Origin: Kiloniellales bacterium
Lineage (GTDB): Bacteria; Pseudomonadota; Alphaproteobacteria; Kiloniellales; JAKSBE01
DNA: 64,000 nt
Direction of reading: 5' to 3'
Assembly: GCA_030066685.1 (NCBI GenBank)
Contig: JASJBF010000002.1
Span: 62,001-126,000 of the forward strand
Position numbers and translations under genes: made by a program. The notes under the pieces were generated by a model. It searched no databases, was not told the origin of the DNA, and saw only the letters and a list, made by a program, of their open reading frames with translations. Below are positions 1 through 64,000 of the stretch, piece after piece (positions within the stretch are counted from its first letter, which is position 1; each line of letters begins with the position of its first letter).

Positions 1-1
1 A

Positions 2-202
2 GCCGCGCGCCTGACCAACCCGGCGGCGGCCTGCATCGGCGTGGCGGTCAACACCTCGGCTCTGGATCCGGAGGCGGCCCGCCGGCTCCTTGAGGAGACC
101 GCGCAATACCTGGGCCTGCCCACCGTCGATCCGGTCCGCGACGGCGTGGCACCGATCGTCGACCGGATCCAAGGCGAGTTGCCGGAACCACGCCTCGGCT
201 AG
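2..202 (+). CDS. dgcN: DUF1611-family D-glutamate N-acetyltransferase DgcN, C-terminal end (partial)
   Basis: Only the last 66 codons are in the window. The reading frame is open from the left edge and ends with TAG at 200-202. The residues include the DUF1611 C-terminal signature, with a VAVNTSAL segment followed by GLPTVDPVRDGVAPIVDR. Family knowledge: DgcN acetylates D-glutamate using acetyl-CoA, and the product is racemised by DgcA in a D-glutamate to L-glutamate route described in marine alphaproteobacteria. The next gene downstream is a DgcA-type enolase-superfamily enzyme, which supports this over a generic DUF1611 label. The promoter and N-terminus lie outside the window. Confidence 0.75.
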   Translation, partial: AARLTNPAAACIGVAVNTSALDPEAARRLLEETAQYLGLPTVDPVRDGVAPIVDRIQGELPEPRLG

Positions 203-296
203 AGGGGACGGCCGGGGGCTGGCAAGGGCAGGAGGTTTGATTGGCGGCGACTCTCGACGGGGTTCCTGGCTTCTCGGCGCCACGGGGGCGGACGGC

Positions 297-1277
297 ATGC
301 CCAGCTTGACCGTCCGGGCGGAAACCTGGCCGCTCGCCAGCACCTTCACCATCTCGCACGGCAGCCGGACCGAGGCCAGGGTCGTGGTGGTCGAGCTGTC
401 AGAGGGCGGCGTTCTCGGCCGCGGCGAAGGCGTGCCGGTGCCGCGCTACGGTCTGGACGCGGACGCGGTCGTCACCCAGATCGAAGCCCAGCGCTCGGCG
501 CTCGAGAGCGGCCTCTCCCGGGAGGAGCTGCAGGAGCGGCTGGCGCCCGGGCCGGCACGCTGCGCGCTCGACTGCGCCTTCTGGGACCTGGAAGCGAAAA
601 GAAACGCGCGCCCGGCGTGGGACCTGGCGGGCCTGGACGCGCCCTTGCCCGTCGTCACCGCCCTGACCCTGTCGATCGATACGCCGGAGCGCATGGGCCA
701 GGCGGCGGCCGCGGCCGCGGGCTATCCGCTGCTCAAGGTCAAGCTCGACGGCGATGCGGTGCTGGAGCGGGTCTCGGCTGTGCGCGCGGCAGCGCCCGAG
801 GCCCGTCTCGTGGTGGACGCCAACGAAGCCTGGACGCCCGAGTTGCTGCCCGAAATCCTGGCCGGACTGGCCGAGCTGGGAGTCGAGATGATCGAGCAAC
901 CCCTGCCGGCCGATGCCGACCGGGCCCTGGCCAAGCTGCATCGCAGCGTGCCGATCTGCGCCGACGAGTCCTGCCACGACAGCGCCTCCATCGAAGGCCT
1001 TGAGGAATGCTACGACATGGTCAACATCAAACTGGACAAGACCGGCGGCCTGACGGAGGCCCTGAAGCTCAAGGCGGCGGCCGAGGCACGCGGCCTCGGA
1101 ATCATGGTCGGCTGCATGGTCGGGACCTCGCTGTCGATGGCGCCGGCGGCCCTGGTCGCCCAAGGCGCGGCGGTGGTCGACCTGGACGGGCCGCTCTGGC
1201 TGGCGCAGGATCGCGGCGAAGGGTTGGTGATCGAGAACGGCCTTGTCCATCCGCCCACCGCGGCCTTGTGGGGCTGA
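297..1277 (+). CDS. dgcA: N-acetyl-D-glutamate racemase DgcA (enolase superfamily)
   Basis: A 326-aa mandelate racemase/muconate lactonizing-type protein. The ATG at 297 is preferred over upstream in-frame starts because a GGGGGCGGA Shine-Dalgarno-like tract precedes it and the family N-terminus begins near here. The barrel motifs appear in the usual order: KVKLDG (first catalytic Lys), VVDANEAW (metal Asp), IEQPL (metal Glu), CADES (metal Asp), and NIKLDKTGG (second catalytic Lys). These are shared with dipeptide epimerases; the position just downstream of a DgcN gene argues for N-acetyl-D-glutamate as substrate. It probably works with DgcN to convert D-glutamate to the L form in the cytoplasm. 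L-Ala-D/L-Glu epimerase is the alternative reading. Confidence 0.8.
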   Translation: MPSLTVRAETWPLASTFTISHGSRTEARVVVVELSEGGVLGRGEGVPVPRYGLDADAVVTQIEAQRSALESGLSREELQERLAPGPARCALDCAFWDLEAKRNARPAWDLAGLDAPLPVVTALTLSIDTPERMGQAAAAAAGYPLLKVKLDGDAVLERVSAVRAAAPEARLVVDANEAWTPELLPEILAGLAELGVEMIEQPLPADADRALAKLHRSVPICADESCHDSASIEGLEECYDMVNIKLDKTGGLTEALKLKAAAEARGLGIMVGCMVGTSLSMAPAALVAQGAAVVDLDGPLWLAQDRGEGLVIENGLVHPPTAALWG

Positions 1278-1406
1278 CATGGCTCGACACTTGATCTTCT
1301 CCCAGGCATACCAGGCGTCTTGCGGTTGCGCCTTTCCGCGCGGCCGGCGATCTCTTTGATTCTTCTACCTTGTAAGCCCACAATTTCGAGGCCAGGTTAA
1401 ACGCCC

Positions 1407-2369
1407 ATGGACTATTTGCTGGTCGCCGCAGGAGTCCTGTTCCTGTTCCTGGGGGGTGAGGCCCTGCTGCGGGGCGCCGTGAGCCTGGCGCGGCACCTCC
1501 GCGTCTCGCCCATGATCATCGGACTCACCGTGGTCGGCTTCGGCACCGGCGCGCCTGAACTGGTGGTTTCGCTGGAGGCGGCCCTGACCGGCCAGCCCGC
1601 GATTGCCGTCGGCAACGTCATCGGCTCCAACATCGCGAACATTTTCCTGATCCTGGGCCTCTCGGCGATGATCCGCAGCCTGCCGGTCCCGCGGGAAGCG
1701 CTCTGGCGCGACGGCATGGTGATGCTGGGCGCCTCGGTCCTGGTGGTCGGCTTCGCCATGCTCGGCACCATGGAGCGCTGGCAGGGCATCCTGCTCTTTG
1801 CCGGGCTGATCCTGTTCTGGGGCTACATCTACCGTTCGGAACGGAAGAACCGCAGCGACGAGCTGGCCGCCGCCAGCGCCGAGCTCGACGAGGATCCGGT
1901 GGGCGTGCCCCGGCGGGTCGGGATCGCGTCGCTGCTCTCCCTGGTCGGCTTGGTGGCGCTGGCCTTCGGCTCCAACGTCTTCCTCGAGGGCGCGGTCGGC
2001 CTGGCCCGCACCTACGGCGTCTCGGAGGCGGTGATCGGCCTCTCCCTGGTCGCCATCGGCACCTCGCTGCCCGAGGTCGCCGCGGCAACCGTGGCGGCTG
2101 CGCGAGGGCGCGGCGACGTGGCCCTCGGCAACGTCATCGGCTCCAACATCATCAACGTGCTGGGCATCCTCGGCCTCGCGGCGATCACCACCCCGCTGCC
2201 GCTGGACGCGGTCACGCCCTGCGACCTTGCGGTCTTCGTGGGCGGCGCGGTGCTGGCCCTGATCTTCTTCTTCACCGGCCGCCGCATCGCCCGTCGCGAG
2301 GGCGCCTTCTTCCTCTGCGGCTACGGCGCCTACATGTGGGCGCTCTTCGCCTACCCCTGTCCCTTCTAG
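1407..2369 (+). CDS. Calcium/sodium antiporter (CaCA family, YrbG-like)
   Basis: A 320-aa polytopic inner-membrane protein of about ten hydrophobic segments. The two alpha repeats of the CaCA superfamily are visible: GNVIGSNIANIFLILG near residue 72 and GNVIGSNIINVLGILG near residue 240. Each is preceded by an acidic repeat motif (GTGAPELVVS and GTSLPEVAAA) whose Glu residues bind the cation. An acidic and basic cytoplasmic loop separates the halves. The length matches bacterial YrbG/NCX-type exchangers, which extrude calcium in exchange for sodium. The gene stands alone; its stop overlaps that of the convergent methyltransferase gene by 4 bp. Ion specificity cannot be read from sequence. Confidence 0.85.
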   Translation: MDYLLVAAGVLFLFLGGEALLRGAVSLARHLRVSPMIIGLTVVGFGTGAPELVVSLEAALTGQPAIAVGNVIGSNIANIFLILGLSAMIRSLPVPREALWRDGMVMLGASVLVVGFAMLGTMERWQGILLFAGLILFWGYIYRSERKNRSDELAAASAELDEDPVGVPRRVGIASLLSLVGLVALAFGSNVFLEGAVGLARTYGVSEAVIGLSLVAIGTSLPEVAAATVAAARGRGDVALGNVIGSNIINVLGILGLAAITTPLPLDAVTPCDLAVFVGGAVLALIFFFTGRRIARREGAFFLCGYGAYMWALFAYPCPF

Positions 2370-3058
2370 AGGCGTCGCGAAAGGGTGAGGCGGAAGGGCT
2401 GGTCGATGAAGGCGGCATCGTCGCGCCGGACCGCCGCCGCGAGGAAACCCGCTCGGAGGCTCTCCTCGGCGGCCTCGAAGACCGCACGGCGCTTCGAATC
2501 CATCCTCAGGAACTGTGCCTTGAAGGCCTCGAAGTCGCGGTACTTCGCCGCCGCGACGTAGAGGGTCTCGCGCAGGCCGTCGAAGACCGGCGGCGCGATG
2601 GAGCGCTGGAGGGCTGCATAAGCGGCGGCGCGGACCGCGCTCTCGTCCTCGACCGGCTTCATTAGCTCGAACAGCGGCCCCTCGGCGAGGGGCTCGGCGA
2701 CGTAGAGAACGCCGCCGGGGCGCAGGACGCGGCCGGCCTCGGACAGGGCCCGGTCCATCCGTTCCGGGGCGACGTGATGGAGGCTGTTGGAGAATACCAC
2801 CGCGTCGAAGCTCCGCTCTGCAAAGGGCAGCTCCTCGCCGCGCCCGAGCAGGTAGCTTTCGCCGCCCACCCTTGCGACCGCCTCGGCGCGGCGCAGCTGG
2901 GCTTCGGAGCTTTCCAGGCCGACGACCTCGGCACCCTCGCGGGTCAGGAAGCGGACCAGCCCGCCGTCGCCGCAGCCGACGTCGAGGATCCGTCCGCCGG
3001 GCAACGGCAGCTCGACGCGCAGCATCTCGCTGTGCTTGTGGCGCGGCAGTGCGGTCAT
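2366..3058 (-). CDS. Class I SAM-dependent methyltransferase
   Basis: A 230-aa protein taken from the ATG at 3058; the frame stays open another 26 codons upstream, but those residues are not family-like. Motif I, ILDVGCGDGG, lies near residue 25, followed by the acidic end of strand two (VVGLESSEAQ). Motif post-I/II is FDAVVFSNSLHHV and motif III is VLRPGGVLYVAEPL. This is a Methyltransf_11 type fold. The substrate is not deducible. Repeat A (3111-3238) lies immediately upstream, so its promoter must be within or close to that element. Confidence 0.8.
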   Translation of the reverse strand: MTALPRHKHSEMLRVELPLPGGRILDVGCGDGGLVRFLTREGAEVVGLESSEAQLRRAEAVARVGGESYLLGRGEELPFAERSFDAVVFSNSLHHVAPERMDRALSEAGRVLRPGGVLYVAEPLAEGPLFELMKPVEDESAVRAAAYAALQRSIAPPVFDGLRETLYVAAAKYRDFEAFKAQFLRMDSKRRAVFEAAEESLRAGFLAAAVRRDDAAFIDQPFRLTLSRRL

Positions 3059-3110
3059 GTCGACCAGACTATGCCCAGTCCCGCGGCGGCGCGGCAAGCG
3101 CGCCGCGCCG

Positions 3111-3238
3111 CTAGCGCACTTCCCGATCAGACGCATTCGCGTCTGGCCGGGAGTAGTGCGCTAACACGTTGAAATGAGGGCATTACATCCGGCCAGATGG
3201 ATCGCAAAGCGATTCCATCTGATCGGATAATGCCCTAG
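3111..3238. repeat. Paired-palindrome repeat, copy A
   Basis: Two adjacent imperfect inverted repeats bounded by CTAG at both ends. Hairpin 1 (about 3112-3162) pairs AGCGCACT with AGTGCGCT around an inner ACGC/GCGT stem. Hairpin 2 (about 3178-3236) pairs GGGCATTA with TAATGCCC around a CAGATGGA/TCCATCTG stem. A linker containing CACGTTGAAATGAG joins them. The right CTAG supplies the stop codon of the TPR gene at 3235. The same element, roughly 90% identical by eye and inverted, occurs at 42709-42833 (copy B). Confidence 0.85.
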
Positions 3239-4179
3239 TACTCGGGCTTGAGGTCGGTGGCCTTCAGCTCCCGCTCGACCGCCCGCTTGATCAGGGCGGG
3301 CGCTGCCCAGGTCAGGATGCAGAACCCGAGCCAGAGCAGAAAGACGATCCAGACCGAGGCGCCGACCTGGCCCTGCCGGTAGGCGATGTTCATGGCCTGC
3401 AGCGAAACGTAGGCGGCGACCAGGATCATGACCTGGATGTTCTGCGAGCGGCGCTGCATCCAGGCCGCATAGGGCCACCAGAGCCGCAGCAGCGGCTGGC
3501 GTCGCGAGCGGATCCGGACCAGCAGGTCGACCGCACCTTCGTCCCGAGGGTCGCGCGACAGGGCCAGGGCACCCAAGTGCCGCGCCTGCTCGACATCGCC
3601 CTCGATGAGCAGCACGTCGCCGAGCAGGACGCAGGCGTCGATGTCCTCGGCGTCGAGGCCGAGGGCCTGCTCGGCGAGCTGCCGGGCGCTCTCGATCTCG
3701 TGGCGTTCCAGATGGATTGCGCCCTTGAACACCAGGGCCTCGACCCACTCGGGATCCAGCTCAAGCGCCCGGTCGACCCATGCCAGGGCCCCGGCGCTGT
3801 CCCGGCGCATGAGCAAGGCCCGCGCGAGACCCAGGGTGTTGCGCAGGTCCTCGGGGTCGATCTCCAAGGCCCTGCGAAAGCACCGCTCGGCGACCTGGGT
3901 ATCCTGCTTGGCGAGGGCGACGATGCCGAGGGCGAAATGGCCGAGGCCGAGCTCCGGCGAGAGCCCGAGGGCGAGCCGGGCCTCGTGCTCGGCGGCGGCC
4001 AGACGCTTCTGTTCGTGCAGGCAGAGCGAAAGGAAAGCATGCGCCCCGGCGTGGTCCGGATCCTCGGACAGGGCCTGGCGCAGGCTTTCGACCGCGCCCT
4101 CGAGATCGCCGTGGCCGAGCTGACGCTGGGCCCTTTCGATCAGAACCCGCCCGGGGTCAAGAAAGGAAGAAACGCTCAC
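3235..4179 (-). CDS. TPR protein with two C-terminal membrane segments
   Basis: A 314-aa protein. Residues 10-230 are six or so tetratricopeptide repeats (for example GHFALGIVALAKQDTQVAER and ALAWVDRALELDPEWVEALV). They are followed by a basic stretch and two hydrophobic helices around residues 248-300 (VMILVAAYVSLQA and VWIVFLLWLGFCILTWAA). It is probably anchored in the inner membrane with the TPR domain in the cytoplasm. It is the last gene of a four-gene operon transcribed from 7063 down, starts 23 bp inside the preceding membrane-protein gene, and is a paralogue of 4750-5682. No function is known; the TPRs suggest a scaffold or substrate-recruiting role for the AAA+ ATPase encoded first. 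Its stop codon lies in repeat A. Confidence 0.75.
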   Translation of the reverse strand: MSVSSFLDPGRVLIERAQRQLGHGDLEGAVESLRQALSEDPDHAGAHAFLSLCLHEQKRLAAAEHEARLALGLSPELGLGHFALGIVALAKQDTQVAERCFRRALEIDPEDLRNTLGLARALLMRRDSAGALAWVDRALELDPEWVEALVFKGAIHLERHEIESARQLAEQALGLDAEDIDACVLLGDVLLIEGDVEQARHLGALALSRDPRDEGAVDLLVRIRSRRQPLLRLWWPYAAWMQRRSQNIQVMILVAAYVSLQAMNIAYRQGQVGASVWIVFLLWLGFCILTWAAPALIKRAVERELKATDLKPEY

Positions 4180-4681
4180 CGAAAAGGGCTCCCAGGATGG
4201 GGGACAGCGTGTGGGCCGAGACGCCGACGACCGTGCTCACAACGATCACGAGGATCATCAGCAGGGCGCCCTTGCCGAGCCGGCCGCCGAAGTACCGGTA
4301 GAGCTCGAGGCTGCGCTCCTGGTCGATGTGGAGCAGGTAGCCGATCGTCACCTTCCAGCCGACCAGCAGGAGGCCGAGGTAGGGGAAGACTGCCGTCGGG
4401 ATCGACGGCCGCAGGGACAGAAGCGCCAGCGCGCAGGCCAGGGATCCCAGGATCCCGATCGCGCCGATGGCGAGACCGCGCCGGCGGGTGGCGGAACCCA
4501 GGGCGCGGGCGTTGTAGAGGAACCACAGGACCCCCGGCAGGATCCCGGTCAGGACCAGGGTCAGCAGCGGCCAGAAGGGATTGACCGCGATCCAGCGTCC
4601 GCGGCCGAGGGCGGGCTCGTCAATAATGCGGTAGCCGTTGCCGCCCTCGGGGACGGCGAGTCCGGATCGTCTGAAAGGCAT
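4157..4681 (-). CDS. Small polytopic membrane protein of the AAA/TPR operon
   Basis: A 174-aa protein with about four predicted transmembrane helices (residues about 35-55, 70-90, 95-113 and 138-165). A hydrophilic N-terminus contains GYRIIDEPALGRGRW. I do not recognise the family. It sits between two TPR/TM paralogues and overlaps the downstream one by 23 bp, so translational coupling is likely. The context implies it forms part of a membrane assembly with the two TPR proteins. Reading in this frame is supported by hydrophobic periodicity and by the conserved overlap style of the operon. Confidence 0.65.
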   Translation of the reverse strand: MPFRRSGLAVPEGGNGYRIIDEPALGRGRWIAVNPFWPLLTLVLTGILPGVLWFLYNARALGSATRRRGLAIGAIGILGSLACALALLSLRPSIPTAVFPYLGLLLVGWKVTIGYLLHIDQERSLELYRYFGGRLGKGALLMILVIVVSTVVGVSAHTLSPILGALFGERFFLS

Positions 4682-4749
4682 GCTTAGTCTCGGCTGCTGG
4701 CTGTGGTCATCTCGGACGGACTACGAATGACGAAAGCGGACACAAATCA

Positions 4750-5682
4750 TCAGAACGACGAGCTCAAGCGGATCTTCCGTTTCTCCCATTCGATCATCAT
4801 GCTCAAGGCCATGTGGCCGAAGGCGAAGTAGAGGCCGAGCGGGAAGAAGATCGCCGCCAGGCCGTACTTCCAGGTCAGCAGGCCGAGGCCTTCGAAGAGC
4901 CAGTCGAGGCTGGCGTAGATCATCAGCAGCGACAGCACGACGATGACCCTGAAGGCCGGTCCGAGGCGTTTCAACGCCTGTTCGCCCCGCCACCACAGGG
5001 CGAAGAGCGGGTTGCGCCTGGCCCGAATCAGGGCCATGAGCTCCAGGGCGCCGTCGTGGTCCGGGCTCTGGGTCAGCGCCAGGACGGCATGGTCCAGGGC
5101 CGCCTCGGTGTCGCCGCGGCGGCAGAGCACCTCGCCCATGACCAGGCAGGCGCTCAGGTGCTGCGGATTGACCTTGAGGGCCCGCATTGCGGTCTCCCAG
5201 GCCCGGTCGAGGTCGTTGCGCTCCAGAGCGATGTCGGCGGCCAGAGCCAGGGAATCCAGGTGCTGCGGATCGATCGCGAGGGCCTGGTCCAGCCACTGCA
5301 GGGCCCGCTTGGGCTTCATCCGCGCCTTCCAGAGCAGGGCCATGCCGAAGTAGCCCTCAGGGTCGCCGGCGTCCAGGTCGATGGCGGCGCGGAAGGCGCG
5401 CTCGGCGTTGCTCCAGTCGGTGCGCGCCATGGCCACCAGGCCGTCGATCCATTGGTGGAAGCTCTGCTCGGCGTCGAGCGTCAGCGCCGTGGCGATCGCG
5501 CGGCTGGCATCGTCGATCCGTTCCTGGTTCAGGCGGCAGAGGGCGAGCAGGGCGAAGGCGCGGGCGTTCTCGGGATCGCGGCCCAGGACCCGCTTCAAGC
5601 TCTCGACGGCGGCCGGGTAGCTGCCCTGGTGGAACTGGATCAGCGCCAGGTCGAGGTCTTGGTCGTTGCGCCGCCAGGACAA
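4750..5682 (-). CDS. TPR protein with C-terminal membrane segments (paralogue)
   Basis: A 310-aa protein with the same plan as 3235-4179: TPR repeats over residues 10-225 (e.g. AVESLKRVLGRDPENARAFA, LQWLDQALAIDPQHLDSLAL), a Trp/Arg-rich junction (NPLFALWWRGEQALKRLG), then two hydrophobic helices around residues 240-290. The shared junction (PLLRLWWPYAAW in the paralogue) shows the two arose by duplication. The start at 5682 lies about 40 bp downstream of the AAA+ gene stop. Likely a cytoplasm-facing membrane-anchored scaffold; function not known. Confidence 0.75.
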   Translation of the reverse strand: MSWRRNDQDLDLALIQFHQGSYPAAVESLKRVLGRDPENARAFALLALCRLNQERIDDASRAIATALTLDAEQSFHQWIDGLVAMARTDWSNAERAFRAAIDLDAGDPEGYFGMALLWKARMKPKRALQWLDQALAIDPQHLDSLALAADIALERNDLDRAWETAMRALKVNPQHLSACLVMGEVLCRRGDTEAALDHAVLALTQSPDHDGALELMALIRARRNPLFALWWRGEQALKRLGPAFRVIVVLSLLMIYASLDWLFEGLGLLTWKYGLAAIFFPLGLYFAFGHMALSMMIEWEKRKIRLSSSF

Positions 5683-5722
5683 GGGTCAGGCCCCCCTGGA
5701 CCGCAGGTCCGAGGACGGCGGC

Positions 5723-7063
5723 TCACATCTTGCCATGCTTGCGCAGGAACTCGAGGACGGCGTTGTACTGGCCGCCGTCGTTGGCATAGCGGGCGTAGTT
5801 GCGCGCCGTGGTCAGCCATTCCAGGGTGGTCGCCGCCGAGTCCTGCAAGGCCTCCTTCAGGAACTCGGCCTGGATCGGCACCTCGTGGCCGCTGTCGATC
5901 GAGCGCTCGATGGCGATGTCGCTCGCGGTCTCAACGATGTTCTTGAGGTCGGCGCCGGAATAGCCGCTGGTCGCCTTGGCGACGACCTCCAGGTCGACGC
6001 CGGGGACGACCGGCCGGTCTTGCAGCTCCAAGCCCAGGATCGCGGCCCGGGCCTCCCGGTCCGGCGGCGGCACGAAAAAGGTCCGGTCGAAGCGGCCGGG
6101 CCGGCGGAACGCCGGGTCCAGGGCCCAGGGCACGTTGGTCGCGCCCAGGACCAGGACGCCCTGGTTGTCCTGGTTGAAGCCGTCCATCTCGGACAGGAAC
6201 TGGCTGACCACCTTGGCCGAGGTGCCCTCGTGGCTGTACTGGCGCTTGGCGCCGACCGCCTCGATCTCGTCGAAGAACAGCACCGCGGGCGCCTGCTGGC
6301 GCGCGGTGTCGAAGATGGCGTGCAGCTTGCGCTCCGACTCCCCGATGTACATGTCGAGGATGTCCGAGATCATGACGTTGAAGAACTTGGCGTTGCACTC
6401 GCCCGCCGTGGCCCGGGCGAGCAGCGTCTTGCCGCAGCCCGGCGGGCCGTAGAGCAGGATGCCGCCGCCGATGCGCTTGCGGAACTTCTGGAACAGCGAG
6501 GGTTTGAGGTAGGGGAGGATGATCTTGCGCCGGATTTCCTCCTTGACCCTGTCCAGGCCGTGGACGTTGGCGAAGGTGACATGCTCCTGCTCCGGCATCA
6601 GGGCCTTGTGCAGGTCCTCGGCCATGGTGTCGTCGTTGGAGATGACCCGCAGCTTCGGCCGGTCGTCCGCAACGGCCGGCTTGAAGGCCTTGAGCTGCGC
6701 GGCGAGATCGGGGTCCTCAAGCGCCGGGTTCTCTTGGACCGCCGATTGGTAATCGGCCTGGCCCTCATCCTCCCGGCCGAGCTCCAGGAGCGCCCGGGCC
6801 CGTTCCAGCCGCGCCTCGGCGCTGTCGTCGGTCAGGAAGGCCAGGGCCGTCTCAGGCAGGTCGGCGGCGATGCTGGCCCGCCCGGCCAGGAGCCGGTCCT
6901 CGGCCCGGTCCAGATCCTCGGGCCCGAGGGGCGCGAGCAGACTGTTGAGCTCCTCGCTGCGATCGGCATCGAGGTGAAGGCGAATCACCGAGAGGCGCAG
7001 GGCGATGTTGTCGGGGCTGGCGGCGAGCGCCGCGGTGAGGGAGTGAATCAGCTGAGCGTCCAT
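5723..7063 (-). CDS. AAA+ ATPase with N-terminal TPR-like helical domain
   Basis: A 446-aa protein. Residues 1-130 are helical, TPR-like repeats. The AAA module follows: Walker A GPPGCGKT (206-213), Walker B LFFDEIEA (262-269), sensor 1 in VLVLGATN, arginine-finger segment FRRPGRFDR, and sensor 2/lid with GYSGADLKNIVE. The classic AAA pore loop is DMYIGESERK. This is the spastin/FtsH/Cdc48-like clade, with a single ATPase domain. It heads a four-gene operon with two membrane TPR proteins and a small membrane protein, suggesting an ATP-driven membrane-associated unfoldase or assembly machine. No protease domain or metal site is present, so FtsH is excluded. Biological role unknown. Confidence 0.85.
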   Translation of the reverse strand: MDAQLIHSLTAALAASPDNIALRLSVIRLHLDADRSEELNSLLAPLGPEDLDRAEDRLLAGRASIAADLPETALAFLTDDSAEARLERARALLELGREDEGQADYQSAVQENPALEDPDLAAQLKAFKPAVADDRPKLRVISNDDTMAEDLHKALMPEQEHVTFANVHGLDRVKEEIRRKIILPYLKPSLFQKFRKRIGGGILLYGPPGCGKTLLARATAGECNAKFFNVMISDILDMYIGESERKLHAIFDTARQQAPAVLFFDEIEAVGAKRQYSHEGTSAKVVSQFLSEMDGFNQDNQGVLVLGATNVPWALDPAFRRPGRFDRTFFVPPPDREARAAILGLELQDRPVVPGVDLEVVAKATSGYSGADLKNIVETASDIAIERSIDSGHEVPIQAEFLKEALQDSAATTLEWLTTARNYARYANDGGQYNAVLEFLRKHGKM

Positions 7064-7175
7064 TGCGGTCGCACCACCCGTTTCGATTGCGAGCTAAGGC
7101 CGATGAAGTGCCGCTAAATTGCAGTACTCGGCCGCAGTCTGCAAATCAAGATCGCAATCGGGGCGCAGGGACCCC

Positions 7176-8078
7176 TCAGCCGCCGCCGGGGACCCGCGGC
7201 TTTGCGCCGGGCCGCGCCTCGATCAGCTCGGCGATACAGCGCGGCAGGGCGAAGGCGCCCTGGTGCACCGCCGGGGTGTAATAGCGGGTCTCGATCCCGG
7301 ACGCGGCGAAGCGTTGCTCCAAGGTCGCCGTTTCGGCTTTCAGGGCCGCGGCGGCCCGGGCGGCCAGGACGAAGACCATGTCGCCGCCGAAGAAGCTGGG
7401 CACGGCGACCCGGTAGCAGGCGGTCGCGGCGAAGCTGCGGCCCAGGGCGGTGAGCGGTCCGGCGAGGGACGCGGGCTCGGTGAAGGGAACCGCGTTCTGG
7501 GTGACCAGCAGACCATCCTCGGCCAGAAGCCCGGCGCAGTCGGCATAGAAGCTCTCGGTGAAGAGCACCTCGCCCGGCCCGACCGGATCGGTGGAGTCGA
7601 TCAGGATCAGGTCGAAGGGCGCCCGCCGGCCCCTCTGCTCGGCGACCCAGGCGAGGCCGTCGGCGATCACCAGCTCCAGGCGCCGGTCCTCGAAGGCCTT
7701 GCCGCAGATTGCCTCGAGGTGAGTTCTGGAGAAGTCGATCACCGAGCGGTCGATCTCGACCAGGGTCGCCTCGCGGAGGCTGCCGTGCTTCAGCAGCTCC
7801 TCTAAGGCGCCGCCGTCGCCGCCGCCGACGATCAGTGCGCGCTCGACCGCGCCGTGTGCCAGGACCGGCACGTGGACCAGCATCTCGTGATAGAAGAACT
7901 CGTCGTTCTCGGTGGTCTGGACGATGCCGTCCAGGGCCAGGACCCGGCCGAAGAGCGGGTTCTCGAAGAGCAGCAGGTCCTGGTGCGGCGTCGTCTCCCG
8001 ATGCAGCACCCGCTCGATGCGCAGCTGCAGGCGCCAGGCCCCTCCGTCGCGGTCGGCCTCTTCCGACCAGGCGGTCAT
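7176..8078 (-). CDS. speE: Spermidine synthase, copy 1
   Basis: A 300-aa protein from the ATG at 8078, which overlaps the speD stop by 4 bp (ATGA). It transfers the aminopropyl group from decarboxylated SAM to putrescine. Motifs: the N-terminal beta domain with DGIVQTTENDEFFYHEML, the nucleotide-binding loop IVGGGDGGALEE, the acidic residue in LVEIDRSV, and the catalytic DSTDPVGPGEVLFTESFY. The upstream frame remains open to 8180 but that stretch is inside speD. Together with speD it forms a two-gene polyamine unit; a second unit lies at 40157-41475. Confidence 0.9.
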   Translation of the reverse strand: MTAWSEEADRDGGAWRLQLRIERVLHRETTPHQDLLLFENPLFGRVLALDGIVQTTENDEFFYHEMLVHVPVLAHGAVERALIVGGGDGGALEELLKHGSLREATLVEIDRSVIDFSRTHLEAICGKAFEDRRLELVIADGLAWVAEQRGRRAPFDLILIDSTDPVGPGEVLFTESFYADCAGLLAEDGLLVTQNAVPFTEPASLAGPLTALGRSFAATACYRVAVPSFFGGDMVFVLAARAAAALKAETATLEQRFAASGIETRYYTPAVHQGAFALPRCIAELIEARPGAKPRVPGGG

Positions 8079-8563
8079 GCGGTCACGCGGCCGCGCAGGA
8101 TCTCCTCGACCTCGACCCGCCCGGCATCGAAGGCCCGTCGCAGGACCGGGACCGCCGCCCGGGGGTCCGCGGCGCCGCACATGAAGACGTCGAGCGCGGC
8201 GTAGTCGCGCTCGGGCCAGGTGTGGATGCTGATGTGGGATTCCGCCAGGACCGCCACGCCGGACACCCCGCCGTTCGGGGTGAAGTGGTGCAGATGGAGG
8301 TGCAGGAGCGTCGCCCCGGAGGCCTCGACGCAGGCGCGCAGGGTGCGGTCGACGTGATCGAGATCGTCAAGGCGCCCGGCGTCCCAGAGATCGACGATCA
8401 GGTGCGTGCCGGCGAAGCGCTGACCGTCGCGTTCCTGGAAGTAGTCCTTGCCTTCGGGGGAAGTCCCCGGTCCCTTGTCGTACTGCCTGCCCTGCGGTCG
8501 GGGTGTTCTTGGTTCGCGATCCAAGTCCGTCCCCAGTTGAGGGAGGGCTTTGCCTTGCAGCAT
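8075..8563 (-). CDS. speD: S-adenosylmethionine decarboxylase proenzyme, copy 1
   Basis: A 162-aa prokaryotic-type (SpeD/SpeH) AdoMetDC. The self-cleavage region ESHISIHTWPE is intact, with the Ser that becomes the pyruvoyl group after the Glu. Other family features are FAGTHLIVDLW, LHHFTPNGGVSGVAVLA and the catalytic Cys in DVFMCG. The N-terminal 35 residues are low-complexity and poorly conserved, so a later start is possible. It supplies decarboxylated SAM to SpeE encoded immediately downstream with a 4-bp overlap. Confidence 0.9.
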   Translation of the reverse strand: MLQGKALPQLGTDLDREPRTPRPQGRQYDKGPGTSPEGKDYFQERDGQRFAGTHLIVDLWDAGRLDDLDHVDRTLRACVEASGATLLHLHLHHFTPNGGVSGVAVLAESHISIHTWPERDYAALDVFMCGAADPRAAVPVLRRAFDAGRVEVEEILRGRVTA

Positions 8564-8779
8564 CGCGCGCTCTCCAACAACCAGTAGATGGCCCAGATAT
8601 CATCGGGGAACGGCGTTTATGGAGCCTTCGGCCTGGGAATTCAAGAAACGAATTGCCGCAAGCGCGACGCAAGCGGCCGTACCCCCAGAGGTTGCTTTCC
8701 TCGATGCCTCCCGCTGGGCCGACGTCCGGCCGATCGGGAGCCCTGTTCTCGGCGCCTTGTGCCGCCGTCACCTTGCGCC

Positions 8780-9187
8780 CTAGCTGCAGGGAAAAGCTTC
8801 GATCAGCGCAGCCCAGGTGATACTGGTCATTTGCTTGTCCCGAACTTCCGGATGCGCGCGCAGGTAGTCGAGGACGAGGTCGCGAACCTGGCCCTTCCGC
8901 AGGCCGTTCGGCAGGCAGAAGGCCCTGCTTGCGAGCGCGGACTTCAGGTCCTCCTCCAGCAAGAGCCCGTCGATCAGTTCGCCGGCGCCGGTGACGTATC
9001 CCGTGCAGTAGCCCTCGGTCCAGGATTCGGGACCGCTGCAGAGCTCCAGGAAATCTCGCCCGGTCTGGCCGCCGCGGGCGTCGGCGGGGAGCATCGCCAG
9101 GCATAAGCCGGCTGCGAGCAGGGCTGCGGGCCAGGCGGCTTTCAGCGGAACTTCTCGTGCTCGAAGGGTGGTTTCCCTTTCGGACAT
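8780..9187 (-). CDS. Rap1a/Tai-family exported small protein
   Basis: A 135-aa protein with a long basic N-region and a hydrophobic signal segment (AALLAAGLCLAMLPADA) ending near residue 37. The mature part has the Rap1a/Tai pattern: FLELCSG, CTGYVTGA, FCLPNGLRKGQVRDLVLDYL and AALIEAFPC, with four conserved Cys. Founding members are periplasmic immunity proteins of type VI amidase effectors, but most homologues, like this one, lack an effector neighbour and are simply exported proteins of unknown role. It follows the lipoprotein gene by 16 bp and is probably co-transcribed. Confidence 0.7.
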   Translation of the reverse strand: MSERETTLRAREVPLKAAWPAALLAAGLCLAMLPADARGGQTGRDFLELCSGPESWTEGYCTGYVTGAGELIDGLLLEEDLKSALASRAFCLPNGLRKGQVRDLVLDYLRAHPEVRDKQMTSITWAALIEAFPCS

Positions 9188-9203
9188 GGCGTCATCCGTC
9201 TCC

Positions 9204-9857
9204 TCAAGGGACCGGTATCGGACGGGGCTGGATGATGTTGTCGAGTTCCTGCAGCGGCCCCAACGGCTTGGTTTCGACTTTCTGTTCCCTGATCTTGGGC
9301 GTGCCTTCCCAGATCTTGTATTGGACCACGTCGTCCATCAGGACGATCACCGCGGAAAAGCGCCAGCCGGTGGTCATCGTTTCGCGCCTGAAGCCGAACA
9401 AGTCGAGGGCGACATTGCCTTCCCGCGATCGGTCGATGACGCTCGGCGTCACCTCGTAGCCCCAGCAGCGTTCGCGGGCTTCGAGACAGCGGCGCAGGTC
9501 TGGGTCCAAGGCCTGCATTTCGATCGACTCCCGCGGCAGGAAACGCTGAATCAGGTCGACGTAGGAGAGGACACGAACATTCGGTGTCTCCAGGGGATCG
9601 TAGCCGAGCGCCGTGAGCTCACCCCTTGTGGTCTGGGTCGGGACGACGGCATCGTAGGCGGTCTTGGCGTCCTCGAAGCTCTCCCAGGGGGACTCGGCGG
9701 TCTCAACGGTGGTCGGCAGGACGCTGCAGGCGGCTACGGTCGGCAGGGCGAGGATCAGCATCCAGAGGCCGCGGCGGCTCCCGCCCTTGGCCGTCGCCGG
9801 CAGGCCAAGGGCCCTTCCCGTAGGGCTTCCGGCGGTCACCGGAAGGCTTTCGACCAT
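9204..9857 (-). CDS. Putative lipoprotein
   Basis: The ATG at 9857 gives 217 aa; another in-frame ATG lies at 9761, right before the hydrophobic core. The segment MLILALPTVAACS is a lipobox with Cys at the +1 position, so the product should be exported and lipidated. The mature region contains GYDPLETPNVRVLSYVDLIQ and ERCWGYEVTP and is otherwise unrecognised. Proteins of this sort occur in alphaproteobacteria as outer-membrane-associated lipoproteins of unknown function. It is followed by the Rap1a-like gene and is divergent from the acyl-CoA dehydrogenase gene. Confidence 0.65.
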   Translation of the reverse strand: MVESLPVTAGSPTGRALGLPATAKGGSRRGLWMLILALPTVAACSVLPTTVETAESPWESFEDAKTAYDAVVPTQTTRGELTALGYDPLETPNVRVLSYVDLIQRFLPRESIEMQALDPDLRRCLEARERCWGYEVTPSVIDRSREGNVALDLFGFRRETMTTGWRFSAVIVLMDDVVQYKIWEGTPKIREQKVETKPLGPLQELDNIIQPRPIPVP

Positions 9858-9984
9858 GGGCTGACTCAATCCTGACTCCCCGGGGAAAGCCCAAGTGCCG
9901 CTGCGCAAGCCGCGGCGCCGAGAAGGCGTGACTTGATGGCGGCGGCGAATGCCTTAGTCTCGGCGCAGAGCGGGGCGAGGGGCC

Positions 9985-11136
9985 ATGATCGAGATCAACG
10001 ATTTCCGGGACATACGCGACGGCGTGCGGGCGCTCTGCGCGCGCTTTCCCGGCAGCTACTGGCGTGCGCTGGACCGCGAGCGGCGCTATCCCGAGGACTT
10101 CGTCCAGGCGCTCACCGACGCCGGTTACCTGGCCTGCCTGATTCCCGAGGCCTACGGCGGCAGCGGCCTGCCGCTCGGCGCGGCGGCGGCGGTGCTGGAG
10201 GAGATCCACAAGGCCGGCTGCAACGGCGCGGCCTGCCACGCCCAGATGTACACCATGGGCACGGTCCTGAAGCACGGCAGCGAGGCCCAGAAGCAAGCCT
10301 ACCTGCCGGAGATCGCCGCTGGCCGACTGCGCCTCCAGGCCTTCGGCGTGACCGAGCCAACCAGCGGCACGGACACCCTCTCCCTGCGCACGACGGCCGT
10401 TCGGGACGGCGACGGCTACGTGGTCAACGGCCAGAAGGTCTGGACCAGCCGGGCCGCGCACTCCGACCTCATGCTGCTGCTGGCGCGGACCACGCCGAAG
10501 GACAAGGTGACGAAGAAGGGCGAGGGTCTCTCGGTCTTCCTGGTCGATCTGCGCGCGGCCGAGGGTATCGAGATTCGCCCGATCCCGACCATGATCAACC
10601 ACGCCACGGCCGAGGTTTTTCTTTCCGACGTCCGGGTGCCGGCGGAGTCCCTGATCGGCGAGGAAGGCCGGGGCTTCCGCTATATTCTCGACGGCATGAA
10701 CGCCGAGCGCATCCTGATCGCCGCCGAGTGCCTGGGCGACGCCCGCTGGTTCGTCGAGACCGCGAGCGCCTATGCCAAGGAGCGCCAGGTCTTCGACCGG
10801 CCGATCGGCCAGAACCAGGGCGTGCAGTTCCCGATCGCCCGCGCCTTCGCCCAGACCGAGGCGGCGGAGCTGATGATCCGCAAGGCGGCCGCGCTCTTCG
10901 ATGCCGGCGAGCCCTGCGGCAAGGAGGCCAACCTGGCCAAGCTGCTGGCCTCCGAGGCTTCCTGGGCGGCCGGCGAGGCCTGCCTGCAGTCCCACGGCGG
11001 CTTCGGCTTCGCCGAGGAGTACGACGTCGAGCGCAAGTGGCGCGAGACCCGGCTCTACCAGATCGCCCCGATCTCGACCAACCTGATCCTCTCCTACCTC
11101 GCCGAGCATGTCCTCGGCCTGCCGCGGTCGTACTAG
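9985..11136 (+). CDS. Acyl-CoA dehydrogenase
   Basis: A 383-aa FAD-dependent acyl-CoA dehydrogenase. Signature segments are AFGVTEPTSGTDTLSLRTTA (first ACAD pattern), the middle beta domain with GYVVNGQKVWTSRA, and the C-terminal helical pattern QSHGGFGFAEEYDVERKWRE. That last segment holds the acidic residue and FAD contacts typical of the family. The length is normal. It catalyses alpha,beta-dehydrogenation of an acyl-CoA; chain specificity cannot be inferred. The start has GAGGGG just upstream (9972-9984 region). The CoA-transferase and MaoC-like genes 3.5 kb downstream could belong to the same pathway, but a foreign segment separates them. Confidence 0.88.
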   Translation: MIEINDFRDIRDGVRALCARFPGSYWRALDRERRYPEDFVQALTDAGYLACLIPEAYGGSGLPLGAAAAVLEEIHKAGCNGAACHAQMYTMGTVLKHGSEAQKQAYLPEIAAGRLRLQAFGVTEPTSGTDTLSLRTTAVRDGDGYVVNGQKVWTSRAAHSDLMLLLARTTPKDKVTKKGEGLSVFLVDLRAAEGIEIRPIPTMINHATAEVFLSDVRVPAESLIGEEGRGFRYILDGMNAERILIAAECLGDARWFVETASAYAKERQVFDRPIGQNQGVQFPIARAFAQTEAAELMIRKAAALFDAGEPCGKEANLAKLLASEASWAAGEACLQSHGGFGFAEEYDVERKWRETRLYQIAPISTNLILSYLAEHVLGLPRSY

Positions 11137-11364
11137 TCGCCGTGACCGGCTCAGGGCTACCGAATACGACGCAAGAGAGGCGCGCCGAAAGGGCAGAACA
11201 CCGCAGCTCGCCGAAAGCTCAGTCAATGCCTGACCTCACCGGTGCGATCCTGGTTTGTAAGCCGGTGGCAGGCCCCGGATGGCGAAGGCGGTATTAACTG
11301 CTCGCCAAATCGTCTTTGGTCAGGCAAAATATTCACTAACAGACGTCAATCTACCGGGTGTCGG

Positions 11365-13608
11365 ATGCTGCCGAAACAAGGGTTTTCCGGTCAATCCTTT
11401 CAAAATTCGTTATCGGATTGGATCTTACCTATAATGCTTTTTGTCGCATTGTTCCCGCTTACTTTGAGCGGATTTGGTTATCAGATTTATGACAACCATT
11501 CGCTTGGCAGCGAAGCCGCCTATGATTACTGGCTGGCCAACGGGTTCCAATGGGGCACCGAAATCATACAAAATATAGGCCCTCTAGGATTCATTCATTT
11601 TCCTCTATCTTTCACGGGATTCCTTGACTACGAAAACGCTTTGGCGAATTTTGCCTTGAGCGGAGTTCTTGTCGCTCTCGTCATATATCTGTCTTTGCTT
11701 ATACCAGATCGAGTCGCGAGGATTGTATTTCTGTCTATTTTTGCCTTGATGCAAATCCTAAAAAGACCGTATGGGTTTCCGATGCCAACAGAAGTTAATC
11801 ACTATTTGTTGGTCTTATTTACCGCGTACACGCTTTTTTCCTCAAGCCGATACGTCGTCCTCATCCCTCTCGTTGTCTTGCTCGCGGCCATGTCTTTAGG
11901 AAAAGGCATGTTTCTTTTTATCGCACCAGTGATCGTTCTATTCTCAGCGTTTCACTATATATTGAGAAAAACGCTGTTTATGGGAATTACCACGTTGGCT
12001 ACCTATATGCTGAGCGTTCTTGCTTTTTGGGTTATGTGCGACCAGCAGGTTTACAATATCCTGGACTTTGTTCTGGGGAGCTTTGCATTTTCCAGTGGCT
12101 ATAGTGAAGCGTTGGCAAATCATGGTTCATCTTCAATATTAGCTGGACTCTGTCTTTTTTTGTCAACGCTCTTAATACTCTTAGTAATAGAAAAGAACCT
12201 TCACGCAGTAAGGAGTGTAAGCCGAACCGCCGTGGCGTCCGGGCTGATGCTCGGCCTCATAGAGATATATATTTTGTTTGCTGTGTGGAAGCACGCCATT
12301 GTTTCTGGTGACCGATACCATGTAGGTGTGCACTTATTCTTTGTTGGTGTTTGTCTTATTCTTTACATGTACATGCATCATAGTGGCTATTACGAGGAGT
12401 CTAAGACGCCAAGGGAAACGCCGGCCCAGCGCCGTATGACTTGGTTTACCAACTGTGTGGTGTTGTTGATGGCTCAGTTGCGCGACAGTTTCTACCGCAA
12501 AATGATCGGACGGCGCAGCGTGAGATTCTTCGACGGTATGATTCCATTGGCGGCAGCCACAAAAAACCTGTTGGAGAATGTCACTTGCCGAGCAAAGGAC
12601 ATTAGAGACAAGCTGAAGGTGATTTCACTTTCAGATTTTGGCCTCGGCGCTTTAAAGAGATGGGAAATAGTTCTTCTTGTAGTCGTCCTTCTTTTTTCGA
12701 AGGAGTTCTGGGGAGGGATACATTTTGTAGTTTTTTTGGAACGAGAAGTGGCAGTCTGGGGTGCCAAGTTGGAAGAAAAAGCTGCCCAAATGCAGATGCC
12801 TCGAATGAGAGAAATTGTCGAAAGAGAAAGCGTCGGATACTTTGGGGAGCTGCCCGCGCCGATGATGTACAACGAATTTTCTTATAGAGCATCGCCGTCA
12901 ACCATTTCCTTTGCCGGTTGGAATCCCTGGCTAATTGAAAAGGATGCTGAATTCTTTCGTGACTCCAGCAAGGCGCCATCTTACCTTGTGTATGAGTTGT
13001 ATAATGTTGCTGATCGCTCAATCGTAGCGCAATTTTCACCGTTGGATAGTCCAAGGGCGCAGATTGAGATTTTTCGACGGTATGATCCAGTTCGCGACAA
13101 TCAAGGGAATCCGATCAATGAAATAGGCCGGCTGTTGTTAAAAAGGAGAGAAGCATTGTCAGAGTTAGAGTATGAGAATTTAGGAGAACGAACTTATATA
13201 ATGGGTGAAAGAATCCAGGTGCCTGAAGAGACGGCGGATCCGATTCAGGCGATTATTCGTTTTCCGCCAAGCCTATTCACTAAATTCATTACCTTTGTAT
13301 ATAAAGCGCCCGGCTATTCTATTCAATATAGGCTCGACAATGGCTTTGTGGGCAATCGGAAGTTTACGCCAACAAAGGCAAGAGAGGGCTTCTTGATAGC
13401 GCCCCTCATCCTCGAGAACCGGGATTTGCTTTCCGCACTTTCTGCGTCGGAATGGAATAAGTACGTAGAGAATGACAATAGTTCTCTGCGACGGGTAACT
13501 GAGTTTCGGATTACCTGTGACAACAGTTCCATTGCATGTGCAGGAGAGATGGCAGTTCAATTTAGAGAAGTAGACGGGCTTGAATTTGGGCGAGACAGTA
13601 GCTACTAG
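11365..13608 (+). CDS. Large AT-rich polytopic membrane protein, unknown, probably horizontally acquired
   Basis: A 747-aa protein from the ATG at 11365; an earlier in-frame ATG at 11242 is less likely because it adds a non-hydrophobic, GC-rich leader. Residues 15-370 hold about nine to ten transmembrane helices. A DNHSLGSEAAYDYWLANGF segment precedes the second helix, with GTEIIQNIGPLGF after it. A further helix near residue 480 (IVLLVVVLLFSKEFWGG) precedes a soluble C-terminal domain of about 260 residues. The layout resembles GT-C-type membrane glycosyltransferases or surface-polysaccharide proteins, but I see no diagnostic motif. Codons are strikingly AT-rich compared with every neighbour. 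An IS110 remnant lies directly downstream, together suggesting lateral transfer. Confidence 0.7.
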   Translation: MLPKQGFSGQSFQNSLSDWILPIMLFVALFPLTLSGFGYQIYDNHSLGSEAAYDYWLANGFQWGTEIIQNIGPLGFIHFPLSFTGFLDYENALANFALSGVLVALVIYLSLLIPDRVARIVFLSIFALMQILKRPYGFPMPTEVNHYLLVLFTAYTLFSSSRYVVLIPLVVLLAAMSLGKGMFLFIAPVIVLFSAFHYILRKTLFMGITTLATYMLSVLAFWVMCDQQVYNILDFVLGSFAFSSGYSEALANHGSSSILAGLCLFLSTLLILLVIEKNLHAVRSVSRTAVASGLMLGLIEIYILFAVWKHAIVSGDRYHVGVHLFFVGVCLILYMYMHHSGYYEESKTPRETPAQRRMTWFTNCVVLLMAQLRDSFYRKMIGRRSVRFFDGMIPLAAATKNLLENVTCRAKDIRDKLKVISLSDFGLGALKRWEIVLLVVVLLFSKEFWGGIHFVVFLEREVAVWGAKLEEKAAQMQMPRMREIVERESVGYFGELPAPMMYNEFSYRASPSTISFAGWNPWLIEKDAEFFRDSSKAPSYLVYELYNVADRSIVAQFSPLDSPRAQIEIFRRYDPVRDNQGNPINEIGRLLLKRREALSELEYENLGERTYIMGERIQVPEETADPIQAIIRFPPSLFTKFITFVYKAPGYSIQYRLDNGFVGNRKFTPTKAREGFLIAPLILENRDLLSALSASEWNKYVENDNSSLRRVTEFRITCDNSSIACAGEMAVQFREVDGLEFGRDSSY

Positions 13609-13746
13609 CGGGCAGCTGACGAATTCCTCGCGTTGGTTTGTGCGATGTGGTTCCCACGGCTTTGGAGCTGCGGGGTCGCTTGGCCGCTTGACCCGGCTAA
13701 GGTTGCTCTCGATCTGTCGCCTGTTCGACCTTGCCATCGCGCCTCT

Positions 13747-14216
13747 TCACCCTCGGAGATCTTCCGGGCCCGGCTTGAGCGGCCGCTCAGGCCACCGCCG
13801 GCCCGGGCCGGGTGTCCTCCTGGTGCTGCATGACCGCTCTGGCGATGCGCTCCGTCCGCCACAACGGCGAGCTTGCGGGGCTTGGTCTCGAGCAGCGTGA
13901 CCAGCAGGGCGCGCACCCGGTGCAGACCCGCCGCCGCATCCGCCGCGTCGTTCTTGTTCCGACGCAGGTAGGCCTTGGCGTAAGTCGGCGGAATCAGACG
14001 CACAGCTTGGCCAAAAGCACGAAGCTCGCGTCGCCAGCAATGCGACCTCGCACAGGCCTCCATACCGACAAGACACGGCTCAAGTCGGTCGACGTAAGCC
14101 AGAACCTGCGAGCGACGCAGACATCGACGAACCATGACCTCGTCAGTTCCCTCCACACCGGGCACCTGAAACACATGCTTCCCAAGATCCAGACCGATGA
14201 TGCTAACCTTCTTCAT
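13747..14216 (-). pseudogene. IS110-family transposase remnant
   Basis: The frame from 14216 begins VSIIGLDLGKHVFQVPGVEG and continues LVGMEACARSHCWRRELRA, VRLIPPTYAKAYLRRNKNDAADA. This is the IS110 DEDD N-terminal domain with the first catalytic Asp (GLDLGK) and Glu (GMEAC). Immediately after NDAADA the sequence jumps to a C-terminal-like LHRVRALLV / TKPRKLAVV segment, then loses frame; a +1 shift restores RTERIARAVMQHQ. So the middle of the gene is deleted and it is frameshifted. The remnant cannot encode a working transposase. It marks the right side of the AT-rich insert. Confidence 0.75.
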
Positions 14217-14346
14217 GGATGGCTTCCCGACGTTGGAACCTTCGATAACCAACCTTGGCACACTGGTGCCGCAAGGCGGCCATCCACCCCATCAAGTCCG
14301 GCCATTCAGCGAGAATTGGGAACCGGTTGTCGAAGAGGACGAACGT

Positions 14347-14676
14347 GTGTCCTTAGACCTGAAGAGGATCGTGATCTTTGTGAGCGACCTGGACAAGCAG
14401 GCGGCCTACTACCGCGACCGCCTCGGCCTAACCGTGCTCGAAGAGCGCGAGGGCTGGGTCGAGTTCGACGCCGGCGGCTGCAGCATTGCCCTGCACCGGG
14501 GTAGGCGGAAGCCGCGCTTGGATTTCGTGACCACCGAGCCCCTGGATCAGGTTCGCGACGGCCTGACGATCAGGGGCGCCAAGCTGCAGGAGATCAAGCA
14601 GGATGCCCTTTGCCGCTACTGCCGCGGCAGGGATGCAGAGGGCAATCCCTTCCAGATCTCGACGGAGAAGAGATGA
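14347..14676 (+). CDS. VOC-superfamily (glyoxalase/bleomycin-resistance fold) protein
   Basis: A 109-aa single VOC module starting at GTG 14347, preceded by AGAGGACGAAC. The open frame extends upstream into the IS110 remnant, which is why the internal GTG is preferred. Sequence features are RIVIFVSDLDKQAAYYRDRLGL at the first beta-alpha unit, WVEFDAGGCSIALHR at the second strand, and a closing AEGNPFQIS strand. The usual metal-ligand Glu/His positions are only partly recognisable. Its stop overlaps the CoA-transferase start (ATGA), so it is first in a three-gene operon. Substrate unknown. Confidence 0.75.
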   Translation: MSLDLKRIVIFVSDLDKQAAYYRDRLGLTVLEEREGWVEFDAGGCSIALHRGRRKPRLDFVTTEPLDQVRDGLTIRGAKLQEIKQDALCRYCRGRDAEGNPFQISTEKR

Positions 14677-15800
14677 CCGGCAAGCCCCTCGACGGCCTTC
14701 TCGTGGTCACCCTGGAGCAGGCGGTGGCGGCCCCGACCTGCTCGGTCCGGCTAGCCGACGCCGGGGCGCGGGTGATCAAGATCGAGCGGCCGGAGGGCGA
14801 CTTCGCGCGGGGCTACGACCAGGTTGCCAAAGGCGAGAGCGCCTATTTCGTCTGGCTCAACCGCGGCAAGGAATCCATCGCCCTGGACCTCAAGCGACCC
14901 GGCGACCTGGCGCTGGCGCGGCGCATGATCGGCAAGGCCGACGTCTTCATCCAGAACTTGGCACCGGGCGCGGCGGCGCGGCTCGGTCTCGATCCCGAGG
15001 CGCTGCGCGCCGCGCATCCGCGGCTCGTCACCTGCTCGATCTCCGGCTACGGCGAGACCGGTCCCTACGCCGAGATGAAGGCCTACGACCTGCTGGTCCA
15101 GGCCGAGAGCGGCTTGGCGGCGATCACCGGTCGGCCCGAGGGGCCGGGGCGGGTGGGGGTCTCGGTCTGCGACATCGCCGCCGGCATGTACGCCCACGCG
15201 GCGGTGCTGGAGGCCCTGCTGGCTCGCGAGCGCAGCGGCGAGGGCCGAGCCATCGCGGTCTCGCTCTTCGACGCCCTGGCTGACTGGATGACCGTGCCCC
15301 TGCTGCACCACGACTACGGCGGCGCGGCGCCGGAGCGGGTCGGCCTCAATCATCCCTCGATCTCGCCCTACGGCGCCTACGCCTCGCGGGAGGGGCGGGA
15401 GGTGGTCATCTCGATCCAGAACCAGCGGGAATGGCGGCGGCTCTGCGCAGAGGTCTTGGAAAAGCCGTCGCTGGCCGAGGACCCCCGCTTCCACGACAAC
15501 ACGGCGCGAGTTCGGAACCGGGTGGCCCTGAACAAGGAAATCGATGCTGTTTTCGGCCGGTCGCCCTTCGACGAGCTGATCGGGCGCCTGCGGGCGGCCG
15601 GCATCGCCTACGGCGCGATCAACGGGGTGGCCGAGCTGTCGCGGCATCCGCAGTTGCGCCGCATCACGGTCGGGTCCCCAGTTGGCCCGCTCGAGGTGGT
15701 GGCGCCCCCGGCCCGGGTGACCGGTCGGGCCGCCGACTTCGGGCCGGTGCCCGCGCTCGACCAGCAGGGCGACGACCTGCGCAAGGAGTTCGCCGAATGA
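14673..15800 (+). CDS. Class III (CaiB/BaiF) CoA-transferase
   Basis: A 375-aa family III CoA-transferase. Signature features are the N-terminal LEQAVAAPTCSVRLADAGARV, VIKIERPEGD and FVWLNRGKESIALDLK. The catalytic Asp lies in MKAYDLLVQAESGL, and GGAAPERVGLNHP and the C-terminal GAINGVAELSRHPQLR also match. The family moves CoA between carboxylic acids through an aspartyl-CoA thioester. It overlaps the VOC gene upstream and the MaoC-like gene downstream by 4 bp each. Linked CoA-transferase and mesaconyl-CoA-hydratase-like genes recall C4/C5 branched dicarboxylate metabolism (mesaconate, citramalate), but that is inference. Confidence 0.85.
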   Translation: MTGKPLDGLLVVTLEQAVAAPTCSVRLADAGARVIKIERPEGDFARGYDQVAKGESAYFVWLNRGKESIALDLKRPGDLALARRMIGKADVFIQNLAPGAAARLGLDPEALRAAHPRLVTCSISGYGETGPYAEMKAYDLLVQAESGLAAITGRPEGPGRVGVSVCDIAAGMYAHAAVLEALLARERSGEGRAIAVSLFDALADWMTVPLLHHDYGGAAPERVGLNHPSISPYGAYASREGREVVISIQNQREWRRLCAEVLEKPSLAEDPRFHDNTARVRNRVALNKEIDAVFGRSPFDELIGRLRAAGIAYGAINGVAELSRHPQLRRITVGSPVGPLEVVAPPARVTGRAADFGPVPALDQQGDDLRKEFAE

Positions 15801-16645
15801 CCGAGGCCTTGGAACGCTGGCGGGCCTGGCTCGGCCGCCGGGAGGAGACCCGGGACCTGCTCGACCTCAACCGGGCCCGGGCCCTGCAGGCCACCCTCGA
15901 CCTCGATGAGCCACCGCTGGAGGCCGGCGATCCCCTGCCGCCGCTCTGGCACTGGCTCTACTTCTGGAGCGTCGCCCCGGCCTCGGCCATCGGCCCCGAC
16001 GGCCACGCGGCACGCGGCGGCTTCCTGCCCGCGATCGAGCTGCCCCGACGCATGTGGGCGGGCAGCCGGGTCCGCTTCCCGGCGCCCCTGCCGCTGGGCG
16101 CCGAGGCGCGGCGCGAGTCCGAGATCATTGCCGTCGACTTCAAAGAGGGCCGCAGCGGTCACTTGGCCTTCGTCACCGTCCGGCACCGGGTTTCGGCCGC
16201 CGGCGTTCTGGCCATCGAGGAGGAGCACGACATCGCCTATCGCGCGGCAATACAGCCGGGCGAGGCGCCGCGTCTCGGCACGGCCGCGCCGGCCGATCCG
16301 CCCTGGCGGCGCGAAATCCGACCCGACCCGGTCCTGCTGTTCCGCTACTCCGCGTTGACCTTCAACGGCCACCGCATCCACTACGACCAGCCCTACGTGA
16401 CCGGCGTCGAGAGCTATCCCGGCCTGATCGTCCACGGGCCCCTGCTCGCCACCCTGATGGTCGAACTCGCCCGCCGCTCGGCCGGCCGGAGCGTCGCCAG
16501 CTTCCAGTTCCGCGCCCTGCGCCCGATCTTCGACACCGCCCCCTTCACCGTCGCCGGCGCCCCCGAGGACGAGACCGGCGCCAAGGTCTGGGTCGCCGAC
16601 CCCGAAGGCTTCCTGGCGATGGACGGCCGGGTCGGCTTCGGATAG
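15797..16645 (+). CDS. MaoC-like / mesaconyl-C4-CoA hydratase-type acyl-CoA dehydratase
   Basis: A 282-aa double hot-dog protein of the HTD2 / Meh (FAS1-like dehydratase) type. The N-terminal half has PLPPLWHWLYFW and LPRRMWAGSRVRF. The C-terminal half carries the hydratase motif RYSALTFNGHRIHYDQPYV with the catalytic Asp/His pair, and YPGLIVHGPLLATLM. The length agrees with mesaconyl-C4-CoA hydratase. It is translationally coupled to the CoA-transferase (ATGA at 15797). It likely hydrates an enoyl-CoA made by or for that transferase; the exact substrate is uncertain. Confidence 0.8.
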   Translation: MTEALERWRAWLGRREETRDLLDLNRARALQATLDLDEPPLEAGDPLPPLWHWLYFWSVAPASAIGPDGHAARGGFLPAIELPRRMWAGSRVRFPAPLPLGAEARRESEIIAVDFKEGRSGHLAFVTVRHRVSAAGVLAIEEEHDIAYRAAIQPGEAPRLGTAAPADPPWRREIRPDPVLLFRYSALTFNGHRIHYDQPYVTGVESYPGLIVHGPLLATLMVELARRSAGRSVASFQFRALRPIFDTAPFTVAGAPEDETGAKVWVADPEGFLAMDGRVGFG

Positions 16646-16658
16646 GCGCGAGAGGCGC

Positions 16659-17837
16659 TTACCCCTTGATCTCCCGCAGGGCCTGGATCAGGCGGTCGAT
16701 CTCGTCTTCGCTGTTGTAGTAGTGCACCGAGAGGCGCAGCAGGTCGGGGAGCCGGCGCTTCTCGGCGTCGATGCGGGTCGAGTCCGGGGTCGAGTGGGAG
16801 CTGTTGATACTCTGGGCGTGGAGGCGCCGGCGGACTTCGGCGGCCTCGATCCCGGGCAGGGCCGTGGTGACGATGCCGCACTTGCGCTGGCCGAGGTCGT
16901 AGACCGGCAGGCCGAGCTCCTCGTCCAGGCGCAGGCGCAGGTGGTGGGCCAGCTTGACCACCCGGTCCTCGATCGCCTCGAGGCCCCAGCCCAGGGCGTA
17001 GTCGACCGCGACGCCCAGGCCGATGACCGCGGCGTAGTTGAACTCCCAGTTCTCGAAGCGCCGGGCGTCGGGGCGCAGCTCGTAGCGCTCGCGCGCCACC
17101 CAGGCCGCCGAATGCAGGTCGGGCATCGGCGGCTCCAGGCGCTCCATCATCGCCCTGCGGACGTAGAGGAAACCGCTGCCGCGCGGCCCGCGCAGGTACT
17201 TGCGGCCGGTCACCGACAGCAGGTCGCAGCCCAGCTCCTCCACGTCGAGCGGCAGCTGGCCGGCCGACTGGCAGGCGTCGAGCAGGAAGGGGATGCCGGC
17301 CGCCCTGGCGACCCGGCCGATCTCGGGCGCCGGGTTGACCAGGCCGCCGTTGGTCGGGACGTGGGTGACCGCGATCAGCTTGACCCTGTCGTCGATCATG
17401 GTCTCCAGGGCCGCGACCGAAAGCTGGCCGCTCTCGTCGCTGGGCACGACCTCGACCACGACGCCGCGGTCCCTGGCCATCTTCAGGTAGGCGATGTAGT
17501 TGGCGGCGTATTCGGCCTCGGCGGTCAGGATGCGGTCGCCCGGCTTGAAGTCGAAGGCGTGGAAGGCCTGGTTCCAGGCGACCGTGGCGTTCTCTACCAG
17601 GGCCACCTCCTCCCTGGCACAGTTCATCAGCCTGGCGATGGCCGTGTAGGTGTTCGCCACCTTGTCGGCAGCGGCCGCGGCGGCCTCGTAGCCGCCCATC
17701 TCGCCCTCCAGGCGCAGGTGGTCGATCTGGGCGTCCAGGACCACCCGCGGCATCAGCGCCGCGCCGGCGTTGTTGAAGTGGGCGACCTTGGCGCAGCTCG
17801 GCGTCTCGGCGCGGGCCCGGGCGATATCGATGGCCAT
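16659..17837 (-). CDS. Class V PLP-dependent aminotransferase (cysteine desulfurase/isopenicillin epimerase-like)
   Basis: A 392-aa protein. The start at 17837 follows AAAGGAC with six-base spacing. PLP-binding features are HFNNAGAAL near the N-terminus, VTHVPTNGGLVNP, and LLDACQSAGQLPLDV. The Schiff-base lysine is in SVTGRKYLRGPRGSGFLYV. The active-site Cys loop of true cysteine desulfurases is not evident, so this is better called a class V aminotransferase with desulfurase/epimerase resemblance than NifS/SufS. It is a stand-alone gene, convergent with the MaoC-like gene. Confidence 0.8.
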   Translation of the reverse strand: MAIDIARARAETPSCAKVAHFNNAGAALMPRVVLDAQIDHLRLEGEMGGYEAAAAAADKVANTYTAIARLMNCAREEVALVENATVAWNQAFHAFDFKPGDRILTAEAEYAANYIAYLKMARDRGVVVEVVPSDESGQLSVAALETMIDDRVKLIAVTHVPTNGGLVNPAPEIGRVARAAGIPFLLDACQSAGQLPLDVEELGCDLLSVTGRKYLRGPRGSGFLYVRRAMMERLEPPMPDLHSAAWVARERYELRPDARRFENWEFNYAAVIGLGVAVDYALGWGLEAIEDRVVKLAHHLRLRLDEELGLPVYDLGQRKCGIVTTALPGIEAAEVRRRLHAQSINSSHSTPDSTRIDAEKRRLPDLLRLSVHYYNSEDEIDRLIQALREIKG

Positions 17838-17962
17838 CGGTGTCCTTTCCTCGGCTCGGCGCCGCGGACTCTAGGGATCTCGGGGCGCGAAGCCAAGCCG
17901 CCGCGCGCGGGCTTGACCGCCGCCGCCGGCCGTGGCCTTTGATCCGTCGGGAGGGCGAGACC

Positions 17963-18352
17963 ATGTCGGAGCGAGATCAAGAGGTCCTGGCGGCGGCGGC
18001 GCGCGGCGACGCGGCGGCCTTGGCGACGGCCCTGGAGGCCGGCGGCGACCCCAAGGTCCGGGACCGCTTCGGCGCCCCGGCCCTGGCCCTGGCGGCGGCC
18101 CGGGGCGAGCTCGACTGCGTCGAGCGCCTGCTGGAGGCCGGCGCCGAGGTCGGCAAGACCAGCGACGCCGGCAACTCGGCTCTGATGCTGGCCGCCGCGC
18201 GGGGCCACGTTGAGGTCATGCGGCGCCTGCTCGCTGCCGGCGCCGACCCCGAGCAGCGCAACAAGTGGGGCCTCGGCGCCGCCGACTGGGCGCAGTGGCC
18301 GACGAACGCCGCGGAGGTCGAGGCGCTGCTGCTGGAAAACCGGGCCGGCTAG
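17963..18352 (+). CDS. Ankyrin-repeat protein
   Basis: A 129-aa protein of about three to four ankyrin repeats: ALATALEAGGDPKVRDRFGA, ALALAAARGELDCVERLLEAG and ALMLAAARGHVEVMRRLLAAG. The last ends in a partial repeat GLGAADWAQ. The start has GGGAGGG upstream. There is no signal peptide, so it is cytoplasmic and presumably mediates protein contacts. Its stop overlaps that of the convergent transglycosylase gene. Partner unknown. Confidence 0.85.
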   Translation: MSERDQEVLAAAARGDAAALATALEAGGDPKVRDRFGAPALALAAARGELDCVERLLEAGAEVGKTSDAGNSALMLAAARGHVEVMRRLLAAGADPEQRNKWGLGAADWAQWPTNAAEVEALLLENRAG

Positions 18353-19071
18353 GTCTTCGGCGAGGCGGAGGTCTGGGTACGGCGGACCTGCCAGACCCGC
18401 TGGCGCTCGGCGCGCCAGGCGCGCAGGACCTTGAAGCGGTAGCTGCCGCTAAACTCCGGCGTGGCGGAGTGGTAGCGGCCGATCGCCCGGGTCCAGGAGC
18501 GCAGCCGGCGCTGCAGGTCGCTGAGGAAGCTCGCCGCATAGCTGATGTTCCGGACCGGGTCGAAGGCGGCCTCCAGGTCCTCAAAGGCGTCGGGATGGTG
18601 CAGCAGGTTGACCTGCATGCAGCCGACGTCGATGGAGACCACGCCCTCGTCCTGAAGGCGCCTGACCTCGCGGATCGCGGCCTCCTTGCTCGGCAGGTAG
18701 CGGCCGCCCCGCTCGGAGGTGACGGTCCAGGGCCAGGGCAGGGTCTCGCCGCTGAGGTCGTGCCAGCGGCCGGACTCGACCTTGGCGATGGCGGTCAGCA
18801 GGAAGGGCGGCAGGCCGCGGGTCTTCTCGATCTCGTCAGCGTTCTCGGCGCAGAGCAGCCAGGCCTCGTCGCCCTGGTCCACGGTCACGCCGGCCCGGGC
18901 GGTGTCGATGGGAAGCGCGGCCAGGGCAAGGGCGAAGAGGCCGCCAAGGCCGCGCCGCAGGACGCCGCAGCGGCGGCAGTCACGGGCCGTCCCGGCCGTC
19001 GGTGCCCTCTGGGCCGAAGCGGACCTCTGGCTCGCAACACCGAGGCCCGCTGGAGTCCTTCCGTCTCGCAT
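18349..19071 (-). CDS. Lytic transglycosylase SLT-domain protein
   Basis: A 240-aa protein with a signal segment (GLGGLFALALAALPIDTARA) around residues 42-60. The SLT fold follows: LPPFLLTAIAKVESGRW with the catalytic Glu, SIDVGCMQVNLLHHPDAF, and DPVRNISYAASFL. It should cleave peptidoglycan glycan strands in the periplasm with 1,6-anhydro product formation. The start at 19071 leaves a long Arg-rich N-region; a later start near the hydrophobic core is possible. Monocistronic. It may serve wall turnover or envelope-machine assembly. Confidence 0.8.
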   Translation of the reverse strand: MRDGRTPAGLGVASQRSASAQRAPTAGTARDCRRCGVLRRGLGGLFALALAALPIDTARAGVTVDQGDEAWLLCAENADEIEKTRGLPPFLLTAIAKVESGRWHDLSGETLPWPWTVTSERGGRYLPSKEAAIREVRRLQDEGVVSIDVGCMQVNLLHHPDAFEDLEAAFDPVRNISYAASFLSDLQRRLRSWTRAIGRYHSATPEFSGSYRFKVLRAWRAERQRVWQVRRTQTSASPKT

Positions 19072-19175
19072 GCCGTCCTGGCCCTCCGTTCGGATCTGGG
19101 TGAATCCTCCGTGAAGGCGACGAATTTTCCGTTAAGTGGAGATACTGAAAGGCGTACTTTTTTAGGGATTTATGG

Positions 19176-19718
19176 TTAACGGGTCGGCAGAGTCCCGTCG
19201 CCCTCGCCCAAGGGCAGCTGCAGGACCACGCTATCGACCCAGCGGCCGAGCTTGAAGCCGACCGAGGCGATGGTCCCGACCTCGCGGAAGCCCAGCGCCT
19301 TGTGGAGCCCAATCGAGGGCAGGTTCGCGCTGTCCCCGATGACCGCGATCATCTGGCGGTAGCCGGCCGCCGTGCAGGCCTCTATCAGGGCCGCCAGCAG
19401 CAGCCGGCCGAAGCCCCGGCGCTCGAAGCCGGGCCGGAGGTAGACCGAATCCTCGACCGAGAAGCGGTAGGCCGGCCGGGGCCGGTAGGGCCGGGCGTAG
19501 GCGAAGCCGGCGATCCCTTCCAGGGTCTCGACGACCAGGAAGGGCAGGCCCAGGCGCCGGGTCTCGGCGAAGCGGCGGCCGATCTCCTCAAGGTTCGGCG
19601 GCTCCTCCTCGAAGGAGGCTAGGCCGTGCAGGACGTGGTAGGCGTAGATCTCCCGGACGCCGGCCAGATCGGCCGAGGTGGCGTCGCGCGGCCCGGCGGG
19701 CTCCGGCGCCCGGCTCAC
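19176..19718 (-). CDS. GNAT-family N-acetyltransferase (phosphinothricin acetyltransferase-like)
   Basis: A 180-aa GNAT protein with a probable GTG start at 19718. It has the PAT-like opening REIYAYHVLHGLASFEEEPP, the strand AGFAYARPYRPRPAYRF, and acetyl-CoA loop RPGFERRGFGRLLLAALIE. The tail GDSANLPSIGLHKALGFREVG is also typical. The family acetylates free amines such as methionine sulfone/sulfoximine or related amino acid analogues; the real substrate here is unknown. Repeat C abuts its upstream side. Confidence 0.82.
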   Translation of the reverse strand: MSRAPEPAGPRDATSADLAGVREIYAYHVLHGLASFEEEPPNLEEIGRRFAETRRLGLPFLVVETLEGIAGFAYARPYRPRPAYRFSVEDSVYLRPGFERRGFGRLLLAALIEACTAAGYRQMIAVIGDSANLPSIGLHKALGFREVGTIASVGFKLGRWVDSVVLQLPLGEGDGTLPTR

Positions 19719-19727
19719 CGCCGGAGC

Positions 19728-19841
19728 CTACAGCACGATGATATGAGATCGAACCGACCTCATATCATCGTGCTCTAAACTGTTGAAGTAGAGCGAAATT
19801 CAGATTTGAAGTCCATTCGACTTCAAATCATCCCGCTCTAG
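19728..19841. repeat. Paired-palindrome repeat, copy C (divergent arms)
   Basis: Two adjacent hairpins. The left pairs AGCACGATGATATGAG with CTCATATCATCGTGCT (19732-19774). The right pairs AGAGCG with CGCTCT around GATTTGAAGTC/GACTTCAAATC (about 19793-19840). The linker contains CTAAACTGTTGAAGTAGAG, matching the CTAACACGTTGAAATGAG linker of copy A, although the arms are unrelated to A. The right end CTAG gives the stop codon of the N-formylglutamate amidohydrolase gene. Confidence 0.8.
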
Positions 19842-20743
19842 CGCCGGGCTGCCGGATCGAGGCGGACGGCCCCCAGGGCGGAGACCACCTGGCGCATGCG
19901 CTGGCTCAGGACCGGCAGGTGGCTGCCGCGCTCGATCCGGCGCTCGTTCATGTAGAGGGCGCGGTTGATCTCGATCTGCAGGGCGTGGACCCCGGCCTCG
20001 GGCCGGCCGTAGTGGTCGGTCACGTAGCCGCCCGAATAGGGCTTGTTGCGGGTCACCACGTAGCCGAAGTCGCCCAGGACCTGCTCCGCCGCCTCCAGGA
20101 TCGCCGGCGCGCAGGAGCGGCCGTAGCGGTCGCCGAGGACGAAGTCGACCCGCCGGTTGCCGGGATCGCGGTCCATCGGGCCGCCGATCGAGGGCATGGA
20201 ATGGCAGTCGATGAGGACGCAGTAGCCGAAGCGGGTCCGGGTCTCCTCGATCAGGTCGCGTAGGGCCTGGTGGTAGGGCCAATAATAGCTGCGCAGCCGG
20301 AACAGGGCCTCGGCGAAGGTCAGCTTCTGGCGGTAGATGTTGGCGCCGTTGGCCACGGTCCGGGCGATGGTCCCGAGGCCGGCCGCGACCCGGGGCGAGC
20401 GGGTGTTGGCGTAGTCCGGCAGCGGGTCGACGAACATCGCCGGGTCGAGCTCGAAGGCCTCCCGGTTGGCGTCGATATAGGCCCGCGGGAAGAGCGCCCG
20501 CAGCAGCGGAGCCCCAAGCTGGGGGGCGCCTGAGAAGATCTCGTCGACGAAGCTGTCCTCGGACATCCTGAGCGCCAGCGGGTCAAGCCTGGAGGCGGCC
20601 ACGAAGGCGGCCGGATAGTCGGCGCCGCTGTGGGGCGAGGCGAAGACCAGGGGCTTGGACTGGGTCTCCGGGGCCAGGATCTCGTAGGCCGGGCCGAGGC
20701 TGTCCGTCCTGGTCCGGGCGAGGGCTGCGTGGGCGTCCATCAT
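19838..20743 (-). CDS. N-formylglutamate amidohydrolase family protein
   Basis: A 301-aa protein with the family signatures VFASPHSGADYPAAF (metal-site His), SEDSFVDEIF, DANREAFELDP, and CVLIDCHSMPS with its metal ligands. It also has VDFVLGDRYGRSCA and NKPYSGGYVTDHYGRP. The family hydrolyses N-formyl-L-glutamate (last step of one histidine catabolic route) or related N-acylated acidic amino acids. No hut genes are visible nearby. The neighbour in divergent orientation is a cpdR-like gene, an arrangement I recognise as common in alphaproteobacteria. Confidence 0.88.
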   Translation of the reverse strand: MMDAHAALARTRTDSLGPAYEILAPETQSKPLVFASPHSGADYPAAFVAASRLDPLALRMSEDSFVDEIFSGAPQLGAPLLRALFPRAYIDANREAFELDPAMFVDPLPDYANTRSPRVAAGLGTIARTVANGANIYRQKLTFAEALFRLRSYYWPYHQALRDLIEETRTRFGYCVLIDCHSMPSIGGPMDRDPGNRRVDFVLGDRYGRSCAPAILEAAEQVLGDFGYVVTRNKPYSGGYVTDHYGRPEAGVHALQIEINRALYMNERRIERGSHLPVLSQRMRQVVSALGAVRLDPAARR

Positions 20744-20916
20744 TGCCTCTAGAGTTAATCGATAGGAGGCGCCCTGTCACCGGGCTTTCTTGGTTAAATC
20801 GGCCTGCAAGGCGCATGCCGTTACAAGGGCTTGCAGATGCCCCCTTCCTCTTTCGCCGGCCTGGGGTATAGTCCGGCTTGGGGAGGGCCCCGGACGGCCC
20901 AGCGAGACAGGACGAG

Positions 20917-21297
20917 ATGAGCACTTTGGGACCAGGAATGGCACGCATTCTCTTGGCTGAGGACGACGATGTCATGCGTCAGTTCCTGGCCAAGGCGCTG
21001 CAGCGCGCGGGCTACGAGGTCGAGGCCTTCGGCAACGGCCTGGACGCCTTCGATGCGGTCAGCCGCAAGTGCTACGATCTGCTGCTGGCCGACGTGGTCA
21101 TGCCGGGGCTCGACGGGATCGAGCTGGCCCGCCGGGCCGCCAAGGAGCAGCCGGGCCTCAAGGTCATGTTCATCACCGGCTTCGCCGCCGTGGCGCTCAA
21201 GGCCAAGGAGCAGACCCCCAAGGGCACCCGCGTCCTCTCCAAACCCTTCCACCTGCGCGACCTGGTCAACCAGGTCGACCGCATGCTGGCCGCCTGA
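20917..21297 (+). CDS. cpdR: CpdR-like single-domain response regulator
   Basis: A 126-aa stand-alone receiver. The start ATG 20917 follows AGGACGAG; ATG 20938 (MARILLAEDDD) is the alternative that matches CpdR N-termini exactly. The acidic pocket is AEDDD, the phospho-acceptor is Asp59 in LLLADVVMPGLDG, the Thr switch lies in MFITGFA, and the Lys in LSKPFH. There is no output domain. CpdR, in its unphosphorylated form, directs ClpXP to polar substrates in the alphaproteobacterial cell cycle under CckA/ChpT control. Assignment rests on receiver similarity and on tRNA-Val synteny; another DivK-like receiver is possible. Confidence 0.75.
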   Translation: MSTLGPGMARILLAEDDDVMRQFLAKALQRAGYEVEAFGNGLDAFDAVSRKCYDLLLADVVMPGLDGIELARRAAKEQPGLKVMFITGFAAVALKAKEQTPKGTRVLSKPFHLRDLVNQVDRMLAA

Positions 21298-21433
21298 GCG
21301 GGCCGGCCCGACAGCCCCTCATCGCCGAGCGGACCGGAGCGCGCCTTTTCCCGCGCCGCGGGACTTGCCAAAGAGGCCGCAGCGGTGCTATTTCCGGCCA
21401 CCCCTCGCAAGGGTCCCGCCGTCACCGGTTCAA

Positions 21434-21508
21434 GGGCGCGTAGCTCAGCGGGAGAGCACTACGTTGACATCGTAGGGGTCGCTGGTTCAATCCCAGCCGC
21501 GCCCACCA
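21434..21508 (+). tRNA. tRNA-Val (anticodon GAC)
   Basis: A complete cloverleaf. The acceptor GGGCGCG pairs with CGCGCCC. The D arm is GCTCAGCGGGAGAGC and the anticodon arm CTACG-TTGACAT-CGTAG has GAC at the centre. The T arm is CTGG-TTCAATC-CCAG with a standard loop. The discriminator A505 is followed by genomically encoded CCA (21506-21508). It lies 136 bp downstream of the cpdR-like gene. Confidence 0.97.
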
Positions 21509-21807
21509 TTTCAATCAGTTACTTACCAGCCGCCGCAGGGATCAGCCGGTCGAGCTCTTGAACGCAACTTGAAAGCAAAAGCTCGAAGTAGGCGTCAATC
21601 CCGGCTGTGGCGGCTCCCATCCGGTTGGGTTCGACCTTGACCTAGGACAGGCTTCGGCTTGGTGCCGCGTCGTCATGCCTGAGAGGTTGGAACCGCGGGC
21701 TGCCGAGCGCCGCCGCCGCGGCCCTGACGCTTGCTTTGACGGCCGAGGGGTCGGCAAAGACCCGGCCTGAAGCGCCCTTCGTCGCGGGGGAAGGGCGTGA
21801 GTAATGA
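21509..21807. other. No gene recognised
   Basis: About 300 bp between tRNA-Val and the terminator-like hairpin of the hsp20 operon. A short open frame on the minus strand (21542-21757) has no ribosome binding site or recognisable protein features. I see no repeat, promoter pair or second tRNA here. Confidence 0.5.
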
Positions 21808-21841
21808 CAGCGGGGGGAGAGTACAGGCTCTCCCCGCTGTT
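21808..21841 (-). terminator. Terminator-like hairpin after hsp20 genes
   Basis: ACAGCGGG pairs with CCCGCTGT, then GAGAG with CTCTC, around a TACAGG loop (two-base G bulge). The stem starts 17 bp beyond the stop codon of the last hsp20 gene. No clear T-tract follows on the minus strand, so intrinsic termination is plausible but not certain; it may instead protect the 3' end. Confidence 0.5.
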
Positions 21842-21857
21842 GGAAACGACGCGTCCG

Positions 21858-22262
21858 TCAGCTGATCGTGATCTTCCGCGGCTTCGCTTCCTCGGCCTTC
21901 GGAAGGGTCAGCGTGAGCACGCCGTCATCGATGTCGGCGGAGATCTTCTCCCGATCGACCTTAGCTGGGAGGCCGAACTTCCGGCTGTAGTGGCCGACGT
22001 TGTATTCGGTGTAAACCGGCTGCATCTCCGCGTAGTCGGAGAAGTCGATCCGCCCTTCCACCTTCAGAACGTCGTTCTCGATCTCAATGCTCACGTTGTC
22101 TTTGGTGACGCCCGCCATCTCCATCACGACGGTAAGCGCGTTCTCCGTTTCGAAAATGTCCGTGTAGGGCACATAGTACCGTGCCGGAACCGTCATCTCC
22201 TCCTTCTCGACCAGTTCCTTCTTTTCTTGGACTTCCAGGGATCTCCTGTCTGTTTCGGTCAT
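21858..22262 (-). CDS. Hsp20/alpha-crystallin small heat-shock protein (second gene)
   Basis: A 134-aa small heat-shock protein. The alpha-crystallin domain spans residues about 35-132, from YTDIFETENALTVVMEMAGV through VLKVEGRIDFSDY to GVLTLTLPKAEEAKPRKITI with the conserved G-V-L-T-L motif. The N-terminus is unusual, short and charged (SLEVQEKKELVEKEEMTV), as in the HspE/class B subtype. It is an ATP-independent holdase. It follows the other hsp20 gene by 40 bp and shares its heat-shock promoter. GGAG lies eight bases before the ATG. Confidence 0.9.
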   Translation of the reverse strand: MTETDRRSLEVQEKKELVEKEEMTVPARYYVPYTDIFETENALTVVMEMAGVTKDNVSIEIENDVLKVEGRIDFSDYAEMQPVYTEYNVGHYSRKFGLPAKVDREKISADIDDGVLTLTLPKAEEAKPRKITIS

Positions 22263-22302
22263 CGCTTCTACTCCATGTCACGCCGAGGCTTCCGTTGCGA
22301 CG

Positions 22303-22728
22303 TCACCTGACGGTGATGGACTTGGGCTTGTCGCGCTCTGCGCGCGGCAGGAAGAGCGCCAGAACACCGTCGCGGTACTCGGCCTTGACGCGGTCTGCAT
22401 CGACCTCAACCGGGATCGCGACCGTGCGGTCGAAGGCTCCCGAGATCCGCTCGCGGCGATGGAGGCTTACGCCCTCGCCATAGTCGATGGACTTCCGGCC
22501 TGCGATGCGGATCCGGTCACCATGGACCCTGATGTCAACGTCCTCGCGACGAATGCCCGGCAGCTCGGTGAGAATCACGAAGTCGTCGCCCTGACGAAAG
22601 ACATTCAGCGGCGGATAGCCTCCCCTGCCGCTCGGCCCGCGAGCGAGCCAGTCGCTGGCGCGAAAGGCATCGAGGCTTCGTTGCAGGTTGAACAGCGTCT
22701 CGAAGGGATCGGGAAAAAGCCGTGCCAT
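22303..22728 (-). CDS. Hsp20/alpha-crystallin small heat-shock protein (first gene)
   Basis: A 141-aa IbpA-like small heat-shock protein. It starts at ATG 22728 after AAGGA with eight-base spacing. N-terminal FPDPFETLFNLQRSLDAFR is typical of the class. The crystallin domain runs from NVFRQGDDFVILTELPGI to DGVLALFLPRAERDKPKSI. It forms oligomeric holdases binding unfolded proteins in the cytoplasm. First gene of a two-gene operon with a sigma32-like promoter and a CIRCE operator upstream. Confidence 0.92.
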   Translation of the reverse strand: MARLFPDPFETLFNLQRSLDAFRASDWLARGPSGRGGYPPLNVFRQGDDFVILTELPGIRREDVDIRVHGDRIRIAGRKSIDYGEGVSLHRRERISGAFDRTVAIPVEVDADRVKAEYRDGVLALFLPRAERDKPKSITVR

Positions 22729-22791
22729 GGCTACACATCCTTTCAGCAAGCAACGTGTAACGGGTCTGGCCGACCAGGGGTCCAGCCAAGT

Positions 22792-22818
22792 TTGGCACTC
22801 TCAAGATGAGAGTGCCAG
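22792..22818 (-). promoter_or_regulatory. CIRCE operator (HrcA site)
   Basis: The nine-base arms TTGGCACTC (22792-22800) and GAGTGCCAG (22810-22818) are separated by exactly nine bases. The CIRCE consensus is TTAGCACTC-N9-GAGTGCTAA, so the spacing is exact and each arm has one or two changes. It lies just downstream of the sigma32-like promoter, 64 bp before the first hsp20 start. HrcA repression of this operon is therefore expected. The hrcA gene is not in the window. Confidence 0.85.
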
Positions 22819-22830
22819 CCCTCGCTGGCG

Positions 22831-22859
22831 ACTTGGGCAATCTGCCGGGTCTTTTCAAG
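22831..22859 (-). promoter_or_regulatory. Sigma32 (RpoH)-type promoter for the hsp20 operon
   Basis: On the minus strand CTTGAAA (plus-strand 22853-22859) is followed after 14 bases by GCCCAAGT (22831-22838). This resembles the RpoH pattern CTTGAAA-N11-16-CCCCATNT. It is positioned so that the CIRCE element falls in the early transcribed region, the usual dual control arrangement. Confidence 0.7.
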
Positions 22860-22947
22860 GTGTCGGACCATCGCAGAATGCCGGTCGTGCCATGGTCCGC
22901 TTGAGGCCCCGAGACCGGGCCGATGGTGATCTCTCCAAAGATCTCAG

Positions 22948-24036
22948 TCAGGAGATGTCCGCGACGGTGACGCTCACGAAGACCTCGCGGCCTTGTCGCC
23001 GGACCGTCAGCTCCGCCGGGTTACCGACCCCGATCGCTTCCAGCTCGGCGGCGAACTCTGCAATCGTCCTCACGGGTTTCCCGTTGACGTGCGTGATCAC
23101 GTCGCCGATGGCCCCGCTCTGTGGATCGATTCCGCGGAGACCGGCGGTCGCGGCGCTGCCGTCTTGAAGGACATCGACGACGATGATGCCGTCGATGCCT
23201 GCTCTCGCGGCCGCCTCTTCCGAGGCGGCCGATATGCCGATGCCTGGACGTGGGGCTTTGCCGGTCGCGATGAGTTGGGGCACGATCCGGTTGACGATGT
23301 CGACCGGAACAGCGAAGCCGATCCCGGCCGAAGCCCCGGACCCGGAGATGATGGCCGTGTTCACGCCGATCAGCCGTCCGGCGGAATCGAGAAGCGGACC
23401 GCCGGAATTGCCCGGGTTGATGGCGGCATCGGTCTGTATGACGCCTCTGATCTCACGTCCGGTTTCGGTGGGCAATCGACGGTCGAGGGCGCTGATGATT
23501 CCAGTGGTCAGCGTCCTGCTCAGGCCATAGGGGTTGCCGATCGCGAAGACCGCCTGTCCCGTCTGCAGATCGCCGGACGTGCCCACCGGGATCGGCTGCA
23601 GGCTCGAGAAGCGGGAACGCAGCCGCAACACCGCGAGATCGTAGTCCGGCGCCGTACCGACGATCTTGGCCGGGATCGCCTCGCCGCTGTCCAGCTTCAC
23701 GGCCACCTCCGAGGCGCCGTCCACGACGTGAAAGTTGGTGACCACATGGCCGGCGCCGTCCCAGACGAAGCCGGAGCCGGTTCCCGTCTGACCTTGCGGT
23801 CGGCGGGCGAAGGGCTCCAGGAGCCTGACCCGGGAGAAGATGTAAACCACCGAAGGAGACACGCTTTCGAAGAGCTCGATGTTCACCTTCTCGAACTCGG
23901 CGAGATCGCCTCTCGGCGTAATCGCCCGAGGCGCATCTGCGACCAGGAAGAGGTCTCGGTAGATGGAAATGCCGACCCATAGACTGAGCAGCATCAAAGC
24001 CCAGATAGAAACCAGCCTGACGAAACGCTGCGTCAC
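22948..24036 (-). CDS. HtrA/DegP-like serine protease with one PDZ domain
   Basis: A 362-aa protein. GTG 24036 is chosen because GGAGG lies six bases upstream and the product then begins with a membrane anchor (WALMLLSLWVGISIY). The trypsin-like domain carries His103 (TNFHVVDG), Asp133 (PDYDLAVL) and Ser211 (NPGNSGGPL). A single PDZ domain closes the protein (residues about 265-355, with GDVITHVNGKPV). One PDZ plus an N-terminal anchor fits the DegS/HhoB group, a periplasmic protease bound to the inner membrane. It lies upstream of the hsp20 operon in the same orientation but has its own position, not an overlap. Confidence 0.88.
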   Translation of the reverse strand: MTQRFVRLVSIWALMLLSLWVGISIYRDLFLVADAPRAITPRGDLAEFEKVNIELFESVSPSVVYIFSRVRLLEPFARRPQGQTGTGSGFVWDGAGHVVTNFHVVDGASEVAVKLDSGEAIPAKIVGTAPDYDLAVLRLRSRFSSLQPIPVGTSGDLQTGQAVFAIGNPYGLSRTLTTGIISALDRRLPTETGREIRGVIQTDAAINPGNSGGPLLDSAGRLIGVNTAIISGSGASAGIGFAVPVDIVNRIVPQLIATGKAPRPGIGISAASEEAAARAGIDGIIVVDVLQDGSAATAGLRGIDPQSGAIGDVITHVNGKPVRTIAEFAAELEAIGVGNPAELTVRRQGREVFVSVTVADIS

Positions 24037-24151
24037 GAACGCCTCCAGACATCGATATGAAGACGGTCTTGCCGCCTCGCGACAGTATAGTGGACTCCTG
24101 CACAAGGGTCGCCAAAAGGACGGCGCCGGCGGTGCCTTGGCTGTTCCCCAG

Positions 24152-25444
24152 CTATCGGTAGCCGAACTGTTCTGGCAGGAACAGCACCAGGTCCGGCAGG
24201 AAGGTGATGGCCAAGAGGGCGGCGATCAGGACGGCGAGGAAGGGCAAGATCTCGCGGATGATGGCCTTGAGCGGGATCCCGGTCGTGGCGTTGATCACGA
24301 AGAGCAGGACGCCGTAGGGCGGGGTTATCAGGCCGATCATGGCGTTGACCACCACCACGACGCCGAAGTGCACCAGGTCGATCCCCAGCTCCCGGCAGGT
24401 CGGGATGAACAGCGGGACGATGACCAGGAGGATGGTCGTGGCGTCGAGGACGCAGCCGATCACCAGGACGATCAGGTTGACCATCAGCAGGAAGAGGACC
24501 GGCGAGAGCTCGACCCCTTTCAGGGCGTCGGCCAGGGCGTTGGGGATGTTCTCGCTGGCGACGATGAAGTTGAAGATCAGCGCGCCGCCGATCACCAGGC
24601 CGACCGCGGCGGAGGAGCGGGCGCTGGCCGAGAAGATCTGGTAGAGCGCGCCCAGGGACAGCGCCCGGTAGAACAGGCCGGCCAGGAGCAGGGCGTAGAA
24701 GGCGGCCACCGCCGCCGCCTCGGTCGGCGTGGTGACGCCGCCGTAGATCCCGGTCAGCAGGATGACCGGCATCAGCAGCGCCGGGAAGGCGGTCAGGGTC
24801 AGCCCGGGCAGGCGCGACAGGGGCACCGGTTCCTCGATCGCCATGCCGCGGCGGGCCGCGATCCTGGCGTTCATGGCCATCAGGACCGCGCCCATCAGCA
24901 GTCCGGGAAGGATCCCGCCGAGGAAGAGGTAGCCGATCGAGCTGTCCGAGACCAGGGCGTAGAGCACCATGGGAATGGAGGGCGGGATGATCGGGCCGAT
25001 GGTCGCCGAGGCGGCGGTGATCGCGGCGGCGTAGCCGGGGCTGTAGCGGCCGTCCTTGGTCATCATCTCGATGATGATCTTGCCGATCCCCGCGGCGTCG
25101 GCGATTGCCGAGCCGGACATGCCGGAGAAGATCAGGCTGGCGACCACGTTGACGTGGCCGAGCCCGCCGCGGAACCGGCCGACCAGCGCGACGCAGAAGT
25201 TCAGCAGGCGGTCGGAGATCGTGCCCGCGTTCATGATGTTGGCGGCGACGATGAACAGCGGCACGGCCAGCAGGATGAAGCTGGTGAAGAGCCCCTGCAG
25301 GGCCTGTTCGGAGGCCAGCCCGAGATCCTGTCCGGTGACCGCGAGGTAGGCGATCGCGGCGACGATCATGGAGAGTGCGATCGGCGCCCCGATCGCGGCC
25401 AGACCGAAGAGCAGCGCCAGGCAGGCCAGGAAGGCGAAGCTCAC
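24152..25444 (-). CDS. dctM: TRAP transporter large permease (DctM)
   Basis: A 430-aa protein of about 12-13 transmembrane helices from the DctM/ion-transporter family. Typical segments are SGSAIADAAGIGKIIIEMMTKDGY-like around residue 110, SATIGPIIPPSIPMVLYAL, GGVTTPTEAAAVAAFYALL, and GLITPPYGVLLFVINATTGI. It is the sodium-coupled channel of a tripartite uptake system and overlaps dctQ by 4 bp. Order in the operon is dctP-dctQ-dctM, reading down from 26964. Confidence 0.92.
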   Translation of the reverse strand: MSFAFLACLALLFGLAAIGAPIALSMIVAAIAYLAVTGQDLGLASEQALQGLFTSFILLAVPLFIVAANIMNAGTISDRLLNFCVALVGRFRGGLGHVNVVASLIFSGMSGSAIADAAGIGKIIIEMMTKDGRYSPGYAAAITAASATIGPIIPPSIPMVLYALVSDSSIGYLFLGGILPGLLMGAVLMAMNARIAARRGMAIEEPVPLSRLPGLTLTAFPALLMPVILLTGIYGGVTTPTEAAAVAAFYALLLAGLFYRALSLGALYQIFSASARSSAAVGLVIGGALIFNFIVASENIPNALADALKGVELSPVLFLLMVNLIVLVIGCVLDATTILLVIVPLFIPTCRELGIDLVHFGVVVVVNAMIGLITPPYGVLLFVINATTGIPLKAIIREILPFLAVLIAALLAITFLPDLVLFLPEQFGYR

Positions 25445-25962
25445 CGGGATCGGTCCGGATCCGCCGGCGCTTCCGCTGCCTCGCCCGAAGACAGACGACC
25501 GAGCGCACGCAGTCCGTAGCGGACCAGAACGCCGGCGCTGAAGATCAGGTAGCAGGCGAAGACGTAGTCCAGCCGGACCCCAAGGCTGGAACTGGACTCG
25601 ATCCTCATGAAGGCGATGAAGTCGAAGGTCGCCGGCAGGGCGGCGGCGAAGGCGACGACGATGACCAGCGCCGAGACGATGGCGAAGACGCGCCGGAGCG
25701 GCGGCGCCGCGGCGGCATAGAGGATGTCGAACTTCACGTGGTCCCGGTCATCGAGCAGGAATCCGGCGCACCAGAAGACCAGCCAAAGCCAGGTCAGAAG
25801 ACAGGCCTCGAGAGTCCAGGTCAGCGGCGCGCCGACGACGTAGCGGAACAGGATCTGCAGGATGAAGGAGACGAACATCGCGGCCAACAATGCCACCGCG
25901 ACGTTGTCGGCCCGGTCCTTCAGCCAGGCGATGCCGCGCCGCCAGGCGCTGCGCCCCCTCAC
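25441..25962 (-). CDS. dctQ: TRAP transporter small permease (DctQ)
   Basis: A 173-aa protein with four transmembrane helices, starting at GTG 25962. The DctQ signature LTWTLEACLLTWLWLVFWCAG-type segment is in the second helix. VKFDIL follows at the usual place before the third helix, and the C-terminus is basic and cytoplasmic. It pairs with DctM in the membrane. It lies 15 bp after dctP and overlaps dctM by 4 bp. Confidence 0.88.
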   Translation of the reverse strand: MRGRSAWRRGIAWLKDRADNVAVALLAAMFVSFILQILFRYVVGAPLTWTLEACLLTWLWLVFWCAGFLLDDRDHVKFDILYAAAAPPLRRVFAIVSALVIVVAFAAALPATFDFIAFMRIESSSSLGVRLDYVFACYLIFSAGVLVRYGLRALGRLSSGEAAEAPADPDRSR

Positions 25963-25977
25963 GGTGCCGCCGGCCCG

Positions 25978-26964
25978 CTACTTGACGGCGTTGATCCGCT
26001 CGAGCAGGCCTTCGGGCCAGTCCTTGGAGAAGTCAGACTCCTGGTACATCTTCTGGGCCCGGGTCCGGAAGGCCTCGACGTCGGGCGTGTAGACCTTGAG
26101 GCCCTCGCCCTTGAAGAACTCAACCAGCTGAGCCTCGTTCTCCAGGATGGTCTTGGTGATCTCCGCCGAGGCCGTCCTGGCCGAGTCCATCACCACCGTC
26201 TGCTGCTCTGGCGTCAGGCCGTCCCAGACCTTCTTGGAGAAGGCGAGGAAGTTCATGTCGACCAGATGGCTGGTCAGGATGATCTGGTCGGTGACCTCGT
26301 AGAACTTGCGGTCCTTGTCGGTCGGAAGCGGGTTGTCCTGGCCGTCGATCGCGCCGGTCTGCAGGCCGGTGTAGACCTCGGTGAAGGCCATGGGCGTCGG
26401 GTTGGCGCCCAGCGCCTTGCCCAGGAACTGCCAGGCATCGGTGCCCGGCATGCGCAGCTTCACGCCTTCGAGGTCCTCCGGGGTCATGATCTTCTTGTCG
26501 CCGCGGAGGTTGAGCTGGCGGGTGCCGAAGTACATCACCGACAGCAGCTTAACGCCCAGCCTATCCTCGGCCAGCTGGTACATCTCCCGGCCGATGTCGC
26601 CGTCGAAGACCTTTCGCTGGTGCTCGGCGTCGCGCATCAGGTAGCCGGCGGTGAAGATCGACCATTCCGGGATCAGCTTGGCCAGCTCCTGAGCCGAGGT
26701 GATCGACATCTCGAGGTTGCCGCGGGCGATGGCGACGAGCTCGGTGCCCTGCTTGAACAGCGAGTCGTTGTAGTGCGGCTCGTAGACGGCGAAGTCGCTG
26801 ACGCCCTCCGCGAAGGTCGTCGCCAGGCCGACCGACCTGAAGTCCGTCTCCGAGGCCGGGGTCGACATGCGCAGGCGGATCTTGTCCTGCGCCGACGCCG
26901 GGGTGACCGCCGAGACCGCCATCGCGGCGGCCAGCGCAAAGGCCGAGGCTTTCAGGAACTTCAT
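25978..26964 (-). CDS. dctP: TRAP transporter substrate-binding protein (DctP family)
   Basis: A 328-aa periplasmic protein starting at ATG 26964 with signal peptide MKFLKASAFALAAAMAVSAV and cleavage near ASAQD. DctP features are YFGTRQLNLRGDKKIMTPED, LEGVKLRMPGTDAW with the Arg that salt-bridges the substrate carboxylate, NPTPMAFTEVYTGLQTGAID, and QDNPLPT. The Arg predicts an organic-acid substrate. The aldolase gene transcribed divergently suggests a sugar acid or keto acid, which is inference. Confidence 0.9.
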   Translation of the reverse strand: MKFLKASAFALAAAMAVSAVTPASAQDKIRLRMSTPASETDFRSVGLATTFAEGVSDFAVYEPHYNDSLFKQGTELVAIARGNLEMSITSAQELAKLIPEWSIFTAGYLMRDAEHQRKVFDGDIGREMYQLAEDRLGVKLLSVMYFGTRQLNLRGDKKIMTPEDLEGVKLRMPGTDAWQFLGKALGANPTPMAFTEVYTGLQTGAIDGQDNPLPTDKDRKFYEVTDQIILTSHLVDMNFLAFSKKVWDGLTPEQQTVVMDSARTASAEITKTILENEAQLVEFFKGEGLKVYTPDVEAFRTRAQKMYQESDFSKDWPEGLLERINAVK

Positions 26965-27108
26965 GCTTCTCCTCCCAGTCTTTCTCGTTTCGCGCAACCT
27001 TATCGGAGTTCCCGAAGCCCAACAATTCTCTGGACTCCCGACTCTTTGCCACGATCAATGATCGGATGAAAAAGACTGAAGTGCTGATGCTGAAAGGCAT
27101 GGGTCTTG

Positions 27109-27996
27109 GTGGGTGAAGCGCCCGGGTTCGGCCTGTCCGTCGCGCTGGCGACTCCCTTCCGGTCCGACGGGTCGCTCGACCGGGAAGGGCTATTCGACCA
27201 CGCCCTGTGGTGTCTCGACCAGGGCTGCCAAAGCGTCACCCTGTTCGGCACCACCGGCGAGGGACCCTCGCTCTCGCTCGCCGAGCGCGCCGCGGTGCTG
27301 GCCGATTTCGAGGGCGCCGGCGTCTCGGGGCAGAGGCTGGTCGTCGCCGTGATCACCAACGCGGTCGGCGACGCGGTGACGCAGGCCCGGCAAGCCTACG
27401 CCCGCGGCGCGCAGCATGTGCTCCTCGCCCCGCCGTTCTACTTCAAGCCGGTGACGGAGGACGGCATCTGCGACTGGTACGTCGCGGTCGCCGACGGCTT
27501 GGGCGCAGAGGCCCGCGGCATCCTGCTCTACAACATCCCGTCGCTGACCGGCACCTGCCTCACGGTCGACCTGATCTCGCGGCTGCGATCTGCCCTGGGC
27601 TCGGCGATCGCGGGGGTCAAGGATTCCTCCTGCGACTGGAGCTATACCATGCCCCTGCTGCGGGCCCATGGCGACTTGGCGGTTCTGGTCGGCGATGAAC
27701 GGAGCCTGGCCGCGGCGGTCCGGCTCGGAGCGGCGGGCAGCATTTGCGGCCTCGCCAACATCTTCCCGCAGGCCGTGGCGGGCCTTCTCGAAGGGCAGGA
27801 CGATCCTTTCGTAGAGGGCGTGGCGGGACTCATCGACGGCCGTCCGGTGGTGCCCGCGATCAAATCGCTCCTGGCGAGCGAGACCGGCAAGGAGGCCTGG
27901 AAGACAGTTCGGGCACCGCTCGATCCGCTGCCTGCCGAGGACAGCCAGGCGCTGGTCGAAGGCTTGAAGACCTTGAAGCGGGATCGGCCCATCTGA
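27109..27996 (+). CDS. Dihydrodipicolinate synthase/N-acetylneuraminate lyase-family aldolase
   Basis: A 295-aa class I aldolase. It lacks a suitable ATG; GTG 27109 or the adjacent TTG 27106 is the likely start. The family motifs are SVTLFGTTGEGPSLSLAER (pyruvate-binding Thr-Thr), LLYNIPSLTG with Tyr141, and IAGVKDSSCDWSY with Schiff-base Lys171. The third-substrate residues do not match DapA clearly, so a pyruvate-dependent aldolase or dehydratase for a sugar acid is more likely than lysine biosynthesis. It is divergent from dctPQM with a shared 140-bp promoter region, so it probably degrades the imported substrate. Confidence 0.8.
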   Translation: MGEAPGFGLSVALATPFRSDGSLDREGLFDHALWCLDQGCQSVTLFGTTGEGPSLSLAERAAVLADFEGAGVSGQRLVVAVITNAVGDAVTQARQAYARGAQHVLLAPPFYFKPVTEDGICDWYVAVADGLGAEARGILLYNIPSLTGTCLTVDLISRLRSALGSAIAGVKDSSCDWSYTMPLLRAHGDLAVLVGDERSLAAAVRLGAAGSICGLANIFPQAVAGLLEGQDDPFVEGVAGLIDGRPVVPAIKSLLASETGKEAWKTVRAPLDPLPAEDSQALVEGLKTLKRDRPI

Positions 27997-28144
27997 CTGG
28001 CCGACAGATGAGAGAGCACATTTGGAAAAGCTCTGCGATCGGGCCCTTGGGATAAGGCGGCCCAACGGGTTCAGTAGAGCTTCCCGGCGCGGCGGCGCTC
28101 GGCTCGATGGCTGCGGATTCCGCAAGCTGCCCGCGGCGCCGACT

Positions 28145-28158
28145 TTGACCCAGATTAA
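28145..28158 (+). promoter_or_regulatory. Weak FNR/FixK-like half-matched site
   Basis: TTGAC-CCAG-ATTAA, a one-mismatch version of TTGAN-N4-NTCAA, 57 bp upstream of the thioredoxin-CcdA-like gene. Its left half is perfect. Reported at low confidence because a single site of this quality can occur by chance. Confidence 0.3.
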
Positions 28159-28214
28159 GGGCAGGACGGGAAATCTGGTCTTTTCTGGTTGGCGCATGCT
28201 GTCGAGGCCGCGCG

Positions 28215-29510
28215 ATGAGCCTTTCACGTTGCTTGCTGGTGATCCTGATCCTCGCCCTGTCCCAGGGGGCGGCAGCGGCCCGTGGCGGTGAAGCCGGCGA
28301 GGGTCTGTGGCACGGCCGCGACGCGCAGGGCGGCCTCCGGATCAAGCTCTACTTCTTCCACTCGGAGACCTGCCCCCACTGTGCGCGGGCCGAACCCTTT
28401 ATCGACGACCTGGCGAAACGCCATCCCTGGCTCGATTTGGACTCCCGCGAGGTTACCCGCTCGGCCGCGAACCTCGAGCTTTTCGGCCTGCTCGCGGCCA
28501 AGACCGGCGAGGCGATCCGGGGCGTGCCCGCCTTCTTCATCTGCGGAGAGATGATCGTCGGTTTCGATAGCGCCGCGGGCATGGGCCGCATCCTCGAAAG
28601 ACAAGTGGTCGACTGCCATGCGCGCCTGGTCGCGGATGAACCCCTTCCCAGCACCGAGCCACCGCCGGAGGCCCGAGTCGACGTTCCCCTGCTTGGCGCG
28701 TTGGATCCGGGGGCGCTCTCGCTCCCGGCCCTCACCCTGGTGCTGGCCGGCCTGGACGCCTTCAACCCCTGCGCCTTTTTCGTGCTGCTGTTCCTGCTCA
28801 GCCTTCTGGTCCACGCCCGAAGCCGCGCCCGCATGGCCCTGGTCGGCGGCATCTTCGTCCTCTTCTCGGGCCTGCTCTACTTCGTCTTCATGGCCGCTTG
28901 GCTGAACCTCTTCCTGGTGCTCGAGCGGGGCCGTCTCGTGGTCCTGGCCGCGGGACTGGTCGCCGTCGTGCTGGGCCTCATCAACATCAAGGATTTCGTC
29001 AGCTTTCGCAAAGGGCTGTCCCTGTCGATCCCGGAGCGGGCCAAGCCGGGCCTCTTTGCCCGGATGCGCGGGCTGGTCTCGGCGGAGAGTCTGCCCGCGC
29101 TCCTGACCGGAACCATTGTGCTGGCCGTCGCTGCCAACACCTACGAGCTTCTCTGCACCAGCGGCCTGCCGATGGTCTATACCCGGGTCCTGACCCTGGC
29201 CCAGCTGCCGGCCACGACCTACTACCTCTACCTCGCGGCCTACAACGTGATCTACATGATCCCGCTGACGGTGATCGTGGTCGTCTTCACCGTGACCCTC
29301 GGGGCGAGGAAGCTGACCGAGGGCCAGGGCCGCGCGCTCAAGCTGCTCTCCGGCCTGATGATGCTGGGCCTCGGTGTCGTCCTCCTGGCCGCGCCCGCGC
29401 TGCTCGACAACCTGCTAACCACGATCCTGCTCCTGGCCGCCGCGCTCGCGCTGACCCTGGCTGCCGTTGTCGCCGACCGCGTCTGGCACCGGCGTCACGC
29501 CGGCCCCTGA
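28215..29510 (+). CDS. Thioredoxin-like domain fused to CcdA/DsbD-like membrane domain
   Basis: A 431-aa protein with signal peptide (CLLVILILALSQGAAAARG). A periplasmic thioredoxin/glutaredoxin-like domain follows, with FFHSETCPHCARAEPFIDDL (CPHC redox pair) and cis-Pro loop GVPAFFICGEM. Then come six to eight transmembrane helices with NPCAFFVLLFLLSLL (the NPC motif of CcdA/DsbD) and ANTYELLCTSGLPMVY, which would provide the second membrane Cys. It should move reducing equivalents across the inner membrane. It converges on the hydrogenase operon with a 16-bp overlap at 29495-29510. A role in supporting metalloenzyme maturation is a guess from location. Confidence 0.75.
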   Translation: MSLSRCLLVILILALSQGAAAARGGEAGEGLWHGRDAQGGLRIKLYFFHSETCPHCARAEPFIDDLAKRHPWLDLDSREVTRSAANLELFGLLAAKTGEAIRGVPAFFICGEMIVGFDSAAGMGRILERQVVDCHARLVADEPLPSTEPPPEARVDVPLLGALDPGALSLPALTLVLAGLDAFNPCAFFVLLFLLSLLVHARSRARMALVGGIFVLFSGLLYFVFMAAWLNLFLVLERGRLVVLAAGLVAVVLGLINIKDFVSFRKGLSLSIPERAKPGLFARMRGLVSAESLPALLTGTIVLAVAANTYELLCTSGLPMVYTRVLTLAQLPATTYYLYLAAYNVIYMIPLTVIVVVFTVTLGARKLTEGQGRALKLLSGLMMLGLGVVLLAAPALLDNLLTTILLLAAALALTLAAVVADRVWHRRHAGP

Positions 29511-30004
29511 CGCATCGGGTCGAGAGCAGCGAGGACGGCGTCGCCGAAGGGATCTTCGGCTCCGGCGAGCGCGTCGATCAGGCGCTCTGCCGCCGCTACG
29601 ACGGGTGGCGAGAGGGCGCTGCCGAAACCGAAGTTGGCGCCGGCGATGCCGATGACGACCAGGCGCCGCGGCAGGCGCCCAAGGGTCCGGCCGAGCGCGA
29701 CGGCTTCCGGCAGGCCCAGCCGATGGGTGGAGTGCACGAAGCCCGCGCGCCGAAAGGCCGGGTCGTCGAGGTCGGTGAAGACGGGCAGGCGGCCCGGCGC
29801 TTCGCCTCCGGAGATGGCGTCGATGACGATGCAGGCGGGCCGGGCCTCCCAGAGGTCCAGCAAGCCGCTGCCGTCGCCTTCGTGCGTCACCGCCGGCAGG
29901 CCGCGTCGTTTGAGAGCGCCGGCGACGTAGGGCCCGACGCCGTCGTCCCGGCGTTCGCTGTGGCCGACGCCGATGATGATCCCGCTGTCAGGCGCGCTCG
30001 ACAT
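29495..30004 (-). CDS. [NiFe] hydrogenase maturation protease
   Basis: A 169-aa HyaD/HybD/HoxW-family endopeptidase. It has the N-terminal motif GVGHSERRDDGVGPYVA, VIDAISGG with the second metal ligand Asp, and HSTHRLGLPEAVALG with the His ligand. It clips the C-terminal extension of the large subunit after nickel insertion. It is the last gene of the hydrogenase operon and starts 17 bp inside the large-subunit gene, consistent with that subunit being its target. Confidence 0.87.
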   Translation of the reverse strand: MSSAPDSGIIIGVGHSERRDDGVGPYVAGALKRRGLPAVTHEGDGSGLLDLWEARPACIVIDAISGGEAPGRLPVFTDLDDPAFRRAGFVHSTHRLGLPEAVALGRTLGRLPRRLVVIGIAGANFGFGSALSPPVVAAAERLIDALAGAEDPFGDAVLAALDPMRQGPA

Positions 30005-31283
30005 CCAGCTTCAGGAAATGCGTCGCGCAGGAGATGCAGGGATCGTAGTTGCGGATCGCCTGCTCGCAGCGCCACTGCAGGGCCTCGTCGTCGAGGTCGT
30101 GGAAGCGCTCGACCGTGCCGACCAGGTCAAGCTCGATCTGGCGCTGGTTCTGCGAGGTCGGCGGCACGATGGTGGCGGCGCGGATGGCGCCGTCCTCGGC
30201 GACCTCGTAGCGGTGGTAGCAGATGCCCCGCGGCGCCTCGGTGATGCCGTGGCCGGTCCCGGCGCGTAGCGGGCCCTCGACGAAGCTAGGCGCGGGCGGC
30301 GCGTAGGCGCGGGCAAGGCGGGCGGCTTCCCGGAAGGCGTAGATCACCTCGACCTGGCGGGCGAGCAGGCTCTTGAAGGGATTGCGGCAGCCCGGCGCGA
30401 GTCCGGCCTTCTCGGCCAGGGCAAGGATGTCGGCGGGCAGGCGGTCCGAATTCAGGTTGAAGCGCGCCAGCGGGCCGACGAGGTAAGGTTCGCCGTCGAG
30501 GGTTGCGCCCTGCAGGGCGTTGGAGTGCGGGACCTGGTGCTCTTCGAAGTGCTCGGAGAAAGCCTCGACGCCGATGTCGAGGCCGGCCGAGGAGACGATG
30601 CGCCCCTCAGCGATGGGATAGTCGGTCTCGTGGTGCAGGGCGACGAAGAGGTAGTCCATCTCCAGGTCGGGGAAGTCGAAGCCGGAAAAGGCCTCCAGCG
30701 CCGCGATGGAGAGCGCCTCGCCACGCTCCAGCTCGGGGATCAGGGCCTGCACCGCCTCGGCCTCGGGGGCGCGGTAGAAGCCGCCGACCCGGGTGTTGAC
30801 CGGGTGCACGCTGCGACCGCCGATCACTTCCATTAGCCGGTTGCCAGTCTTTTTCGCCGCCAGGCCGTGCTCGACCAGGCTGCGGTTCGATTGGGCGAGC
30901 TGGATCGAGTCCTCCAGGCCGAGGAAGTCCGGCGCGTGCAGCAGATGGGTGTGCAGCACGTGGCTCTGGATCCATTCGCCGCAGTAGATCAGCCGGCGCA
31001 GGTCGGCGATGGGCCGCGGGATCTGCCAGCCGAGGGCGTCCTCCATGGCCTGGCTCGCGCCCATGATGTAGGCGATGGGGCAGATGCCGCAGATCCGCGA
31101 GGTCACGTCCGGGGCGTCCCGGAAGGAGCGGCCGCGCAGCAAGCCCTCGAAGTAGCGCGGCGGCTCGAAGATGCTGAACTCCGAGCTGACGACCTTGTCG
31201 CCCTCAAGCCGGACCTTGAAGCGTCCCTCGCCCTCGACCCGGGCGAGGGCTTCGACCTGGATGGTGCGGGTGCTATCGCTCAT
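29988..31283 (-). CDS. Group 3b-type [NiFe] hydrogenase large (alpha) subunit
   Basis: A 431-aa catalytic subunit. The L1 motif SRICGICPIAYIMG near residue 62 and the L2 motif YDPCISCATHFL at the C-terminus provide the four nickel-binding Cys. VEALARVEGEGRF is the family opening. The short length and the set of partner genes (beta, gamma, delta) fit cytoplasmic bidirectional NAD(P)-linked sulfhydrogenase-type enzymes (HydA/HyhL). It overlaps the small-subunit gene by 11 bp. C-terminal residues after the His (FLKLDVERA) form the short tail removed by the protease. Confidence 0.92.
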   Translation of the reverse strand: MSDSTRTIQVEALARVEGEGRFKVRLEGDKVVSSEFSIFEPPRYFEGLLRGRSFRDAPDVTSRICGICPIAYIMGASQAMEDALGWQIPRPIADLRRLIYCGEWIQSHVLHTHLLHAPDFLGLEDSIQLAQSNRSLVEHGLAAKKTGNRLMEVIGGRSVHPVNTRVGGFYRAPEAEAVQALIPELERGEALSIAALEAFSGFDFPDLEMDYLFVALHHETDYPIAEGRIVSSAGLDIGVEAFSEHFEEHQVPHSNALQGATLDGEPYLVGPLARFNLNSDRLPADILALAEKAGLAPGCRNPFKSLLARQVEVIYAFREAARLARAYAPPAPSFVEGPLRAGTGHGITEAPRGICYHRYEVAEDGAIRAATIVPPTSQNQRQIELDLVGTVERFHDLDDEALQWRCEQAIRNYDPCISCATHFLKLDVERA

Positions 31284-32040
31284 GACGGCGCCTTTCCTTC
31301 GCGAAGGCGGGGGCGCCGGCAGCGAAGCCGCCGAAGAGGTCGCGGATCGTCCGCCGCTCGGTCCCCAGCGCGGCGAGCTCGGCCGCCAGCGCTTCGGTGT
31401 TGGCGCCCTCCTTGGGGCCGAAGCAACCGTAGCAGCCGCGTCCGACCTTGGGACAGAGGTTGCCGCAGCCGCCCCGGGTGACCGGCCCCAGGCAGGGGAC
31501 GCCCTTGGTCACCATGACGCAGGCCGTGCCGGCCAGCTTGCACTCGGCGCACTGGCTGTAGTCCGGGATCGTCGGCTTGCGGCCCTTGAGCAGGGCGGAG
31601 ATCGCCTCGAGCAGCTGGCGCTTGTCGATCGGGCAGCCCCGCAGCTCGTAGTCGACCTTCACGTGGTCGGCGATCGGCGTCGAGGTCGCCAGCGCATCGA
31701 TGAACTGCGGGCTCGGGTAGACCGATGCCCTGAGCGCGTCATGGTCGAGGCTGTTGCGCAGCGCCTGGATCCCGCCGGCCGTGGCACAGGCGCCGATCGT
31801 GATCAGAAGCTCGCTGTCGCGGCGGATCTCTTGGATGCGCTCAACCTCGTGCGCGGTCGAGACCGAGCCCTCGACCAGGGAGATGTCGTAAGGCCCCGCC
31901 CGGGTGGCCCGCGTCGCTTCCAGGAAATAGGCGATGTCCAGGGCCTCGGCGAGGTCGAGCAACTCGTCTTCGCAGTCCAGCAGGGTGAGCTGGCAGCCGT
32001 CGCAGCTCGAGAACTTCCATACCGCCAGCTTGGGCTTCAT
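31273..32040 (-). CDS. [NiFe] hydrogenase small (delta) subunit
   Basis: A 255-aa protein starting at ATG 32040. The proximal [4Fe-4S] cluster ligands appear as SSCDGCQLTLLD, IGACATAGGIQ and ELRGCPIDKR. A Cys-rich C-terminal part has CAECKLAGTACVM, GVPCLGPVTRGGCGNLCP and GRGCYGCFGP for two further clusters. There is no Tat signal, so the enzyme stays in the cytoplasm. Two bases separate it from the upstream gamma-subunit gene. Confidence 0.92.
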   Translation of the reverse strand: MKPKLAVWKFSSCDGCQLTLLDCEDELLDLAEALDIAYFLEATRATRAGPYDISLVEGSVSTAHEVERIQEIRRDSELLITIGACATAGGIQALRNSLDHDALRASVYPSPQFIDALATSTPIADHVKVDYELRGCPIDKRQLLEAISALLKGRKPTIPDYSQCAECKLAGTACVMVTKGVPCLGPVTRGGCGNLCPKVGRGCYGCFGPKEGANTEALAAELAALGTERRTIRDLFGGFAAGAPAFAKERRRHER

Positions 32041-32042
32041 CC

Positions 32043-32906
32043 TCAGAGCTCCCAGACCGTCATGAGATCGCGGACCGCCGGGTAAGGAAAGACCGGGCCG
32101 TCCCGGCAGATCAGGTGCGGCCCCAGCTGGCAGTGTCCGCACCAGCCGATGCCGCACTTCATGTTGCGCTCCATGGACAGGTGGATGTCGCCCTGGGGCA
32201 CGCCCGCGTCGGCCAGGGCTTGGGCGGCGAAACGCATCATGATTTCCGGCCCGCAGACCATGGCGACCGTCTCGGCCGGATCGCGCAGCAGGCCGGGAAT
32301 CAGGTCGGTCACGACGCCGACCCGGCCCGTCCAGTCGCCGCCGGCCCGGTCGACCGTCACGCCGACGCGCACGTCCGGCGTGGTCGTCCAGCCGAGCAAC
32401 TGCTGCGGATAGAGAATCTGGTCGGGCGAGCGCGTCCCGTAGACGATTTCGATGCTCTTGAGCCGCTCCCGGTTGGCAAGCGCCCAGTAGACGATCGGCC
32501 GCGTCGGCGCGAGGCCGAGGCCCCCGGCCACGATCATCAGATGCTTGCCCAGCGCGCGTTCGACCGGCCAGGCCTTGCCCAGCGGTCCGCGCAGGCCGAG
32601 CCTGTCTCCCTCCGAGAGACCGCAGAGCGCTCCTGAGACGGCGCCCACGGCGCGGATCGTCTGGACCAGGGTATCGGGTGCGGCCGGATCACCTGAGATG
32701 CTGATCGCGATCTCGCCAACGCCGTGGGCGTAGAGCATGGTGAACTGCCCGGGGGCGAATCCGAGAGGCCGGCCGTCCAGCGCCGCCATCTCCAAGGTGA
32801 CGCAGTCTGCCAGCTCGGGCCGCCGGGCGCGGACCTCGAAGGGCCGCGGCAGCATCCCGGCCTCGCCGGGCGCCGCGCTCCGGTCGACGGCGACGTCTGC
32901 CTTCAT
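32043..32906 (-). CDS. Hydrogenase gamma subunit, FAD/NAD(P)-binding
   Basis: A 287-aa ferredoxin-reductase-type protein. The FAD domain has LGFAPGQFTMLYAHG and GDRLGLRGPLGKAW. The nucleotide domain is marked by LMIVAGGLGLAPTRPIVYWAL and VAMVCGPEIMMRF. A C-terminal [2Fe-2S] site is CGIGWCGHCQLGPHLIC. It links the hydrogenase to NAD(P)H. The start at 32906 overlaps the preceding cyclic-nucleotide-binding gene by 4 bp. Confidence 0.9.
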   Translation of the reverse strand: MKADVAVDRSAAPGEAGMLPRPFEVRARRPELADCVTLEMAALDGRPLGFAPGQFTMLYAHGVGEIAISISGDPAAPDTLVQTIRAVGAVSGALCGLSEGDRLGLRGPLGKAWPVERALGKHLMIVAGGLGLAPTRPIVYWALANRERLKSIEIVYGTRSPDQILYPQQLLGWTTTPDVRVGVTVDRAGGDWTGRVGVVTDLIPGLLRDPAETVAMVCGPEIMMRFAAQALADAGVPQGDIHLSMERNMKCGIGWCGHCQLGPHLICRDGPVFPYPAVRDLMTVWEL

Positions 32907-33397
32907 AGGGCGCGGCCCACCTCGGCCGGCGGCGCATAGAGGTCGAGCAGCCGCAGGCGGGTGGTCTGCAGCCGTTCGGCGACGATCGGCAGGAAGCGCT
33001 GCATGACCTGATAGCCCATGCTGGGGTCGGCGTCGCACTTGCCGCGCAGGCAGGAAGCGTCGACGCCAGTGGCGCGGACGCTGCCGACGGCGCGCGCGTC
33101 GAAGCGCCAGCGATAGGGCGGCAGAATCCAGGAGGCCCCGACCACGTGGCCGGGGTGCAGGGTCTGCACGGTCAGCCGGCCGCGGCCGGGCATGCTGACC
33201 TCGAGGGCGACGTCGCCGGCGCGCAGCAGATAGAAGGTGTCCGCCGGCTCTTCGGCCTTGAAGAGGTAGGCGCCGTCGGGGAAATGCGCATTCGTCGCGC
33301 AGCCGCCGAGCAGGTCGGTGATTCCAGGGTCGAGACCCGCGAAGAGAGGGTGGGCGGCCAGGATTTCGGCCATCGACTTGATCTTGCTGTCGGACAT
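32903..33397 (-). CDS. Cyclic-nucleotide-binding-domain protein within hydrogenase operon
   Basis: A 164-aa protein made of a single CRP-type effector domain. It has [57 protein letters not shown] and a C-helix ([20 protein letters not shown]). No helix-turn-helix follows, so it cannot be a DNA-binding regulator. The cAMP phosphate-binding motif is not canonical. It is coupled by overlaps of one base to the beta-subunit gene and 4 bp to the gamma-subunit gene, which strongly suggests it is a subunit or allosteric partner of the enzyme. Confidence 0.85.
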
Positions 33398-34509
33398 CAG
33401 CTGTCCTTCCCAAGGAGTTCTGCGACCGGCGGCGATGCGTCCGCCAAGGCCGCCGCTTCGGCCGTGATGTCGATGCCCACGGGGCACCAGCCGATGCAGC
33501 GCCCGCAGCCGACACAGCCGGAGCTGCCGAATTGATCGTGCCAGTGCGCCAGCTTGTGGGTGATCCACTGCCGATAGCGCGAGGCGGTTTCCTTGCGCAC
33601 GGCGCCGCCGTGCAGGTAGCTGAAATCCAGGGTGAAGCAGCTGTCCCAGCGGCGCCAGCGCTCCGCCTCGGCGCCGTCGAGGGAGGAGCGGTCCTCGACC
33701 GTGCCGCAGAAGCAGGTCGGGCAGACTAGGGTGCAGTTGGCGCAGCTCAGGCAACGCTCGGCCACGGCGACCCAGTGTGGGTGATCGTAGCTGCGTTTCA
33801 GCAGCGCTTCGACGCCCCCGGCCATCTCCCGCTGCTGGGCTTCGGCGCAGGCCTGCGAGCCCGCCCGGGCGGCCCGAAGATCGGCCTCGCCGGCCGGCGC
33901 TCCGGGCAGGCGTTCGAGGATCTCGCGGCCTCGCGCGCTGCCGGCGGTGACCAGGAAGACGTGCCGCCCCTCCTCGATCAGCTCGTCGAGCACCAGGTCG
34001 TAGCCGCGCTCGGCACGGGGCCCCGTGTCCATGGAGGCGCAGAAGCAGGTGGCGGCGGGCCGCATGCAGTTGACCGCGACGAGCAGCAGGGCCTCGCGCC
34101 TTTGGCGGAAGCGCGTGTCGACGAAGGGTCCGCCCTCGAAGACCGTGATCAGGGTGTCGAGCGCGGCCAGGTCGCAGGGCCGGACCCCGATGACCGCGGT
34201 GGGCGGCGCCTCGACCGGCACCTCCTCTGCGGCCAGGTCCGAGCCCGTCGAATACAGCCGTTCCTGCGCCGGATAGACCACCCGCTTCAGGCCCTGCATG
34301 GGCAGGGTGTGGTCGAAGAAGGCATCCCGGGGTCCCTCGACCAGGCGGACCCGGCCGGCCTCGGCGTCCTCGACCCGACCGCGGGGCAGGTCGGCAGCGG
34401 CCGTGATCGGGCCCAGCTCGAGCGCGCCGTCGCCTTCCCGCGCGCCCAACACCCGGTAGCCCTGGGCAGCCAGAAGGCCGATCAGGTCGTCCAGTCCTTG
34501 CGTCTCCAT
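33397..34509 (-). CDS. Hydrogenase beta subunit, 4Fe-4S ferredoxin-type
   Basis: A 370-aa protein starting at ATG 34509; the frame upstream is open but not family-like. The first region has [15 protein letters not shown] and [17 protein letters not shown]. The C-terminal part has two ferredoxin motifs, [14 protein letters not shown] and [14 protein letters not shown]. This is the HydB/HyhB-type electron-transfer subunit. It is the first gene of the operon hydB, cNMP protein, hydG, hydD, hydA, protease. An FNR/FixK-type site lies 88-101 bp upstream. Confidence 0.9.
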
Positions 34510-34596
34510 GACGAGGCTGCGGTTCACCTGTGCCTGTCTCCCGAAACGGTTGATCGGGTGCCGTCTACTCCTTCGCACGGCGGGCGGATTCGCGAA

Positions 34597-34610
34597 TTGA
34601 GCGAGATCAA
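34597..34610 (-). promoter_or_regulatory. FNR/FixK-type operator upstream of hydrogenase operon
   Basis: TTGAG-CGAG-ATCAA. The site matches TTGAT-N4-ATCAA at nine of ten positions. It lies between the divergent hydB (start 34509) and rhodanese gene (start 34807), closer to hydB. Activation of hydrogenase at low oxygen is the expected effect. Confidence 0.7.
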
Positions 34611-34711
34611 TCGAGGCCGGCCCGCCTTCGTCGAATCTGGCACGGCGCCGCGGTGAGGACGAGACGAAGCTTCCTACGTGACCGGAAAGCTTGACCTTCA
34701 TATGCGTTTCT

Positions 34712-34739
34712 CTATATATTCGTATTATTGAATATATAG
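34712..34739. promoter_or_regulatory. AT-rich palindromic operator upstream of rhodanese gene
   Basis: CTATATATTC (34712-34721) is perfectly repeated as GAATATATAG (34730-34739) around an 8-bp centre. It is an island of A/T in very GC-rich DNA, 68 bp before the rhodanese start. Rhodanese/sulfide-oxidation genes in alphaproteobacteria are often controlled by ArsR-type BigR/SqrR repressors that bind AT-rich palindromes; that identification is inference. Confidence 0.6.
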
Positions 34740-34806
34740 GCAATAGCAGGAGGAAGCCCGGCGGTTTTCGGGTTCCCGGCCTTGCCGCAGGATGAGGGGC
34801 CTGATC

Positions 34807-35343
34807 ATGATGCTCAGAGAAGTTGACGCCCGGACGGCCAAGGGCTGGCTCGACCAGGGGCGGGCGGTCCTGATCGACATCCGCGAGAGCGACGAGTACG
34901 CCCGCGAGCACATCCTAGGGTCGCAGCTGGTGCCGCTGTCCGGTTTCGATGCCGCGGACTTTCCCCGCGACCACGACAAGATCGCCGTGTTCCACTGCGC
35001 GAGCGGCGACCGGACCGGCACGGCGGCGCCGCAGATCCTCGGCCGGGGCTTCAAGGAGGTCTACCAGTTGAAGGACGGCCTCTCCGGATGGAAGCGCGCG
35101 GGCCTCCCGACCCACCTCGACCGCAAGGCGCCGATCAGCATCATGCGCCAGGTGCAGATCGTCGCCGGCAGCTTTGTCCTCCTGGGCGTGCTGCTGGGAT
35201 GGCTGGTCTCGCCCTGGTTCTATGGCCTCAGCGCCTTCGTCGGCGCTGGCCTGGCCTTCGCCGGGATCTCGGGCACCTGCGCCATGGCCAACCTGCTGCG
35301 CCTGCTGCCCTACAACCGCCGCGCGCTCGAGACGCCGGCCTGA
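34807..35343 (+). CDS. Rhodanese with C-terminal transmembrane hairpin (YgaP-like)
   Basis: A 178-aa protein starting at ATG 34807 after GAGGGG with seven-base spacing; ATG 34792 is the alternative. The rhodanese domain has VLIDIRESDEYAREHI and the active-site loop VFHCASGDRTG with catalytic Cys. Two hydrophobic helices (residues about 120-160) follow, with the DUF2892-like VSPWFYGLSAFVGAGLAFAG. This is the membrane-anchored sulfurtransferase plan of YgaP. It probably carries persulfide sulfur at the inner membrane. Upstream is an AT-rich palindrome. Confidence 0.85.
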   Translation: MMLREVDARTAKGWLDQGRAVLIDIRESDEYAREHILGSQLVPLSGFDAADFPRDHDKIAVFHCASGDRTGTAAPQILGRGFKEVYQLKDGLSGWKRAGLPTHLDRKAPISIMRQVQIVAGSFVLLGVLLGWLVSPWFYGLSAFVGAGLAFAGISGTCAMANLLRLLPYNRRALETPA

Positions 35344-35353
35344 CGGGCTGCCG

Positions 35354-37177
<1,824 letters not shown>

Positions 37178-37404
37178 GGCCGCGAGACTAGCGGCTGGAG
37201 GCCGGGTTGGCGATAGGCGCCGACCTAGGAAGTGCAGCTCCTCCTGCGAGGGCTTGGCGTTGACCTCCAGTCTCGGTGCTTTGCCGGTCGACGGCCGTTC
37301 CGGAGGTCTTCGCCCCACTGGTTCCCTGACCGGTCCGGCAAAGCACCGTATCTGAGGGTGGTTAACTCGCTAGAATGAAGAAAGGTCTCGTGCGCGTGCG
37401 GACC

Positions 37405-37722
37405 CTAGGGTGCATCCTTCGACACGAGACATTGGGCCGTTGCAGTCGTGTCGTCACCGACCCGCAACTGCCAAACGCCGCTGTTGTCCGGGGAAACCAC
37501 AGCGAATGACCCTTTGCCAGTCGCAGAGACGACGCCCGCAAGCCAACAAATGCCGTAGTCGGCCCTGACTTTCAGAGACATCGTTTGATTGGGGCCGGCG
37601 TCTCGCCCTTGAAGCAGAAGACCGCCAGCCGGCCACTTCATGGGCGATCGTGATTCTGCTGTTGCGGTTGCAGCCAGGCCGCAGAACGCGATCAGTGTCA
37701 GTGCGCATTTCAAAACGTGCAT
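37405..37722 (-). CDS. Small exported protein, unknown
   Basis: A 105-aa protein with signal peptide MHVLKCALTLIAFCGLAATA and predicted cleavage after TAES or ATA. The mature 80 residues contain two Cys (YGICWLAG and TAQCLVS) likely to form a disulfide, and NQTMSLKVRAD. I do not recognise the family. An inverted repeat GCTTAT-N10-ATAAGC (37753-37774) lies 30 bp upstream of the start and may be an operator. Its base use is less GC-biased than its neighbours. Confidence 0.55.
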   Translation of the reverse strand: MHVLKCALTLIAFCGLAATATAESRSPMKWPAGGLLLQGRDAGPNQTMSLKVRADYGICWLAGVVSATGKGSFAVVSPDNSGVWQLRVGDDTTATAQCLVSKDAP

Positions 37723-38149
37723 GAAAACCTCTCGTTCTGGTTGCTCTTAGCCGCTTATACATAACAGCATAAGCCATTACGCATAATAGGTAACATCCAT
37801 GAGGCAGGGCCGCCGCGAGAGGTGAGGCACGATGCGCCGGCCCCTTTCGCTGCCATTTTCCCGGTCATGGAAGTCCATCTAGGCAGGTAAGCGAGGCCGC
37901 GGTGGCGGGGGCCGCAAAGGCCGTAACAAGATGCATGTCATGCTGCGGCAAGTCCATCATTGGGGGTCGATTGCCGCTCGGAACTGATCGAGAGCATCCA
38001 CTACGGCAGTTCACTCGCCGGCTGGGCCAGCCTCAATGTCTTCTTGCCGAATGCGAAGCGGTTGGAGAAGCGCAGATGACGCGAGCACGCCACATCCCGC
38101 TGCGCCTTAGCTCCGGAACGAATCCGCGCGAGTGCGGCGGGGCGTAAAC
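37723..38149. other. Intergenic, no confident gene
   Basis: Some 430 bp. It holds the small hairpin at 37753-37774 and an open frame of 81 codons at 37902-38147 that lacks a ribosome binding site and recognisable composition. A stretch around 37984-38077 reads, on the plus strand, ELIESIHYGSSLAGWASLNV before a stop; it looks like the tail of a lost gene, but I cannot name it. Confidence 0.4.
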
Positions 38150-38251
38150 CTAGTCGGCAGCCGCGGCGCTGCGAAAACGACGGCGGCCGTCCGGCCGGGT
38201 CACGACAAAGAACGCGAGGCCGAGCACTAGGATCGATAGGGCATGTCGCAT
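38150..38251 (-). CDS. 33-residue single-pass membrane peptide
   Basis: Very short frame from ATG 38251 to TAG. An excellent AGGAGG ribosome binding site lies eight bases upstream. The product begins MRHALSILVLGLAFFVVTRP, a hydrophobic helix of about 14 residues, and ends in a basic tail DGRRRFRSAAAAD. The combination of strong translation signal, membrane helix and positive-inside tail argues for a real small protein. Function unknown. Confidence 0.55.
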   Translation of the reverse strand: MRHALSILVLGLAFFVVTRPDGRRRFRSAAAAD

Positions 38252-38472
38252 AACCAAAGCCTCCTATTTCTCTTACGCAGCTCGAGTGGTCCCGGTTCAC
38301 GGGCCGACCGCCGGCGCCTCGGGGCGCCTCGATCATGGCGAATCCGGCAGAAATCTGCGGCGATTCGGCGCTCCGCGCTTCGCTTTGGGGCCGGCCTTCT
38401 CTAAACTTGTCGCCCAGGGCGTGTCGGCGGCACGCGGCCCTCGTGTAAAGGAGTGAAGTAAAGGAAGAAGAT

Positions 38473-39015
38473 ATGCGTGTCGCGTTAGCGGTTCTTGGGA
38501 TCTTGGCTTGGACGGCCGGTGTCGTAACGACCGGGATTTGGCCGATAGGGGCCCGGGCGGCGGAGGTGCCTGAGGTCATCAACGGCTTCAAGGAAATCAA
38601 GGTGAGCTTCTCGCAGCGGGCCGAGGAGTGCGCCATCACCGACAAGGAGATGTACGTCAAGCACCTCTACAACCGGCTCGGCGAGATGGGCATCAAGGAG
38701 GATGCCAACTCCATCGTCGAGGCCCGGATCAACGTCGCCGGTGCGCCCTCCGGGCTCTCGACCTGCATGCTCCATACCCTGCTGCGCTTCGATACGGTGC
38801 TCGGCTCGCGGAACATCGCCACCACAAACCCGGCGGTGCGCCGGGCCGTCGACCGGCTCGGCGTCTTTCCGATCACCCTGTGGTCGGGCGGCGCCATGGC
38901 CAACAAGCAGTACCGCCTGCCCGCGAGTGGGAACACGACCGACCGCGCGGCCAAGAGCGTCCTCGAGCTGATCGACTTCATCCTGGAGCGCTTCAAGGGC
39001 GAGCGCCAGCGCTAG
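38473..39015 (+). CDS. Exported protein of unknown function
   Basis: A 180-aa protein with a signal peptide (MRVALAVLGILAWTAGVVTT) and likely cleavage near ARAAE. The ATG follows AAAGGAAGAAG. The mature domain has FSQRAEECAITDKEMYVKHL, EARINVAGAPSGLSTCMLHT with a likely Cys pair, and a C-terminal helix SVLELIDFILERFK. I do not recognise the family; proteins of similar size occur as periplasmic hypothetical proteins in alphaproteobacteria. Its TAG stop is part of the CTAG that begins repeat D. Confidence 0.7.
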   Translation: MRVALAVLGILAWTAGVVTTGIWPIGARAAEVPEVINGFKEIKVSFSQRAEECAITDKEMYVKHLYNRLGEMGIKEDANSIVEARINVAGAPSGLSTCMLHTLLRFDTVLGSRNIATTNPAVRRAVDRLGVFPITLWSGGAMANKQYRLPASGNTTDRAAKSVLELIDFILERFKGERQR

Positions 39016-39115
39016 ATCAAACTGCGCTCAGTTGGACTCAATTGAGCGCAGATAATTTGATCTATTTCATATAGATAGAGCAGCTCATCTGCGTTCGAAT
39101 GAACGCAGGCTGCTC
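39012..39115. repeat. Paired-palindrome repeat, copy D
   Basis: CTAG at the stop codon of the preceding gene, then two hairpins. The first pairs TCAAaCTGCGCTCA with TGAGCGCAGataaTTTGA (39017-39060). The second pairs GAGCAGC with GCTGCTC around CTGCGTTC/GAACGCAG (39078-39115). Arms differ from copies A, B and C, but the two-hairpin plan and the stop-codon junction are the same. It may also act as a bidirectional terminator. Confidence 0.7.
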
Positions 39116-39246
39116 GCTTCGTCGGCGCCCCGGCCTCGCGGCACGCGCGGGGTCGGCTGGCCTTCGGTAGCCTGAGCCGCTAAGCTCCGCCCGACGGCGG
39201 GGTGTCGTGGCATCCCGGTCCCACGAGCCCGAGCGGGAGGAGCGGA

Positions 39247-39429
39247 ATGCCACCGCAGATCCTGGTCTGCCTGCCGGAGCGCCTGCATCCGGTCAGCCAG
39301 CGCCTGCTGGAAGCCTGGCTGAAGGGCGAGATGGAGACTGCGGCCTTCCTGCGCTGGTTCCACATGCCGAACTCCTCCTACCTGGAGGTCGCCCAGTGCC
39401 TGCTGCGGGCGATGCAGGGCGGGGCCTGA
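39247..39429 (+). CDS. Small hypothetical protein (60 aa)
   Basis: Starts at ATG 39247, five bases after GGAGGAG, a strong reason to believe it is translated. The product contains QILVCLPERLHPVSQRLLEA and NSSYLEVAQCLLRAMQGG, an amphipathic helical protein without signal or membrane segment. Family not recognised. It converges on the coiled-coil protein gene. Confidence 0.55.
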   Translation: MPPQILVCLPERLHPVSQRLLEAWLKGEMETAAFLRWFHMPNSSYLEVAQCLLRAMQGGA

Positions 39430-39442
39430 GCCCGGCGCCCCG

Positions 39443-39691
39443 CTAGAGGGCCTTGCGGATCCGGTCGTAGCCGGCCTTGATCTCGTCGGCGAGCAGCGAG
39501 ACGGCCTGGGACAGGCCCTCCGTGGTCTCGTCGAGACGGGCCTTGGCCTCGAAGTCGGTCCACTTCTTCTCCAGCTCCTCCCACTCGGACTTGGCCTCCA
39601 TGCTGCCCAGGTGGATCTTGAGGGCCAGCTCGTCGCGCAGCTGCTTCATCTGCTCCACGGCCTTGGCGGCCTCCTGGTTGATATCGGTCAT
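39443..39691 (-). CDS. Small coiled-coil protein (82 aa)
   Basis: An almost wholly helical, highly charged protein. It contains EAAKAVEQMKQLRDELALKI, EWEELEKKWTDFEAKARLDE and AVSLLADEIKAGYDRIRKAL. Heptad periodicity suggests a two-helix coiled coil, resembling small phasin- or apolipoprotein-like proteins of alphaproteobacteria. RBS GAGAGA is upstream of ATG 39691. No catalytic motif. Exact function unknown. Confidence 0.65.
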   Translation of the reverse strand: MTDINQEAAKAVEQMKQLRDELALKIHLGSMEAKSEWEELEKKWTDFEAKARLDETTEGLSQAVSLLADEIKAGYDRIRKAL

Positions 39692-40156
39692 GTCTCGGGG
39701 TCTCTCCTCTGAAAGTGCCTGTGTCGGCGCCGCCCTTTACACCTTGGGGCTGCAGCCGCCGCTTCAAGGCCGGCGATCGGACATTCCTCCGGCTGCCCTG
39801 GCAGCGATACGAAAGTGTCGCGCCGGCCGAGGTTCTCGCAACGACTTGGCGTTTTCTTGGCCCGGCCGCCGCGATCATTGACAAGCCTCGCTTCGGCGGC
39901 CATGTCAAAGCTTGGAACGCAATCGCACGTGCCTCTGGCAAGGCCCGCGGAACGGCCGGGCCCAAGCAACGGCGGGAGCGTCTCTTTTGTTGGGCGCCGG
40001 ATCGCCCGGCTGGCTGACGGGGAGAATGCCCATGCCGACATTCAGTATCTGCGCCGCCTGACGGCGGGCCCGGCCCCGGGGCGACCAGGGGATCCCGAAC
40101 GACCGAACGTGAACGAAGAACGGCGGGCCTCGGCGTGGCCCGGCACGGAGGATGCG
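39692..40156. other. Long speD2 upstream region, no gene recognised
   Basis: About 465 bp between the coiled-coil gene and the second speD. Several open frames cross it, but none has a ribosome binding site with a plausible protein. A polyamine-responsive leader could be present, but I cannot fold one convincingly by eye. The segment just before the gene (40147-40151) is the speD ribosome binding site GGAGG. Confidence 0.4.
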
Positions 40157-40624
40157 ATGCGAGACACTACGGCAGGCCTGCGGGCTGTAGAGGCGCTGCG
40201 GGCCGAGACCGCCGCGATCGAGATCACCCCGGTCGAGGAGGACCGCAAGGACTTCTTCATCGTCCGCGACGGCGAGCGCTTCGCCGGCACCCACCTGATC
40301 GTCGACCTCTGGCAGGCCGAGCGCCTCGACGACCTGGCCTTCGTCCGCGAGACCCTGGTCGCCTGCGTCGAGGCGGCCGGCGCGACCCTGCTGAACATCG
40401 ACCTGCACCACTTTACCCCCAACGGCGGCGTCTCGGGCGTGGCCGTCCTGGCGGAGTCCCACATCTCGATCCACACCTGGCCGGAATGCGGTTACGCCGC
40501 CCTCGACGTCTTCATGTGCGGCGACGCCCGGCCGGAGGCCAGCGTCCCGGTGCTGCGCGAGGCTTTCGCGCCGCAGAGGCTCGCTGTGCAGGAGCTGCGC
40601 CGGGGGCGGGAGGTGCCGCGATGA
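40157..40624 (+). CDS. speD: S-adenosylmethionine decarboxylase proenzyme, copy 2
   Basis: A 155-aa AdoMetDC starting at ATG 40157, five bases after GGAGG. The cleavage region ESHISIHTWPE and FAGTHLIVDLW, LHHFTPNGGVSGVAVLA and DVFMCG are the same as in copy 1 (8075-8563). The N-terminal 30 residues and the C-terminal tail differ. It overlaps the second speE by 4 bp. It should process itself and supply decarboxylated SAM. Confidence 0.9.
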   Translation: MRDTTAGLRAVEALRAETAAIEITPVEEDRKDFFIVRDGERFAGTHLIVDLWQAERLDDLAFVRETLVACVEAAGATLLNIDLHHFTPNGGVSGVAVLAESHISIHTWPECGYAALDVFMCGDARPEASVPVLREAFAPQRLAVQELRRGREVPR

Positions 40625-41475
40625 CCCGGCGCATCGAGGAGATCCTCCACCCCGGCATGGCCGCCGCCTTTGAGGCCGAGGAGGTCCTCCACGAGGGACG
40701 GAGCGGCGCGCAGAGCCTCTGCCTGATCCGCAATCGGATCTTCGGGCGCATGCTCTTCCTGGACGAGGTCACCCAGGTCACCGAGGCCGACGAGTTCATC
40801 TACCACGAGATGCTCGCCCACCTGCCGATCCTCGCCCACGGCGCCGCCCAGCGGGTGCTTATCATCGGCGGCGGCGACGGCGGCATGGCCGAGGAGGTCC
40901 TGAAGCACCGCTCGGTCGAGCGGGTGACCATGGTCGAGATCGACCCCTCGGTGGTCGAGTTCTCGCGCCGTCACCTGGCATCGATCTCCAAGGGCGCCTT
41001 CGACGACCCGCGCCTGGAGCTGGCCTTCGCCGACGGCGCGCGCTTCGCCGCCGAGACGGAGCAGCGCTTCGACGTCGCGATCATCGACTCCACCGATCCC
41101 ATCGGCCCGGGCGAGGCCCTCTTCACCGAGGCCTTCTACCGGGACTGCCGGCGGCTCCTGGCGCCGAGCGGGATCCTGGTCACCCAGAACGGCGTGCCCT
41201 TCCTCCAGGCAGAGGAGCTGCGCCAGACCATGGCGATCTTCCGCCGGATCTTCGCCGCGCCGGCCTGCTACCGGGCGGCGGTGCCGAGCTACGTCGGCGG
41301 CGACATGGCCTTCGGCTGGGGCAGCGACGACGCGGCGCACCTGGAAATCTCGGTCGAGACCCTGGCCGTCCGCTACGCCGAGGCCGGGCTTGAGACCCGC
41401 TACTACACGCCGGAACTGCACAAGGCCGCCTTCGTGCTGCCGGCCTTCATGCGCGACCTAGTCGAGGCCGGCTGA
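40621..41475 (+). CDS. speE: Spermidine synthase (or related aminopropyltransferase), copy 2
   Basis: A 284-aa aminopropyltransferase. It shows FLDEVTQVTEADEFIYHEML, LIIGGGDGGMAEEVLKH, VEIDPSVVEFSR, and the catalytic IIDSTDPIGPGEALFTEAFY. It carries a short extra N-terminus (MTRRIEEILHPGMAAAF) and differs across its length from copy 1, so the two may have different amine acceptors, for example putrescine versus diaminopropane or cadaverine. Followed by an intrinsic terminator at 41505. Confidence 0.88.
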   Translation: MTRRIEEILHPGMAAAFEAEEVLHEGRSGAQSLCLIRNRIFGRMLFLDEVTQVTEADEFIYHEMLAHLPILAHGAAQRVLIIGGGDGGMAEEVLKHRSVERVTMVEIDPSVVEFSRRHLASISKGAFDDPRLELAFADGARFAAETEQRFDVAIIDSTDPIGPGEALFTEAFYRDCRRLLAPSGILVTQNGVPFLQAEELRQTMAIFRRIFAAPACYRAAVPSYVGGDMAFGWGSDDAAHLEISVETLAVRYAEAGLETRYYTPELHKAAFVLPAFMRDLVEAG

Positions 41476-41504
41476 GCCACGCTGCAGGTCGAGCGCCGGC
41501 CCGG

Positions 41505-41547
41505 AAATGCTGCGCCCGCCGATTTACTTCGCAGGTGCAGCATTTTT
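41505..41547 (+). terminator. Intrinsic terminator after speE copy 2
   Basis: AAATGCTGC (41505-41513) pairs with GCAGCATTT (41537-41545), and the right arm runs into five T residues (41543-41547). An inner TGCG/CGCA stem may extend it. Located 30 bp after the speE stop and immediately before the promoter of the RNA candidate. Confidence 0.65.
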
Positions 41548-41550
41548 CTC

Positions 41551-41578
41551 TTGATTCTGAATCCAGCCGCTTTATAAC
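41551..41578 (+). promoter_or_regulatory. Sigma70-type promoter for the large RNA candidate
   Basis: TTGATT (41551-41556), a 16-bp spacer, then TATAAC (41573-41578). Predicted start is near 41585. No open reading frame with a ribosome binding site follows, while a strongly structured sequence begins at once. Confidence 0.6.
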
Positions 41579-42015
41579 CCTGCCTCCCGGGCCGCTTGGG
41601 GTCCGGTCGGAAGGATACTTCGGGGCAACCCGGATAAAGGCGTGAAGCCTACATAGCGCCGCCCGCAAGGGTCCGTCCAAGCAAGCGCCGATGACCCCGC
41701 GAGGGGGCCTCATCCGAATGGTGGGGCGAAGTCGGACTGCATGTCTGCGGTCCTGCAAGGGATAGGTCCTGGCCGACGGTGGGGGCCGAAAGGGCAGGTG
41801 GAACCGCCGCCGCAAGCCAAGACATCGTCCGCCGATCGTCAAGGCGTGGTGCCGCCGGTACGAGGGTTGTTGCCTGAGTGCTGCGGTGCAGGTGACCGGG
41901 GAGACATCCTCGGGCAGCCCGTGGGACGCCCCTAACAAGGGACCCGTAGACGGTGAGTTCTATTCCTGGCCCAAGAGGTCGGGAGGAACCGCTGGGGCTC
42001 GTCGTCGTAGGTTGC

Positions 42016-42079
42016 GTAAGCAGCTCATAGCGAGCAGCGGGCTTATAACCCGAAGGGAAGGTGCGATTCCTTCGCTTGC
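42016..42079 (+). other. tRNA-like cloverleaf inside the large RNA candidate
   Basis: An acceptor-like helix of six pairs (GTAAGC 42016-42021 with GCTTGC 42074-42079). D-like arm GCTC-ATAGC-GAGC. Anticodon-like arm CGGG-CTTATAA-CCCG with a seven-base loop whose centre would read TAT. T-like arm GAAGG-TGCGATT-CCTTC with a seven-base loop. The D loop is only five bases and lacks GG, and the variable region is minimal, so it is not a normal tRNA. It is more likely a structural mimic. Confidence 0.6.
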
Positions 42080-42170
42080 CACCTCGCCAAGGTGGAAACG
42101 CAAAAGCCCCCAGCGGTGCGGGCACGGAAAGATGCCTAATCCCGGCCATCTCAGGATGAAGTCGGGGGTT

Positions 42171-42440
42171 AGGAGTCTATCTGAGCAATGCTCACGGTCT
42201 GCATCGTTCAGGGAAGACCGAGGGTTAGGAGCGCGGGCGCCGGCGATGCTGGGTGCATCGTCAAGCTTGCGCGACGACACCCTCGGTCTTCCCTGAACGA
42301 CCCGCAGGGCCCTGTTCTCAAGACCTTGGGACGTCGTCGGCTACCGCTTGCGATGCGTCCAGCATCGCGGCGCGCCACCCTCCTAGACCAAGGCCTTGAG
42401 AACAGGGTGCAGGCCATGAGCATTGCTCAGATAGACTCCT
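42171..42440. repeat. Composite palindromic element E inside the RNA candidate
   Basis: Outer arms of 33 bp (AGGAGTCTATCTGAGCAATG... and its complement ending at 42440) are identical except for two changes. Inside are two facing hairpin units. Unit 1 has the 22-bp perfect stem beginning TCGTTCAGGGAAGACC; unit 2 has a stem beginning CCCTGTTCTCAAG. Both enclose versions of one core (TAGGAG, GCGATGCTGG..GCATCG, AAGC, GACGAC). So the core is shared and the arms differ. It looks like a mobile REP/MITE-type insertion within, or tolerated by, the RNA. Confidence 0.75.
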
Positions 42441-42708
42441 AAGAGGCCGCAAGCCGAATGGCCTTGCTGTAGGACCGGGCGAACTGGGTCGGCCAACCCA
42501 AACCGTTCGGAAAGCAGCGAGACGGCTCGCACGACGGGTGAGACGCCGCACCCCAAAAAAGGCGGCATTGGGCTGATACCCGGGGAAACCCGGGTGGATG
42601 AAGGGCTAACCGGAGGCGCCACCTTCGGGTAGGGTCCAGAAGGCAGCCCGCGGAGGCCCGTAGTCTCAGGGTTTCCCGATTTCCTTTCCGGACGACCGCG
42701 AGGCTCTG

Positions 42709-42833
42709 GGGCATTATCCGATCAAATGGAATCGCCACGCGATCCATCTGGCCGGATGTAACGCCGTATTTCCAACGTATTAGCGCACTATTCCCGGCCA
42801 GACGCGAACGCGTCTGATCGGGAAGTGCGCTAG
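42709..42833. repeat. Paired-palindrome repeat, copy B
   Basis: Inverted, about 90% identical copy of repeat A (3111-3238). It has the GGGCATTATCCGATC hairpin, the linker CCAACGTATTAG, then the AGCGCACT/AGTGCGCT hairpin with inner ACGC/GCGT stem. Its terminal CTAG (42830-42833) supplies the stop codon of the peptidase gene. Several differences between A and B are in the loops and linker. Confidence 0.85.
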
Positions 42834-44803
42834 TCGAAGCGCTTGACCAGGGGGCTTTCCGCGGCAGGCCAGACGCCCTTGTCGACTGCCTTGCTGCCCT
42901 CGAAGACGACGTAGCCGTAGCGGCGGTAGTGGGGCAGGGGCCGCAGCAGCAGCGCGAGGCTCTCGGCGTCCTTCGCCGATACGATCAGAGCGGTCACGCC
43001 GTCGTCGCGGCGCCGGGTCCAGGCGCGGGCGCTGCCCCGGCCGTCGAGGGCTTCGGGCATGGGCGCGACCTTGTGCGCTTCGAGGGCGTCGGGCAGCTCG
43101 GCGTCGAGGCCGACGATCAGCAGCGGCCCGGTGGCGGGCGCGGCGGGCTCGACCCCGGACGGGGTCGCCGCCACGCCCCGTACCAGCCGCCCGGCCAGGT
43201 CCTCGGCGGCTTGGCGGGCCACCGCATCCGCGCCGGTGGCCAGGACGACGCGGGCCTCGGGGTTCAGAGTGACATCGCGCAGGATCGGGGTCGCCTCGCC
43301 GGGCGCCAGGCGCCGGAAGAGGTCGTAGTCGGGGTCGATGCTCAAGGCCTTGGGCGGAGCCGGCAGGATCTCGCTGACCTCGGTCCGCGCGCCCTCCAGC
43401 TCGACCTGCAAGGTCCGGCTTCCGGCTGCGGTCTTGATCCGGACCGGCACCGCGAGGCGATAGGGAGAGCCAGTCTGCGACAGGTCGAAGCGCAGCCGAT
43501 GGCCTCCGGCCGCCTCGGACACCGCGACTTCGCCCAGCTTTAGCTCCGGGGCGCCGGGGCGGGTCAGCCATTGCTCGAAGAACCAGGCGAGCCCGCGGTC
43601 GGCGGCGTTCTCGAAGGCCGTCTGGAGATCGGCCCAGCTTCCGCGGCGGAACTTCCGGGCCTGCCAGAAGCCCTTGATGCCTTCAGCGAAGACCTCCGAT
43701 GTCAGCTCTTGCTCCAGCATGTGAAAGAAGAAGGCGGTCTTGTTGTAGCCGATGACCTGCTGGGCATCGTGGGTCTTGGAGACGAAGCTGATGACCGGAC
43801 GGTCTCGCCCGGCCGGCAGGGCGGCGTAGTCGCGCAGCCAGCCCAGGCGCATCTCGCGCGCCGCCGACGGCCCGCTCTCGGCGGTCAGGGCGTAGTCGGC
43901 CATGAAGGTGGTCAGGCCCTCGGCCCAGTTGCCGCCGGCGTAGTCGATCTCGATCGCGTTGCCCCACCAGTTGTGGGCGACCTCGTGAGCGAGCGAGCGA
44001 CCCTGCATGAAGGGCAGGTGCAGGATCTTGTCGGAAACGTAGGTCAGGCCCGGAAAGCCCAGGCCGACCGGCAAGGGGCCAGCGACGATGTGGAAGGCAT
44101 CGTAGGGGTAGGGGCCGATGCGCTCTTCGAAGATATCCAGGTAGCGCGCCGTGCTGTCCAGGTAGCGCGGCGCCAGGGTCTCGGCCGCGGCCGGGAAGTA
44201 GGTCCGCAGCAGTGTCTTTCCACGGCGCCGCTCGGCGACCTGGAACCGGCCGGCGAAGGCCGCGGGCGCCGCGACCCCCGGCTGGCCCGCGACGACCACG
44301 CTGTGGCGGCCGTTCTCGCTTTTCTCCTCGATCAGGCGGCCGGTCGCGATCGCCCGGTAGGGCTCCGGCGTCGAGATCGTAAGACGATAGCTCGTGCTCT
44401 CGTCCTCGGTCTCCGGCATCCAGCCCAGACGTTCGGGCAGGAAGGCCCCGCGCGGATCGAGGAAGGCGCCGCCGCTGTCGTCGATAATCGGGCCCCGGTA
44501 GCGGACCAGCACCTCGCTGGACTCCTCGTCGGGAAGGCGAATGACCAGCGGCCGTTCCTCCCCGTCGAACTGCTCCGCCTCGCCGTCGACCAGAAGCGCC
44601 TCGATCTTCAGGGAGGGATAGAGGTAAAGCGCCAGCTCCTCGCGGCCCGTGACGGTGATGCGGTCGCTGCCCTCGAGCAGGCCCCGGGCCGGATCGAGAT
44701 CGAGTCGGACGTCGTGCTCGATCTTGGAGACCAGCTCGTGGCTGTCGGCCCAGGCCGGGAGGGCCAGCATCAGGGTAAGGACGAAGGCCAGGCGCGGACT
44801 CAT
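42830..44803 (-). CDS. M1-family-like metallopeptidase
   Basis: A 657-aa protein with signal peptide (LAFVLTLMLALPAWADS), so periplasmic or secreted. The zinc site is HEVAHNWW (His273, Glu274, His277) with Glu295 in GGNWAEGLTTF. The spacing between second His and Glu is one shorter than in standard M1 enzymes. A beta-rich N-terminal domain and a C-terminal region with VISAKDAESLALLLRPLPHY are present. The last part (residues about 530-650) resembles a second, non-peptidase module. Likely an aminopeptidase acting outside the cytoplasm. Coupled to the ChaN-PDZ gene by ATGA; the stop lies in repeat B. Confidence 0.8.
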   Translation of the reverse strand: MSPRLAFVLTLMLALPAWADSHELVSKIEHDVRLDLDPARGLLEGSDRITVTGREELALYLYPSLKIEALLVDGEAEQFDGEERPLVIRLPDEESSEVLVRYRGPIIDDSGGAFLDPRGAFLPERLGWMPETEDESTSYRLTISTPEPYRAIATGRLIEEKSENGRHSVVVAGQPGVAAPAAFAGRFQVAERRRGKTLLRTYFPAAAETLAPRYLDSTARYLDIFEERIGPYPYDAFHIVAGPLPVGLGFPGLTYVSDKILHLPFMQGRSLAHEVAHNWWGNAIEIDYAGGNWAEGLTTFMADYALTAESGPSAAREMRLGWLRDYAALPAGRDRPVISFVSKTHDAQQVIGYNKTAFFFHMLEQELTSEVFAEGIKGFWQARKFRRGSWADLQTAFENAADRGLAWFFEQWLTRPGAPELKLGEVAVSEAAGGHRLRFDLSQTGSPYRLAVPVRIKTAAGSRTLQVELEGARTEVSEILPAPPKALSIDPDYDLFRRLAPGEATPILRDVTLNPEARVVLATGADAVARQAAEDLAGRLVRGVAATPSGVEPAAPATGPLLIVGLDAELPDALEAHKVAPMPEALDGRGSARAWTRRRDDGVTALIVSAKDAESLALLLRPLPHYRRYGYVVFEGSKAVDKGVWPAAESPLVKRFD

Positions 44804-46053
44804 TCGAAGGCCGTCGGGAACCTGGCGATCACGTCGAGCGTCTCCTCGCCGCGCTGAACCCGCAGCGGCAGCCAGGTGCCGGGGGCCTGTCGCTGGACGA
44901 TCTCGATCAGCTGGCTGTGGCGCTCCAGTTCCTGGCCGGCGGCTTCGCGCACCAGGTCGCCGGCCTGGAGCTCGGCTGCCGCGGCAACGCTGCCCTCGGC
45001 AACGTCGCGGATCCGCACGCCCTCCTCGGCGGTCTCGATGATCACGCCCAGGCGCGGGCGTGGCCGCTGTTCGCCGGGCTTGCGTTCGATCACGAAGACG
45101 GCGTCGGCCAGCCCCGGGTCCAGGGATTCGCAAGCGGCTTCGGGCGTCACCGGTAGCAGGACTGCGACGTTGTCAATTCCGAGATCGGCCAGCTGGTGCG
45201 GGATGCCGAAGCGGTTCTCCAGATGGCCGCTGCCGACGATGCCGACCGCCAGCGGCGCCCCCGGCCGGTCGCGCGCGGCCGCAAGCGCCTCCGCCATGGC
45301 CCGGTCCCAGGTCAGCTGCGCCTCGACGAAGCGCTCAAAGGCGGGCAGGGCCATCACCTCCTCGAGGGTCATCTTCTCGCCCTCGCCGCCGTGCTCACCC
45401 TCCTTCGGCTTGGCCGGGCTGTGCTGCAGGTAGACCTTGCCGAGGCTCAGCCTGTAGGCCTCGCTGGCCGGTTTCGGATCACCGAGGCCTTCGCGCTCCG
45501 CCACCGGGACCGCGGCCCAGCCCTCCTGGCCGACTTTGGAGACCAGCTTGCGCTCGACGTTGAGCGCGACCATCGGCAGCCGGTAGAGCCGGGCGAAGTC
45601 GAAGAGCGGCAGGTAGAGCCCCGGCTCCATGCCCCAGACCTCGGACCAGCGGACCTCCTTCAGGAAGGTCTCTCCGCTCCAGGCACCTTCGGCCCAGGTG
45701 TCGAGCGCCGGTTGGACGCTGCGCGGGAAGGACTCGAAGCCGACGACAAGCTCGTCGGTCTTGGCGTGGAGGGCGGCCAGGACGGAGAGCTGCCAGCGGT
45801 GATGGTCGGCCTGGTCGTGGCTCTCGCCCAGAAGCACGATATCGGCCTGCGCCGTGGTTGCGACGACGTCCCGGTGCGAGAGCTGCCGGCCGTTCGCGGG
45901 ATCCATCCAGGTCCCGGCAGCCGGACAGGTGCGCGGCGGCGGATCCCGTTGCTCCGCCAGCGACGGCTGTGGCGGCAGGGCGGCGGCCGCGGAAAGGGCG
46001 ATGGCCGCCAGGCAGCCGGCGAAGCCCGAGGTGGTGTGCTTTTGAGATGACAT
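44800..46053 (-). CDS. ChaN-family haem/iron-regulated protein fused to a PDZ domain
   Basis: A 417-aa exported protein (signal segment GCLAAIALSAAAALPPQPSLA). The ChaN (DUF399) domain carries ADIVLLGESHDQADHHRWQL, VVGFESFPRSVQPALDTW, LYRLPMVALNVERKLVS and GIVGSGHLENRFGIPHQL. A PDZ-like domain at residues about 325-410 contains GVRIRDVAEGSVAAAAELQAGDLV. ChaN binds haem in Campylobacter; the PDZ addition suggests contact with an exported protease. It overlaps the downstream peptidase gene, making that peptidase a natural partner. A His-rich linker near residue 235 (KEGEHGGEGEK) is also notable. Confidence 0.82.
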   Translation of the reverse strand: MSSQKHTTSGFAGCLAAIALSAAAALPPQPSLAEQRDPPPRTCPAAGTWMDPANGRQLSHRDVVATTAQADIVLLGESHDQADHHRWQLSVLAALHAKTDELVVGFESFPRSVQPALDTWAEGAWSGETFLKEVRWSEVWGMEPGLYLPLFDFARLYRLPMVALNVERKLVSKVGQEGWAAVPVAEREGLGDPKPASEAYRLSLGKVYLQHSPAKPKEGEHGGEGEKMTLEEVMALPAFERFVEAQLTWDRAMAEALAAARDRPGAPLAVGIVGSGHLENRFGIPHQLADLGIDNVAVLLPVTPEAACESLDPGLADAVFVIERKPGEQRPRPRLGVIIETAEEGVRIRDVAEGSVAAAAELQAGDLVREAAGQELERHSQLIEIVQRQAPGTWLPLRVQRGEETLDVIARFPTAFE

Positions 46054-46153
46054 GTCGGTCGGTTTCTGCTCTCGAAAAATACGGCGGCCCCGGGCTCCGG
46101 GATCACCGGTCGTGGCCCGTCGGACGGCGCCGGCGAGCCTTTGGGGGTTTGCG

Positions 46154-47104
46154 CTACAGCTCCGCCGGATCGATGACTCCGTGTTTGATCCTCCGCCGGT
46201 TCCAGGTGTAGGCGACATTGACCCGGTCGTTCCGGTCCAGGATCACCGCAGGATAGGAGAATTCGCCGGGTTCGTCCTCCAGCACCATCACGTCTTTCCA
46301 GTCCCGGCCGTCGCGGGACACTGCGATGTTGAGCGGGCTGCGATCGCGGGTGCTGCGGTTGTAGACCAGCAGGGCCCTGCCGTCCCGTAACATTACTGCG
46401 TCGATGCCGCTGTCCGGATTGGGCAGGTTCGTCGCCGCCATCGGGCTCCAGCTCCGGCCGCCGTCCTCCGACCAGCACTCGGTGACGACGCCCTGGCGGG
46501 AGCGGTTCAGGATCTGCAGCCGGCCGCCGCCGTAGTCCAGGATCGCCGGCTGGATCGCCGTGAACTCCTCGCGGCGGTTCAGGGGACCGATCAGGTCCCA
46601 GGTCGCGCCGCGGTCGCTCGAGCGCTCGAGGTGGACCCGCCAGCCGGCGTGCTCGCTGCTCGAGGGGCTGAGCCAGCTGCCGTCGGCCAGCTCGATCGGC
46701 TTGTTCTTGATCGGCCCCAGGATCCCCTCGGGCAGGCGCCGGGGACTCGACCAGGTGGCGCCGCCGTCCTCCGAGGCCATGACCTCGCCCCACCAGCGGC
46801 TCGGGCTGCGCCCGACCTTGAAGAACAGCAGCAGCGGACCTTCCGCGGGCTGGAACAGGACCGGGTTCCAGCAGGGGTAGCGGCGCCACCGGCCCAAACG
46901 ACCATCCGGAATCCCGTTCGCGACCTCGACCGGCCGTGACCAGGCGCCGGCCTCCTGCTGGGCGACCCAGATCCCGACGTCGCGATGCTTCTCCCGGGTC
47001 CCGGCGAACCAGGCGGCGATCAGGCCCCGCTCCGTCGCCGCCAGGGTCGCGGCGTGCGCCGAGGGGAAGGGCGCTTCCTCGTATATGAAGCCGGACTTCT
47101 TCAT
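46154..47104 (-). CDS. Sialidase-superfamily (BNR/Asp-box) protein
   Basis: A 316-aa six-bladed beta-propeller. At least three Asp-box motifs are present (SEDGGATWSSP, SSDRGATWDL, SEDGGRSWSP). Catalytic-type residues include RYPCWNPVLF, KNKPIELADGSWLSP and YNRSTRDRSPLNIAVS. No signal peptide. Members of this group (neuraminidase-like domain) often are not true sialidases and may act on plant or bacterial glycosides. It starts inside the GGT stop (ATGA at 47101) and is thus translated with it. Substrate unknown. Confidence 0.8.
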   Translation of the reverse strand: MKKSGFIYEEAPFPSAHAATLAATERGLIAAWFAGTREKHRDVGIWVAQQEAGAWSRPVEVANGIPDGRLGRWRRYPCWNPVLFQPAEGPLLLFFKVGRSPSRWWGEVMASEDGGATWSSPRRLPEGILGPIKNKPIELADGSWLSPSSSEHAGWRVHLERSSDRGATWDLIGPLNRREEFTAIQPAILDYGGGRLQILNRSRQGVVTECWSEDGGRSWSPMAATNLPNPDSGIDAVMLRDGRALLVYNRSTRDRSPLNIAVSRDGRDWKDVMVLEDEPGEFSYPAVILDRNDRVNVAYTWNRRRIKHGVIDPAEL

Positions 47105-48651
47105 CGCGCGCCGATCGCCGCCGCCACCGGCGAAGGCAGCTGGGTCGCGCCCAGGCAGGCCTCGCCCTCGCGAAGGGCTATCACCGGGTTGGCGTAGTGG
47201 TTCGGGGTCAGCACGGCCTCGACCAGGCGGACCGGCAGCGCTTCGGCGATGCTCTTGGCGACCGCATCGCCCAGCCTGGGGTCGACCTCGACCTCGGGGC
47301 CGCCGTCGACGTTGATCCGCGGCTGCCGGACCGCGGCTTCCAGCGGCAGGCCGCAATCGATCAGGAAGGAGGCGACCTGGAACACGGCCGGCAGGATGCG
47401 CCGGCCGCCGGAGCCGCCCAGGGCGAACCAGGGACGCCCGTCGCGGGTCGCGACCAGCGGACACATGTTGCACAGGGGCCGCTTGCCGGGCGCGATGGAG
47501 TTGGGTCGTCCCGGACGGGGATCGAACCACATGATCCCGTTGTTCAGCAGCACGCCGGTGCCGGGCGAAACCACCTTGGCGCCGAAGGGCGAGAGCAGGG
47601 TGTTGGTCAGGGCGACCAGGTTGCCCCGGGCGTCGGCGACCGAGACCTGGGTCGTGCAGCCCTGGCCGGCCTGGTCCCCGTCGTGGCCGATCTCCGCCAG
47701 GCGCCGCCGGTAGGCCTCGGTAAGCGCCCGGGCGTAGGCGGCGAAGGCCTCGGGCCCGGGCGCGCCCTCGGCGACCGGGCCGAGCGCGTCCAGGGCGTCG
47801 GCGAAGCTCGGTCCGGCGGTCAGGCCCGGCGGCAGGTGGATCCTTACGTCACCCCGATCGACCGCCAGGGGCTCGACCACCCGGGCCTCGTAGCCGGCCA
47901 AGTCCTCGGCCGAGAGAACGCCGCCCAGGGCAGCGACGTCGGCGACCAGGGTCTCCGCGACGGCGCCGCGATAGAAATCCTCGGGGCCGGCCTCGGCCAG
48001 GCGGCGCAGGGTCGCGGCCAGTCGGCCGAGGTCCAGCTTCAGCTTGCCGATCTCGGTCGCGACCGGCGGCAGGCCGTCGGGCAGATAGACCGCGGCGGCG
48101 GCTTCGTTCTCGCGCAGGGCGGCGGCGTCGCGGGCGACCAAGAGGGTGGTCCACCAGTCGACGATATGGCCTTGCTCGGCGAGCTCGACCGCCGGTGCCA
48201 GGACCTCGGCCCAGGGCAGGCTGCCGAAGCGGGCCAGGGCGAGGCCGAGGCCGGCGACGCTGCCCGGCACGCCGAGCGAAAGGGGGCCGCGGACGTTCCG
48301 CGCGCCCTCGACGCCGGGCCAGCCGAAGAGGTCGCCGTCCGCGCCGGCCTCGCTGCCGAGGGGGTAGGTGGCCGGATCGAGGTTCAGCGGCGCGACCGTG
48401 CCGAAATCGACCACCCGGACGGCCTCGTCCTCGGCGCCGTAGACGACCATGTAGCCGCAGCCGCCCAGGCCGCTCATCCAGGGCTCGGCGACCGCCAGGG
48501 CGCAGGCGGTGGCCACGGCGGCGTCGACCGCGTTGCCGCCGGCCGTCAGGACCTCGGCGCCGGCCTGCGCCGCGCGCCAGTTCTGCGCTGCCACCACGCC
48601 CTTGGCGGCGCGGATCACGGGCTTGGATATCTGCCAGTTCTCGATCGGCAT
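47101..48651 (-). CDS. Gamma-glutamyltransferase-family Ntn hydrolase
   Basis: A 516-aa proenzyme starting at ATG 48651. The N-terminal large-subunit region has LTAGGNAVDAAVATACALAVAEPWMSG-like sequence near residue 40. The autoprocessing site is QGCTTQVSVADARGNLVAL, where the Thr becomes the nucleophile. The small subunit has LNNGIMWFDPRPG and the Gly-Gly oxyanion loop FALGGSGGRRIL. There is no signal peptide, which fits the acylase/GGT-like cytoplasmic subgroup. It heads the operon GGT, sialidase-like, ChaN-PDZ, M1-like. Confidence 0.85.
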   Translation of the reverse strand: MPIENWQISKPVIRAAKGVVAAQNWRAAQAGAEVLTAGGNAVDAAVATACALAVAEPWMSGLGGCGYMVVYGAEDEAVRVVDFGTVAPLNLDPATYPLGSEAGADGDLFGWPGVEGARNVRGPLSLGVPGSVAGLGLALARFGSLPWAEVLAPAVELAEQGHIVDWWTTLLVARDAAALRENEAAAAVYLPDGLPPVATEIGKLKLDLGRLAATLRRLAEAGPEDFYRGAVAETLVADVAALGGVLSAEDLAGYEARVVEPLAVDRGDVRIHLPPGLTAGPSFADALDALGPVAEGAPGPEAFAAYARALTEAYRRRLAEIGHDGDQAGQGCTTQVSVADARGNLVALTNTLLSPFGAKVVSPGTGVLLNNGIMWFDPRPGRPNSIAPGKRPLCNMCPLVATRDGRPWFALGGSGGRRILPAVFQVASFLIDCGLPLEAAVRQPRINVDGGPEVEVDPRLGDAVAKSIAEALPVRLVEAVLTPNHYANPVIALREGEACLGATQLPSPVAAAIGAR

Positions 48652-48753
48652 GGCGGTCGTTCGGCCCTCCAGGCGGTCTCGCTTAACCGATAATTGTCCA
48701 AGCCTTACCAAGAGCTAGACGGTCGGACCAAGGCAAATCCGGACCCTTGAACA

Positions 48754-49129
48754 TGACCAGGATCGGCGAAGCCGCCGAGCGGGCGGGCACCAACGCGTTC
48801 TCGAGACCGGGCAGGCCCCGGAGAAACTCGATGTCGGGCGCTGCACGCTCTGGCCCCGCGCGCGCCGCAACAAGGGCCTGACCACTCAGATCGCCGAGAT
48901 CTTCAGCCTTTCGCGCGGCCGTGGCAAGCTCACGCCCGAGGAGTACTACTTCTTCGGGTTCTGCGACGACAACCGCTTCGCCAGCGAGGAAAAGGGCCGC
49001 TTCATCGGACGCAAAGGGACCACGCAGCTCCACCACAAGCACCTTTCTTCTCTTCTTGTTTTCACGGCACTGTCCACGACAGGCTGCCGGCCGCCGGCGG
49101 TCCCCGAAATGGGGCCGCCGCGATCTTGA
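48754..49129 (+). pseudogene. Degenerate gene fragments (MerR-like start, ATP-grasp-like N-terminus)
   Basis: Between ggt and phaC no intact gene is seen. From 48754 a frame reads MTRIGEAAERAGTNAF, the usual opening of a MerR regulator, then loses similarity. In another frame from about 48842 to the stop at 49129 one reads TTQIAEIFSLSRGRGKLTPE followed by EYYFFGFCDDNRFASEEKGR. This resembles the N-terminal leader of sugar-transfer-associated ATP-grasp proteins. Both are truncated, without start or remainder. The rest of the 590-bp interval holds only the FNR-type site and the phaC leader. Confidence 0.4.
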
Positions 49130-49139
49130 CCCACGTCAA
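49126..49139 (+). promoter_or_regulatory. FNR/FixK-type operator upstream of phaC
   Basis: TTGAC-CCAC-GTCAA, a perfect dyad, 104 bp before the phaC start. It is the best-formed symmetric site in the window together with 63674-63687. Confidence 0.7.
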
Positions 49140-49242
49140 GGCGGGGCGCGGGCGGTGCCGCTAGTGTCCTTGCGAGGCTTGGGCAGCTCCCCTGCGCTGC
49201 TTTCGAGCCTTCGGTTTGCCGGACAAGGGATGCTGGAACCCC

Positions 49243-51177
49243 ATGGACGAGGAACGCGCTTCGACCGCCTCCGAAACCCTTCTCCAGTCTTCATCGACGA
49301 AGGCGCGGAGGCGGCGCTCCGGCAAGAGTGGTGAGCGACGCGCCGTGTCCAGGGCGCCGGCCGGGGAGGGGGTACGCCCGGCCGAGCTCCCGCAGCCCTG
49401 TCCGGCAGCCGTACTGCCGCGCGACGGCGCGGAGCCGGCGCCCGGCTTCGAACCCCACGAGCACAAGTACGACAGCCTCGACCGGGCCCTGGCCGCCAAC
49501 CTCGCGCGGCTGACCGCCGGCGTTTCGCCGAGCGTCCTCTGGCTCGCCTATCTGGACTGGCTGACCCATATCGGCCTGTCGCCCAGCAAGGGCGCGCAGC
49601 TCGTCGAGAAGGCCGTCCGCAAGAACCTCCGGCTGGCCCTGCACGCCCAGCAGGCCATGGCGGATCCGGAGACGCCGCCCTGTATCGAGCCCCTGCCGCA
49701 GGACAAGCGCTTCGACGGCGAAGCCTGGCGGCAGTGGCCCTACAACCTGCTCTATCAGAGCTTTCTGCTGACCCAGCAGTGGTGGCATGTCGCGACCAGC
49801 GAGTTGACCGGCATGGACCGGCGCAACGAGCGGATCGTGAACTTCGTGACCCGGCAACTGCTCGACATGGTCTCGCCTTCAAACCTGCCCTGGCTCAACC
49901 CCGAGGTCCGGGAGACGACCTTGCGTGAGGGCGGCGCCAACCTGCTGCACGGTGCCGAGAACTTCATCGACGACTGGGAGCGCGCCGTCGCCGGCAAGCG
50001 GCCGGCCGGGGCCGAGCGCTTTCGGGTCGGGCGCGATGTCGCGGTCACCCCGGGCAAGGTGATCCTGCGCAACCGCCTGATCGAGCTGATCCAATACGCG
50101 CCGGCGACCGAGACCGTCCACGCCGAGCCGGTGCTGGTCGTGCCGGCCTGGATCATGAAGTACTACATCCTCGATCTCTCGCCGCAGAACTCGCTGGTCA
50201 AGTATCTGGTCGAGCGCGGCCACACGGTCTTCATGATCTCCTGGCGCAACCCGACCTCCGAGGACCGGGACCTCAGGCTCGACGACTACCGGCGCCTGGG
50301 CATCCTGGCGGCCTTGGACGCCATCGACGCCGTGGTGCCGGAGCGCGACGTGCACGGCGTGGGCTATTGCCTCGGCGGCACCCTGCTGGCGATGGCCGCG
50401 GCCGCCCTGGCGCGCAACAGCGATCCGCGCTTCGCCAGCCTCTCGCTCCTGGCCTCGCAGATCGACTTCCGCCACAGCGGCGAGCTGATGCTCTTCATCA
50501 ACGACAGTCAGGTCGACTACCTGGAGAGCCTGATGTGGGACCAGGGCTACCTGGACACCCACCAGATGGCGGGCGCGTTCCAGCAGCTGCGCTCCAACGA
50601 CCTGATCTGGTCGCGCCTGGTGCAGGACTACCTGCTCGGCAAGCGGCGCGGGATGTCGGACCTCATGGCCTGGAACACCGATCTGACCCGCATGCCCTAC
50701 GCCATGCACTCTGAGTACCTGCGCCGTTTCTTCCTGAACAACGACCTCGCCGGCGGCCGCTACGAGGTCGACGGCCGGCCGGTCGCGATCAGCGACATCC
50801 GGGCGCCGATCTTCGCCGTCGGGACCACCAAGGACCACGTCGCGCCCTGGCGCTCGGCCTACAAGATCAACCTGCTTGCGGATAGCGAGACCACCTTCCT
50901 GCTGACCACCGGCGGGCACAACGCCGGCGTGGTCAGCGAGCCGGACCATCGCAACCGCTCCTACCAGGTCGCGACCAAGAAGGAGACCGACTACTACGTC
51001 GATCCCGAGACCTGGCTCGCGCGGACGCCGCGCAAGGACGGCAGCTGGTGGCCGGAGTGGCAGGCCTGGCTCGCGGCCCGCTCCAACGGGCAGATCCCGG
51101 CCCCCAGTCTGGGCGCCGCCGAGGCCGGCTATCCGCCGCTGATGGACGCGCCCGGCAGCTACGTGCTGCAGCCCTGA
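49243..51177 (+). CDS. phaC: Poly(3-hydroxyalkanoate) synthase (PhaC)
   Basis: A 644-aa protein starting at ATG 49243; the upstream TTG at 49216 is less likely. Residues 1-75 are disordered and charged. The N-terminal PhaC domain is followed by the alpha/beta hydrolase core with the lipase-like box GYCLGG. That box holds nucleophile Cys376; the catalytic Asp is in TTKDHVAPW and the His in TGGHNAGVV. Other family marks are FMISWRNPTSEDRD and NDLAGGRYEVDG. It polymerises hydroxyacyl-CoA into storage granules. No phaA, phaB or phaR is adjacent. Cotranscription with two small genes downstream is likely, under an FNR/FixK-type site. Confidence 0.92.
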   Translation: MDEERASTASETLLQSSSTKARRRRSGKSGERRAVSRAPAGEGVRPAELPQPCPAAVLPRDGAEPAPGFEPHEHKYDSLDRALAANLARLTAGVSPSVLWLAYLDWLTHIGLSPSKGAQLVEKAVRKNLRLALHAQQAMADPETPPCIEPLPQDKRFDGEAWRQWPYNLLYQSFLLTQQWWHVATSELTGMDRRNERIVNFVTRQLLDMVSPSNLPWLNPEVRETTLREGGANLLHGAENFIDDWERAVAGKRPAGAERFRVGRDVAVTPGKVILRNRLIELIQYAPATETVHAEPVLVVPAWIMKYYILDLSPQNSLVKYLVERGHTVFMISWRNPTSEDRDLRLDDYRRLGILAALDAIDAVVPERDVHGVGYCLGGTLLAMAAAALARNSDPRFASLSLLASQIDFRHSGELMLFINDSQVDYLESLMWDQGYLDTHQMAGAFQQLRSNDLIWSRLVQDYLLGKRRGMSDLMAWNTDLTRMPYAMHSEYLRRFFLNNDLAGGRYEVDGRPVAISDIRAPIFAVGTTKDHVAPWRSAYKINLLADSETTFLLTTGGHNAGVVSEPDHRNRSYQVATKKETDYYVDPETWLARTPRKDGSWWPEWQAWLAARSNGQIPAPSLGAAEAGYPPLMDAPGSYVLQP

Positions 51178-51214
51178 GGCGAAGAGCCATCGATCACATT
51201 GGGGAGAGAAGCCG

Positions 51215-51787
51215 ATGACGCCACCGGCCGAAACGCGGGATGACCTCGTGCGGGAGGCGGTCGGCGTCTTCCACGACGCCCGGGCCCTGGAAGCGGCGGT
51301 CGACAGCCTGATGAGCCATGGCTTCGACCGGGCCGAGATCAGCCTCCTGGCCGGCGAGCACGCGGTCGAGGCCAAGCTGGGCGCGCACTACCGGCGGGTC
51401 CAGGACCTGGAGGACGATCCGCAGGCGCCGCGTCGGGCTTTCGTCTCGACCGAGGCCATCGGCGACGCCCAGGGCGCCCTGATCGGCGGTCTGATCTACC
51501 TGGGCGGAGCGGCGACGGCAGGGGCCCTGGTCGCCACCGGCGGCTCGCTGATCGGCGCGGCGGTCGCCGCCGCCCTCGGCGGCGGAGCGGGCGGCCTGAT
51601 CGGTTCGGTCCTGGCCGGGCTGATCGGTGACAGGCACGCCCGGGGACTGCAGGAACAGCTCGATCGCGGCGGCCTTCTGCTCTGGGTCCGGACCCGTGAC
51701 GGCGAACACGAGGAAAAAGCCCTCGGCCTGCTCCGGGACGCCGGCGCCAGCGACGTTCACGTCCACGGCCTGATAGACAAGCCGTAG
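51215..51787 (+). CDS. General-stress-protein-like membrane-associated protein with glycine-zipper
   Basis: A 190-aa protein with GGGGAGAG before its ATG. The first 70 residues resemble the GSP17M/YflT-type alpha-beta domain (AVGVFHDARALEAAVDSLMS, FDRAEISLLAG). A long Gly/Ala-rich hydrophobic hairpin follows (residues about 90-145, with IGSVLAGLIGDRHA). The C-terminal strand LLLWVRTRDGEHEEKAL resembles the end of a second such domain. It is probably attached to membranes. Function unknown; stress context is inferred from phaC, Usp and Lon-like neighbours. Confidence 0.65.
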   Translation: MTPPAETRDDLVREAVGVFHDARALEAAVDSLMSHGFDRAEISLLAGEHAVEAKLGAHYRRVQDLEDDPQAPRRAFVSTEAIGDAQGALIGGLIYLGGAATAGALVATGGSLIGAAVAAALGGGAGGLIGSVLAGLIGDRHARGLQEQLDRGGLLLWVRTRDGEHEEKALGLLRDAGASDVHVHGLIDKP

Positions 51788-51836
51788 CTCCATCCCCATC
51801 TAAGGCTCTTTGAAGACGAGCCGAGAGAGGTGGGAA

Positions 51837-52772
51837 ATGCCCGAGGTCTGGCCCGAGATTCCCTTCGAACCCTGGAAGGAGAGCTGCGCGACGCTGCATC
51901 TCTGGACCCAGATCGTCGGCAAGTACCGCCTTGCCCGCACGCCCTGGGTCAATCATTCCTGGCACGCGACCCTCTACCTCACGCCCCGCGGCCTCACCAC
52001 CTCGGAGATCCCCGACGGCACGCGCGCGGTTCAGGTCGATTTCGACTTCATCGATCATGCGCTGATCGTCTCGGCGAGCGACGGCGCCCAGCAGCGGATC
52101 GAGCTGCAGCCGATGGCGGTCGCCGATTTCCACGCCCGTTTCCGGGACGCGCTCGAGGCGATCGGCGCTAACGCGTCCTTCCATTCGGCGCCCAACGAGG
52201 TGGCGAACCCGATTCCCTTCGCGCGTGACCGCGAGCACGCCGCTTACGACGCCGATGCGGTGCAGCGCTTCTGGCGGGCACTTCTGCGGATCGACCGGGT
52301 CTTCAAGCACTTCCGCACTGGCTTCCTGGGCAAGTGCTCGCCGGTCCATCTCTTCTGGGGCAGCTTCGATCTGGCGGTGACCCGTTTCTCCGGCCGAACG
52401 GCGCCGCCGCATCCCGGCGGCATCCCGGCCTTGCCCGACGAGATCACCCGGGAGGCCTATTCCCACGAGGTCAGCTCCGCCGGCTTCTGGCCCGGGGGCG
52501 GCCCCATCGACGACCCCGCCTTCTACGCCTACGCCTACCCGACGCCGGAGGGTTTCGCCGAGGCCGCAGTCGGGCCGAAGGACGCGGTCTTCGATCGGGA
52601 CCTGGGTGAGTTCCTCCTGCCTTACGACGCGGTGCGCGGCGCCGCCGATCCCGAAGCGGTGCTTCTCGAGTTTCTGCAGACTACCTATGCCGCGGCCGCC
52701 GACCTTGCCGGCTGGGACCGCAGCGCCCTGGAGACGGAGCTGGGACGGCCCGGCGTGCCCCGGGCGGCCTGA
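51837..52772 (+). CDS. DUF5996 family protein
   Basis: A 311-aa cytoplasmic protein starting at ATG 51837 after GAGAGGTGGGA. The family opening is clear: WPEIPFEPWKESCATLHLWT, QIVGKYRLARTPWVNHSWH, LTPRGLTTSEIPDGTRAV. Later marks are KCSPVHLFWGSFDLAVTRFS and HEVSSAGFWPGGG. No enzymatic role is known for DUF5996. It lies third in the phaC-led unit and converges on the Usp gene. Confidence 0.85.
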   Translation: MPEVWPEIPFEPWKESCATLHLWTQIVGKYRLARTPWVNHSWHATLYLTPRGLTTSEIPDGTRAVQVDFDFIDHALIVSASDGAQQRIELQPMAVADFHARFRDALEAIGANASFHSAPNEVANPIPFARDREHAAYDADAVQRFWRALLRIDRVFKHFRTGFLGKCSPVHLFWGSFDLAVTRFSGRTAPPHPGGIPALPDEITREAYSHEVSSAGFWPGGGPIDDPAFYAYAYPTPEGFAEAAVGPKDAVFDRDLGEFLLPYDAVRGAADPEAVLLEFLQTTYAAAADLAGWDRSALETELGRPGVPRAA

Positions 52773-52781
52773 GCCGGCGCG

Positions 52782-53615
52782 TCAGCGCAGAAGCAGGACC
52801 GGCACCTCCTGCGTTTCGAGCAGCCCCTCCAGGTCGAGCTTCGAGGCCAGCGGGCCGCGCTGGTCGACGACGAGCAGGCCCGCATCCCGGCGCTGGACCA
52901 GGTCGTGGATCGCGGCGGCCTCGGCCGCGTCCAGGCGCTCGACCCGGCCGCGAAGTCCGGCCTCCCGCAGCCAGGTCGCTGCCTCGCCCTCCAGTGCCGC
53001 GGCGCGTTCCGGCGTGTCGGCCAGGACCCCGACGATCAGGGAGCAGGCGAAGACGCGCGCCAGCTGCGCGGTCAGCGGCAGGGCACGCGCGCCGCCTTCG
53101 TAGAGCGCGACCAGGGGACAGCCGGCCCGCTTGCCGCTGCGCGAGACCAGCACCGAGCAGGAGGCCGCCATCGCCGTACGGCGCGCCGTCGCGCCCAGCG
53201 GTGCGGTCCGGACCGCCGGCCGGCTGGTCCGGCCCAGCGCCACCAGGTCGAAGTCTCCCGCTTCGGCGACGACGGCCTCGGCGCTGCTGCCTTGGGCGAT
53301 CCGGAAGGACCACTTGATCTGCCATTGCTCGGCCGTGCGCTCGAGGGCCGCGCGAGCCTCCGCGGCCTGCACCTTGAAGGCGCGGCGCAGCATGGCCGGA
53401 TCCAGCGATCCTGTGCCTCGGGCGCCGACCAGCCGCGTGACCGGCAGCTCGGCCATCCTCAGCAGGTCGCTGTCCTCGACGAAGAGGCCGACCAGCTCGG
53501 CGTTGAGCCCCTCTGCCAGCCGGGCCGCCGCCTCCAGCGCCGCGCGGCTCTGCTCCGAGACGTCTAGGGCGACCAGGATGCGGCGCAGCGCCAGCTCGGC
53601 TTCCGGCGCCGTCAT
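52782..53615 (-). CDS. Universal stress protein (tandem UspA-like)
   Basis: A 277-aa protein. The first Usp domain (residues 8-160) has RRILVALDVSEQSRAALEAA, LVGLFVEDSDLLRMAELPV and the tail GRTSRPAVRTAPLGATARRT, an unusual version of the G-x2-G-x9-G-S/T ATP loop. A shorter second domain (165-277) has PLVALYEGGARALPLTAQLA and a closing VPVLLLR. Starts inside the Lon-like stop (ATGA at 53612), so they form one operon. It likely acts as an ATP-binding stress factor. Confidence 0.8.
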   Translation of the reverse strand: MTAPEAELALRRILVALDVSEQSRAALEAAARLAEGLNAELVGLFVEDSDLLRMAELPVTRLVGARGTGSLDPAMLRRAFKVQAAEARAALERTAEQWQIKWSFRIAQGSSAEAVVAEAGDFDLVALGRTSRPAVRTAPLGATARRTAMAASCSVLVSRSGKRAGCPLVALYEGGARALPLTAQLARVFACSLIVGVLADTPERAAALEGEAATWLREAGLRGRVERLDAAEAAAIHDLVQRRDAGLLVVDQRGPLASKLDLEGLLETQEVPVLLLR

Positions 53616-56041
53616 GGCTTCTCCTCCTCGCTCTCGCCGCGGGCGAAGGCCCGCCGCTGCTCGGCCAGCTCGATCAGGCGGGCCTCGACCCTGTGGTTGA
53701 GGCTGTCCTCGGGAAAGCGGCCGTCCGCGCCCCGCTCGCCCGCCGGCAGGCCGGTCAGGATCTCGATGCCCTGCTCGATGCTGGCTACGGGATGGACCCG
53801 GAAGCGGCCCTCTGCCACCGCCTCGATCACGTCCGGGCGCAGCATCAGGTGCTTGACGTTGGAGGCGGGGATCAGCACGCCCTGCTCCCCGGTCAGCCCG
53901 CGTTCGGCGCAGAGGTCGAAGAAGCCTTCGATCTTCTCGTTCACCCCGCCGATCGCCTGGACCTCGCCGTGCTGGTTGACCGAGCCCGTCACCGCGAAGG
54001 ACTGCTTGATCGGGACCTCGGCGATGGCCGAGAGCAGGGCGTAGAGCTCGGCCGAGGAGGCGCTGTCGCCGTCGACGCCGCCATAGGACTGCTCGAAGAC
54101 CAGGCTGGCCGAGAGGGAGAGCGGCCGGTCGCTGGCATAGTGCGAGCTGAGGAAGCCGCGCAGGATCAGCACGCCCTTGGAGTGAAGGGGTCCGCCCAGC
54201 TCGACCTCGCGTTCGATGTCGACCAGGTCGCCGCGGCCGAGGCGCACCCGCGCGGTGATCCGGCTCGGCCGGCCGAAGGCGAAGCCGCCCAGGCTGAGCA
54301 CCGAGAGGCCGTTGATCTGCCCGACCTTGGCGCCGCGGTCGTCGATCAGCACGGTGCCGCGGAGGATCTGCTCCTGCATGCGCTGGCGCACCCGGTCCTG
54401 GCGGTAGATCTGCTTGTCGATGGCCTTCTGCACGTCGGCGCGCTCGACCACCTTGCGGCCCTCGGTCCGCGCCCAATGGTCCGCCTCGCGCAGCAAGTCG
54501 GCGACGGTATCGGTCTTGGCCGAAAGCCGCTCGGCGTCACCGGCCTGGCGTGCCGCTTGTTCCAGGACCCGGCCGACCGCCTCGCGCCCGAAGGGGCGCA
54601 GCTTGTTCTCGCGCACCAGGGTTGCGACCTGCCGAGCGTAGAGCCGATCGTTGGGTTCACTGCGGTCGATCAGCTCGTCGAAATCCGCCGAGACCTTGAA
54701 GAGGTCGGCGAACTCCGGGTCGTAGAAGGACAGCAGGTAATAGAGCTGACGATCGCCGATCAGGACGATCTTGAGGTTCAGCGGGATCGGCTCCGGCTCA
54801 AGCGATGTCGTGCTCAGCAGGCCCATCATGTGGGCCAGCGGCTCGGTCCGGATCTCCTTTGCGAAGAGGGCTCGCTTTAAGCCGTCCCACGCCAAGGGGC
54901 GCATCAAAACCTTGCGCACGTCGAGGATCAGGTAACCGCCGTTCGCTTTGTGCAGGGCCCCCGCACGAATCATGTTGAAGTCGGTGACCAGTGCGCCCAG
55001 CTCGGCACGGTGCTCGATATAACCTACCAGGCGGTCATAGGTCGGATTGTCCTCGTAGATGACGGGCGCCCGGCCTTCCGGACCGTTGTGGACGATGAGG
55101 TTCACCAGATAGCGGCGGAAAGCATCGCTGCCCGTCTCGCCCTCGCGGGCCACCCTCGGCCCCGCACCCTGCTTGGGTTGCTGGAGGAAGAGTTCTACGT
55201 TGCCGATCACGTCCTGCTGCACCTGCTCCAAGTACTCCAGGATCTTGGGCAGGTCTGCATAGGCGTCGCGCAGGGAGCCGATCAGATGGCCGACTGCCAG
55301 CTCGGCAGTTTCCTGGTTCAAGGCCCGCACCCTCTCGCGGGTCTCCTTAATCCAGATCGGGGTCTTCTCGAGCGCCGCCTGGAGGCGTTTCTGCAGCTCT
55401 TCGATGTCGGCCTCGATCTTCTCGCGGGCCTCCTTAGGGAAATGCTCGAAGACCTCCGGCGGAACTAGCTTGCCCTCGCTGACCGGCGCGAAAGCGAAAC
55501 CGATCGGCGTGCGGACCAGAGCCAGGCCCTTCTCTTTGGCCGCCGCCTCGATCTCCGAGACCGAAGCCTGCTGCCGTTCCTTCAGCTCCTCCTCGATCAC
55601 CTGTCGGCGGGTCCGGTACTCCTCGCTCTCGAAGGCGCTGATCAAGACGTCGTGCAGGTCCGTGACCAGCCGTGCCATGTCCTCCTTGAAGGCTCTGCCG
55701 CGTCCGGGTGGCAGCTCAATCGCCTTGGGTGCGTGGGCCTCGCGGAAGTTGTTCACGTAGCACCAGTCGGCCGGTGCGGGTTGCTCTGCGGCCTTGGCAT
55801 CGAGGAAACGGCGGACGATGCCGTGCTTGTCAAGGCCTTCGGGCCCGAGGGCGAAGATGTTGTACCCCGGCTGTTCGATGCCCACGGCGAAGAGAATCGC
55901 TTCGACGGCGCGCGCTTGTCCGATGACCTCGCCCAGGTCCTCGAGGTCGTCGGTGGTCTCGAAGGTCAATCCGGAGGTGTCGCAGCGCCAGCAGAGCTGC
56001 TCTGCGGCCAGCGGCGCGCCGCCTTTGATTTCGCCGGGCAA
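53612..56041 (-). CDS. Lon-like AAA-family protease (LonB/LonC/YcbZ type)
   Basis: An 809-aa protein. The N-terminal half is a Lon-related AAA module with a long coiled-coil insertion (EVIEEELKERQQASVSEIEA region, residues 165-270). The expected P-loop reads FALGPEGLDKHGIVRRFL, which departs from a strict GxxGxGK[ST]. Family-specific segments are GALHKANGGYLILDVRKVLM and LNLKIVLIGDRQLYYLL. The C-terminal Lon protease domain has Ser660 (DGDSASSAEL) and Lys703 (GGVNEKIEGFF), spaced 43 residues as in Lon. Cytoplasmic protease for damaged or regulated proteins. Divergent from pncB with an FNR-type site between them. Confidence 0.88.
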   Translation of the reverse strand: MPGEIKGGAPLAAEQLCWRCDTSGLTFETTDDLEDLGEVIGQARAVEAILFAVGIEQPGYNIFALGPEGLDKHGIVRRFLDAKAAEQPAPADWCYVNNFREAHAPKAIELPPGRGRAFKEDMARLVTDLHDVLISAFESEEYRTRRQVIEEELKERQQASVSEIEAAAKEKGLALVRTPIGFAFAPVSEGKLVPPEVFEHFPKEAREKIEADIEELQKRLQAALEKTPIWIKETRERVRALNQETAELAVGHLIGSLRDAYADLPKILEYLEQVQQDVIGNVELFLQQPKQGAGPRVAREGETGSDAFRRYLVNLIVHNGPEGRAPVIYEDNPTYDRLVGYIEHRAELGALVTDFNMIRAGALHKANGGYLILDVRKVLMRPLAWDGLKRALFAKEIRTEPLAHMMGLLSTTSLEPEPIPLNLKIVLIGDRQLYYLLSFYDPEFADLFKVSADFDELIDRSEPNDRLYARQVATLVRENKLRPFGREAVGRVLEQAARQAGDAERLSAKTDTVADLLREADHWARTEGRKVVERADVQKAIDKQIYRQDRVRQRMQEQILRGTVLIDDRGAKVGQINGLSVLSLGGFAFGRPSRITARVRLGRGDLVDIEREVELGGPLHSKGVLILRGFLSSHYASDRPLSLSASLVFEQSYGGVDGDSASSAELYALLSAIAEVPIKQSFAVTGSVNQHGEVQAIGGVNEKIEGFFDLCAERGLTGEQGVLIPASNVKHLMLRPDVIEAVAEGRFRVHPVASIEQGIEILTGLPAGERGADGRFPEDSLNHRVEARLIELAEQRRAFARGESEEEKP

Positions 56042-56142
56042 GTCTCGATCTCCTGGTTCTCGAGCAAAGCAGCCGACATGCTCACAGATTCTGCGACGCC
56101 GGGCAAAGCCTCCGATCTACTTTTCCCGGCGCCGCCGATCCA

Positions 56143-56156
56143 TTGATTTGAGTCAA
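56143..56156. promoter_or_regulatory. FNR/FixK-type operator between lon-like gene and pncB
   Basis: TTGAT-TTGA-GTCAA, with a complete left TTGAT half. It is 102 bp from the Lon-like start and 65 bp from the pncB start, so it can serve either or both divergent units. Confidence 0.65.
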
Positions 56157-56220
56157 GGTGCCCGCGGCGCGTCGGCCGCACCCTGGTGTTGCCCATCCAG
56201 GGCCCTTCTTCCTTTGTTCG

Positions 56221-57621
56221 ATGGCCGCGCGATCCATGGTTTCCTCGCACGATCCGTCAGGCCCACAGCCCGCCTTCGGCAGCGGCTTGCTGCTTACCGA
56301 CCTCTATCAGCTGAACATGCTGCAGGCCTATCTCGAAGCCGGCATGACCGAGACCGCGGTATTCGAGTTCTTCGTGCGCAAGCTGCCGCCAAGCCGCAAC
56401 TTCCTGATGGCCGCCGGCCTGGAAAGTGTCGTGGACTTCCTGGAAGGCGCCGCCTTTACAGCCCCCGAGCTGGAATGGCTCCGCGGCAGCGGCCGCTTCT
56501 CGGCGGCCTTCGTCGACCACCTGGAGGGCTTCCGCTTCACTGGCGCGCTCCACGCCCTGCGTGAAGGCACGATCTGCTTTCCCGACGAGCCGCTGCTGCG
56601 TCTGACCGCGCCGCTGCCGGAGGCGCAGTTGCTGGAGACCCGGATCATCAACCTGCTGCACTTCCAGACCGTGATCGCCTCCAAGGCGGCGCGCATGGTC
56701 CTGGCCGCGCCGGGCAAGACCCTGGTCGACTTCGGCCTGCGCCGCGCTCACGGTGCGGAGGCCGGCCTTCTGGCGGCACGGGCGAGCTACCTGGCCGGTT
56801 TTGCCGGCAGCGCGACGACCCCGGTGGCGGGGCTCTACGAGGTTCCGATCTACGGCACCATGGCGCATTCCTTCATCCAGGCACATGACGACGAGGAAGC
56901 CGCCTTCGAAAACTTCGCGAGGGCCCGCCCCGAGGCGGTGGTGCTGTTGCTCGACACCTACGACACCCTGGCCGCGGCCCGGACCGTGATCCGCCTGGCG
57001 CCCCGGCTGGCCCAGCGCGGGATCACGATCCGCGGGGTGCGGCTGGACAGCGGGGACCTCGCCGAAGAGGCGCGGGCGGTGCGCCGGCTCCTCGACCGGG
57101 CGGGCCTGGAGCGCATACAGATCTTTGCCAGCGGCGGCCTCGACGAGATCCTGCTGGCGCGCTACCACGCCGAGGCGGTGCCCATCGATGGCTACGGGAT
57201 CGGCACCAGCCTGACCACGGCTTCGGACGCCCCGGCACTCGACTGCGCCTACAAGCTTCAGGAATATGCCGGGCGGCCGAAGCGCAAGGTCTCGACCGGC
57301 AAGGCGACCTGGCCGGGCCGCAAGCAGGTCTACCGGCACTACGGCCACGACACGGTCATGGCCGGCGACGTCCTGACCTGCGAAGGCGACAGCCAGGGCG
57401 GCCAGGCCCTGATCGCGCCGGTCATGCGAGGCGGACGCAGGATGGCGTCGCTGCCCGGCCTGGAAGACGCCCGCGCCCACGCCGCGGCCGAGCTGGGCCG
57501 CCTGCCGGCCGCGCTGAGATCGCTGGACCCGGCGCCGGCCTACCCGGTCGAGGTCTCGGCCGCCCTGCGCGACCTGGCCGAGGAGGCCGACCGGGCGCGG
57601 CAGGAGGCCGGCGGCGCGTGA
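56221..57621 (+). CDS. pncB: Nicotinate phosphoribosyltransferase
   Basis: A 466-aa enzyme of NAD salvage, converting nicotinate and PRPP to nicotinate mononucleotide. Family motifs are LLTDLYQLNMLQAYLEAGM, FEFFVRKLPPSRNFLMAAG, DFGLRRAHGAEAGL with the catalytic His, GTMAHSFIQAH, and GVRLDSGDLAEEARAVRRLL. IFASGGLDE and YGIGTSL form the phosphate pocket. The start at 56221 has no strong ribosome binding site; ATG 56236 is a close alternative. It overlaps the antiporter gene (GTGA at 57618). Confidence 0.9.
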   Translation: MAARSMVSSHDPSGPQPAFGSGLLLTDLYQLNMLQAYLEAGMTETAVFEFFVRKLPPSRNFLMAAGLESVVDFLEGAAFTAPELEWLRGSGRFSAAFVDHLEGFRFTGALHALREGTICFPDEPLLRLTAPLPEAQLLETRIINLLHFQTVIASKAARMVLAAPGKTLVDFGLRRAHGAEAGLLAARASYLAGFAGSATTPVAGLYEVPIYGTMAHSFIQAHDDEEAAFENFARARPEAVVLLLDTYDTLAAARTVIRLAPRLAQRGITIRGVRLDSGDLAEEARAVRRLLDRAGLERIQIFASGGLDEILLARYHAEAVPIDGYGIGTSLTTASDAPALDCAYKLQEYAGRPKRKVSTGKATWPGRKQVYRHYGHDTVMAGDVLTCEGDSQGGQALIAPVMRGGRRMASLPGLEDARAHAAAELGRLPAALRSLDPAPAYPVEVSAALRDLAEEADRARQEAGGA

Positions 57622-58853
57622 CCGCGATCCTCGAGGTCCTGGTCGTCCTTCTGGCGGCGCGGATCTTCGGGCGGCTTGCGGTCGCCTGCCATCAGTCGTC
57701 CTCGATCGGCGAGATCCTGGCCGGCGTGGTGCTGGCCCTGGCGCTGGTCAGCCTGCCGGTCGAGTTGCCCCTGCTTGCCGGGCTGAAGGGCAGCGAGGCG
57801 GTCGAGCTGATCGGCGAGGTCGGGATCTTCCTGCTTCTGCTGCTGACCGGCATCGAGATGGAGCCGAAGGAGATTGCCGAGCACTCCCGCGAGGCGGTGC
57901 TGGTGGCCTGCGGCGGCATGCTGCTGCCCCTGGCCCTGGGCTGTCTGCTCGGCTGGGCGGTCCTGCCGCCCTCCGACCTGAAGCAGGGCCAGGTCCTGAT
58001 CATCGGCATCGGGCTCTCGATCTCGGCGATCCCCGTGGCGGCCAAGGTCTTTATGGAGCTCGGCCTGCTGCATCAGGCGGTCGGCGAGATCGTCATCGCC
58101 GCGGCGGTGATCGACGACATCCTTGGGCTGGTCCTCCTGGCGATCGCCAGCCATCTGATCATCCAGGGCGACCTGCCGGACCTGGCCGCGCTGCTACTGC
58201 TGCTGGGCGCTGTGGGCGTCTTCTTCGGGGTTGCGATCGGGCTCGGCCTCCACGTCTACGGACCGCTGTGGCGCTGGCTTCACGTCCACCACGGCGAGGC
58301 CATGAGCCTGAGCGCCCTGCTCCTCTTCGCTCTCGGGCTCGGCGCCCTGGCCGAGCTGCTGGGCCTGCACTTCGTGCTCGGCCCCTTCGTCGCCGGGCTC
58401 TTCTTCGAGACGGGTCGGGTCGGCGTCGAGGCCTACGAACGGGTCAAGGCCGTGGTCGGGACCGTCACCTCCGCGGTCGCCGCACCGGTCTTCTTCGCCT
58501 GGATCGGCCTGCAGCTCGACCTCGATGCCTTCACGACGGTGCCCGAGTTCCTCGCCGCCCTGATCGCCCTGGCCTTTCTCGGCAAGCTGATCGGGGCCGG
58601 ACTCCCGGCCTACTTGTGCGGCCTCGGGCCGCGCCATGCGCTGGCCATCGGCATCGGCCTGAGCGGTCGCGGTGCCGTCGAGCTGGTGATCGCCAGCATC
58701 GCCCAGAAGTCCGGCCTCTTCCTGGCCGGCGACGGGGCGCATCCGATCGTCGGCAACCTCTTCTCCGCCCTGGTGATCACCGCCGTGGCGACGACCCTGG
58801 TCGTGCCGATCGGGCTGCGCTGCCTCCTGGGCTGGCGTCGGCGGCCACCCTGA
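57618..58853 (+). CDS. Cation:proton antiporter (CPA2, Kef-like)
   Basis: A 411-aa protein with GTG start 57618, translationally coupled to pncB. It has about twelve transmembrane helices. Typical CPA2 parts are SSIGEILAGVVLALALVSLP, GEVGIFLLLLLTGIEMEPKE, SISAIPVAAKVFMELG and AAAVIDDILGLVLLAI with the ion-binding Asp pair. LSGRGAVELVIASIAQKSGL is near the end. It lacks the TrkA-N domain of KefB/C, so it is likely an Na+/H+ or K+/H+ exchanger without nucleotide gating. pH or ion homeostasis under stress is probable. Confidence 0.88.
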   Translation: MTAILEVLVVLLAARIFGRLAVACHQSSSIGEILAGVVLALALVSLPVELPLLAGLKGSEAVELIGEVGIFLLLLLTGIEMEPKEIAEHSREAVLVACGGMLLPLALGCLLGWAVLPPSDLKQGQVLIIGIGLSISAIPVAAKVFMELGLLHQAVGEIVIAAAVIDDILGLVLLAIASHLIIQGDLPDLAALLLLLGAVGVFFGVAIGLGLHVYGPLWRWLHVHHGEAMSLSALLLFALGLGALAELLGLHFVLGPFVAGLFFETGRVGVEAYERVKAVVGTVTSAVAAPVFFAWIGLQLDLDAFTTVPEFLAALIALAFLGKLIGAGLPAYLCGLGPRHALAIGIGLSGRGAVELVIASIAQKSGLFLAGDGAHPIVGNLFSALVITAVATTLVVPIGLRCLLGWRRRPP

Positions 58854-58930
58854 CGGCCTTTTACCCCGCGCCGCCGAGCAGCTAGGCTACTCGCGCGGAG
58901 TTGATCCCGAGCAGTGAGGGATGGCCGACA

Positions 58931-60844
58931 TTGTCCTCCGACCCTGAGGCGCCGAAACGCTCGGAGAAGGCCCCGGACACCGAGGCTTCGCTTGTAATCG
59001 TGCTCGATGCCGAGGGGCGGATCGTGCTGATGAACGAGGCCTGCGAGGCCCTGACCGGCCGGGATCAAGCCGAGGTGCGCGGACGCCGGATCTGGGATTG
59101 CCTCGTGCCGCCGGAAGAGGCGGAGACGATGCAAGGCAGCATCGCCGAGCTCTGGCAGAACCATGACGGCGGCGCGGGCCACTGCGACCTGATCGACCGC
59201 AGCGGTGACAGACGGCGCGTGTCATGGTCCCACGCCCTAGTGCGCGACCCTGCCGGGACCCCGCAGCTGCTGATCTGTACCGGCGTAGACGTGAGCCTGG
59301 AGGGGACCGCCCGTGCCGCCGCCGAAGAGCGCCAGGCGCGCCTGCGGGCGATCCTCGAAAGCGCCGTCGACGCGATCATCACCATCAACGACGAGGGCGT
59401 GATCGAAAGCCTGAACCCGGCGGCCGAGCGTCTCTTCGGCTATTCGGCCGCGGAGATGATCGGCCACAACGTCAGCCTCCTGATGCCCGAGCCGCACCGC
59501 AGCGCCCACGACAGCTACATCCGCCACTACCTGGACAGCGGCGAGCGGCGGATCATCGGGATCGGCCGCGAAGTGGAGGCCCGGCGCAAGGATGGCACCA
59601 CCTTTCCGGCCGGCCTGTCGGTCAGCGAGGTGGTCTTCGACGGCCGCCGGCTCTTTACCGGGATCGTGCACGACAACTCGGCCCGGAGGGCGGCCGAGGA
59701 ACAGCTCCACCACGCTCAGAAGATGGAGGCGGTCGGCCAGCTTACGGGCGGTATAGCGCACGATTTCAACAACTTGCTGACCGTGGTCATTGGCAACCTG
59801 GAAATGCTGGAGACCCGGGTCACCGACGACAAGTCACGCGCCCTGGTCCGCCAGGCGGAGGAGGCGGCCGAACTCGGCGCCGAGCTGATCGACCGCCTGC
59901 TGACCTTCGCCCGGCGCCGGTCGCTGGCGCCCCGGAGCCTCGATCTCAACGACCTGATCCTGGGCCTGGACGACATCCTGCGGCGGGCCCTGGGCGAGAC
60001 GATCGACCTCAGCATCCTGCTTTCGCCCGGTCTCTGGCAGGTCCGCAGCGATCCGGGTCAGCTCGAAAATGCGTTGCTGAACCTCTGCCTCAACGCCCGC
60101 GATGCCTTGTGGAACGGCGGGCGGGTCACGGTCGAGACGTCAAACGCCGAAATCGACAGCGAGACCATGGCCGGCGATCCGGAAGTCAGGTCCGGCAGCT
60201 ATGTCCGGCTCGCGGTCTCGGACAGCGGTCCGGGCATGCCGCCCGAGGTGCGCGACCGGGCCTTCGAGCCCTTCTTCACGACCAAGGAGCCCGGCGTCGG
60301 TACCGGCCTGGGGCTCAGCATGGTTTACGGCTTCGCCAAGCAGTCCGGGGGTTTTGCCAGGATCAAGAGCGAGCCGGGCTGCGGGACCACGGTCAGTCTG
60401 TTCCTGCCGCGCTGGCAAGGGGCAGCCGCCGACGCGCCGCCCGCAGCCACGGTTACCAGAGGCACTCGGGGGCGGGGCGAGACCATCCTCGTGGTCGAAG
60501 ACGACGCCCGCTTGCGCCAAGTGACCGTCCAGCGCCTGATATCGCTCGGGTACGAGGTGCGGGAGGCCGCCAGCGGCCGCGCCGCGCTGGAGGCCCTTGC
60601 GGAGCACGACGGCATCGCCCTGCTGTTCACCGACATCATCATGCCCGGGGGCATGAGCGGGCCCGAGCTCGCCGCCGCGGTTCGAGAGAAGCACCCCGGG
60701 GTCAAGGTCCTCTACACCTCGGGCTATGCGGCTGAGGCCGCGGCACAGCGCAGCCTCCTGGGCCCGGGCGAAGCCCTGCTGCCGAAGCCCTATCGAAGGT
60801 CCGAGCTGGCGGTACAGCTTCGGCGGATCTTGGATCCGGACTGA
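58931..60844 (+). CDS. FixL-like haem-PAS hybrid histidine kinase
   Basis: A 637-aa protein; no ATG is in frame, and TTG 58931 (GAGGG ten bases upstream) or TTG 58901 is the start. Domain order is PAS (about 15-125), PAS (135-255), HisKA with [19 protein letters not shown], HATPase ([34 protein letters not shown]), then receiver ([16 protein letters not shown]). The second PAS reads [18 protein letters not shown] then [19 protein letters not shown]. This matches the FixL haem pocket, with the His (193 here) and Arg (213) exactly 20 apart as His200/Arg220 of Bradyrhizobium FixL. It is therefore a likely oxygen sensor. It converges on an OmpR-type regulator; no transmembrane helix is present. 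Confidence 0.88.
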
Positions 60845-60859
60845 CGGCCCCCGGAGGGC

Positions 60860-61594
60860 TCAGGTGGCCGCGACCTCGGGCGTGAAGACATAGCCGATGC
60901 CGCGGACCGTCTTGATCAGCGAGGGATTCTTGGGGTCGGCCTCGATCTTCTTGCGCAGCCGTCCGACCTGGGTGTCGATGCTGCGATCGAAAGGACTCCA
61001 ATCGCGTCCGCGCAGCCTGTCCATCAGCTGGTCGCGGTTGAGTGGCCGGTTGGGAGATTGGAGGAAGGCCAGCAGGAGGTTGAACTCCCCGGTGGTCAGC
61101 TCCACCTCGGCGCCGTTGGAATCGCGCAGCTCACGGCGCCTGGGGTCGAGAGTCCAGCCGGCGAAGACCAGCTGGCCGCTTTGCCGGCTGGGGTCGCCGA
61201 CCCTGGCTTCCGGGGCGGGAGCCGGCGCGCAACGGCGCAGGACGGCGCGGATGCGGGCCAGGACCTCGCGCAGATGGAAGGGCTTGGCGATGTAGTCGTC
61301 GGCGCCGACCTCCAAGCCGATGATGCGATCCAGCATTTCGCCCTTGCCGGTAATCATGATGACCGGCACACTCGACTGCTGGCGCAGTTCGCGCAGCAGG
61401 GCCAAGCCGTCGTCTCCCGGTATCACCTGATCGAGCAGCACTAGATCGACCTCGGCGGCGGCCAACTCCTTGCGCAACTGCTTGCCGCTCTCCGCCTGGC
61501 TGACCTTGAAACCCTGCTCCTCGAGATAGGTGGCGAGCATCTCCCGGATCCGCCGGTCGTCGTCGACGATCAGTATGTGTGCCGGCGAGTCCAC
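60860..61594 (-). CDS. OmpR/PhoB-family response regulator
   Basis: A 244-aa regulator. The receiver has ILIVDDDRRIREML, Asp55 in LVLLDQVIPGDDG, Thr in VIMITGKGE and Lys in YIAKPFHLREV. The winged helix follows, with ELTTGEFNLLLAFLQSPNRP and the recognition region SIDTQVGRLRKKIEADPKN. It is encoded 15 bp from the end of the hybrid kinase gene in convergent orientation, so a partnership is possible but not assured. FixJ would be a NarL/LuxR-type regulator; this is not one. Confidence 0.92.
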   Translation of the reverse strand: MDSPAHILIVDDDRRIREMLATYLEEQGFKVSQAESGKQLRKELAAAEVDLVLLDQVIPGDDGLALLRELRQQSSVPVIMITGKGEMLDRIIGLEVGADDYIAKPFHLREVLARIRAVLRRCAPAPAPEARVGDPSRQSGQLVFAGWTLDPRRRELRDSNGAEVELTTGEFNLLLAFLQSPNRPLNRDQLMDRLRGRDWSPFDRSIDTQVGRLRKKIEADPKNPSLIKTVRGIGYVFTPEVAAT

Positions 61595-61837
61595 GAATCC
61601 CGGTCTCCAGTTCCCACTGGGTATCTAAAAGCCCTGAGGGCCCTCCCTCTCGCCCGGTCGGCGCCGGGCTTTCTTCTTGAGTAGCATGAAGTTGCAGAGT
61701 GACACAAAAAAGCTGCAGCCCCGCAGCCGCAACTTCGGCACACTGACGTCGCCAGGGTATTGCGTCGTCGCGGCAACGGGGCGGACGGCCTCCGCCGCAC
61801 GTTCGCTTGCGCAGGGCCCACGACTTGGGAGGTGCAA

Positions 61838-62065
61838 ATGCCCGATCAACCCCGCAATGGCGAAAAGGCCAAGGCCTGGTCGACGATGAAGGCCGCGGTC
61901 CGTGCCTACGCTCACGACCCCTCTGGGCACAATATGGTCGAGGTCGAGTCGGCCTGTAGCCGCTTGCGCCGGGTCGAAACCGACTCCCTGCTGGCCCGCG
62001 GCCAGGCCGCGGCGGCGGCCCCAGGAGGCGGTCCGCTTCGGAGCGAGGGGCGCGCCAAGGATTGA
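61838..62065 (+). CDS. Small hypothetical protein (75 aa)
   Basis: Starts at ATG 61838 after GGGAGGTGCAA, a good ribosome binding site. The product is helical and polar, with AWSTMKAAVRAYAHDPSGHN and VESACSRLRRVETDSLLARG. No signal peptide, membrane helix or known motif. Located upstream of the FixK-like gene, in the same direction but separated by 213 bp. Function unknown. Confidence 0.55.
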   Translation: MPDQPRNGEKAKAWSTMKAAVRAYAHDPSGHNMVEVESACSRLRRVETDSLLARGQAAAAAPGGGPLRSEGRAKD

Positions 62066-62278
62066 CGCCGATGGTCTCGCTGTGTGAGGGGGCGGGACGC
62101 GACGGCGCCGAAGCGCGCTCGCTCCGTCACACTTCGTTACAAAGCCTTGCAAATTGACGCCGAGTTCCCCAGCGCGCGACATACGGCGGTGACGCGAGCC
62201 TGCTTCCCTAGGGACACGCGGGAGGGCTAGCGCGGCGCGCCGTCCTCCTTTGCATGTCGTCTTGTTGGGGAGGACAGA

Positions 62279-63001
62279 ATGTTAGCGTTGAGGACCCAGA
62301 AGGCCCGGCGTTCCTGCGGACTGCGCAAGACCGGCTTTGCGGAGGGGCTGCCGGAAGGGCCCCTGGTCGATCTGTTTCTGGCCTCGGTCCGCAAGTCGGC
62401 GTCTGCGCGCGAGATCATCGTCTGCGAGGGCGACAGCAGCGAGAGCGTCTTCGAGGTCGTCGAGGGCGTGGTCAAGCTCTACAAGCTGACGCCGGACGGC
62501 CGGCGCCAGGTTACGGGCTTCGTCTATCCCGGACAGCTTTTCGGCCTGTCGCAGCAAGGCACCTGCATCTACACGGCCGAGGCGGTCACCCCGGTCACGG
62601 TCGTGCTCTACCCCCGGACCAAGCTGGACCACTTGGCCGCGCAGGTGCCCGGCTTGGCGCAGCGCTTGCTGGCGCTGGCGACCCGTGAGTTGATCACGGC
62701 ACAGGAACAAATGCTCTTGCTCGGCCGAAAGACCGCGGTGGAGAAGATCGCCTCCTTCCTCGTTGCCCAGGCGGCCGACGCCGTCGCCCGCGGCGGCGAT
62801 GGTGGCAGCCTCTACCTGCCGATGACCCGGGCCGACATCGGCGACTATCTCGGGCTGACCACCGAGACCGTCAGCCGCGTGTTCAAGCCGTTGAAAGAGC
62901 ACGGAATTCTCTCTCTCCGGCATCAGAAGTACGTGGTCATCCATGACCATGCCAAGCTCATGGATCTGGCGAACGGCAACCTGCATGGCTTCGAGTACTG
63001 A
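62279..63001 (+). CDS. Crp/Fnr-family regulator, FixK-like
   Basis: A 240-aa regulator with GGGGAGGA before ATG 62279. The cNMP-type sensor domain (30-145) is followed by a dimer helix and a helix-turn-helix with MTRADIGDYLGLTTETVSR. Recognition residues Glu196, Ser199 and Arg200 match FNR Glu209, Ser212 and Arg213, predicting binding to TTGAT-N4-ATCAA. The Cys set that holds the FNR iron-sulfur cluster is absent, so it does not sense oxygen as FNR does. It is FixK- or Dnr-like. Four matching sites occur in this window (34597, 49126, 56143, 63674). Confidence 0.85.
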   Translation: MLALRTQKARRSCGLRKTGFAEGLPEGPLVDLFLASVRKSASAREIIVCEGDSSESVFEVVEGVVKLYKLTPDGRRQVTGFVYPGQLFGLSQQGTCIYTAEAVTPVTVVLYPRTKLDHLAAQVPGLAQRLLALATRELITAQEQMLLLGRKTAVEKIASFLVAQAADAVARGGDGGSLYLPMTRADIGDYLGLTTETVSRVFKPLKEHGILSLRHQKYVVIHDHAKLMDLANGNLHGFEY

Positions 63002-63019
63002 AGCGTCGAGGAGGTCGGC

Positions 63020-63640
63020 GTGAGCCGGTTGCCCGAACCCTCCGACCCGGGGCACTCAGACAGGAACCGGCCTGTCGGGGGCGATCACTTCGCAGCCCGG
63101 CGGACTTTCGGTCGCCCCGGTAGGCTTGCCGGGGGTCTGCCCGCACCCCGGCGGCGCGCCGTCGTTGCCGCCTTCGAAGACCGGCTGCGACTTGAAGCCG
63201 CCCTCATGGCGCTGCCGCGCCTAGGCGTCAGCGCCGGCCGCTTTGGGATCTGCGCGACCGAGGCGTCCTTGGAATCCCTGCTGCCCCGCCGTTTTCGGGC
63301 TGCGGCGACCCAGGATCCCGGGCCGGTTCTGATTGTCGGCGACGGCTTTGTGGCGAGCGGCGAAGGGCGTCCTGTGGTGAAGGCCATGACGTGCCTGCCG
63401 GGAGGGACGGGGTCGGACCGCCTCCTGGTCTCGGATGGCTGGCCGCTGCCCACGTCGCCGGACCCGGCCGCTGCCGCCGTTTCCGGGGATCTCGCAAGGC
63501 TGCTCTCGGCGACCCGGGGCCGGCCCACGGTTCTCCTGGGCCTACGCCTGCTTAACAGCCAGCCGGCGGCCTCCGTCTGCCGGGCGTTGCTGGCGATCAA
63601 CGACGGCCCGGTCGAGCTTCACGACCTCAGAATTCCCTGA
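63020..63640 (+). CDS. Uncharacterised protein following the FixK-like gene
   Basis: A 206-aa protein with GTG start 63020 after GAGGAGG. It lies 18 bp after the regulator stop, so cotranscription is likely. A central part has VAAFEDRLRLEAALMALPRL and GPVLIVGDGFVASGEGRPVV. It ends LLAINDGPVELHDLRIP. This alternation of strand and helix suggests an alpha/beta domain, but I do not recognise a family. No signal peptide or transmembrane helix. Confidence 0.6.
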   Translation: MSRLPEPSDPGHSDRNRPVGGDHFAARRTFGRPGRLAGGLPAPRRRAVVAAFEDRLRLEAALMALPRLGVSAGRFGICATEASLESLLPRRFRAAATQDPGPVLIVGDGFVASGEGRPVVKAMTCLPGGTGSDRLLVSDGWPLPTSPDPAAAAVSGDLARLLSATRGRPTVLLGLRLLNSQPAASVCRALLAINDGPVELHDLRIP

Positions 63641-63673
63641 ACCTGCCTGCCTGAGCTTGCCGCCCCCGACATC

Positions 63674-63687
63674 TTGACGTGGGTCAA
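63674..63687 (+). promoter_or_regulatory. FNR/FixK-type operator before the last gene
   Basis: TTGAC-GTGG-GTCAA, a perfect dyad, 88 bp before the start of the gene at 63775 and 34 bp after the stop of the preceding gene. Confidence 0.65.
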
Positions 63688-63774
63688 TGAGCGACCCCGT
63701 ATCCGGGTGTTCTCTGGTCGTCGGCGGTCGTACCGTCGAGCTTTCGGCAGGGTGGACAGGCCCTGGGGGAAAGT

Positions 63775-64000
63775 ATGGTCGAGAGCGGCAAGGACGCTGA
63801 TCTGAAAGAGATCCTCCGTGACCCGACGCGGGTTTTCCGTCAGCCCGAGGACGTGCTGCTGCATCCGGAGCTGGATCGGGAGGCGAAGATCGCCATCCTG
63901 CGCTGGTGGGAGCGCCGCGACCGCGATGCCTTGGCCCAGGAATCGCTTCGGCCGGACGGCGAATCCCTGCGCCTGAGCCGGATCATCCGTGCCCTGAACG
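63775..64000 (+). CDS. Hypothetical small protein, N-terminal part (runs off the window)
   Basis: ATG 63775 follows GGGGGA. The 75 visible residues include DLKEILRDPTRVFRQPEDVL, LHPELDREAKIAILRWWERR and DALAQESLRPDGESLRLSRI. This is a short family frequent in alphaproteobacteria, in which a segment like DPxxVFxxPxDVL is followed by LSREQKIAILRRWE. The proteins have no assigned role. The FNR/FixK-type site upstream suggests low-oxygen expression. The 3' end is outside. Confidence 0.7.
   Translation, partial: MVESGKDADLKEILRDPTRVFRQPEDVLLHPELDREAKIAILRWWERRDRDALAQESLRPDGESLRLSRIIRALN

What the first reader, a model, noticed from the sequence alone, without database searches (positions are those of the whole stretch)
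41585..42704. A ~1.1-kb structured RNA candidate with its own promoter and a tRNA-like domain
The interval contains no credible CDS, yet has a sigma70-like promoter (TTGATT-N16-TATAAC), a preceding terminator that isolates it, long-range closing pairs, GNRA-capped hairpins and a cloverleaf-like module. It does not look like RNase P RNA, tmRNA, SRP or 6S RNA. Excluding the inserted palindromic element it is about 850 nt, in the class of giant bacterial RNAs (GOLLD, ROOL). Whether it belongs to GOLLD, some of whose members carry a tRNA, or is new is open.
Basis: partly seen in the sequence, partly recalled or inferred. Interest (0 to 1): 0.85.

Follow-up and report, generated by a model that had tools for sequence, protein, structure and literature searches.

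The report
Phage-type GOLLD RNA in bacterial chromosome
The stretch encodes a divergent GOLLD RNA, a giant phage-associated RNA known to build hollow RNA cages, sitting alone among housekeeping genes of an alphaproteobacterium with a broken tRNA in its middle, which suggests that a bacterium captured and kept a phage RNA.

Summary
In detail: 41585-42704 is a non-coding, structured RNA gene of about 845 nt plus a 268-bp mobile insert. It is a divergent GOLLD RNA (RF02032). Rfam gives 68 bits (E=3e-17) despite the insert, and 124 bits (E=6e-33) in a sister species that lacks it; the curated cut-off is 150. Two covariance models made here (3' core, 5' domain) show strong covariation and link it to GOLLDs above the cut-off, including Mesorhizobium phage Cp1R7A-A1. 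The cloverleaf is a decayed tRNA in the GOLLD linker, where related phages carry intact tRNAs. The palindrome is a MITE-like TA-target insertion in helix P19. The gene stands alone between speE and an M1 peptidase gene; a third species of the genus has the empty site. It evolves more slowly than neighbouring synonymous sites. A second alphaproteobacterium (G058) has a ~475-nt short form without the linker. Lab phage phiCbK carries an unannotated GOLLD with tRNA-Gly in its linker. GOLLD itself is known; solitary, selected chromosomal copies with a decayed tRNA are the new part. The cage is inferred from cryo-EM of GOLLD env-38. Host function is unknown; my best guess is an RNA cage retained from a phage.

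The parts
41505..41545 (+). terminator-like inverted repeat that closes the speE operon upstream
   Evidence: better paired in the sister species
41551..41578 (+). sigma70-like promoter TTGATT-N16-TATAAC
   Evidence: hexamers unchanged in sister; TTGACA-N17-TATATC at the same place in phage relative L151
41589..41683 (+). conserved start of the GOLLD 5' domain: hairpin with loop GCTTGG (41594-41599) pseudoknotted with CCAAGC (41677-41682), GNRA hairpin 41619-41634, helix 41639-41642/41657-41660, GCAA hairpin 41662-41671
   Evidence: model R2, 98.5 bits; 13 of 23 pairs with double changes over 7 sequences
41684..41947 (+). rest of the GOLLD 5' (cap) domain, less conserved between lineages
   Evidence: 5' domain as a whole 92.8% identical to sister; mostly missing from the G058 short form
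41948..42672 (+). Rfam GOLLD (RF02032) match, model 1-416, containing linker and insert
   Evidence: 68.4 bits, E=3e-17; sister 124.3 bits, E=5.6e-33
42015..42081 (+). degenerate tRNA in the GOLLD linker (T-arm GAAGG-TGCGATT-CCTTC; D-loop lacks GG; anticodon loop CTTATAA, CTCAAGA in sister)
   Evidence: 27.2 bits, below cut-off 29; intact tRNAs in the linker of relatives L132, L147 and of phage GOLLDs
42080..42094 (+). hairpin CACCT/AGGTG that covers the 3' end of the tRNA-like part; T-A to C-G double change in sister
42100..42138 (+). GOLLD signature GCAAAAG...GAAAGATGCCTAAT
42116..42123 (+). P17 closing helix, 5' strand (3' strand 42525-42532)
42141..42166 (+). hairpin P18
42167..42463 (+). 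hairpin P19 (GGTTA/TGGCC, inner GGC-CGCAA-GCC at 42445-42455), interrupted by the insert
42172..42439 (.). 268-bp MITE-like insert, 23-bp perfect terminal inverted repeats, TA duplicated (42170-42171, 42440-42441)
   Evidence: absent in sister; single copy in genome
42485..42500 (+). hairpin L21a with self-complementary loop GGCC (symmetric kissing loop; GCGC in G058)
   Evidence: bridge B8 in PMC12286853
42536..42553 (+). L22 / J17/22 pseudoknot GGGTG (42536-42540) with CACCC (42549-42553)
   Evidence: direct reading; interaction described in PMC12286853
42544..42672 (+). GOLLD 3' core P22-P27 (model R1), ending in GTAGTCTCA
   Evidence: 95.3 bits; covariation 0.787 against 0.246 shuffled

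Best explanation
It is a GOLLD RNA gene of phage descent that now stands alone, as a 1-kb unit with its own promoter, in the chromosome of a Kiloniellales alphaproteobacterium. Shown here: the conserved GOLLD secondary structure (5' domain, linker, 3' domain), presence and absence of the whole unit at one locus within the genus, slower evolution than neighbouring synonymous sites, decay of the linker tRNA, and intact tRNAs in the same linker of related phages. Inferred: the RNA is transcribed; it assembles into a closed many-copy RNA cage like GOLLD env-38; the tRNA-like linker lies inside and no longer works as a tRNA. Guess: in the phage the cage holds or hides a tRNA, or binds host factors, late in infection; the host kept the cage for a non-translational role such as sequestering an RNA or protein, or interfering with a related phage's cage.
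For: Rfam GOLLD 68.4 bits, E=3e-17 in the window and 124.3 bits, E=5.6e-33 in the insert-free sister. 3' core covariation with 20 GOLLDs, 22 of 26 pairs with double changes. 5' domain covariation including a loop pseudoknot; R2 finds, unseen, the 5' domains of GOLLDs above the cut-off (L057-L060, E 0.002-0.009; Mesorhizobium phage Cp1R7A-A1, E=8.6e-7). The L21a kissing loop keeps its palindrome and shows the GC/CG swap reported from the cryo-EM study. Empty site in G001. Identity to sister: 3' domain 98.3%, 5' domain 92.8%, against 84% and 75% at third codon positions of the two neighbours and 79% in the spacer. Linker tRNAs intact in L132, L147, phiCbK, Phosso and Cp1R7A-A1.
Against: The score is below Rfam's gathering cut-off of 150 bits in both species. 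No transcription data. P21b is missing, though it is also missing in L060, which is above the cut-off. The 268-bp insert could break the RNA in this strain. The oligomeric state and the function are not testable here. The gene is in only two of three species of the genus.
Confidence: 0.82

Rival explanations
1. It is a decaying relic of a phage GOLLD: still recognisable, but no longer functional in this strain.
For: The linker tRNA is degenerate, a 268-bp element has landed inside the RNA, one species of the genus has no copy, and the G058 copy has lost about 330 nt.
Against: The 3' domain is 98.3% identical between species against 75-84% at third codon positions. Changes keep pairs and GNRA loops (GCAA to GUGA; CACCT/AGGTG to CACCC/GGGTG). 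The insert is self-paired and sits at a P19 internal loop, so the rest can still fold. The promoter is conserved.
Confidence: 0.25
2. It is a separate, new large RNA family that only resembles GOLLD in its 3' core.
For: Scores are below the GOLLD cut-off; the 5' domain is not modelled in Rfam; the G058 form lacks the linker and the GCAAAAG-CTAAT signature.
Against: The full-length model 1-416 aligns in order. Phage Cp1R7A-A1 is above the GOLLD cut-off and carries the same 5' domain. The 3'-core tree mixes these with known GOLLDs.
Confidence: 0.05
3. The locus is a small prophage remnant, and the GOLLD is merely the last piece left.
For: All close relatives outside the two bacterial lineages are in phage contigs.
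Against: Neighbours are speD, speE, an M1 peptidase and a ChaN-like gene; the empty site in G001 has speE and the peptidase directly adjacent; no phage gene is in between.
Confidence: 0.12

Closest known systems
GOLLD RNA (RF02032), env-38 cryo-EM form (PMC12286853)
   Same: 3' domain layout P17-P27 with signature motifs, variable linker that can hold a tRNA, L21a symmetric kissing loop, L22 pseudoknot, separate 5' domain
   Different: GC-rich and below the Rfam cut-off; different 5' domain sequence; lies outside phages; tRNA decayed; carries a 268-bp insert
GOLLD of Mesorhizobium phage Cp1R7A-A1 (MT188704), Caulobacter phage phiCbK and Sinorhizobium phage Phosso (found here, unannotated)
   Same: alphaproteobacterial hosts; linker tRNA at the same place; Cp1R7A-A1 shares the 5' domain and is nearest in the 3'-core tree (support 0.77)
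   Different: phage-borne, intact tRNA, above the Rfam cut-off
Mycobacterial GOLLD in tRNA arrays (PMC6582537)
   Same: chromosomal GOLLD with a pseudo-tRNA inside; expressed at low level in M. aubagnense
   Different: lies within a large mobile tRNA array; the present copy stands alone
ROOL RNA
   Same: large phage-linked RNA that forms a cage
   Different: unrelated sequence; no Rfam match here

Membership tests
GOLLD (RF02032) | Score at or above Rfam gathering cut-off (150 bits) | tested here: not met
   68.4 bits (window, with insert) and 124.3 bits (sister); an operational cut-off, E=3e-17 and 5.6e-33. Relatives with the same 5' domain pass it (193.5 bits).
GOLLD (RF02032) | Conserved 3' domain structure with covariation | tested here: met
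   Full model 1-416 aligned; 22 of 26 core pairs with double changes over 20 sequences
GOLLD (RF02032) | Signature GCAAAAG...GAAAGnTGnCTAAT after the linker | tested here: met
   42100-42138
GOLLD (RF02032) | Less conserved 5' domain, together over 800 nt | tested here: met
   About 845 nt without insert; 5' domain shared with phage GOLLDs
GOLLD (RF02032) | L21a self-complementary kissing loop and L22/J17-22 pseudoknot | tested here: met
   GGCC at 42491-42494, GCGC in G058; GGGTG/CACCC
GOLLD (RF02032) | L21b kissing loop (P21b) | tested here: not met
   P21b deleted; also deleted in L060, which scores 201.8 bits, so not universal
GOLLD (RF02032) | Phage, prophage or tRNA-array location | tested here: not met
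   Between speE and an M1 peptidase gene, empty site in G001; a usual association, not a structural criterion
GOLLD (RF02032) | Homo-14-mer RNA cage | not testable with these tools
   Needs biophysics
functional tRNA | Intact cloverleaf with D-loop GG and TTC loop | tested here: not met
   27.2 bits below 29; D-loop ATAGC; T-loop TGCGATT; anticodon loop not conserved

The most novel reading that the evidence does not exclude
Alphaproteobacteria have at least twice captured phage GOLLD genes as free-standing chromosomal RNA genes that are kept by selection after loss of the linker tRNA. The RNA cage itself would then have a host function, for example co-assembling with and spoiling the GOLLD cages of infecting phages.
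Probability: 0.3. Interest if true: 0.85.

Novelty: new variant of a known kind. Interest (0 to 1): 0.6.

Why it matters
GOLLD forms one of the largest known RNA-only cages, and its function is unknown. This locus and its relatives give natural variants of the parts: cage with intact linker tRNA (phages), with decayed tRNA (this genus, phage L151), and without linker (G058). If a bacterium keeps the cage under selection without a working tRNA, carrying a tRNA cannot be the whole purpose. The unannotated GOLLD in phiCbK, a phage of the lab strain Caulobacter crescentus, with tRNA-Gly in its linker, makes the question testable in a genetically tractable phage-host pair.

Tried and rejected
Protein-coding explanation: rejected. 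RNase P, tmRNA, 6S, SRP, ROOL, OLE, HEARO: no Rfam match. MicroRNA-family matches in the insert are chance matches to a long hairpin. Plain blastn of the RNA found no relatives in phages or plasmids; covariance models and motif patterns were needed. Many hits of the looser patterns were chance or coding matches and failed R1. L132 and L147 blastn hits in many phages are tRNA matches only, by position in the query. The insert has no other copy in its genome, so its transposase family stays unproven. A further GOLLD near the 21-tRNA array on another contig was not found. Searches of the order (61 genomes), class (385) and phylum (398) found only G000, G002 and G058; the filters were strict, so absence is not proof. 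A first script with fuzzy matching timed out. The 3'-core tree has weak support except L107 with L151 (0.99).

Full report
WHAT WAS CHECKED. The interval 41585-42704 was read on both strands. It has no credible coding sequence: the longest ORFs on either strand match no Pfam family, and no ORF of 120 aa or more stands opposite the antisense ORF in the sister species. The strict promoter scan did not list it, but its hexamers and spacing are identical in the sister species, and the phage relative L151 has TTGACA-N17-TATATC at the same distance from the RNA.

IDENTITY. Rfam at the gathering cut-off finds nothing here. With relaxed thresholds GOLLD (RF02032) aligns over its full length to 41948-42672 with 68.4 bits, E=3e-17, although about 270 nt of insert are penalised. 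The same gene in the sister species G002 (identical to MAG Kiloniellales bacterium PL23b_bin.6), which lacks the insert, scores 124.3 bits, E=5.6e-33. The cut-off is 150. A covariance model (R1) of the 3' core P22-P27 was built from 11 sequences with the Rfam structure. Over 20 GOLLDs, 94.1% of cells pair, 22 of 26 pairs have changes on both sides, and the covariation score is 0.787 against 0.246 shuffled and at most 0.15 when slid (this alignment was fitted to the structure, but the independent MAFFT alignment gives 0.627 against 0.229).

THE 5' DOMAIN. GOLLD 5' domains vary between lineages (PMC12286853), and Rfam does not model them. R1 found a further alphaproteobacterial copy in G058. Its start matches the window over 71 nt at 82%, E=1e-14. 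Patterns made from that stretch found phage contigs L132, L135/L139, L147/L150 and L151, each with an R1 hit downstream except L139, whose locus ends before that point. Seven sequences share a hairpin whose loop (GCTTGG, 41594-41599) pairs with CCAAGC (41677-41682). The pairing covaries: GCTTGA/TCAAGC in L107 and L147, CCGTGG/CCACGG in L135. A GNRA hairpin and two further helices covary as well. The total is 97.5% of cells paired, 13 of 23 pairs with double changes, and a score of 0.580 against 0.179 shuffled. Model R2 from these, without having seen them, hits the 5' domains of marine-type GOLLDs above the cut-off (L057-L060, E 0.002-0.009) and of Mesorhizobium phage Cp1R7A-A1 (E=8.6e-7), which itself scores 193.5 bits as GOLLD. 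This ties the window's 5' domain to true GOLLDs.

CAGE CONTACTS. Two interactions seen in the 14-mer cryo-EM structure can be read here. The L21a loop at 42490-42495 holds the palindrome GGCC; in G058 the same hairpin is TGGAGcGCGCaCTCCA, that is GCGC, the GC/CG swap reported as evidence for intermolecular bridge B8. The L22 loop CACCC (42549-42553) can pair with GGGTG in J17/22 (42536-42540). P21b is missing, as it is in L060. That the RNA forms a cage is inferred from these features, not shown. Helix numbers follow PMC12286853 by position and were assigned by me.

THE tRNA. 42015-42081 scores 27.2 bits as tRNA, below the cut-off of 29, and ARAGORN does not call it. The D-loop lacks GG, the T-loop is TGCGATT, and the anticodon loop differs between the two species (CTTATAA, CTCAAGA). 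A hairpin right behind it (42080-42094) keeps pairing by a T-A to C-G double change. It sits in the GOLLD linker, which in the cryo-EM structure lies inside the cage. Relatives L132 and L147 have ARAGORN-called tRNAs there, as do phiCbK (tRNA-Gly), Phosso and Cp1R7A-A1 (tRNA-Leu). Its T-arm differs from that of L132 by one base, though own-genome tRNAs align about as well overall, so descent is not proven. A pseudo-tRNA inside GOLLD has also been reported in Mycobacterium aubagnense (PMC6582537).

THE INSERT. 42172-42439 is a 268-bp element with 23-bp perfect terminal inverted repeats and a duplicated TA; without it the sequence has the same length as the sister here. This looks like a MITE of the TA-target (IS630/Tc1-mariner) kind, but no other copy or transposase was found in its genome. 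It lies in the 5' strand of hairpin P19 beside an internal loop and pairs with itself, so the rest of the fold could survive (inference).

LOCATION AND SELECTION. Neighbours are speD, speE, an M1 peptidase and a ChaN-like protein. In G001, of the same genus, speE and the peptidase gene are adjacent with nothing between, so the RNA is a discrete unit gained or lost as a whole. Identity between window and G002 is 98.3% in the 3' domain, 93.7% in the linker part and 92.8% in the 5' domain. Third codon positions give 84% (speE) and 75% (peptidase), and the spacer 79%. This indicates selection on the RNA. G058's copy also stands among ordinary-looking ORFs (bioD-like, P-type ATPase; read from the translations). 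It keeps the 5' start and the 3' core but lacks about 330 nt with linker and signature, and it ends in a GC hairpin plus T-run. In the 3'-core tree G058 pairs with phage L151 (support 0.99) and the window with phage Cp1R7A-A1 (0.77), which suggests two captures from phages (125 columns, so only suggestive). The RNA is rare: G000, G002 and G058 were the only hits in the order, class and phylum samples.

HOW IT MAY WORK. Published work shows that GOLLD env-38 builds a hollow 14-mer; the same paper states that GOLLD rises during phage lysis, that linker tRNAs are sometimes present, and that ribosomes bound GOLLD in pull-downs (PMC12286853). The most likely reading is a captured phage cage RNA, still selected, whose linker tRNA no longer serves translation. 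What the host gains is open; interference with incoming phage cages by mixed assembly, or sequestration of a host factor, would fit. No transcription data are available.

NOVELTY. GOLLD, its linker tRNAs and chromosomal GOLLD in tRNA arrays are known. New here, as far as the held papers show, are a solitary, apparently selected chromosomal GOLLD in Alphaproteobacteria, a linker-less short form, a covarying 5' domain shared by phages and hosts, and unannotated GOLLDs with linker tRNA in phiCbK, Phosso and Cp1R7A-A1. From memory, the original GOLLD report named cultivated bacteria of several phyla, so a first for Proteobacteria is not claimed.

Noticed in passing
L156 (Caulobacter phage phiCbK JX163858, 102501-107609), 2542-3028 and 1715-2033: Unannotated GOLLD above the Rfam cut-off with the annotated tRNA-Gly in its linker; a permuted tmRNA match (71 bits) lies close by on the other strand. 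A close relative, BL57 (L159), shows the same.
   Followed up: partly
L157 (Sinorhizobium phage Phosso) 2865-3333; L158 (Mesorhizobium phage Cp1R7A-A1) 2531-2993: Unannotated GOLLDs above the cut-off, each with a tRNA in the linker; L158 lies within a large tRNA array.
   Followed up: partly
L060 1006-1088: An 83-nt RNA matching the ends of tmRNA (51.8 bits) with almost no middle, directly upstream of a viral GOLLD.
   Followed up: no
L102 308-2370 (own genome, G000:C37:39030-40808): Array of 21 tRNA genes in about 2 kb, on another contig of the same genome; no GOLLD found there.
   Followed up: partly
window 42706-42800: Dispersed ~95-bp repeat, about 40 copies in the genome, directly downstream of the RNA; absent at this site in the sister species.
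   Followed up: no
window 51541-51623: tRNA-Glu called by ARAGORN only; Rfam does not support it.
   Followed up: no
window 7211-7954, minus strand: Second spermidine-synthase-like gene, 72% identical to the speE next to the RNA.
   Followed up: no
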